Virus record (IMG/VR): IMGVR_UViG_3300037635_003336
Coordinates: 1 to 27,935 of that record
Direction: 5' to 3' (one strand)
Length of the DNA stretch: 27,935 bases
DNA from: a virus
Shown here: positions 1 to 27,935 of the stretch, in pieces
Position numbering within the stretch: position 1 is the first letter of the stretch
Layout: every line of letters starts with the position of its first letter
Program-made: the position numbers and the translations under genes
Notes under the pieces: model-generated
What the model was told of the DNA's origin: nothing
Databases searched by the model: none
Seen by the model: only the letters and a program-made list of their open reading frames with translations

Positions 1-2
1 CT

Positions 3-827
3 CCCCCATTCGGACTGGAGCAGTCTAGGTTCTGGCGTGAGAACGTAAACCACATACGGATTTGTAGCCTTAACCACATATTCCGTCAGTCCAATCCGAT
101 TGAGGCCAACATATTAGAGCGTGTCAAGGTGGGCAGGCAAACAAGCATGGACTTGCGGATAATAAATAGCAGGGTAGGGGAGCCACACAATGCTTCCATG
201 ATCCTGACCCCGTACCGCAAAAGGGCTAGTCAGATTAACGAGTCTAGACTGTCTGAGCTTAGGAGTAAGGAGTACGTCTTTGAGGGTACCAAGAAGGGTG
301 ACATGGACGAGGTGAAGAGCATGGATCGTACACTGAAACTGAGGGAAGGTTGCCGTGTCATCATCAAGAAGAACATCCGCAAGAAGATTCGGGGGGAGAT
401 GCAGCACGTTGTCAATGGGGACACTGGCACGTTTGTGGGCGTGGACAAGTACCAGCGACTGGTCATAATAAGGGACAGGGACAGCGAGTATGTCTGGATC
501 GGCCAAGAGAAGGAGAGTAAGTTTAAGCACGAGGTTGATGAAGATGGAAACGTAGAATCCAAGGAGGTTGCCTACTTCAAGCAGTACCCAGTGCGGCTAG
601 GCTATGCCATTACGGTACACGCCAGTCAGGGGCTAACCCTAGATCGTGTCCACTTGGAGTTACCCAGTCATGTGATGAAGGACTGGTTTGGGCTACTGTA
701 CGTCGCGGTCAGCCGTGTCACATCCTTTTCTGGACTCACAATCAGTAGACCCTTGACACATGGGGACATATCATCAACGATAGCAGACTTTGAGGAACCG
801 CAACAGCAGTATGAACTTGCAAACTGA
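3..827 (+). CDS. PIF1/RecD-like DNA helicase, C-terminal part (5' truncated by window edge)
   Basis: The frame is open from base 3 with no in-frame stop, so the N-terminus lies outside the window. The visible 274 codons match the C-terminal half of PIF1-type superfamily 1 helicases: near the edge is an FRQ-type segment (HIFRQSNPIEANIL), then a short beta domain (NGDTGTFVGV), then motif V (ITVHASQGLTLDRV) and motif VI (LLYVAVSRVTSFSGL). The Walker A and B motifs (I, II) must lie upstream and cannot be checked. These enzymes are ATP-driven 5'-3' DNA unwinders; in a phage the likely role is replication or recombination, which is inferred. It is first of four overlapping plus-strand genes, and its end overlaps the next start by 17 nt. 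A RecD/TraA-type helicase is the alternative name. Confidence 0.8.
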   Translation, partial: PPFGLEQSRFWRENVNHIRICSLNHIFRQSNPIEANILERVKVGRQTSMDLRIINSRVGEPHNASMILTPYRKRASQINESRLSELRSKEYVFEGTKKGDMDEVKSMDRTLKLREGCRVIIKKNIRKKIRGEMQHVVNGDTGTFVGVDKYQRLVIIRDRDSEYVWIGQEKESKFKHEVDEDGNVESKEVAYFKQYPVRLGYAITVHASQGLTLDRVHLELPSHVMKDWFGLLYVAVSRVTSFSGLTISRPLTHGDISSTIADFEEPQQQYELAN

Positions 828-1017
828 ACAACCGAAGGAAGGCACAATAGAACTTGTTTACCGTGAGCTGTCAAAAGCAATTAGGGGAATCCAAGCGGTG
901 GACCCAGAAGCATACTTGCAAATGCCCCATCTATGGGACACTTGGAAGAGGGCAGAGACTGACTGCCTGCTATCGGTATGGAGTGCCCTGCAGAAATATG
1001 AAGACAGAAATGATTGA
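811..1017 (+). CDS. small protein of unknown function (68 aa)
   Basis: I chose the ATG at 811, which overlaps the helicase end by 17 nt; GAGGAA lies about 13 nt upstream, a rather distant ribosome site. A TTG 21 nt further upstream would add seven residues. The product is acidic and mostly helical in appearance, with two Trp-rich stretches (HLWDTWKR and SVWSALQKYE). It has no signal peptide, membrane segment or metal motif. I do not recognise a family. Its support is the tight packing between the helicase and the next gene (20-nt overlap), which is typical of a phage operon. Confidence 0.55.
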   Translation: MNLQTEQPKEGTIELVYRELSKAIRGIQAVDPEAYLQMPHLWDTWKRAETDCLLSVWSALQKYEDRND

Positions 1018-1300
1018 TAACGACAATGAGGAGTACGGGACGTTCATGTTCCCTGAAGATGGGTTCAATGGGTATTGGCGAATCCAAACCGACAACCCAG
1101 GAATTAGGTCAAAGATGCGTAAGATTGCACGAGACAATAAATCACCTTGGACTAAGGTTGGTTGGGGAACCTCTGATTTGTTTCGACGCACCTTCACTCG
1201 CAAGCCCACAGCATTGGCCTTCTTTACTAAATTAGGGCTTGAGTATGGGTTTAGGGTCATTCAACCAAATAAAACGACATGGGAGCTAAGAAAACGCTAA
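998..1300 (+). CDS. small protein of unknown function (100 aa)
   Basis: The frame is open upstream to 854, but that part overlaps the preceding gene entirely, so I start at the ATG at 998 (MKTEMIDNDNEE); ATG 1010 is possible. The product has an acidic N-terminus followed by a basic, aromatic-rich body (GYWRIQTDNPGIRSKMRKIA, then WTKVGWGTSDLFRRTFTRK). It ends with KTTWELRKR. The basic patch could contact nucleic acid, but that is only inference. The C-terminus overlaps the HNH endonuclease start by 22 nt. I recognise no family. Confidence 0.55.
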   Translation: MKTEMIDNDNEEYGTFMFPEDGFNGYWRIQTDNPGIRSKMRKIARDNKSPWTKVGWGTSDLFRRTFTRKPTALAFFTKLGLEYGFRVIQPNKTTWELRKR

Positions 1301-1761
1301 AAACTGCAGGTGTCTCGGCGGTTATGAAGAAACCTAAGCCACATAATTCAGGTCAATGGACTGATGCTCGCAAACGTAGCTTTGCTATGTCTGCTTTGCG
1401 TGGTGCTAGGTGGCCTGTAAAGTACCAAACGATTAAGGATGCCTACGTCAAGGATGGAGTAAATCCAGCAACGGGACGCAAGTGCAAGCTTCACAAGTGT
1501 GCCCAGTGTGGAAACCTATTCCCTCAAAAGGACATGGCCGCTGACCACATTGAACCAGTGGTTCCCATTGAAGGATTCACTGGAGAAACTTACTTGGGCT
1601 ACAACTGGAACGAACTAATTAAGCGTCTCTACTGTGAGGCTGATGGCTTCCAAGCGTTATGCAAGGAATGCCACAAGCTCAAGACAGCAGACGAAAGGGC
1701 GTTAAGGAATGCCACAAAGAAACACCCAACACCAAGCGACTGGTCAAACGCACACGGCTAA
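1279..1761 (+). CDS. HNH endonuclease
   Basis: This 160-aa protein carries an HNH (beta-beta-alpha metal) nuclease core. A zinc-knuckle CxxC is at residues 74-77 (CAQC), the catalytic DH pair at 89-90 (AADHIEP), a central Asn at 109 or 111, and a second cysteine pair plus His at 128-132 (CKECH) followed by Lys. The family cuts DNA and is found in phages as packaging-associated nucleases or as free-standing homing enzymes. Here it is not next to the terminase but last in the plus-strand arm, which fits a homing or accessory enzyme slightly better. The N-terminal 20 residues are Lys-rich. An internal ATG near 1324 is a possible alternative start, but the 22-nt overlap with the previous gene favours 1279. 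Confidence 0.85.
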   Translation: MGAKKTLKTAGVSAVMKKPKPHNSGQWTDARKRSFAMSALRGARWPVKYQTIKDAYVKDGVNPATGRKCKLHKCAQCGNLFPQKDMAADHIEPVVPIEGFTGETYLGYNWNELIKRLYCEADGFQALCKECHKLKTADERALRNATKKHPTPSDWSNAHG

Positions 1762-1784
1762 CAGCGGCAGTTAATAGTTAGGCC
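1756..1784. terminator. imperfect dyad spanning both convergent stop codons
   Basis: GGCTAAC (1756-1762) can pair with GTTAG-G-CC (1777-1784): seven base pairs with one bulged G and a 14-nt loop. The TAA of the HNH gene (1759-1761) and the TAA of the minus-strand tailspike (1778-1780) both lie in the stem. Only 16 nt separate the two convergent genes, so any bidirectional terminator must be here. There is no T-tract, so termination ability is uncertain. Confidence 0.3.
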
Positions 1785-4057
1785 AGAATAGTCCAGTGCA
1801 GTGTTTGGGACCCTCCAGACCGATTTTCAAGATAAAGCTTGCCATCGGTATGGGCTGATAATGTAATCTTGGTGTCAGTTCCGGTAGTTCCGGTGTGCGC
1901 CCCAGTCCCAAACTCTATAACACTACCTTGATACCCATAGGCGGCAACAAAGGGAGTAGCTGTGTCGAACGAGGCTATGCAACCTCTGGCACTTTGGGAA
2001 TTGTTGTTCCTTAGAATGATGACCCCATTGGAAACTGGAGGGGTAAAGGAATAAACGCCATCGTCGGCAATAACCGTTGAGCTACCAGAGCCAAATGCTC
2101 CGCTATCTACGCCTTCTGATGTGAAGCTGGATGTCAGACCTTCGCTTACAATTTCAACTCCATCCTCTTTTACGTTTAACTCATTTAAAGTGGCTTGCCT
2201 GTTCGCAGACAGTGAGGTTCCTTTGCTAGGGACACTAATGGATGCATAACCATTGCCAGCGGCGGCAGAGCCGCTATCATCTCGATAGCTCATCTCAGCC
2301 CAGCCAGAGTTTGTTCCGGTTACAGGAACGTCCTCCCACCCGCTGTTCAGTCTACCTCGAGAGCCTCCAGATATAAAAATTCGATTTACGTTGTCGAATT
2401 CCTTCTGCTGCTTAATGCGGGTACCGATGAAGTTAATGTTGTAACCATCCTTAACCCAAAGCCTGTTGATATTTCCCCCAATGAAGTACATATCATTAAC
2501 GTCCTCTGGCGCTCCGTCTGTGTTTATTATTACATCCCAACCAGGAAGGGAAAGAGTGCCTGTTTGGGAGGCAACATAGGTGGCGGTGACATTAAAGGTG
2601 GTATTACTCAACACCTTTTTCACGGTGTACTGCCCGTTATAGGAAGTTGTGCCGCTAATGGTCGCATTCAGATCTCCCTCGACAAGCTGATGGCTCGCAG
2701 ATGTAGTAACGGTGATGTCTCCACCGCCAGCGTCGGTCACCCCTGTTATGCTGTAGTCTCTAGTTCCGCTATTGATTGTAGCCGTAACCTGGGTGAAGTA
2801 GTGCTCAACCACTGGGCCAGCAGCCAGCCCCTCAATTCTCAAATTGGCATAAACGCCAGAAGAATCAGAGGTAGCATTCGATAAGGTCATAACATTGCAG
2901 AACTTAAGCTCCCCACCGGAGTTGATTAAGATGCCATCCTGCGTGTTGTTCTGACAGATTACGTTTGTAAGCATGGTTCCGTTAGTATCGTCTACAAGTA
3001 TGCCGACAGTATTTTTTTCGGAAACCAAGTTTGTGAGGTTATCTTGCGTTCCTCCACTTATCCAAAGACCAGCCGTTGTTTTGTCCCGAATGTGGATGTC
3101 GTCTATTGTGCAGAACCTGCCAGTCCCAGTACCAACCCCATCGTTGTCAACACGTTTAATGCCGTATGCTGTGGAACCCCTCAGCAACAATCCCCTAATA
3201 GACCCACGCCAGCCTCTTATCAATATATCAATCTTGTCAAGCTGGCTGGTTTTTCCGTCACCCCAAATGCTAATTCCAGTGTAAGACTCGGTGTCAAGAA
3301 TCAGTCCAGCCGAAGAAAAATAGTGGCCGCTTGGGAAATAAAGAGCCACCTGATCGGAGTCTGGGTACTGGTTCTCCAGAGATCCCGCTAGGCTTTTAAC
3401 GTATGCCCATGCGGCAGTAATTGCGGCTGTATCATCCGTTGTTCCGTCGCCTGTAGCTCCGAAGTCCTTGACGCTAACAACCTCCTTTAGCTTGGCTTCA
3501 ACCGTTGTCGCAACGCTACTAGTGCCGCCCTGGTCGTAATTAACTGCGTCGGAATTGGTGCTAGTACCCTGGGCGTAAGCCGTTGGATTACCCGAGGCAT
3601 CAAACCCCAACACCTTGCTTGCCCTGTCGGTCTTGTTTGGTATGGCCGTAGATGCTGTGTCGCTAATGGGCAGCTTCAATGCACGGTCAGCCTTGCCGTC
3701 TGCCTCTTGGGTACCAATTGCCAACTTGTCAAAGGTGTACTCCAAGGACTTGGCAGGAAACTCTCCAGCCGTTGTTAGCGTGGTAGCCTGGGCATTGCCA
3801 GCGTCAGAGTACATCACCCAATTAGTGCCCGTAGGAATGGATGAGGTTGGGGTAATGGTAACACTAGAGGACGTGTCCCCTGCACCCGTTACGGTGAAGT
3901 CAGTGCCGTTTACCAACGCTGTCTCGACGTATGTGGTGGTGTCGTACTTGAACCCCTTGATGTCAGTTGAGTTAAACACTTTGCGATTAAACGCAATTGT
4001 AGGAGTTGACCCGTCGCCAACAACATTAACTTTATAAAGTTCTGATGATACACTCAT
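1778..4057 (-). CDS. tailspike protein A, T7-type anchor plus pectate-lyase-like beta-helix
   Basis: This 759-aa protein is a probable receptor-binding tailspike or depolymerase. Residues 1-160 resemble the T7 gp17-type N-terminal tail-anchoring domain (VVGDGST near 12, a TNWVMYSD strand near 79, FDKLAIGTQE near 109, RALKLP near 125). A linker with DQGGT leads to the classic entry of the pectate-lyase-3 fold at about 194-213 (VSVKDFGATGDGTTDDT). A right-handed beta-helix with Asn/Gly/Thr-rich repeats follows to about residue 400. The C-terminal third is beta-rich and may form the trimer tip. The next gene upstream is a paralogue with a nearly identical anchor. Catalytic residues cannot be assigned by eye. 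It is the last gene of the structural arm, five bases after spike B, and converges with the HNH gene. Confidence 0.85.
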   Translation of the reverse strand: MSVSSELYKVNVVGDGSTPTIAFNRKVFNSTDIKGFKYDTTTYVETALVNGTDFTVTGAGDTSSSVTITPTSSIPTGTNWVMYSDAGNAQATTLTTAGEFPAKSLEYTFDKLAIGTQEADGKADRALKLPISDTASTAIPNKTDRASKVLGFDASGNPTAYAQGTSTNSDAVNYDQGGTSSVATTVEAKLKEVVSVKDFGATGDGTTDDTAAITAAWAYVKSLAGSLENQYPDSDQVALYFPSGHYFSSAGLILDTESYTGISIWGDGKTSQLDKIDILIRGWRGSIRGLLLRGSTAYGIKRVDNDGVGTGTGRFCTIDDIHIRDKTTAGLWISGGTQDNLTNLVSEKNTVGILVDDTNGTMLTNVICQNNTQDGILINSGGELKFCNVMTLSNATSDSSGVYANLRIEGLAAGPVVEHYFTQVTATINSGTRDYSITGVTDAGGGDITVTTSASHQLVEGDLNATISGTTSYNGQYTVKKVLSNTTFNVTATYVASQTGTLSLPGWDVIINTDGAPEDVNDMYFIGGNINRLWVKDGYNINFIGTRIKQQKEFDNVNRIFISGGSRGRLNSGWEDVPVTGTNSGWAEMSYRDDSGSAAAGNGYASISVPSKGTSLSANRQATLNELNVKEDGVEIVSEGLTSSFTSEGVDSGAFGSGSSTVIADDGVYSFTPPVSNGVIILRNNNSQSARGCIASFDTATPFVAAYGYQGSVIEFGTGAHTGTTGTDTKITLSAHTDGKLYLENRSGGSQTLHWTILA

Positions 4058-4062
4058 TTTAC

Positions 4063-5982
4063 TTAAATGGTTCTTTTACCTACCACCGCAAAGGACAGTA
4101 CAGCACTAGAGTCAGTAGCAACGGCTGATGCGTTTGTATGCAATATACGGAAAGAACCAACTGCCTTTGTCGTAATGGCTACAATTCTGTTAGACGCAGC
4201 AGGGGCAATGGCAACCGTATAGTTTGCATTAGACATGTCATCTGCAATTGTTACATCGTATATTCCCGTGCCAGCATACGCAATGCTGCAATTAAATGAC
4301 TCCGTTGTACTGATTGAACCAGCGGTAGCATCAAACGTAGCATAAGCCTGGGTAGCGTAGTCGGCAACAACAGGATGATTGTTGACCGCTCCAGCTTCAC
4401 TACGAGGAGATGATCCAGTAATGCTGCCAGCCATGCCTTGGTCAACATTGACCAGTCGGTAGTTTGTGTACGTGGCCGTAATGCCAGATCCTCCGCTAAT
4501 ATTTCTAAACTCTGGCGATCCTTCTGGTCTTCCAGTAGATGGCTCGGTGCCTTGAATCAATAAGTCCTCAGAAGCAATAAAACCATTAGCCATTAAGTTT
4601 CCGTAGCTTACGCCACCAGAAATTCCCTCAAATACTACGCCATTGTTAGTGGTGGGATCGTTAAGCTCAGTGTAGAAGTTAAGGACACTGTTGCCACTGC
4701 TAGTGGGAGCAAACAAAATGCCAACACCATCATTCAATTCAGCGGTACACCTGTCTATTGTGCAACCACGATGCGGTCTAAAGAAAATACCAGCACCATC
4801 TCGTGGAGCACTTGTCTCGTCATAGGTTGTGTCCAAGCCGTTGTTGTATGCCCAAAGGTTTGAGAACAAAACGCCATTAACTTTATTGTTTGTCGTCCAA
4901 CTTAGATCTTGTCCAGCCGCACCAATACTGATTCCGCGACCGCCATTACTGCGAGCAATGATGTTCTGAAACATACCAGAGTATGTCCCGTTGATGTACC
5001 ATCCATCACCTTCACACTGACGAGCAACACAGTTTGTAACGTAGGGCTGCTGCAACCTAGCTGCATAAAATCCGTACTTGGCCTTGTCGTTACCATTAAA
5101 GGTAATGTTTTCAAACCGTACACCCCAAATGGAGTTCTCAAATGTAGAGGATGGCTCCGTTCCAACTGCCTCAGCACTAATTGCAATTACCGCAGTGGTT
5201 GATCCGGTAGAACCATCATAAAAGATCTGACACTCCTTGGTGCCGTCCCAAGCAGGACCACCAGTTTGCTGAGTTGCAGGATAAATAGATGGGGACACGG
5301 ACCCAATGAAGCCACAGTTGCGGTTGCGAATAGGGTCTATAACAAGGTTGGAAGTAGTGCGGTATTTGCCTGCTGGCATGATTACCAAAGCATTACTGTC
5401 CAACGCTCCTTGCAATGCAGCAGTATCGTCTGTTACGCCGTCGCCAACAGCACCAAAGTCCGTTACCGACTTGTACTCTGGAGTTAAGGCACTGGCAGTA
5501 ACCGCTTGAATTGCACCGTTGGCATCAAAGCCCAAAACCTTGCTGGCCCTATCTGTGGCATTGGGTATTTCTACAGAAGCTGAATCGCTAATTGGAAGTT
5601 TTAAAGACCGATCCGCTTTACCCTCAACTTCTTGAGCGGCAATAGCAAGCTTGTCTGACATGTACTCAATTGTATTTGCAGGAAACGGCCCTTGGGTTTG
5701 CAAGTCAGTGATTTGCGTGGACCCTTGGTCTGAGTATATAACCCAGTTTGTTCCCGTGGGTATTGAGGAGGATGGTGTAATGGTGACGCCCGTAGACTCA
5801 TTGCCAGCACCACTGACTGTAAAATCTGAACCATTAACCAATGCGGTTTCGGCCAAGGTGGTAGTGTCGTACTTAACTCCCTTTATATCAGAAGAAGCAA
5901 ACACCTTGCGATTGAATGCAATGGAGGGAGTCGATCCATCGCCAACAACTGTGACTTTGTACAATTCTGATACTACACTCAT
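4063..5982 (-). CDS. tailspike protein B, T7-type anchor plus pectate-lyase-like beta-helix
   Basis: This 639-aa protein is a paralogue of spike A. Its first 160 residues align to spike A without gaps at roughly 70% identity by eye (SELYKVTVVGDGSTPSIAFN, TNWVIYSDQG, RSLKLPISD, TDRASKVLGFDA). The helix entry is at about 168-187 (YKSVTDFGAVGDGVTDDTA). The beta-helix body differs from spike A and contains PbH1-like turns (for example IARSNGGRGISIG and CTAELNDGVGILF). The last 80 residues (YAGTGIYDVTIADDMSNANY) form a small beta domain often seen at the ends of phage tail proteins. The ATG overlaps the previous stop as ATGA. The likely role is binding or degrading a surface glycan different from that of spike A; this is inferred from the divergent bodies on a shared anchor. 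Confidence 0.85.
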   Translation of the reverse strand: MSVVSELYKVTVVGDGSTPSIAFNRKVFASSDIKGVKYDTTTLAETALVNGSDFTVSGAGNESTGVTITPSSSIPTGTNWVIYSDQGSTQITDLQTQGPFPANTIEYMSDKLAIAAQEVEGKADRSLKLPISDSASVEIPNATDRASKVLGFDANGAIQAVTASALTPEYKSVTDFGAVGDGVTDDTAALQGALDSNALVIMPAGKYRTTSNLVIDPIRNRNCGFIGSVSPSIYPATQQTGGPAWDGTKECQIFYDGSTGSTTAVIAISAEAVGTEPSSTFENSIWGVRFENITFNGNDKAKYGFYAARLQQPYVTNCVARQCEGDGWYINGTYSGMFQNIIARSNGGRGISIGAAGQDLSWTTNNKVNGVLFSNLWAYNNGLDTTYDETSAPRDGAGIFFRPHRGCTIDRCTAELNDGVGILFAPTSSGNSVLNFYTELNDPTTNNGVVFEGISGGVSYGNLMANGFIASEDLLIQGTEPSTGRPEGSPEFRNISGGSGITATYTNYRLVNVDQGMAGSITGSSPRSEAGAVNNHPVVADYATQAYATFDATAGSISTTESFNCSIAYAGTGIYDVTIADDMSNANYTVAIAPAASNRIVAITTKAVGSFRILHTNASAVATDSSAVLSFAVVGKRTI

Positions 5983-6272
5983 TTCTTTGCTTTTCTACCT
6001 TTTGGTGAACTCTTAGTCCTGCCACCCTTGCCTGCCCATAACTCGGTACATGCTAAATGCTTTGCTGTTCCTGGTTTTGCCGTGCTACATTTGTGCCTAG
6101 CCCTAAAAGATTTACGAGCAGCAGCAGAGTAGTTGTGCCCGTAGCCAGTAGCTCCAGCATGGACTAGCTTCTTCTTGCCGTCGATGCAGTAGAGCTTCAT
6201 TATCTTCTTACCTGGACGGGTGCTTTTCTTCACCTGCCCACAACTCATTGATGCTTTAGGACTTTTTGCCAC
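5979..6272 (-). CDS. small basic Cys-containing protein (97 aa), probably virion-associated
   Basis: The product is very rich in Lys/Arg, with four cysteines (MSCGQ, LYCID, RHKCS, HLACT) and a glycine/aromatic core GATGYGHNYSAAARKSFRARH. The C-terminus is a Lys/Gly/Arg tail. From memory, similar GYGxNYS...ARKSFRARH proteins occur in marine phages and large algal viruses without known function; this was not verified. It belongs to a run of four tiny basic genes and couples to spike B by an ATGA overlap. Its start lies 17 nt inside the preceding gene. A role in packaging or condensing DNA, or as a minor virion part, is inference from charge and position only. Confidence 0.65.
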   Translation of the reverse strand: MAKSPKASMSCGQVKKSTRPGKKIMKLYCIDGKKKLVHAGATGYGHNYSAAARKSFRARHKCSTAKPGTAKHLACTELWAGKGGRTKSSPKGRKAKK

Positions 6273-6537
6273 GTTGTACCGCCTTTACTCTTCTTGGTTT
6301 ACCTGCTGGTTGACCCAGACTTTTCTTCTGTTTAATTCTTGATGCCTTCTGTGACTTAGACATTTCGCTTGCTGTCACAGGAGTTTTCTTGCTGACACGC
6401 TTAGAAGGGCGACAGTAGGGAGTGCCACGCTTCTCTCCCTTTTGCCTGCCACAAGGCTTGCCGGTTCGAGTGTCAACCCACTTCTCCTTGAACCAACGCC
6501 TTAGGTTGGCTCCAGCCTGTGTCTTCCTTACAGTCAT
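6256..6537 (-). CDS. small basic protein with KEKWVD...GKPCGR...YCRPS motif (93 aa)
   Basis: The N-terminal half carries RRWFKEKWVDTRTGKPCGR and, after a basic linker, GTPYCRPSKR. This two-cysteine pattern reminds me of the DUF5872-type small proteins seen in marine phages and phycodnaviruses; the assignment is from memory and unverified. The C-terminal half is a Lys/Arg/Ser-rich tail with no predicted fold. The ATG shares four bases (ATGA) with the stop of the 46-aa gene, so translation is probably coupled. Its function is unknown. High positive charge and its place among appendage genes suggest a virion or nucleoprotein role, which is inference. Confidence 0.65.
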   Translation of the reverse strand: MTVRKTQAGANLRRWFKEKWVDTRTGKPCGRQKGEKRGTPYCRPSKRVSKKTPVTASEMSKSQKASRIKQKKSLGQPAGKPRRVKAVQRGKKS

Positions 6538-6674
6538 TTCTTCTTACGCTTAGTGCTGTTGCCCCAGTTGGCAGCACCCACCTTACGGCACTTAGCTATT
6601 GCCCCGCTTGCATACGCAGATGGGAATACCTTGTACCGTGCCTTAACCTTTCTATAGCAAGCGTCTTTAGGCAT
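6534..6674 (-). CDS. 46-aa basic protein with KARYKVFPSAYASG motif
   Basis: This ORF starts at the ATG at 6674 and ends in TGA at 6534-6536. The peptide contains DACYRKVKARYKVFPSAYAS followed by KCRKVGAANWGN and a KRKKK tail. The RYKVxPSAYASG...KCRKVGAANWG pattern is one I recall as a small domain repeated in many phages and in giant algal viruses, where it has no known function. That recall and the perfect ATGA coupling to the 93-aa gene make this a real gene despite its size. There are two cysteines, and net charge is strongly positive. It has no clear Shine-Dalgarno site of its own and lies two bases after the 19-aa ORF, so it is probably translated by coupling. Confidence 0.7.
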   Translation of the reverse strand: MPKDACYRKVKARYKVFPSAYASGAIAKCRKVGAANWGNSTKRKKK

Positions 6675-6676
6675 AT

Positions 6677-6736
6677 CTATTTCTTTCTGCCTTTACCCTT
6701 GCCGTAGCTACCAGATGATTTTCTTTTTCCGTACAT
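6677..6736 (-). CDS. 19-aa Lys/Gly/Ser-rich micropeptide
   Basis: The ORF starts at ATG 6736 and stops at TAG 6677-6679. Its 19 residues are almost only Lys, Arg, Gly, Ser and two Tyr (begins MYGKRK). A perfect AGGAGG lies seven bases upstream, one of the best ribosome sites in the window. It starts immediately after the 136-aa membrane protein and two bases before the 46-aa gene. Either it is a true micropeptide or it is a leader ORF that loads ribosomes for the downstream basic genes, which lack their own sites. The two readings cannot be separated from sequence alone. Confidence 0.45.
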   Translation of the reverse strand: MYGKRKSSGSYGKGKGRKK

Positions 6737-6743
6737 ATCTATA

Positions 6744-6749
6744 CCTCCT
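6744..6749 (-). promoter_or_regulatory. Shine-Dalgarno AGGAGG for the basic-protein cluster
   Basis: AGGAGG on the minus strand overlaps the stop codon of the membrane-protein gene (TAG at 6748-6750) and sits seven bases before ATG 6736. It is notable because the first genes of the promoter-led units lack such a site. Confidence 0.7.
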
Positions 6750-7158
6750 ATTTAACTTGTGAGCTTCCGAAGTAGAAACCTAGTAGAGCCAGCATCCCTT
6801 GCCTTACTTCTGGCAACAACACAAACCCCTCTAAGTTTTTCCATTTATCTACTCCTATCCCTAAAAATTTAAATATCCCTATCTTGCTTGCCTCTACCGT
6901 TACTGGTATATCAAAAAACGCCATCACAAAAGGAGCAAACACGACTGAGAAAAGTATACATATTGCAATGAAACGCCTAATCCACGCTCCTCCGTCTCCC
7001 GTTCTCTTTGCTGCTCTGTCTGCGGAATCATCTGATGCCCCTTGTTTTTTAATCATTGCATCAATAGCATTTGCTTGGATATTCATTTGTGCTGAGATAA
7101 GTTTCATCACAAATCCCGTAACCCCACCCCCAAGCATGGCTACTAACTCTGATGTCAT
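6748..7158 (-). CDS. small membrane protein, holin-like (136 aa)
   Basis: Three hydrophobic stretches are visible: near residues 5-22 (VAMLGGGVTGFVMKLI), a strong one near 65-83 (IAICILFSVVFAPFVMAFF), and a C-terminal one near 119-130 (MLALLGFYFG). A charged linker with DDSADRAAKRTGD lies between the first and second. Size and topology resemble three-pass holins such as the GTA_holin_3TM type, although many phage virion proteins of this position look similar. It follows a 55-aa single-pass protein with an ATGA overlap. A role in cell lysis as a membrane pore is plausible from family resemblance and location near the appendage genes, as in T7 where the holin follows the fibre gene. No endolysin gene is in the window to confirm a lysis cassette. 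Confidence 0.6.
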   Translation of the reverse strand: MTSELVAMLGGGVTGFVMKLISAQMNIQANAIDAMIKKQGASDDSADRAAKRTGDGGAWIRRFIAICILFSVVFAPFVMAFFDIPVTVEASKIGIFKFLGIGVDKWKNLEGFVLLPEVRQGMLALLGFYFGSSQVK

Positions 7159-7322
7159 TCTTCTTTACCAATCTCCTTTATTATTTTAAAGATAGAAAGA
7201 CCCATAAATATTACAGTGAACGCCGATGCTACAACAGATAGCACTTGGTCTGTTCCCGCTAAGGCTAGACCTGCTCCCGATCCTAGCACACCTATCACTG
7301 ATCTTTCTACCATGTCTTTCAT
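7155..7322 (-). CDS. 55-aa small membrane protein (possible holin partner)
   Basis: The ORF runs from ATG 7322 to TGA 7155-7157, overlapping the next start as ATGA. The peptide begins with a charged segment (MKDMVERS), has a Gly/Ala-rich hydrophobic stretch (GVLGSGAGLALAG), a second stronger one (VVASAFTVIFMGLSIF), and a basic tail KIIKEIGKEE. One or two membrane passes are likely. Together with the coupled 136-aa protein it may form a holin pair or holin/antiholin unit; this is inferred from size, topology and coupling. No clear Shine-Dalgarno sequence is present. The upstream 31 nt are almost pure A/T. Confidence 0.55.
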   Translation of the reverse strand: MKDMVERSVIGVLGSGAGLALAGTDQVLSVVASAFTVIFMGLSIFKIIKEIGKEE

Positions 7323-7327
7323 TTGTT

Positions 7328-7359
7328 TAATTTAAATAGCATTTATAAATAATTTAAAT
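7328..7359. repeat. direct repeat TAATTTAAAT x2, period 22
   Basis: TAATTTAAAT occurs at 7328-7337 and 7350-7359 in the A/T-rich junction between the beta-helix gene and the small membrane proteins. Each copy contains the palindrome ATTTAAAT. The second copy overlaps the stop codon of the beta-helix gene. It may be a recombination scar or chance in A/T-rich DNA. Confidence 0.3.
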
Positions 7360-9477
7360 CAATAATCCAATTGCTCCATTTGGAGATTTAAAAATATAAT
7401 TTTCACTAGGAATTGAATCGTTAATTATTACGTTAAAATCAAAAAACTTTATTCTATGATCTGACACAGATGATGTTCTTACTAAACCAAAAGAAGATCC
7501 AATGGCGTTCATTCCAGATATATCTGCTGTTCCAGTCTTGGCGGTTCCCGAATCTAAATTAACACTATATGTTAGTGTTTCATTTGAATGAGATACAGTA
7601 ACATCTATTTGGTGATCCGTACCGTTTCCCAAAGTAAATCCAGTCAAAGTATCAATGGTTGACTCTACTCCAGCAGCAACCATCCTAAGCCCAGTGCCTC
7701 CAGCAGTTCTTCCAATTGACATGTAAATATAGTTATTGCTATCGTTGTGAAATATAAGTATTCCATCGTCTACTGCTGATGCGGTGGCAACAACATGATA
7801 GTCAAAAGTAATATTTGCTGTGCTAGGACTATTACTGCAAATTAAAAAATAAGGGCCGCTTGTTCCTTGAGGACTATTTAGTTCCGACCTAGAACTAGTG
7901 TGATTGTATCTATTAGTGTATGATTCGTAAGCAGATTGTCCGGCAAGAGTGTCTGAGTTTGTGGGAGACCAGGCAATACCACGTTTTCCAGAAGTTGTTC
8001 CAATCTCTATGTCCTCAAACGGATCACCGTCATCAAAATTATCGTGAAATAATGTTTTAGAATCGTTTAAGTAACTAAAAGTTGGCTCCGCAGATGGAGA
8101 CTCTCCACTAAACTCATAGGCACCAATGTCTGGACGATTGTCCCTTGACGTTCCATAATAGTCTACTGACGGAATATCTGAATTTGCTGTTCCGTTTCTG
8201 TTTAGTTTAGTGCCAAGGTTCTTTCCTGAAAATCCAGAAATTGGTATTGCCGTAAAAGCGTCACTGTCTACAAATTGATCTGTCGTAGTAAAAATAGCGT
8301 TTTTACCACCTGATTTATCGCCAAACTCTCCAACCGTCCTAGCTACATAAAGGTTGTTTGACACATTAGCGTGAACCCCCCATGTTTCTGGAACATTTGC
8401 AATTATGTTGTTGTAGATTTTAACATTAGTCCAATCAGGTCTAAGATTAAAATCAATTCCATCGCAAACAACAGTCCTGTACGCTGATGTAAAACTATTT
8501 GAATTTTGGCTAAGTAGAAAAGTGTTATGGTAAAACTTAAAGCCATCTACTCGCTCTGCTCCATTAAAGGCACTTACTGCTTGGCTTTGTCCGAAAATGT
8601 TGTTAAAAACGGTGATATCAGTATTGTGGTGTTCTCCATCCTGAAAGTTATTAAACTGAACAAGATGGGACTCGGTGTTGTAAATTAAATTATTAGATAA
8701 AGTTATTCCGACATTACGCTCGTCACTTCCACCAGGACCTTGCATATAAACATGAATCCCGTCACAATGCCGACTGTATACTGGCTGTTCCGTGTCGGTG
8801 TAACCATCGTCAAGATTATAAATTCGATTGGAGTCTACCAATAAATTGTTGCTTCCAGTAATTCTAATCCCATCGTGTGTAATATCGTGTATATGGCAAT
8901 TGATTATTTCTGAATCCCAAACCACAACGCTAATTGCAGTAGTTACTGATGTAAACTCACAATCGTCTATTGATATGTGTCTACCACCTCGTAAAAGCAA
9001 AGAATCTCTGTCTATTGCCGCAGTAGACCCAGAAAGATCGCCCGGAAGATTAAACAAACAATCGTGAATTTCAAAATATCTAGCACCAAAAACTTTTACT
9101 TCATCTGAAAACAAGATGTTGTAAAGTCTAAAATAGGCATCCCAAGATCCTATATTTATTGCTCCGAAAAAATTTGGACTAGACCCAGAGTTACCTCCCA
9201 GCGTCAATCCGGCTATTGTAGTTGATCCTGTTCCTGCTCCAACAAAATCAACCCAATTGGTAAAAACATTATCAGGATCTCCTGAGTCTGTTGGAAAATT
9301 TGTTCGACCAACTCCAGAAGGCCAAGCAAATGTTCCAGACCCAATGTTTACAGTATGAGAGCCACTGCCAGATAAAGCGGTAAATGCCTTTTCTATCGTA
9401 AGCCACGCACCACCGGAATTATTAGCAGTTCCAGAGTTTGAATCGTTGCCATCAGACCTTATGTAGTAGGTAGCCAT
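7354..9477 (-). CDS. right-handed beta-helix appendage protein with C-terminal jelly-roll-like domain (707 aa)
   Basis: The N-terminus matches the DUF1565-type start of right-handed beta-helix proteins (YYIRSDGNDSNSGTANNSGG, then WLTIEKAFTAL). PbH1-like turns follow at about 180-330 (HDITHDGIRITGSNNLL, VGITLSNNLIYN, NTDITVFNNIFG). The helix ends with the typical SRDNRPDIGAYEF near residue 445. A second beta domain at roughly 480-695 looks like a concanavalin/LamG-type sandwich (GLRMVAAG, DHQIDVTVSHSNETLTYSVN). It lacks the T7-type anchor of the two spikes, so it may attach differently. The A of its ATG directly follows the TAA of the previous gene. Base composition is low: two 60-base lines near 7400-7500 have 22% and 30% G+C by hand count, against 57% in a sampled line of spike A, suggesting recent acquisition. 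Confidence 0.75.
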   Translation of the reverse strand: MATYYIRSDGNDSNSGTANNSGGAWLTIEKAFTALSGSGSHTVNIGSGTFAWPSGVGRTNFPTDSGDPDNVFTNWVDFVGAGTGSTTIAGLTLGGNSGSSPNFFGAINIGSWDAYFRLYNILFSDEVKVFGARYFEIHDCLFNLPGDLSGSTAAIDRDSLLLRGGRHISIDDCEFTSVTTAISVVVWDSEIINCHIHDITHDGIRITGSNNLLVDSNRIYNLDDGYTDTEQPVYSRHCDGIHVYMQGPGGSDERNVGITLSNNLIYNTESHLVQFNNFQDGEHHNTDITVFNNIFGQSQAVSAFNGAERVDGFKFYHNTFLLSQNSNSFTSAYRTVVCDGIDFNLRPDWTNVKIYNNIIANVPETWGVHANVSNNLYVARTVGEFGDKSGGKNAIFTTTDQFVDSDAFTAIPISGFSGKNLGTKLNRNGTANSDIPSVDYYGTSRDNRPDIGAYEFSGESPSAEPTFSYLNDSKTLFHDNFDDGDPFEDIEIGTTSGKRGIAWSPTNSDTLAGQSAYESYTNRYNHTSSRSELNSPQGTSGPYFLICSNSPSTANITFDYHVVATASAVDDGILIFHNDSNNYIYMSIGRTAGGTGLRMVAAGVESTIDTLTGFTLGNGTDHQIDVTVSHSNETLTYSVNLDSGTAKTGTADISGMNAIGSSFGLVRTSSVSDHRIKFFDFNVIINDSIPSENYIFKSPNGAIGLLI

Positions 9478-10185
9478 TTATAAATCTGAGTACGATCTGG
9501 CAATTGAGGAATTGTCTCCAAAAAATAAAATCTCATCTTCTGTTAGCAAATCGCTAAAGAAATACATAAAATCAATCTCGCCACCGTCTCCAGAGTTTGA
9601 GCCAATTGTTGCAGTCGAAGTGTTCCAGCCAGCCGTATATGCCGCAGAAGATGCCGACAGATTCTCATTCAACACTTTAATAGTCATTTTGGTAGTTGAC
9701 GAGTTGTACTCCATGTACACCGTAACCCAATCTCCAGCATAAGAAGATGCGGTGTTTACGGTAATATATGCACTAGCCCCAAGCCTGCCCTCATGTCCAT
9801 TTCCAGATTTAAAGGTAATTGAGTCTCGACTTCCACCTCCGGCGTACGGACCTCTATTAACAGCGGCATCCTTGTAGCGAACTACACATGACCAGTCTTG
9901 CTCTGAGCTAGCCCAGTTAGATGATAGATCTGAGGACGATAAGTAGTCAGAACTAGTTGCCCCATTGTAGTAGTTTGGAGATCCAGTATTCCATGCACTT
10001 GTTCCGTTTTCCGTTAAATGGTATGGCCCAGCGGAATGCGAATCATTTTGTCCAGAACCGCTACTGTCATTAAAATCGTAAGCTGCAACCAAATTAGCAG
10101 TTCCTGGAGAAACCGCACCGCCTGCGGCTTGTTTCCTAGCAACTACGCTTAAAACTCCTTGTGATGTTACGTCAGCCATAGGCAT
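9478..10185 (-). CDS. LamG/concanavalin-A-like appendage protein (235 aa)
   Basis: After a short N-terminal segment (MADVTSQGVLSVVARKQAAG) the protein has the signature of a LamG-type jelly roll: AYDFNDSSGSGQNDSHSAG, then a YYNGATSSDYLSSSD edge, WSCVVRYK, WVTVYMEYNSSTTKMTIKV and a closing EIDFMYFFSDLLTEDEILF helix. This order (start strand, display strands, terminal 'dLLTedEI' helix) is typical of such sugar-binding domains. The MADVT start is shared with the gene upstream, suggesting a common attachment segment. GGAGGAG at 10193-10199 lies seven bases before ATG 10185; the ATG at 10179 is the alternative. Probable role: carbohydrate binding or decoration in the tail appendage (inferred). Confidence 0.7.
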   Translation of the reverse strand: MPMADVTSQGVLSVVARKQAAGGAVSPGTANLVAAYDFNDSSGSGQNDSHSAGPYHLTENGTSAWNTGSPNYYNGATSSDYLSSSDLSSNWASSEQDWSCVVRYKDAAVNRGPYAGGGSRDSITFKSGNGHEGRLGASAYITVNTASSYAGDWVTVYMEYNSSTTKMTIKVLNENLSASSAAYTAGWNTSTATIGSNSGDGGEIDFMYFFSDLLTEDEILFFGDNSSIARSYSDL

Positions 10186-10187
10186 AA

Positions 10188-10871
10188 TTAAGCTCCTCCA
10201 TCGGTCCAGCCGTTAGTAGCTGCGTAAACTCCAGTAGAATTGTAGTATTGAATTGCGGCAATATCGCCAGCAGTTGATGAGTTTGTGATTTTGTCCCCGT
10301 CATCTAGTGCCGTGCCATCAAGATAAATTAGGTCAGATGCGTTTGGGTCTACACTTACCGCTACCGCCCCAATAGTTTTAACATTAAAATTTGTCTGATC
10401 GTCTACTGCCAGCATCGTTAAAGTTGCAGCCGCATTAACGTAATTAGTGTGACCATTGCTCATCTGTGCACGGGTCAAGGTGTTAGATCCAGTGTGAATC
10501 GTCACTGCACTGCTTGGCGTGGAAATAACACTTATCCAATTAGTGTCGTCCTTAGCTGTAAAAACCCCAAAATGACCTGGATCAATAGTAGTGCTTGCGT
10601 CAACGCCCTTTCCAAGGTTGTCCGAAGAAGCTGGAAAAACTTGCAGAATATTCGCTCCATTATTGTAAATCTTTACAACGTCATTTACTGCTGCTGTAGG
10701 CAAAACCACTGCATCGTTTGCGTTAGCCACTGTAGTAACATCATTTGTTACATTAGTTAAGGCTAACCCACCAGCTTGGGTTTGTGTTGTGCTGGCGGTC
10801 AAGCTTGTGGCAAGCTGCAGTGTTTCAGTTAGAAAGTTGTCAATTTTTGTACTAAGAGTTACGTCTGCCAT
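10188..10871 (-). CDS. structural beta protein with two similar domains (227 aa)
   Basis: The N-terminus MADVTLSTKIDNFL precedes two domains that look like diverged copies of one beta-sandwich. The first has VVKIYNNGANILQVFPASSD near residues 62-85; the second has NVKTIGAVAVSVDPNASD near 160-180. Each is followed by an aromatic closing strand (TNWISV and NGWTDG). Domains with the pattern 'v.v.N.GA..l.V.P...D' are common in phage head fibres and tail accessory proteins. No catalytic or membrane features are seen. It lies downstream of two small appendage genes and two bases before the LamG-like gene, so a place in the same appendage is likely. The exact role is unknown. Confidence 0.65.
   Translation of the reverse strand: MADVTLSTKIDNFLTETLQLATSLTASTTQTQAGGLALTNVTNDVTTVANANDAVVLPTAAVNDVVKIYNNGANILQVFPASSDNLGKGVDASTTIDPGHFGVFTAKDDTNWISVISTPSSAVTIHTGSNTLTRAQMSNGHTNYVNAAATLTMLAVDDQTNFNVKTIGAVAVSVDPNASDLIYLDGTALDDGDKITNSSTAGDIAAIQYYNSTGVYAATNGWTDGGA
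10193..10199 (-). promoter_or_regulatory. Shine-Dalgarno GGAGGAG for the LamG-like gene
   Basis: GGAGGAG on the minus strand lies inside the last codons of the preceding gene, seven bases before ATG 10185. It favours that start over the ATG at 10179. Confidence 0.6.
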
Positions 10872-10883
10872 TGGATTTAATTA

Positions 10884-11036
10884 TTAGGGTCTAATGTAAA
10901 GGTCTGTTCCACTAGGTCGCTTGTACAAGTCAACCCCTCCAGGCCTTTTGTACCTAGGTCCCGCTGTTGCTAAAGTACCAGTATTAACGGTGACGGTATT
11001 TACCCAAGCACCAACCTTTACCATAATTGCAGACAT
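10884..11036 (-). CDS. 50-aa protein with tandem RPxGxDLY repeats
   Basis: The ORF starts at ATG 11036, whose A is shared with the stop of the previous gene (TAATG), and ends at TAA 10884-10886. After a short beta-like part (MVKVGAWVNTVTVNTG) the C-terminus is a tandem repeat: RPGGVDLYK, then RPSGTDLYI, then RP. From memory, short 'RPGGTDLYxRP' repeats occur in other phage and large-virus structural proteins, but their role is unknown. The coupling, compactness and repeat argue for a real gene. It may be a small connector or glue protein of the appendage, which is inference. Confidence 0.6.
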   Translation of the reverse strand: MSAIMVKVGAWVNTVTVNTGTLATAGPRYKRPGGVDLYKRPSGTDLYIRP

Positions 11037-11290
11037 TAGAGCCTAGCTGCAATAATTGGAGTAGCTGTGGTTCCGGTTGACAAGATGTGGGTGCCTTGCA
11101 ATGGGTGATAGCTGTTAGCTGCAACGGGGATGGTGACATTTGTCTGTCCACCACCTGGGCTGACTACGACGTTTCCAGCCGTACCTCCCACGTAAATCCA
11201 TTGAAACTTAGCATCAGTAAATACCCTGTTCGTGTCGTGAGGGCTTACAGTTTTGTAAACTTCTGCTGGTGATCCTATTGTTTGTGCCAT
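11036..11290 (-). CDS. small structural protein, first gene of the appendage unit (84 aa)
   Basis: The 84-aa product MAQTIGSPAEVYKTVSPHD... is beta-rich, with FQWIYVGGTAGNVVV and a C-terminal HPLQGTHILSTGTTATPIIAARL. This resembles a single small beta-barrel subunit of the kind seen in phage head- or tail-decorating proteins. The family is not recognised. It is the first gene downstream of an exact sigma70 promoter (11324-11352); the predicted untranslated leader is about 27 nt and lacks a Shine-Dalgarno site. The next gene starts on its stop codon. Confidence 0.65.
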   Translation of the reverse strand: MAQTIGSPAEVYKTVSPHDTNRVFTDAKFQWIYVGGTAGNVVVSPGGGQTNVTIPVAANSYHPLQGTHILSTGTTATPIIAARL

Positions 11291-11323
11291 AATTAGTGTT
11301 TGTTGTTATGGGGAATGCTGCGT

Positions 11324-11352
11324 ATTATACCACATTGCCCTTTAATTGTCAA
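11324..11352 (-). promoter_or_regulatory. sigma70 promoter P1 (TTGACA-17-TATAAT)
   Basis: On the minus strand TTGACA (11352-11347) and TATAAT (11329-11324) are both exact, separated by 17 nt. It is preceded by TTTTTAC and followed by a G/C-rich stretch (ACGCAGC). Predicted start is near 11317. It sits in the 74-nt gap between the gp16-like gene and the 84-aa gene and would drive the appendage, membrane and spike genes. Nothing else is seen in the gap. Confidence 0.85.
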
Positions 11353-11364
11353 GTAAAAAGTTGT

Positions 11365-14300
11365 TTAATCGTATGTTTGAACTCCAATTCCCAACGCCGT
11401 CAAAGGAACGGAGAGTCCAAGCGTTTCTGCATCTCCACTTACTGTAGCCTCCCAAGCATCTTGTATAAATAAAGGCACAGTGTTTTTTAGAAAGAAGTTA
11501 CTAGTCGCTTCCTCTGGGTCCAATGTGTAAAAGTTAATTTCATTACCCACAACGTCCTCTCCAGTTATTAGCTCCGTTCCCATAGTGACCGCAGGAGATG
11601 CTTTATACATAAAGAAATTTGCTAAATCATCTCTCATGTCCCTGTCAAATTCATCCACAAATTCAGTTTGACTAAGACCCGCCCTTCCCGAGTTAATTAC
11701 CAATCTAAGGGCTTGCTGAAAGCCTCCGCTAATATCAAGTCTAGTATCTCCAATTTTAATTTTTAGAAAATCAGAAGATTCGCTATCCCATTCGACCTCG
11801 GCTCCAGCCCACGATGCTAAGGCAAGAGTTGAAAGTATCACTCCTACAAAAGATCCAACGTCTTTTGCAACAGAACCAGCAAGAGGAGTGTTCATCATCA
11901 TTGCCGCTCTAACGGGTGCTTCAAACCTAGATATAGCATACCTTGGGGCAAAAAACACTGCAGCAAGACCCTTGGCTGATTTCTCAAAGCCAGGCAAACT
12001 ACCTCTTCCGGTTGCCGCATTTACGAATTTGGCATACTTCTCCAGAATTGGCATCATTTCTTTTTCAGAAAGTCCACGTTGTTTTAAATCATTATAGGCA
12101 ATATCAAAAACATTTGCTCTAACAAAATTAAGCTGTGTCGCCATCTGCCTGTTTGATGCCTTGACCCAAGGAATTACATCGGCTGCTGCAGACTGAAACT
12201 GTTGCTCCCTTGCATTTAGGTCCATTTTGGACAAGGAACTGTGATGCAAACCTGCTCTTTGAGACATATCCCAAGATGGCCTAGCTTTCAAATATAGGTC
12301 TACTTCTTCAGCCTTTGCTTCACTAGCAAAAGCCTTTAAAGACTTTTGCAAGGCTTCAGCAGCCACAACAGGATGCCCAGGAAGCAGCATTCCCCCCTGT
12401 CTCAAGGTGGCACTTAAGTCAAGAGAAGCTATTAACGCTCTAGGTGCAGTAGCAATGGATATAACTTTGTCCCATAAAGTTTCTTCCTTAAACTTATAAA
12501 CCCTCTCTCTTGCACGTCTTTTAGCCAATGATTCTTCTCCAGAAAGTTTAAATAATTTCTTTCTATCCCTCTTGTTAATGCCCTTTCCGCTCATTAGTTC
12601 AAACACGCTTTGGTCAGAACCTTCAGCCAGTTTTTTCTTAAAGTCCTCAAGCTCCTTGCTCTTGGCCTCAAGTTTTTTAACAAGCCTTTCAATGTCTTTT
12701 TTTTCTTTTTCAGTCAGCTTTTCTCCTTTGAGTGAGGTACTTTTTCTGGTGAGAAACCCAAGTGACAAGTCTTCTTTTTTAATTCTAACATTGCCTATGT
12801 TAAGAACGCGACCTGCTTCACTTCTTGCTGCTTTTGCTATTCTCTCTACAAAATCAAGTTCTTCGCTTACGACTTCAGCCTTTTGTGAAGCAGCAAGACC
12901 TTTTTCGGTTTCACCCTTTTCTATAAGATCTGCAGATTCCCGAACAAGCTTATCATGCCTATTCGCCAGTTCAGTGGCTTTCAAGGCAACAGCAACGTGT
13001 TCCTCAGTTGTCATGGCTCTTCTACTTTTGCTTACGTCTTCAAGTATAATCCTATACTCTTCTTTCTTGTTTTGTCTTTGAACTTTTTCAAATAAAGTAG
13101 AGTAAAAAACCTTTTCAGAAGGGGGGAGATCAGGTTCTATAAAGTCTTTTCTGGCTTGCCTTAGTTCGATAATACCTTCTTTACTTATTTGTACCGTGTC
13201 TTCCGCAACCTTAACCTCTGCTTTAGCGTTTTGTTGCTCGACCATCTGGAGATAGGCTTGTCTTGCTCCAGGATCTCCATTGTACATAGCCCTCATCAAT
13301 GCCTCTTGAGCTGCATCATCTTGAGTGCCATCTATAAATTCTTCTTCAGTAACTGTATTCTGCATGGCCTTTACGGACTCAGCAGAAAAGTTTTCATTGT
13401 CTAATGCCTCAGCAATCTTTGCATTCTTTAAGGCTGGAACAGCAATAGCACCACCCACGGCACCGGCACCTGCCATGCCTATTAAAAATTCTGCTATGCG
13501 ATCATCTTTGTCACGCTCTAACTCTGCACCTAACTTTGTGTTAAGCATAAAGTTTAAAATTTCACTTTGAACTACTTCTGTTCCACCCTCCGCTGGCATA
13601 GATGCAGCAAGTCGTGCATAAATTTGTTTTCTTAAAGATAATTTGCCCGATAGCACTTTGCCAAGCATTCTCTCAGCACCAACTGTGTCAAGGGCAGCGG
13701 TAGGGAAAGCAACAGTAATGCCAAATTTTAAACGATCTTCTGGATTCGGGTTCTTTGCATAAGTATCATATGCTTCGACAGCTTCATTAAAAGCGATGCC
13801 CTCAAACATAGCAATGGCAGAAGTAGGATTGATAGCCATTATACCAGCACCGGCACCAATTTGAGATGCAATTTGAACAGTTTGACCCAATATAGTTGCT
13901 GCAAGGTCAGGATCTTTAAACTCCTTTTTAATGCCGTCCCTGATTTCTTTTAGTGGTGCAACAAGTTCAGCAGCTCCTTCTGCGGCAGTTGGTTCTCCAG
14001 GTTGTCTGATTATTCCAGGGGCACCTGTGCCTATAGTTCCTGAAGCTGCTACTTGTTCTGTAATTCCGCCAATTGCTTGAAGTGCCGCATCAGAAACAGT
14101 GGCAGTTGCTATGTCAGCAAGCCTATACAAGTCCGCCCAAATTTTGGTTGCCGTTCCTAGAAATGGAATGTCTTTAGTTTTGTTGACCAATCCATCACGC
14201 AATAATTCATTTGATGTACTGTCAAACTGTTGCCTAGCTAATTCCTTAACCTTGTTTCTTTCCCTAATAGCTTTGGTTACACTATCAACCGCCTCTGATG

Positions 14301-14484
14301 GGTTGGGATTGTACCCAAGAGCTTCTGCGGTAGATTCGTAATCATCGACAGTTGTACCATATGAAGACCCAAGCCTTTCACTCATCAAAGCTTCATACAA
14401 TTCATCGTCGCTAACATCTAGTCCATCAACCTTCAGAGAAGAAGGAGAGCGACCAAACAAGGCATCTATTTCTGGACTAGCCAT
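11365..14484 (-). CDS. large internal virion protein, T7 gp16-like by position (1039 aa)
   Basis: The size and place (last of the tail/internal-protein run, after gp14- and gp15-like genes) match the T7 internal virion protein D, which enters the cell with the DNA and forms part of the ejection conduit. Visible features are hydrophobic Ala/Gly/Ile-rich stretches near residues 195-235 and 325-350, a charged coiled-coil region near 570-620 (EKDIERLVKKLEAKSKEL-like), a conserved-looking block LRQGGMLLPGHPVVAAEAL near 680-700, and a likely membrane segment near 878-895 (SFVGVILSTLALASWAG). The LRQGG...PGHP block recalls large polyvalent proteins of other podoviruses and prophages (from memory). 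No lytic transglycosylase motif like that of T7 gp16 was identified. The start overlaps the previous stop as TAATG. Confidence 0.65.
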   Translation of the reverse strand: MASPEIDALFGRSPSSLKVDGLDVSDDELYEALMSERLGSSYGTTVDDYESTAEALGYNPNPSEAVDSVTKAIRERNKVKELARQQFDSTSNELLRDGLVNKTKDIPFLGTATKIWADLYRLADIATATVSDAALQAIGGITEQVAASGTIGTGAPGIIRQPGEPTAAEGAAELVAPLKEIRDGIKKEFKDPDLAATILGQTVQIASQIGAGAGIMAINPTSAIAMFEGIAFNEAVEAYDTYAKNPNPEDRLKFGITVAFPTAALDTVGAERMLGKVLSGKLSLRKQIYARLAASMPAEGGTEVVQSEILNFMLNTKLGAELERDKDDRIAEFLIGMAGAGAVGGAIAVPALKNAKIAEALDNENFSAESVKAMQNTVTEEEFIDGTQDDAAQEALMRAMYNGDPGARQAYLQMVEQQNAKAEVKVAEDTVQISKEGIIELRQARKDFIEPDLPPSEKVFYSTLFEKVQRQNKKEEYRIILEDVSKSRRAMTTEEHVAVALKATELANRHDKLVRESADLIEKGETEKGLAASQKAEVVSEELDFVERIAKAARSEAGRVLNIGNVRIKKEDLSLGFLTRKSTSLKGEKLTEKEKKDIERLVKKLEAKSKELEDFKKKLAEGSDQSVFELMSGKGINKRDRKKLFKLSGEESLAKRRARERVYKFKEETLWDKVISIATAPRALIASLDLSATLRQGGMLLPGHPVVAAEALQKSLKAFASEAKAEEVDLYLKARPSWDMSQRAGLHHSSLSKMDLNAREQQFQSAAADVIPWVKASNRQMATQLNFVRANVFDIAYNDLKQRGLSEKEMMPILEKYAKFVNAATGRGSLPGFEKSAKGLAAVFFAPRYAISRFEAPVRAAMMMNTPLAGSVAKDVGSFVGVILSTLALASWAGAEVEWDSESSDFLKIKIGDTRLDISGGFQQALRLVINSGRAGLSQTEFVDEFDRDMRDDLANFFMYKASPAVTMGTELITGEDVVGNEINFYTLDPEEATSNFFLKNTVPLFIQDAWEATVSGDAETLGLSVPLTALGIGVQTYD

Positions 14485-15983
14485 TACTCTTCAATGGTAG
14501 ATGGAGTCAAAAGAAGTTCTCTGAGCTTTAGTTGCTGAGAGCCCACCCTGTAGAGCCTTAATCTTGAGGAAATGTTAAGATCTTTAGGGTCAACTCCTGC
14601 GTTAAATTCTTTTGCTAAAAAGTTTAAATCCTCAATTAAAACATCAGCAAGAGATGGGTAGTCAGTTTTATCTCCCTGCTTTGTTAGGGCAAGTTGAGCC
14701 CTGGTTGATTCAAGCATAATGCTGGACACCTCTTTTGCATATTCAACAAGTGTTTCTCTTCGCTCTGGAGGAAGTTCTTCCCATTCTTCTCCTAGTTGAA
14801 CGCCAGGTACATCATCATCTTCAAGGATTGCTATAGATGCAACTAGGGCCAATCTCGATTTTAGTTTATTTTTTGCGATTACGCCAACGGGGAGACGGTC
14901 AATTCTTTTGTCATACTTCCTTATTAACTTCTCGCCTATGTCTACATTGTCACCTTCGGCATTTGACTTAAGAAAATCTTCTCCAAGTTCATTGTATATT
15001 GTCTTGTAAGAAACATCTACCTTGTCAATGGCAAACTCTTCATTTAATTGTTCTGTTCTTTGTGTTGAAGAGAAAATGCTCCGCATCTGAACTTCTTGTT
15101 CATCTGTCAGCAACCCCCTGTCTTTCATGTCAGACAAAGTTTCATCGTTTAGAACACCAACATCTACTGCTTTCTTAAGAACGTCATCAAAAGCCTTGGC
15201 ACGCCTAGCTACAATTCCGTTCCTTGCCTGCACCATTGAATTTTTGGTAGCCAGTCTTTTAACTTCACTCATTCCAGCGGCCAAGCCCTCACCAGACTCA
15301 AGAATCTTAATTTGCTCTTCAATACCTTCTAAATTGTTTTGCAGAGAAAATTCGTCGGTGTTGGTTAGGAGTTCTGCAGAAATTGCATTATCAGATTCTC
15401 TTTGCCGTTCTTTTGCCTCGTTCGCAATGCCTTGGTCAATTACCTGCATACGAACAGACATTCCATCTTCTGACAAAATTCCAGACCAAGCAGCAATTGC
15501 ACCTTCTCTGTCTCCTGATTCTATGGCAAGTTTTTCAAGACTAGCGGCATTTTGCCTAGCTTCTGATTCTCTTTTTTGAGTGGAAGAAATTTTAGCACTT
15601 GATATGGATTGTTGAACCCACATATCGTTTGCCATAGAAGCTTGGGTTCGAGCTTCATTGCTAGCACTAGGACCCAAGTCATATTTCTGATTATTTGCAA
15701 TCCATTCTTCAATCAAATCATTATGCTGATCTACTGGTGTGCTAGTTAAAGATTCCTTTAATCTAGTGGATTCACTAATCTGATAAATTCGCTGCTTGTT
15801 AATAGCATCTGCGTCTGCAATTTTTTGCTCTTCAACTCTGGCTTGCTCAAACAATTGACCAGCCTCCTGAGAAGCAGCGGCAATACTACGGAAGAATGAA
15901 TCCTGCGAACGAATGTTTACTTGACCTCCAACGGATGGCCTAGATCTAACGTCTTGTGGTTTGCTTGTAGGTATTCTAGGCAT
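14484..15983 (-). CDS. internal virion protein, T7 gp15-like by position (499 aa)
   Basis: The protein is almost wholly helical and charged, with an N-terminal Arg/Pro/Ser segment (MPRIPTSKPQDVRSRPSVGG) and long Glu/Gln/Arg/Lys-rich stretches, for example QLFEQARVEEQKIADADAI near 42-60. There is no membrane segment. Its position between the gp14-like and gp16-like genes and its helical nature match T7 internal virion protein C, which forms part of the ejected core complex. The assignment rests on context and composition, not on a recognised motif. It begins four bases after the gp14-like stop and couples to the gp16-like gene by TAATG. Confidence 0.55.
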   Translation of the reverse strand: MPRIPTSKPQDVRSRPSVGGQVNIRSQDSFFRSIAAASQEAGQLFEQARVEEQKIADADAINKQRIYQISESTRLKESLTSTPVDQHNDLIEEWIANNQKYDLGPSASNEARTQASMANDMWVQQSISSAKISSTQKRESEARQNAASLEKLAIESGDREGAIAAWSGILSEDGMSVRMQVIDQGIANEAKERQRESDNAISAELLTNTDEFSLQNNLEGIEEQIKILESGEGLAAGMSEVKRLATKNSMVQARNGIVARRAKAFDDVLKKAVDVGVLNDETLSDMKDRGLLTDEQEVQMRSIFSSTQRTEQLNEEFAIDKVDVSYKTIYNELGEDFLKSNAEGDNVDIGEKLIRKYDKRIDRLPVGVIAKNKLKSRLALVASIAILEDDDVPGVQLGEEWEELPPERRETLVEYAKEVSSIMLESTRAQLALTKQGDKTDYPSLADVLIEDLNFLAKEFNAGVDPKDLNISSRLRLYRVGSQQLKLRELLLTPSTIEE

Positions 15984-15987
15984 TGTA

Positions 15988-16512
15988 CTAAACTCTAGCA
16001 GTTGGATCTACGACATAAGGTCTAGGATCGGAAACTATTCCCCTTGGGGCTTTAAATGTTTTTTGCTTACCCCCCAAAATCTTTGCCGTCTTAAATGATC
16101 CCCTCCCAATTGATGTTAAGCCTCCAACGGTGGAAGCAAGTTGAGCACTACGTCCCTCAAACCTCATAGCGTCAGCACCACGTCGCAGACGGGACGCCTC
16201 AGCCTGACCCTGCATCATAACACTCCCAACTCTTTGAGCGGCCATAGCGGCCTCCTGAGCGGCTAAAACTGCAGGTGTGCCGGTGGTTGTTACAACACCT
16301 CCTGCTGCAAATCCAGCCTTCTGCTCACCAACAATAATGCGACCCAATTGCAACTCGGTAAATGCCTGCCGCTCGGCATCCTGTAAAACTTGTTGTGCGT
16401 CTAATTCTGCAATCTTGGCGTTGTGTTCAGCTAATGCTCTTTGCTGGCGGCCCATTGCAATTTGAGCACCGCCTTCTATGCCGCCAAATATAGCTTGTGC
16501 GAAGTCTCCCAT
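15988..16512 (-). CDS. internal virion protein, T7 gp14-like (174 aa)
   Basis: A Gly/Ala-rich amphipathic N-terminus (FAQAIFGGIEGGAQIAMG) is followed by an Ala/Gln/Glu helix (HNAKIAELDAQQVLQDAERQ). Then comes a Gly/Val/Thr segment typical of this family (GEQKAGFAAGGVVTTTGTP), more Ala-rich helices and a basic C-terminus. This is the pattern of the T7 gp14 'virion core protein' family, which inserts in the outer membrane during DNA ejection. It starts on the stop of tail tubular protein B (TAATG) and is followed by the gp15-like gene, the same order as T7 12-(13)-14-15-16. Confidence is moderate to good. Confidence 0.7.
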   Translation of the reverse strand: MGDFAQAIFGGIEGGAQIAMGRQQRALAEHNAKIAELDAQQVLQDAERQAFTELQLGRIIVGEQKAGFAAGGVVTTTGTPAVLAAQEAAMAAQRVGSVMMQGQAEASRLRRGADAMRFEGRSAQLASTVGGLTSIGRGSFKTAKILGGKQKTFKAPRGIVSDPRPYVVDPTARV

Positions 16513-19310
16513 TATTGTCCTTTAGGTAAAATTTGTGGCGACATGTACTGTATTGTCGCGGGAAGTGGTTTGGTTTGTTTGTAAAATAAAGAGAAGTAGC
16601 GAAAGTTTCCGTGTGGCAATGGCAAAATCTTTTCGCCAGTAAACAGCGGAATGGCTGTGTCCATGTTGTCTTGAGGAGTGCGGAACTGTATTTCGTAGGA
16701 GTTTTCTCCGGTCTGACCATCTTCGTAGTCATACCTTACACCAATGTCCCCACCTAGTGTCCTGAAAAACCCAACTCCTACATTGACCGCCCTTTTGTTT
16801 TTGTTCCTAGACATGCCGTCGCCTGCTGGTGCCTGCAACTTCATTGTCTCAATTTCTGACGGGTAAGCTACCCCGTAAATGATTGAATTGTAACTAGCAC
16901 TAAACTCTCCGTCTACGCTAAACCGATCTCCGTGTACCTGATATGGGCCAAGCACCAGTCCATCGCCTAAAACATAAACGTCATCCCTGCCACGAGCTAG
17001 TTCAAACGAAGCCCCAGACAATGCTGGACTAAAGGCGTTTGTCGTAGTTAAAGAAGTGTCACTAGCAATTGACTCAACACGCTGGGTTTTGCCACCGGCT
17101 TTAATATAGCTTCCAACAGAAAGACTAGAAGTAAAAGTGGTTGATGTTCCCGTTACCGTTGTGCCACTAGAGCTAACAGTTCCGGTTAGGGACGAGTAAG
17201 AGCCTAAATGTTCTGCTCCCGTAACAAGGGTAAAGTCGCTGCCAAGATCAGGGTCGGGATAAGTCGCTTCGCTTTCGTTTCCAAGTATAACCTTGCCAGC
17301 ATCTAAAAACCATTGGTAGTTTCTTGTGTTTTCAGAAGAACGCAAACGCATTATCTGAAACTTGTTGTCCATAATTCCAGTTATAGAGTTCTGGTAAATG
17401 GCCCAAACATTGTCTTCATCCGATCCGTAAACCGATGCAACACTTAAAAACTTATCTATTCCATTATCATTTGGTTTGCGTTCAAACCAAGCTTGAACTT
17501 CCTCTTGCTTTTCTGCAACCAAACAATCAATTTGACCATTGTTGGGTAACCAAAGTATTCTGTAGGGATCTTGGCTGTAAGCAATTTGGGTGTATGCTCG
17601 ACCAGTAGCTCCAGTGTTTTTAGCGTTAAGCCTAGTCAAGTCTTCAGCAGCGTAACCCCTAGCTCTCCAGTCGTATGACAATTCGTACACACGCTGTCTT
17701 TCGGGACTAACAAAAACCACACTTCCACCAACTTGTCTTGGCTGTATGTACGCACTGCCAATTGAACTTTGAACCTGAATTAGAGGAGCAGATGTAGCAG
17801 ATATAGCATTGTTGTCGGCTCCACGCAAAGAGTATTCTTCTCCAGACGTTCCGATCAGCAAAGCATCTTCTCCAGCAAACCATCTTATCTTATTCTGTTC
17901 TACGCTGGACAACGTGTAGCTTACGCCATCGCTTGCCAATACGTTAGGAACAGAGGTTCCAAAGTTTTTAAAATCGTCAATTCCAGAACCCCAAACAGTT
18001 TGCTTGCGACTGTCTGTGCCGCCAAACCAAATGCGTCCTTGGTAAAAAGAAACAGCAGCAGGCCATCCTTGCACATTGCTAAATGCACCCTCGGACCATA
18101 ATTCAGTAGCAGCGACTGCACCACCTGCTGTAGAGTCAAGCGACTCAACCCAATCCGCTGTTACGCTAGTAGAACTTGTGTATTGAGTAATTTTAAAACT
18201 GCCTTTAACCTCAATAGCTGGTGCAGTTATTATTGCCAAGCCGTCGGCGGTCGAATTTGTAAAAGTACCTATGCTTTTAATTTTATATTGCGCTTTGGGG
18301 TTAGACTCACTTCCTGTAATGTTAAAATTATCTGATTTAGTACTACTAACAGAATGAATAAGTTCTTCAGTAGAAAAATTATCAATGGATCTATACAAGC
18401 CTATTTCTCCTGCCCAGTCTCCGCTCGTATTAAAAACCCAATCCCCAAAAATAGGAACTGCACCGCTATCCCAGGGGCCAGAACCTGCTGTTTTTAAATC
18501 TTCAGTTGCCTTTTGAGCCTCACGTTTTTCGCGTATCTCCCAGTAGCTACCAACGTGACCCGCCTCAAATAATGCAGATGATGCAGTGACGGTTACTCCG
18601 GTTCCTACATATCCATTAACAGCCAGCGTGGTTGTGCTAGTGTTTTGCTCAATTACCGGAGGTAGAGTAAATTCAATTTGTTCTATACGCCAGTCGGTTG
18701 CTCCGTAACGAGACAGGGTTAGTGGCTCGTAATTTTCATTTACCAGATAGACTACATCATTTACCTGTGCCCTCATGGGGTAGTTCAGGTAAGACGTAAA
18801 CTGGCTCATTGGCAACGGGATTTCGTAAATGAATGTGCCCGTTGTTTCTGTTTCTGTCAAAGCATGCCAGTTGCTCGATGTGAATGTACCGGCAGATGTT
18901 CCACCACCGAGCGTATCAAATGCGTAAACAACGCCACCGTTGCTAACTAACTCGCCATACCTGTATGCCGTACTTGCTTGCCAAGCCGACACATCCCCTA
19001 TGTCAACCGTAACTTGGGCATTGCCAATAGTGTTTTGAGAACTATCAAAGAAACGCATGTACGTTCCGTCAGTCTCAATAATGTAATTTACCGATTGGCT
19101 AAATTTAAATGGCAACAGTATGCTGCTACTATTCTTAGCCTCAGCCGCATACTCAAAGCCCCACATGCGTTCAGCAGGACCATACTTAAGTGGGATGAAG
19201 CCCGTGCAAGTTTTGAGGGCAGAATTGTAGTCTTCTAAATCTGTACGCCCATGCAATAGGGGCGACCACAATCCACCGTTAAATCGGTTTATTCTAGTCC
19301 ACAAACTCAT
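16512..19310 (-). CDS. tail tubular protein B, T7 gp12-like (tail nozzle)
   Basis: The 932-aa product begins MSLWTRINRFNGGLWSPLLH, continues with DLEDYNSALKTCTGFIPLKY and a GPAERMWGFEY segment, and later has GRIWFGGTDSRKQTVWGSG, as in the nozzle family (start 'FngGwlSP.l.gR.D...y...l...eN..v...Gp..rRpGt'). I use ATG 19310, which overlaps the TTPA stop as ATGA and has GAGGGAG five bases upstream; the longer frame from 19346 is only overlap. Nozzle proteins cap the short tail and hold the fibres or spikes. The middle part contains Ser/Thr-rich beta repeats (SSLTGTVSSSGTTVTGTST). Confidence 0.85.
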   Translation of the reverse strand: MSLWTRINRFNGGLWSPLLHGRTDLEDYNSALKTCTGFIPLKYGPAERMWGFEYAAEAKNSSSILLPFKFSQSVNYIIETDGTYMRFFDSSQNTIGNAQVTVDIGDVSAWQASTAYRYGELVSNGGVVYAFDTLGGGTSAGTFTSSNWHALTETETTGTFIYEIPLPMSQFTSYLNYPMRAQVNDVVYLVNENYEPLTLSRYGATDWRIEQIEFTLPPVIEQNTSTTTLAVNGYVGTGVTVTASSALFEAGHVGSYWEIREKREAQKATEDLKTAGSGPWDSGAVPIFGDWVFNTSGDWAGEIGLYRSIDNFSTEELIHSVSSTKSDNFNITGSESNPKAQYKIKSIGTFTNSTADGLAIITAPAIEVKGSFKITQYTSSTSVTADWVESLDSTAGGAVAATELWSEGAFSNVQGWPAAVSFYQGRIWFGGTDSRKQTVWGSGIDDFKNFGTSVPNVLASDGVSYTLSSVEQNKIRWFAGEDALLIGTSGEEYSLRGADNNAISATSAPLIQVQSSIGSAYIQPRQVGGSVVFVSPERQRVYELSYDWRARGYAAEDLTRLNAKNTGATGRAYTQIAYSQDPYRILWLPNNGQIDCLVAEKQEEVQAWFERKPNDNGIDKFLSVASVYGSDEDNVWAIYQNSITGIMDNKFQIMRLRSSENTRNYQWFLDAGKVILGNESEATYPDPDLGSDFTLVTGAEHLGSYSSLTGTVSSSGTTVTGTSTTFTSSLSVGSYIKAGGKTQRVESIASDTSLTTTNAFSPALSGASFELARGRDDVYVLGDGLVLGPYQVHGDRFSVDGEFSASYNSIIYGVAYPSEIETMKLQAPAGDGMSRNKNKRAVNVGVGFFRTLGGDIGVRYDYEDGQTGENSYEIQFRTPQDNMDTAIPLFTGEKILPLPHGNFRYFSLFYKQTKPLPATIQYMSPQILPKGQ

Positions 19311-19918
19311 ATCGCTCCCTCGCCGCCGTGGTGAAGAGAATCCCAAGCAGAAGAAGCATACATATTGTCGACTGGCCGGCGACGTTGCAGACTATCTGTA
19401 AATTTAGCTTCCTCTACCTTCTTGTCATACAGTGAAAACAATCCTTGGGTTAGCCCCTTGTCATCAGCAATAGCCAACGAGCAAGATGCTGCCAAGTGAA
19501 GTGCCATAGACTCTATGAGCAAAGCATCAAACAAAGAAGTGTCTTCTTCGTCTCTAATGTAAGTAATCTTCAAAGGAGCAGCCAAGTCAGTGTGTATGTA
19601 CTGCCCCTTTAGCTCGTACTCCTTAAAGTGTAAATCGTCTAAGTCCGTGTCGCCTATATTGACAAGCCTTAAGGACTCTTGAGGAACTAAATATCTTTTG
19701 CTCCATGTATGAACTGGAGCAGTTGCGTCTTCAGAGAGGCTAGTGTCTTTTTTAGCACATCCCCAGGTGTGCGATCTTAGCACTTCTTTTCTGCTAAAAT
19801 CATACCGAAAGCTAAGAAGCTCAGCCGTTGGACTAGTGTCGGTAAAAGGATCGGTGTACCTTCTTTCCCCCAAATGGGTTGCCGCTAAATTTACTATATC
19901 GGTTTTTGTTACTGCCAT
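19307..19918 (-). CDS. tail tubular protein A, T7 gp11-like (adaptor)
   Basis: This 203-aa protein has the helical adaptor pattern of T7 gp11: VNLAATHLGERRY near residue 9, a region with LSFRYDFSRKEVLRSHTWGCAKK (about 35-57), a beta insertion with WSKRYLVPQESLRLVNI, and a C-terminal helix SLFDALLIESMALHLAASCS ending in DKKVEEAKF. These proteins bind the portal and the nozzle. It is the first gene after the three hairpins behind the capsid and couples to the nozzle gene by ATGA. Confidence is high because motif, size and neighbours all agree. Confidence 0.9.
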   Translation of the reverse strand: MAVTKTDIVNLAATHLGERRYTDPFTDTSPTAELLSFRYDFSRKEVLRSHTWGCAKKDTSLSEDATAPVHTWSKRYLVPQESLRLVNIGDTDLDDLHFKEYELKGQYIHTDLAAPLKITYIRDEEDTSLFDALLIESMALHLAASCSLAIADDKGLTQGLFSLYDKKVEEAKFTDSLQRRRPVDNMYASSAWDSLHHGGEGAI

Positions 19919-19942
19919 GCTTCTTATATGTTAAACCCCTAA

Positions 19943-19966
19943 GCCCACCCCCCGAAGGAGGTGAGC
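19943..19966 (-). terminator. strong hairpin with UUCG tetraloop between capsid and tail genes
   Basis: On the minus strand GCTCACCTCC pairs with GGGGGTGGGC: ten base pairs with two G-U wobbles and a TTCG loop, one of the most stable tetraloops. It is followed by TTAGGGGTTTAAC, only weakly T-rich. The position equals that of the T7 Tphi terminator after gene 10. It may be a leaky terminator or an mRNA-stabilising end for capsid mRNA. Confidence 0.6.
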
Positions 19967-19974
19967 CAAGGAGA

Positions 19975-19989
19975 CTAGGAAGAACCTAG
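19975..19989 (-). terminator. short hairpin CTAGG-5-CCTAG
   Basis: A perfect 5-bp stem with a 5-nt loop is the middle one of three tandem hairpins after the capsid gene. Alone it would be weak. It is listed because of the arrangement. Confidence 0.35.
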
Positions 19990-19996
19990 AATTCAA

Positions 19997-20012
19997 AGAG
20001 CCTATGGGCTCT
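19997..20012 (-). terminator. hairpin containing the capsid stop codon (AGAGCC-CATA-GGCTCT)
   Basis: A perfect 6-bp G/C-rich stem with a CATA loop holds the capsid TAG stop (20002-20004). TTTG follows. Together with the two downstream hairpins it forms a cassette in the 83-nt gap before tail tubular protein A. Confidence 0.5.
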
Positions 20013-20895
20013 GATCGCAGAGTACTTCTACTACGCCTTCTTCTTGAACGCGAGTAGCACCAATGTCCTGCTCACACCAAACCTGGTACGAGTAGTTCTT
20101 GGTGGGAAGCTGCTCAACGCGAGCGTCGAACGCAGACGTGATGCCAGCTACGAGAGCACTACGAGTGTAGGCAAATGTGCTTGCAATGTCGCTTCCGTCA
20201 ACGGCAACCAACTGAGTCGGGCAGAACTCGAATCCCATGAAGTAATTAACTTCACCGTTTACGAGAGCCTTAACAGCCGCAAAGTCAGAATCGCTAACCT
20301 TGTCTACGTTGTTCAACAGATCGTCCAACTGCTCTTGGCGGTGAACGAAGTATTTCTGCTCACCCATTGGGGTCTCATTCTTACCAAGAATAGACTTGGC
20401 TTCGATGAGCTTGGCAAGGGTCAAGCCTTCGTTAGAACCACTCAAGTTGACGATAACCTTCTGCGAAGCAGGAAGGGTAACCGAAGACTCAGAAGTAGAT
20501 CCACCAACTTTTGCAGTTGCAGCGTCCAGAGCAGCCGCGATAACCGTGGAGTCGTAAGAACGGCCAAAGAAGGCAGAAGCAATTTCGACATACGGTCCGA
20601 GGAAGTCGGCAACACTACGATTGCGGTCAGGCATATCAATAAGATCTGCCCAACGAGTTGGGGTTGCGGTCAGTTTGCGAGTTTCGTGTACCGTATCAAT
20701 ATAAGCAGTGTCAGCAGCGCGCGTGTAGGAAGTTCCGCTAGAAATTGCTCCAACCTGGGGCAAAAACATAGCTTCTCCACCAACCATGCTACGCTCAGCA
20801 AGCTTACCCTTAAGACGAGAAGCTCCCTGCTGATACTGAATATGTACGTCCGAAGCAAACTTCTGTGAGAATGCGTTAGGATATTGTGAGGACAT
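20002..20895 (-). CDS. major capsid protein
   Basis: The 297-aa product starts MSSQYPNAFSQKFASDVHIQ and shows the pattern of HK97-fold phage capsid proteins of podoviruses: FLPQVGAISSGTSYTRAAD near 44-62, then TATPTRWADLIDMPDRNRS (typical 'r.v.p.ry.wad.id..D' strand), a long helix with FFGRSYDSTVIAAALDAATA, GLTLAKLIEAKSIL, and a C-terminal WCEQDIGATRVQEEGVVEV. No -1 frameshift extension like T7 10B is seen. It is a single-gene unit: an exact promoter about 100 nt upstream and three hairpins just downstream. The leader before the ATG is A/T-rich without a Shine-Dalgarno site (AACTAATTATATTACAAT). It follows the scaffold gene, as expected. Confidence 0.9.
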   Translation of the reverse strand: MSSQYPNAFSQKFASDVHIQYQQGASRLKGKLAERSMVGGEAMFLPQVGAISSGTSYTRAADTAYIDTVHETRKLTATPTRWADLIDMPDRNRSVADFLGPYVEIASAFFGRSYDSTVIAAALDAATAKVGGSTSESSVTLPASQKVIVNLSGSNEGLTLAKLIEAKSILGKNETPMGEQKYFVHRQEQLDDLLNNVDKVSDSDFAAVKALVNGEVNYFMGFEFCPTQLVAVDGSDIASTFAYTRSALVAGITSAFDARVEQLPTKNYSYQVWCEQDIGATRVQEEGVVEVLCDQSP

Positions 20896-20940
20896 ATTGT
20901 AATATAATTAGTTGTTATAGTTCAGGTTTATTTCCTGTTC

Positions 20941-20954
20941 CCAGTCAACACTGG
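20941..20954 (-). other. leader hairpin CCAGT-4-ACTGG in the capsid 5' UTR
   Basis: A perfect 5-bp inverted repeat with a 4-nt loop lies in the roughly 100-nt untranslated leader between promoter P2 and the capsid start. It may protect or process the mRNA. The stem is short, so the signal is weak. Confidence 0.3.
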
Positions 20955-21004
20955 CAGGGGCTTCCGACACAGGGCATAAAGCTTGTCTGATTGGAATGCC
21001 GCAT

Positions 21005-21033
21005 ATTATACACCATTTTATTTAAAATGTCAA
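21005..21033 (-). promoter_or_regulatory. sigma70 promoter P2 for capsid (TTGACA-17-TATAAT)
   Basis: On the minus strand TTGACA (21033-21028) and TATAAT (21010-21005) are exact, with 17 nt between. Upstream is A/T-rich (AAATTTTAC) and the -10 is preceded by ATGGTG and followed by ATGCGGC. Predicted start is near 20998, giving a leader of about 100 nt. It lies in the 154-nt gap between scaffold and capsid, matching the T7 phi10 position. Confidence 0.88.
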
Positions 21034-21049
21034 GTAAAATTTTAAATAA

Positions 21050-21943
21050 TTACCCAAGAGCTAGTGATGACTTTTCCTCAAAAAGCTTTAAGACCTTTTG
21101 GTGAGCAGCACGATCTCCGTCTCGGTATGCAGTGTAGTAAGGATTGGAAGGGTTGTTTTGAATGTCATGAATCTGCTCGTCAATGCTTTGAGCTGACGTT
21201 ATGCTAGTATTCTCAACACCCCTAATCTTAGACCCCATCAACGTATCATACTGAGACGCTAAGCGAGATGCAAAACCAGGCATGGTCCAGAAATCTGCAA
21301 CATCCAAACCTAGGTGCTTTGCAACTACCTGAGCCTTGTCTAAAGCCTGCTGGTAGCCATCACCACCTCGTGGACCGAAGTCTGCCTCTAGCGATTGAAC
21401 TGCTTGCTCTACGCTTTGAGTAGACTGCTCCTGTTGGTTGCTGGCATTGTCTTCAAGTGCCTTGGCAATTTGACCATAAAGCCTAGATGCCTGACGTTGC
21501 GAAAGTCCAGCCTCATGAAAGATAGCATCGGTTGCTGCCTTTGCGTCTGGGTCTATACCTTCTGGTGCTTGGTAACCATCGGGAGACTCTGGTCTGCCCA
21601 AGGCTTTATAGGCTTGATCCCATACCTCATCGCCATCATTGTCCGTAGGGATGGGCATCTTCTCCTTGGAAAGCATACGCTCCAAGTTAAGATAGGACTT
21701 AGCTAAACTACCAACCGAGTTAAACTTATCGCCAAGGGCTTTGTATTTGTCAACATTCTCTCCCTCTTCCAAGGGCAGTCTGTCAAATATGTTTTCCTTA
21801 AACGACAAGTCATCACCAATAAACTCTTTCAAGTTTGCTGTGGCAACTGGCTCCGCAGGGGCGGCGGGTGCCGCCTCAACTTGCTCGGTTGCTGGTGCTT
21901 CTGTTGTTTCTGCCGCGAGTGGGTTTACTGTTTCTTCGCTCAC
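21050..21943 (-). CDS. capsid assembly scaffolding protein
   Basis: The 297-aa product is acidic, with a low-complexity N-terminus rich in Ala/Glu/Pro/Thr (TEAPATEQVEAAPAAPAEPV). It continues with conserved scaffold blocks: FIGDDLSFKENIFDRLP, then YLNLERMLSKEKMPIPTDN and AYKALGRPESPDGYQAPEG, and a Gln-rich coiled region. The GRPxxPxGYxxP sequence is typical of podovirus scaffolds. The start is GTG, four bases shared with the previous stop (GTGA), with GGAGG about six bases upstream. The C-terminal helix (SSLALG end) would bind capsid protein. It lies directly before the capsid gene as in T7 genes 9 and 10. Confidence 0.88.
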   Translation of the reverse strand: MSEETVNPLAAETTEAPATEQVEAAPAAPAEPVATANLKEFIGDDLSFKENIFDRLPLEEGENVDKYKALGDKFNSVGSLAKSYLNLERMLSKEKMPIPTDNDGDEVWDQAYKALGRPESPDGYQAPEGIDPDAKAATDAIFHEAGLSQRQASRLYGQIAKALEDNASNQQEQSTQSVEQAVQSLEADFGPRGGDGYQQALDKAQVVAKHLGLDVADFWTMPGFASRLASQYDTLMGSKIRGVENTSITSAQSIDEQIHDIQNNPSNPYYTAYRDGDRAAHQKVLKLFEEKSSLALG

Positions 21944-22353
21944 AGTGCACCTCCCCCGTTTTCATACCCAACATTATACTCATGCTTAACTAAGCCTTCG
22001 TACCCATACTCATTAGCACCGTATCCCGCACGAGATTTAGCATCTGCAAATCCACGTTTCTGTGCTTCAACACACTGCTTCGTAAGCGATGGGCCATTTA
22101 GTTTTTCCCGATTATCAAGAATAGTATAGCGATGCTTATACTTAACTTCGTAATCTTCAGGGTAGTTCTTACTTAGCCAAGTCACAAAGTCAGGATCTTT
22201 ATCCCCATGAGAACTCCAAAGTCCTGGAGCATCGGGATAAGCCTCCTCAATGGGCATGGCTAGTCTTTCTTTAAGCGTCGGACCCTCGGGTTTAGACGCA
22301 GTTTTAGTGGCTACCTTTTTGGTAACCTTCTTTGCTGTTTTCTTTGTAGGCAT
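21940..22353 (-). CDS. unknown virion-region protein with Lys-rich N-terminal tail (137 aa)
   Basis: The first 22 residues form a histone-like tail (KKTAKKVTKKVATKTASK), then Pro/Gly and a globular part with GLWSSHGDKDPDFVTWLSKN, YEVKYKHRYTILDNREKLNG and a Gly/Tyr-rich end (AGYGANEYGYEGL). It has no membrane segment. It starts on the stop of the Bbp19-like gene (TAATG) and ends within the scaffold start (GTGA). The tail could bind DNA or RNA. The place between portal and scaffold suggests a minor head component, which is inference. I do not recognise a family. Confidence 0.65.
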   Translation of the reverse strand: MPTKKTAKKVTKKVATKTASKPEGPTLKERLAMPIEEAYPDAPGLWSSHGDKDPDFVTWLSKNYPEDYEVKYKHRYTILDNREKLNGPSLTKQCVEAQKRGFADAKSRAGYGANEYGYEGLVKHEYNVGYENGGGAL

Positions 22354-22610
22354 TATACTTCGTTGATTATCCGAAATGGACCATCCACTTCAGGTCTTTG
22401 AAAGTTCTCAAGCCCCCGCATGTACTCAATATAGTTGACGATTCGGCTTAGTAAGTGGTAACTTCTAAGCTCGTCATTGGTTACATTCGGGTCTACGCCA
22501 AACTGATTCATTCTGCAAACATCCTTAAGGTGCTCCAGAACAGTTTCGCCGTAATCACTATTAAAGCATTCTTGATATGCTTTAACTAAGTCCTTTTCTC
22601 CTTTTTCCAT
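22353..22610 (-). CDS. Bbp19-like small phage protein (85 aa)
   Basis: The product has the pattern of the small Bbp19-type proteins (named after a Bordetella phage protein) found near portal genes: YQECFNSDYGETVLEHLKDVC-like start near 12-32, a short loop, then an aromatic/basic helix (LLSRIVNYIEYMRGLE). In other phages it is a predicted head-tail region protein without a proven function. It begins three bases after the portal stop and couples to the following gene by TAATG. The family name is from memory, so confidence is moderate. Confidence 0.65.
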   Translation of the reverse strand: MEKGEKDLVKAYQECFNSDYGETVLEHLKDVCRMNQFGVDPNVTNDELRSYHLLSRIVNYIEYMRGLENFQRPEVDGPFRIINEV

Positions 22611-22613
22611 AAA

Positions 22614-24275
22614 TTAAAGACCAGCACCGCCCATTTGGGACACGGCCTGCCCAGCCATTTGCAATTGCTGCAACTGCTGAGTAAGCATTGCGATTTGCTC
22701 ATCGCGTTGCTTAAGCTGATCTATCGTAGCATCATCATTAACAATTTCGGCAGGCACCGTAGAGTTAATGGCAATTTCCTTCAGTCCACGTTCCCAGTCA
22801 AGGGATCTTGCACCAGCACCTGGAACAAACGCTTCTATGACCTGTGCGGCTTGTGCCACTCTAACCAGACCTTGTGTACGTTGTGACTTAACTGCTAATG
22901 CAATGCGACTGTTGTATACTACGCTAAAATTGCTAATGTCTTCAAGCTCCGACTCTTCAAGCAAGTCATCAAAGTCTCCGACTAAAGACATCTGGATAAA
23001 CACGTTTTCAATAACCTGACTTAGGCACTCGTCTACAATGTTTTGGAAGATTGGGGTAAAAAGTTTAAGCTGTTCCTCCGCCTGCATCTGAACTTCAAAT
23101 GCCGTTTTCTCAGTAGTAGCAATGTCCTGCTGAGTAAAGAACTTAAACATCTCGTTAAAGAACGCAGAACGAATTTGACCTTCCAATCTACGAACAAACC
23201 AGTCAACACTTTGAATGTTAAACGGAACAATGTATGGCTGAGGTACGCCATTAGGAGTATGGGGATCAAACATGATTTCCCCACCGGCACGGTCATCCTT
23301 GCGATAAGAACTATCCTTGGGTACTAGCATTGGAGGACGTACACCCTTCTCAACTGCTACACTAATGTCCCGTATAGCACGGTTTAACACGCGAACGGTT
23401 GGGTATGCTTGTGTACCTGGAGAGCGACCAAAGCCTGCGTCATGCCTGCTTTTAAGTATGCGTGTGACAATGTAGGGCTGGTAGTACAGACCATCATTGT
23501 CTAGGATTACGCTGCTGCTTTCCTTGCAAATGTATACCGACTCAAACGGACGGTTCTCTGGTGCAGCCGGTATGTTGCCCTCGGACCCTAGCCGTGGCTT
23601 AACCATGTGAATGATTGTAAACTTCTTGTTACGAGCAGAAGGATGATCGGATTTCATTGCGTCCATGATAACCTCTGGAAGCTCTGCGTTGCCGTCTTCT
23701 ATGTCGTCCTTGAAGTAGGCGTAAATTTGTTCAGCAGTCTTGCCGTCCCACTCGTGAAAAACAGTGGTGGCATACCCGTCTTCATCTTCACGGAATCTAA
23801 ACTTGCCAAATGGAATTTCTACAAAGTTAAACGCACGTTTCTTAGATGGCATCATAGCCAAACAGAACGTGCCAAACATACCGCCACTATGCACTGCCTC
23901 ATGGAATGCACGGTAGAAGTTAGACTGACCAATGCGAGTGCGAATGCGATCTGACGCACCGTTATAGAACATGCGTTCGCTTTCAACAACCTCTGGGTCA
24001 AAACTCTGTGACTCAAGCTCTAGCCATCGCTCGTTTTGTGGAGTTAGGTCTGACACAATGCCAGCACTAAACACCTCTAAGGCATCACGGAACGTAGTGT
24101 CAAATATGCGAGTGCTGTCAATCTGACCTGCGGTGCGACCACCAATCTGTCCAGACTTACGCTCCTCTCCATAAATTGCTATGTTGTTTGCGTAAGACTT
24201 CCACTTTTCCATTTCTGGAAAGTCGTTGAAGTCAGCAAGGATGGCTCTCGCCCTTGATGAGTCTTCTTGAGGCAT
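22614..24275 (-). CDS. portal (head-to-tail connecting) protein, T7 gp8-like
   Basis: The 553-aa protein has the Head-tail_con family pattern: ARAILADFNDFPEMEKWKS, a TRIFDTTFRDALEVFSAGI helix with a SDLTPQNERWLELE loop (about 55-87), NFYRAFHEAVHSGGMFGTFC, and a VEIPFGKFRFREDEDG strand. Later it has ATEKTAFEVQMQAEEQLKLF near the core helices and a Gln-rich tail (QQLQQLQMAG). Portals form the dodecameric ring through which DNA is packaged and ejected. It starts on the stop of the small gp7.3-like gene and is the second gene after promoter P3. Family, size and neighbours agree. Confidence 0.92.
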   Translation of the reverse strand: MPQEDSSRARAILADFNDFPEMEKWKSYANNIAIYGEERKSGQIGGRTAGQIDSTRIFDTTFRDALEVFSAGIVSDLTPQNERWLELESQSFDPEVVESERMFYNGASDRIRTRIGQSNFYRAFHEAVHSGGMFGTFCLAMMPSKKRAFNFVEIPFGKFRFREDEDGYATTVFHEWDGKTAEQIYAYFKDDIEDGNAELPEVIMDAMKSDHPSARNKKFTIIHMVKPRLGSEGNIPAAPENRPFESVYICKESSSVILDNDGLYYQPYIVTRILKSRHDAGFGRSPGTQAYPTVRVLNRAIRDISVAVEKGVRPPMLVPKDSSYRKDDRAGGEIMFDPHTPNGVPQPYIVPFNIQSVDWFVRRLEGQIRSAFFNEMFKFFTQQDIATTEKTAFEVQMQAEEQLKLFTPIFQNIVDECLSQVIENVFIQMSLVGDFDDLLEESELEDISNFSVVYNSRIALAVKSQRTQGLVRVAQAAQVIEAFVPGAGARSLDWERGLKEIAINSTVPAEIVNDDATIDQLKQRDEQIAMLTQQLQQLQMAGQAVSQMGGAGL

Positions 24276-24616
24276 TATCCTAATTTATTTTTTCTTTTAT
24301 CCCGCCCAGCTATAATTGTGCTGAGCAAGTCCATCTGATTGTCGCCTTCGTATTTTTTGGCTTGTTCACCAGCGGCTATTACTGTAGGTGCTTGACTTAT
24401 TTGAGTTGGCGTACCTGGTGGTTTTGGTGCAGCCCCCTTCATTACCGCAGATGTAACCGCAGCAGGTCCACCGTATTGGGCTGCCGCCTTAACTATTGGA
24501 GTTGCTACTTTAACAGTGTTAGCAGCAATAGCAGCAGTTTTTACCGCAATTCCCGCTCCCTTTGCTATAGTTCCTCCTTTTAGTACACTGACAAATGCTG
24601 GAATAAAATTACCCAT
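24275..24616 (-). CDS. small Ala/Lys-rich virion protein before the portal, T7 gp7.3-like by position (113 aa)
   Basis: The N-terminal 60 residues form an Ala/Val/Lys/Gly amphipathic region (VLKGGTIAKGAGIAVKTAA, then VKVATPIVKAAAQYGG). A Pro/Thr linker and a basic C-terminal segment with DLLSTIIAGRDKRKNKLG follow. T7 has gp7.3, a small Lys/Ala-rich virion protein ejected with the DNA, at the same place just upstream of the portal; similarity is in composition and location, not in sequence motif. The gene is first downstream of promoter P3. The predicted leader is only about 14 nt with no ribosome site. Stop and portal start overlap as TAATG. Confidence 0.6.
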   Translation of the reverse strand: MGNFIPAFVSVLKGGTIAKGAGIAVKTAAIAANTVKVATPIVKAAAQYGGPAAVTSAVMKGAAPKPPGTPTQISQAPTVIAAGEQAKKYEGDNQMDLLSTIIAGRDKRKNKLG

Positions 24617-24636
24617 AGTAATAAAAGTTGCCGAAC

Positions 24637-24665
24637 ATTATACACCATTGTACAATAATTGTCAA
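24637..24665 (-). promoter_or_regulatory. sigma70 promoter P3 (TTGACA-17-TATAAT) with T-rich UP-like tract
   Basis: On the minus strand TTGACA (24665-24660) and TATAAT (24642-24637) are exact, with 17 nt between. A run TTTTTTGTTTTTTTAC directly precedes the -35 and starts at the stop codon of the small-terminase-like gene; it may serve as an UP element, and the same T-tract could aid termination of the upstream unit. The -10 is preceded by ATGGTG and followed by GTTCGGC. Predicted start is near 24630, about 14 nt before the first codon. Confidence 0.88.
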
Positions 24666-24681
24666 GTAAAAAAACAAAAAA

Positions 24682-25149
24682 CTATTCCTCGATAACATCT
24701 ATAACCTTTTCGGCTTGCTTTATGTTCTTGTTCTTGTCCCGCAACTGCTTCATAAGTTCACCAATAAGGGCGTTGCCTTGCTGCAACTTTGCATCCCCTT
24801 GCTCGTCAGACTTTGTGTGCCCCTGCATTTCGTTGTCCATACGCACTAGCTTGATGTAGTTTTCCTTGTCCCTGATCCGGTAAGCCTCGTCAATTAGCAC
24901 TCGATTCTGGATAAGCTTCTCATCCTTGGTCATGGGATCGGTGGATGTTTCAATCTGCTCAAGCCTATCCTTCTCTCGAATAAACTCGGCATGCTTCATC
25001 CAGTCCCAAGCCTTCTGCTGGGCATAGCTAAGGCTAACGCCAAACACCGCAGATGCTATCTTAGGTATGGTTTGTGATGCGTCCTTTTTGTGGATGCGAA
25101 GGGCGTACTCCGCATACTTGTCATCTGTAAATCTATTGTGTTTGCCCAT
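24682..25149 (-). CDS. terminase small subunit-like protein (155 aa)
   Basis: I start at ATG 25149 (MGKHNRFTDDKYAEYALRIH); the longer frame from 25218 merely overlaps the preceding gene. Residues 10-60 look like the DNA-binding helices of small terminases (TIPKIASAVFGVSLSYAQQK, then AWDWMKHAEFIREKDRLEQI). The rest is a charged coiled coil (NRVLIDEAYRIRDKENYIKL, ELMKQLRDKNKNIKQAEKV). Small terminases recognise phage DNA and guide the large subunit. Here the gene lies after TerL, separated by a GNAT-like gene. The assignment is by pattern and location. It overlaps the GNAT-like gene by 17 nt and is last in the P4 unit. Confidence 0.6.
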   Translation of the reverse strand: MGKHNRFTDDKYAEYALRIHKKDASQTIPKIASAVFGVSLSYAQQKAWDWMKHAEFIREKDRLEQIETSTDPMTKDEKLIQNRVLIDEAYRIRDKENYIKLVRMDNEMQGHTKSDEQGDAKLQQGNALIGELMKQLRDKNKNIKQAEKVIDVIEE

Positions 25150-25483
25150 ACCACATAACTGACTGATAAGGTTGCAGCCCGAATTTGGGCATAAACTTAA
25201 ATGCTGGACTGTCATCATTCAGGGCCACTAAGTAGTCCTGGAATCCCGCATTAGATATTGTGTTCTTGCCCTGCTTCATAACCTCACGGAATACATAGGG
25301 TGAGTCAACCTCCTTGGATATGAACGCAGTAATTAGAGGCACTCCACCAATTGACAAACTGCCTTTAATCTTTCCGTCCACCTCAACAATGCTAGTTGGT
25401 CGCCAAAGTCCGTGGCCGTCTTTCTTAGCTAAGTCCACCAACTCCTCTACGTCTTCTTCCTTTATGTCTCTTATATTTGTCAT
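25133..25483 (-). CDS. GNAT-like protein (116 aa), possibly T7 gp13-type
   Basis: The N-terminus IRDIKEEDVEELVDLAKK looks like the first helix of a GNAT acetyltransferase. A strand VDGKIKGSLSIGG follows, then KEVDSPYVFREVMKQGKNTI and a C-terminal segment KFMPKFGLQPYQSVMWYG similar to the end of the GNAT fold. The acetyl-CoA binding loop (Q/RxxGxG/A) is not present, so it is probably not an active enzyme. T7 gp13, an internal virion protein, has been linked with an acetyltransferase-like fold; a similar structural use is possible. It begins two bases after the terminase stop. The unusual place between TerL and TerS leaves other roles open. Confidence 0.5.
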   Translation of the reverse strand: MTNIRDIKEEDVEELVDLAKKDGHGLWRPTSIVEVDGKIKGSLSIGGVPLITAFISKEVDSPYVFREVMKQGKNTISNAGFQDYLVALNDDSPAFKFMPKFGLQPYQSVMWYGQTQ

Positions 25484-25485
25484 AA

Positions 25486-27048
25486 TTAAAAGCCATTAAC
25501 GGGTTCTTCAACACGGACCGGCCCTTTGCGTTTGTTTTGAGTGTACCCGACCGTTGTGTTTAGTAAGCCATGCTCGATGCCTTCTGCTACATACCTAGCA
25601 GCATCGGCAGCGTGAGAAGTGAAGTCATGCACCGGTACAGTGCCTAGTATGCCAGCAGCATCGTTCTTTTTAGCCCTGTACTGCTGTAGCATCTTGAGGC
25701 CATCCTCCATGTTAGGGCGATAGAAGTAAGACTTGTGCAACAAACTTCTCAAGTTGTTAATACCACGCCACACATCCCTAGTCTTAGGGCACACCTTGAT
25801 GTTGTTGCCGCCACAATCACGCAACTCCATGACGTAGTTCTTGGTACCAGTCTTGTCCATGTACGCAGCATCATGCGGCAGGATGTGACCGTACACTTCG
25901 TAACCCGACATGGCAAGCTCAGACACATACTCCCTAGTCTGCTTCTGACTACCCTGGGTGAACCATAGCCACTTAAGCGTAACACCATCCCACTGCACTA
26001 GCCATATAGCTGTGTAGTCTCGGAAACCCAAATCCCATACCGCCCATATTGGCACTTCCTTACTGGCTGGCAGATCGTTCCGGTAGTGACCCTTTCTTCT
26101 AACAATTTCTAATATGTCAGCGTATATGGCACCATCGACAGGGGCAGCCATTGCCTCTTCTGGTGTAGATGGAAACTCTCGCCCCATAAACAAGCCAAGA
26201 AGGTCGCTTTGCTTCTGCCACCATATCTTCTGGGGAACAGAAAACTTTCTGCCTAATCGCTTCTCTAGTTCCGCAAAGTAATCTATTGTGCTTTGAGTAA
26301 GCAGCGACTCATTGCCCACCATCCGATAGCTTGAGTCATCGTACCAAGGATAGAACAGAAACTTAAAGTCCATGTCCGTCATGTGCTCATCCGTAGTGTT
26401 CATCGCCTGCACTACCTGATTGTAGAAGTGCCCAGCTTGTCCACCCTCATAGGTAGACTCAATAAAGACTATGGCCCCCTGACCAGCGGTAGGCAAAGCA
26501 CCGGTAAGGATTTCCTCAGACCTAATGGGATCTTTGGCAGCAACCTTGCCCCACTCTGATATGTGCAACACTTGACTTGTGCCACCCCTAATCTTAACCT
26601 TAGACCTAATCTTCCATACGGGACTAAACACCAACTCGTTTAAGTTACTATTAACCACATCAACCGTAGCCTTCAAAGAATCATCTAGCTGGTTAAAAGG
26701 CTGGATAACCTTCTCCCTTAACAGATCCTTTGCTGCCTCGTCATTGTGAGACTGGATGTTGAACGTGCTGTTCTCGTGAGTTAGCACATAGTCTAAGCCA
26801 ATAATGGCAATAAGGGTTGACATGCCAAGCTGCCTAGCCTTAAGTATAAGCACACGCTTATGTCCTTCCAAGAACACCTCATTAAGCACGTCGCACTGGG
26901 CATCGTTAGGAACAAACTGAACCTCTACACCTTCCTTGGTTATGCAAGTGTATAGGTTGCTGATTCGCCACACTGGGTTAGAGAACACATCCTCGCTTAT
27001 TGGCCGAGCAATGATTTCCCTAACTCTTTCTATCCCGTCCCTATTCAT
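25486..27048 (-). CDS. terminase large subunit (DNA-packaging ATPase/nuclease)
   Basis: This 520-aa protein shows both activities of large terminases. The ATPase part has Walker A at residues 70-78 (KARQLGMST), Walker B with catalytic Glu at 160-165 (VLHISE) and the coupling motif near 193-202 (IVFIESTYEG). EFPSTPEEAM (291-300) is a typical spacer. The RNaseH-like nuclease has Asp339 in AVWDLGFRD, Asp393 in LPHDAA and Asp482 in SHAADAARY. It pumps DNA into the prohead through the portal and cuts it. The start overlaps the HExxH gene stop as ATGA. All motifs are intact; confidence is high. Confidence 0.95.
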   Translation of the reverse strand: MNRDGIERVREIIARPISEDVFSNPVWRISNLYTCITKEGVEVQFVPNDAQCDVLNEVFLEGHKRVLILKARQLGMSTLIAIIGLDYVLTHENSTFNIQSHNDEAAKDLLREKVIQPFNQLDDSLKATVDVVNSNLNELVFSPVWKIRSKVKIRGGTSQVLHISEWGKVAAKDPIRSEEILTGALPTAGQGAIVFIESTYEGGQAGHFYNQVVQAMNTTDEHMTDMDFKFLFYPWYDDSSYRMVGNESLLTQSTIDYFAELEKRLGRKFSVPQKIWWQKQSDLLGLFMGREFPSTPEEAMAAPVDGAIYADILEIVRRKGHYRNDLPASKEVPIWAVWDLGFRDYTAIWLVQWDGVTLKWLWFTQGSQKQTREYVSELAMSGYEVYGHILPHDAAYMDKTGTKNYVMELRDCGGNNIKVCPKTRDVWRGINNLRSLLHKSYFYRPNMEDGLKMLQQYRAKKNDAAGILGTVPVHDFTSHAADAARYVAEGIEHGLLNTTVGYTQNKRKGPVRVEEPVNGF

Positions 27049-27410
27049 CTAGTCTTGCTTTTCGTAATCTCCCTTATCAAGTAGTCCATCAAATAAGCCC
27101 CAGCCTCTTGTCCCTCTAGTCCCAAGTATTCCACGGCCCCAACCACAGCGTGGTATGACTCATGGGCATAGGTGTCGACCGTAGACCATTTCAATGCTTC
27201 CTTAACAAATATGCCTTGCACTATTCCCAGGTCAAGCCTAAAGCCAGCAGTGTTCTCGCAAGTTTTTAAATTTCCAACCTGCTCCTCTATTTCCTTTACA
27301 GTAGCCCCCTCTTTGACCATAGCATCAACGAACCCCCCATAGTCTTTACTGCCACCCCATATTATAAACGAACAGGGGTAGACATCGGGCTTTAGCACAA
27401 GCTTAATCAT
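27045..27410 (-). CDS. putative HExxH metallopeptidase-like phage protein (121 aa)
   Basis: A zinc-binding HExxH motif is visible at residues 83-87 (HESYH, in TYAHESYHAVVGAVEYLG). A helix with QEAGAYLMDYLIREI (101-115) follows and could supply a third ligand, Glu102. From memory, small proteins with H-E-x-x-H followed by 'E..AY...Y' occur near terminase genes in other phages and are annotated only as putative peptidases. The N-terminal half (FIIWGGSKDYGGF) is unfamiliar. There is no signal peptide. It lies between a 63-aa unknown protein and TerL in one coupled unit (8-nt and 4-nt overlaps). Its substrate is unknown; host protein cleavage or scaffold processing are guesses. Confidence 0.6.
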   Translation of the reverse strand: MIKLVLKPDVYPCSFIIWGGSKDYGGFVDAMVKEGATVKEIEEQVGNLKTCENTAGFRLDLGIVQGIFVKEALKWSTVDTYAHESYHAVVGAVEYLGLEGQEAGAYLMDYLIREITKSKTR

Positions 27411-27594
27411 TAACCTTACACCAATCTAGCTTGTCCCACGCCTCATACCGAGCAGGGCCATACAACTCTCGCATCTCGTCCTCTATCAAGCTCTCCCACA
27501 ACTCCTGTGACATAACTCGACGACCAGTCCTCGGGTCTAACCCACCCTCCATACTCATTAAACGCTCAAGCAACACATACTTGTCATCCTTCAT
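27403..27594 (-). CDS. 63-aa unknown protein, first gene of the structural arm
   Basis: The frame is open to 27645, but an exact promoter (27605-27633) lies inside that extension, so the first usable ATG is at 27594 (MKDDKYVLLERLMSM). The predicted transcription start near 27598 leaves a leader of only three or four bases, making this a leaderless mRNA. ATGs at 27558 and 27552 would leave longer leaders of about 40 nt but have no good ribosome site. The protein is acidic and rich in Trp/Tyr (ELWESLIEDEMRELYGPARYEAWDKLDW), with helical character; the family is not recognised. It overlaps the HExxH gene by 8 nt. Confidence 0.55.
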   Translation of the reverse strand: MKDDKYVLLERLMSMEGGLDPRTGRRVMSQELWESLIEDEMRELYGPARYEAWDKLDWCKVND

Positions 27595-27604
27595 AACGCC
27601 GCAC

Positions 27605-27633
27605 ATTATATCACAGTAATTCAACCCTGTCAA
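27605..27633 (-). promoter_or_regulatory. sigma70 promoter P4 for the structural arm (TTGACA-17-TATAAT)
   Basis: On the minus strand TTGACA (27633-27628) and TATAAT (27610-27605) are exact, with a 17-nt spacer, followed by GTGCGGCG. Predicted start is near 27598. The spacer and upstream side carry the direct repeat described separately, so P4 is probably regulated. It is divergent to P5 with 39 bp between the two -35 boxes. Confidence 0.88.
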
Positions 27634-27647
27634 GAAATAATTCAACC
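27617..27647. repeat. 10-bp direct repeat TAATTCAACC at 21-bp spacing (candidate operator)
   Basis: TAATTCAACC is found at 27617-27626, within the P4 spacer, and at 27638-27647, just upstream of P4's -35. The start-to-start distance of 21 bp equals two helical turns, so a dimeric regulator could bind both on one DNA face. The second copy overlaps a dyad TCAAC-CTACA-GTTGA at 27642-27656. Confidence 0.55.
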
Positions 27648-27656
27648 TACAGTTGA
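27642..27656. promoter_or_regulatory. dyad TCAAC-5-GTTGA between divergent promoters
   Basis: A perfect 5-bp inverted repeat with a 5-bp centre lies between the -35 boxes of P4 and P5. It overlaps the second TAATTCAACC copy. Its size and place fit a repressor or activator half-site pair; no regulator gene is visible in the window. Confidence 0.4.
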
Positions 27657-27672
27657 TAATAACACTTTAGTC

Positions 27673-27701
27673 TTGACAACTGACCCTACATACTATATAA
27701 T
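27673..27701 (+). promoter_or_regulatory. sigma70 promoter P5 facing right (TTGACA-17-TATAAT)
   Basis: TTGACA (27673-27678) and TATAAT (27696-27701) are exact with a 17-nt spacer on the plus strand. Predicted start is near 27708. It would drive rightward genes beyond the window, presumably the early or replication arm whose end is at bases 3-1761 if the genome is circular or circularly permuted. Confidence 0.85.
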
Positions 27702-27897
27702 ACGTAAGTGCAAGCGAAGCGAGACACGTAACGGATTATCATCGGAACGGAGTGTAGCCTGCGGAACGAGTACCGGACAATACGATTAGTCTACGACAGC
27801 ATACGTGGTCATAAGCGTGGTCATACACAGAACATATGTAGCAACACATGTGAACATGACTATTTGTAAACCGTTGAGTGTGTGATTGATAGGTACC
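27702..27897 (+). other. about 190-nt untranslated leader downstream of P5
   Basis: No ORF of useful length is present: ATGs at 27836, 27848 and 27856 are followed by stops within 0 to 9 codons. The stretch contains short repeats (GCGGAACGAG- and CGGAACGGAG-like), an exact 10-bp tandem repeat at 27804-27825 and the 8-bp palindrome CACATGTG (27845-27852). It may be a regulatory leader or encode a small RNA, but no terminator is recognisable. Confidence 0.4.
27804..27825. repeat. tandem repeat CGTGGTCATA x2 (12-bp period)
   Basis: CGTGGTCATA occurs at 27804-27813 and 27816-27825, separated by AG. It lies about 100 nt downstream of P5, in the untranslated leader. It is a possible protein-binding site or replication-origin iteron, with only two copies. 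Confidence 0.45.
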
Positions 27898-27935
27898 ATG
27901 CCACGTTGCGACAACTCAAGTTGCCCCCCCACCCC
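27898..27935 (+). CDS. possible start of a rightward gene (3' cut by window edge)
   Basis: An ATG at 27898 opens a frame to the window end (MPRCDNSSC...). The AGGTACC just before it gives a poor ribosome site, and the C-rich end makes the translation low-complexity (Pro/Thr). It would be the first gene after P5. Evidence is weak: only 12 codons are visible. Confidence 0.2.
   Translation, partial: MPRCDNSSCPPT

Follow-up and report, generated by a model that had tools for sequence, protein, structure and literature searches.

The divergent promoter pair and its surroundings

The phage DNA analysed here (the window; 27,935 nucleotides, positions 1-27,935 of the uncultivated phage record IMGVR_UViG_3300037635_003336 of IMG/VR) carries two promoters, P4 and P5, that lie back to back with 39 bp between their -35 boxes, as described in the original prediction (Table 1). 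Both are exact 12/12 matches to the sigma-70 consensus with 17-bp spacers. P4 is directed into the terminase and portal (packaging, head) arm and P5 into the opposite, early arm. P4 contains a TG before its -10, and P5 is preceded by TTAGTC, which is conserved in relatives and reads TTATTC in G007. Five 12/12 promoters are observed in the window compared to 0.01 expected in shuffles, and ten related records contain 3-7 exact promoters each, with 0 matches for the reversed control pattern.

The first gene downstream of P4 codes for a protein of 63 aa, followed by a gene for 121 aa and the terminase large subunit. The ATG of the first gene is located 11 nt after the P4 -10 (27592-27605 in the window) and this offset is the same in G001-G006 and G008, so that the P4 mRNA is expected to have little or no leader. 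Similarity of portal and terminase to those of cultured phages is distant, with 33% identity for the terminase. The Pelagibacter phages HTVC028P and HTVC010P, from the HTVC010P-like marine podoviruses, are among the closest cultured portal matches, a likeness that concerns the portal at 24-27% identity only. A search of bacterial genomes for the terminase gave no match and thus no pointer to a host. The record is probably incomplete, with the early arm cut at both ends.

Table 1. Coordinates of promoters, repeats, genes and leader elements. Positions refer to the window unless a contig is named.
Feature	Position	Strand	Description
P4	27605..27633	-	TTGACA (27633-27628), 17-bp spacer, TATAAT (27610-27605); 12/12 consensus
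P5	27673..27701	+	TTGACA-17-TATAAT; 12/12 consensus; divergent from P4
P1-P3	11324-11352, 21005-21033, 24637-24665		12/12 promoters of the structural arm
Repeat copy 1	27638..27647	+	TAATTCAACC; 4 bp upstream of P4 -35
Repeat copy 2	27617..27626	+	TAATTCAACC (GGTTGAATTA on the strand of P4); inside P4 spacer
Dyad TCAAC-N5-GTTGA	27642..27656 (arms 27642-27646, 27652-27656)	.	Read from sequence; overlaps copy 1
First P4-operon gene	27403..27594	-	63 aa, function not assigned; conserved in L002-L012; no Pfam match
Second P4-operon gene	27045..27410	-	121 aa; phrog_1365 (function not assigned)
Terminase large subunit	25486..27048	-	PHROG terminase match, 1.3e-24
P5 leader start, type A	27702..27935	+	Cut by window end; aligns with leaders of G001-G004
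P5 leader, type B	L012:3290-3667, L009:40-400, L010:140-500		~350 nt
~45-nt leader element	27858..27902	+	GACTATT...GATAGGTACCATGCC, containing GATAGGTACCAT; sole part common to types A and B

A scan of viral contigs with the window terminase yielded 15 loci, seven of which contain both promoters (G001-G007); G001 and G002 are close kin of the window. In G008, P4 is present and the record ends inside P5. A search for extra relatives by DNA pattern found no further copies of P4. Exact end overlaps of 119 bp in G004 (38.4 kb) and 91 bp in G007 (41.8 kb) suggest that these two genomes are complete. The longest ORF in their called early arms has ~446 aa. A single-subunit RNA polymerase would be larger, which argues against one there by size alone, not by homology.

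The equivalent of P5 is a 12/12 match in all seven relatives. For P4 this holds in G001-G006 and G008, and the G007 promoter matches in 11 of 12 positions (TTGACT). Two opposed consensus promoters in one intergenic region, a divergent sigma-70 promoter pair, are thus kept in seven relatives. The gap between P4 and P5 is 10 bp shorter in G003 and G004 than in the window. Helical phasing of this gap, with 29, 39 and 60 bp in steps of ~10.5 bp, was considered and rejected, as the gap of 77 bp in G007 breaks the series.

Conservation of repeat and dyad

The original prediction described an exact repeat of TAATTCAACC at 21-bp distance, one copy inside the P4 spacer and the other upstream of the -35, and a TCAAC/GTTGA dyad overlapping the upstream copy. 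Both are found in the window. The two copies bracket the P4 -35 box on the same helix face, two helical turns apart, and GGTTGAATTA is found nowhere else in the window. Among dinucleotide shuffles of the 97-bp region, 22 of 3000 (0.7%) contain a repeat of at least 10 bases; across these phage genomes, repeats this long occur in 1.3% of windows of 97 bp. Taken by itself the repeat therefore appears only moderately unusual, and it is the comparison with relatives that adds conviction. The dyad is too short to stand alone.

In G001, G002 and G008, both copies are identical to those of the window. Both copies in G003 and G004 have GTTAAGTT in place of GTTGAATT, with their positions relative to P4 and their 21-bp distance unchanged. 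This exchange amounts to two substitutions, G to A and A to G, which are identical in the two copies. The probability of such a matched double change is ~0.009 under independent change, a post hoc value for a single divergence event, and drift seems an unlikely cause of it. Of all offsets tested from 12 to 31 bp, 21 bp scores best in both sequence versions, and the register around the -35 is the same. Three more distant relatives, G005, G006 and G007, lack the repeat. Constant register and concerted change, the signs expected of an operator, are consequently observed in two lineages and absent in three other records.

The original prediction made conservation in relatives with the same promoter pair its own test. 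The repeat is kept at 21 bp in two versions but missing in G005-G007, and the dyad is confined to the closest kin of the window and absent in G003 and G004. Both absences count in part against the prediction.

The other promoters of the structural arm

A compact early/late switch had been proposed from the layout of the region. If such a switch acted genome-wide, the same site would be expected at the other structural promoters. All three, P1-P3, lack it in every genome, and the repeat was found neither at other perfect promoters nor elsewhere in the genomes. When the register of P4 is applied to P1-P3, only 1-7 of 12 positions match, compared to 8-10 of 12 at P4. P1-P3 share a different motif, a T-rich tract before the -35 whose last two bases are AC (in a few cases GC), and most have an ATT-N7-AAT pattern in the spacer. 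Because these three promoters lack the repeat and carry a different motif, we do not find a general early/late switch. In the sequences compared, the repeat is confined to the terminase promoter and does not mark all late promoters.

Promoters with the T-rich/AC tract and, mostly, ATT-N7-AAT form a second promoter class, whose features are absent from P4 and P5.

A putative operator at P4

The reading that we favour, and consider just about probable, is that the repeat represents an operator restricted to this lineage, at which a repressor of P4, and hence of the terminase operon, would bind. The host sigma-70 RNA polymerase would use the region as a bidirectional control hub. A repressor bound to both direct repeats would cover P4 from about -50 to -17 and block the polymerase, which would delay or limit expression of the leaderless terminase operon. 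P5, ~25 bp beyond the upstream repeat, would stay free. Protein binding at the repeat, its repressive effect and its timing are what we infer here. A site over the -35 and the spacer favours repression. A repressor also appears likelier than an activator since P4, with its 12/12 match and its TG, should not depend on an activator. The predicted regulator that acts on P4 while P5 fires fits these observations as a regulator of P4 only, with the repeat over the -35 and spacer of P4 and with P5 clear; its extension to a general switch does not hold.

The protein that reads the repeat would be peculiar to this group of phages or to its host. Among the early ORFs examined, we found no candidate reader with a distribution matching that of the repeat. 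The small HTH protein that the original prediction suggested looking for has one possible counterpart, an early ORF with weak similarity to sigma-70 region 4/HTH (L047:8001-8480) that does not track the repeat. ORFs at the same position occur in G004, G005, G007 and G009; the place is fixed and the neighbours are conserved, and the sequences are unrelated between phages. The copy in G005 matches HTH_40 with 3.6e-5 and Sigma70_r4 with 0.0016, both below the curated cut-offs. The fold of the early ORF, predicted without an alignment, is of low confidence (pLDDT 56), and a structure search with it gave no significant match. As G003 and G004 have the same repeat and unrelated ORFs at this place, this ORF is probably not the reader. 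The 63-aa product of P4 was examined as a possible autorepressor; it gave no family match, has two helices and gave no significant fold match.

The P5 leader

P5 reads the early arm, as predicted, but runs into a long leader and not straight into a protein gene. In relatives that show the first early ORF, ~370-500 nt lie between it and P5, with no evident conserved protein. The leaders fall into two non-homologous types, A in the window and G001-G004 and B in G005-G007. Type A gave no fold better than shuffles, and it may contain a GTG-started ORF with a length of 43-49 codons. In type B, the first 200 nt of G005 and G007 are 86% identical compared to 77% for their terminase genes. The predicted fold of type B has 92 pairs, six of which are changed on both sides. 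This number of compensatory pairs, derived from three sequences of which two are nearly identical, is reached in 1 of 500 shuffles and in none of the slid controls. Taken singly, the sequences also fold better than their shuffles (z about -2.3). Type B is thus predicted to be a structured RNA that is better conserved than terL, which for the window would be extrapolation only. In a search of Rfam, the leader had no match at gathering level, and the strongest of the weak matches are implausible. Cultured phages yielded no homologues of it, and the type B core has no exact match in bacterial genomes.

The ~45-nt element common to both types is located near the 3' part of the leader (blastn of type A against G006, E=8e-8; against G007, E=5e-4), and it is possible that it represents a packaging site or an RNA element. 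Further matches in the contigs L044 and L046 were discarded, as their surroundings do not match and they look like chance. A C-rich hairpin follows the element in most relatives, for which we considered a function as terminator or as packaging site.

In the early operon of G003 (L021:13154-13927), five type II hammerhead sequences lie in tandem between small early genes; all of them are in sense to P5, and three exceed the Rfam threshold. One hammerhead is found in G001 at oriented coordinate 1609. Tandem type II hammerheads have been described in bacteria and phages, some in phage intergenic regions (Perreault et al. 2011, PMC3088659). The hammerheads found here are likewise type II and tandem and do not represent a new kind, given that tandem, phage-associated ones are already known from this work; they differ in that five sense copies lie in the early operon of one relative, and not in the window.

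These findings allow a reading in which the P5 side is the main job of the region, with P5 reserved for a long RNA and the early protein genes read from promoters of their own further on. P4 and P5 would then be no early/late pair, which is compatible with an operator at P4. Speaking for it are the length of the leader, the structure of type B together with its conservation above that of terL and, in G003, a further 12/12 promoter immediately ahead of the first early ORF. However, a clear second promoter exists in some relatives only, a terminator after the leader is at best putative, and type A has a possible short ORF and no stable predicted fold. We regard this reading as tentative and on the unlikely side. 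With the same reservation it may be envisaged that P5 mainly makes a new class of phage RNA, that the type B block was replaced by an unrelated version in the lineage of the window and that the hammerheads cut the early operon.

Alternatives to an operator and comparison with phage lambda

The repeat could also be the remnant of a short duplication, or a chance match retained by descent. P4 would then be an unregulated strong promoter, with timing set by gene order and DNA entry. The frequency of repeats of this length in these genomes, the three relatives that lack the repeat and the perfect promoters P1-P3 that do without it are all in line with such an origin. It is the matched double substitution at constant spacing in the copies of G003 and G004 that argues against it, and we consider this explanation rather unlikely.

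An activator site of the lambda CII type that boosts P4 late is quite improbable: the half-sites are direct, not inverted, and flank the -35 hexamer on one face as in lambda, but CII half-sites are spaced by one helical turn and belong to a promoter with poor -35 and -10, whereas here they lie two turns (21 bp) apart at a 12/12 promoter whose TG before the -10 should make an activator needless, and neither a CII homologue nor any match to an activator-like family was found among the early proteins scanned.

The putative P4 operator also resembles the lambda PRM/PR region with OR, in that back-to-back sigma-70 promoters part two arms, operator-like repeats lie over one promoter and the first mRNA is nearly leaderless, as is that of cI from PRM. 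In contrast to the inverted-repeat operators of OR, the repeats here are direct, ~10 bp long and spaced at 21 bp. Only one promoter is covered, and no repressor gene was found adjoining.

Implications

Of the whole region, the P5 leader attracts the most interest. If it is a functional RNA, it would be a structured phage RNA without a match in Rfam that is linked to ribozyme-processed early mRNAs. If P5 mainly serves to make this RNA, the hub would strike a balance between an early regulatory RNA and the packaging operon. With the putative operator at P4, an uncultivated phage group without an evident RNA polymerase of its own gains a concrete and testable control point, for which one candidate site exists in two natural sequence versions.
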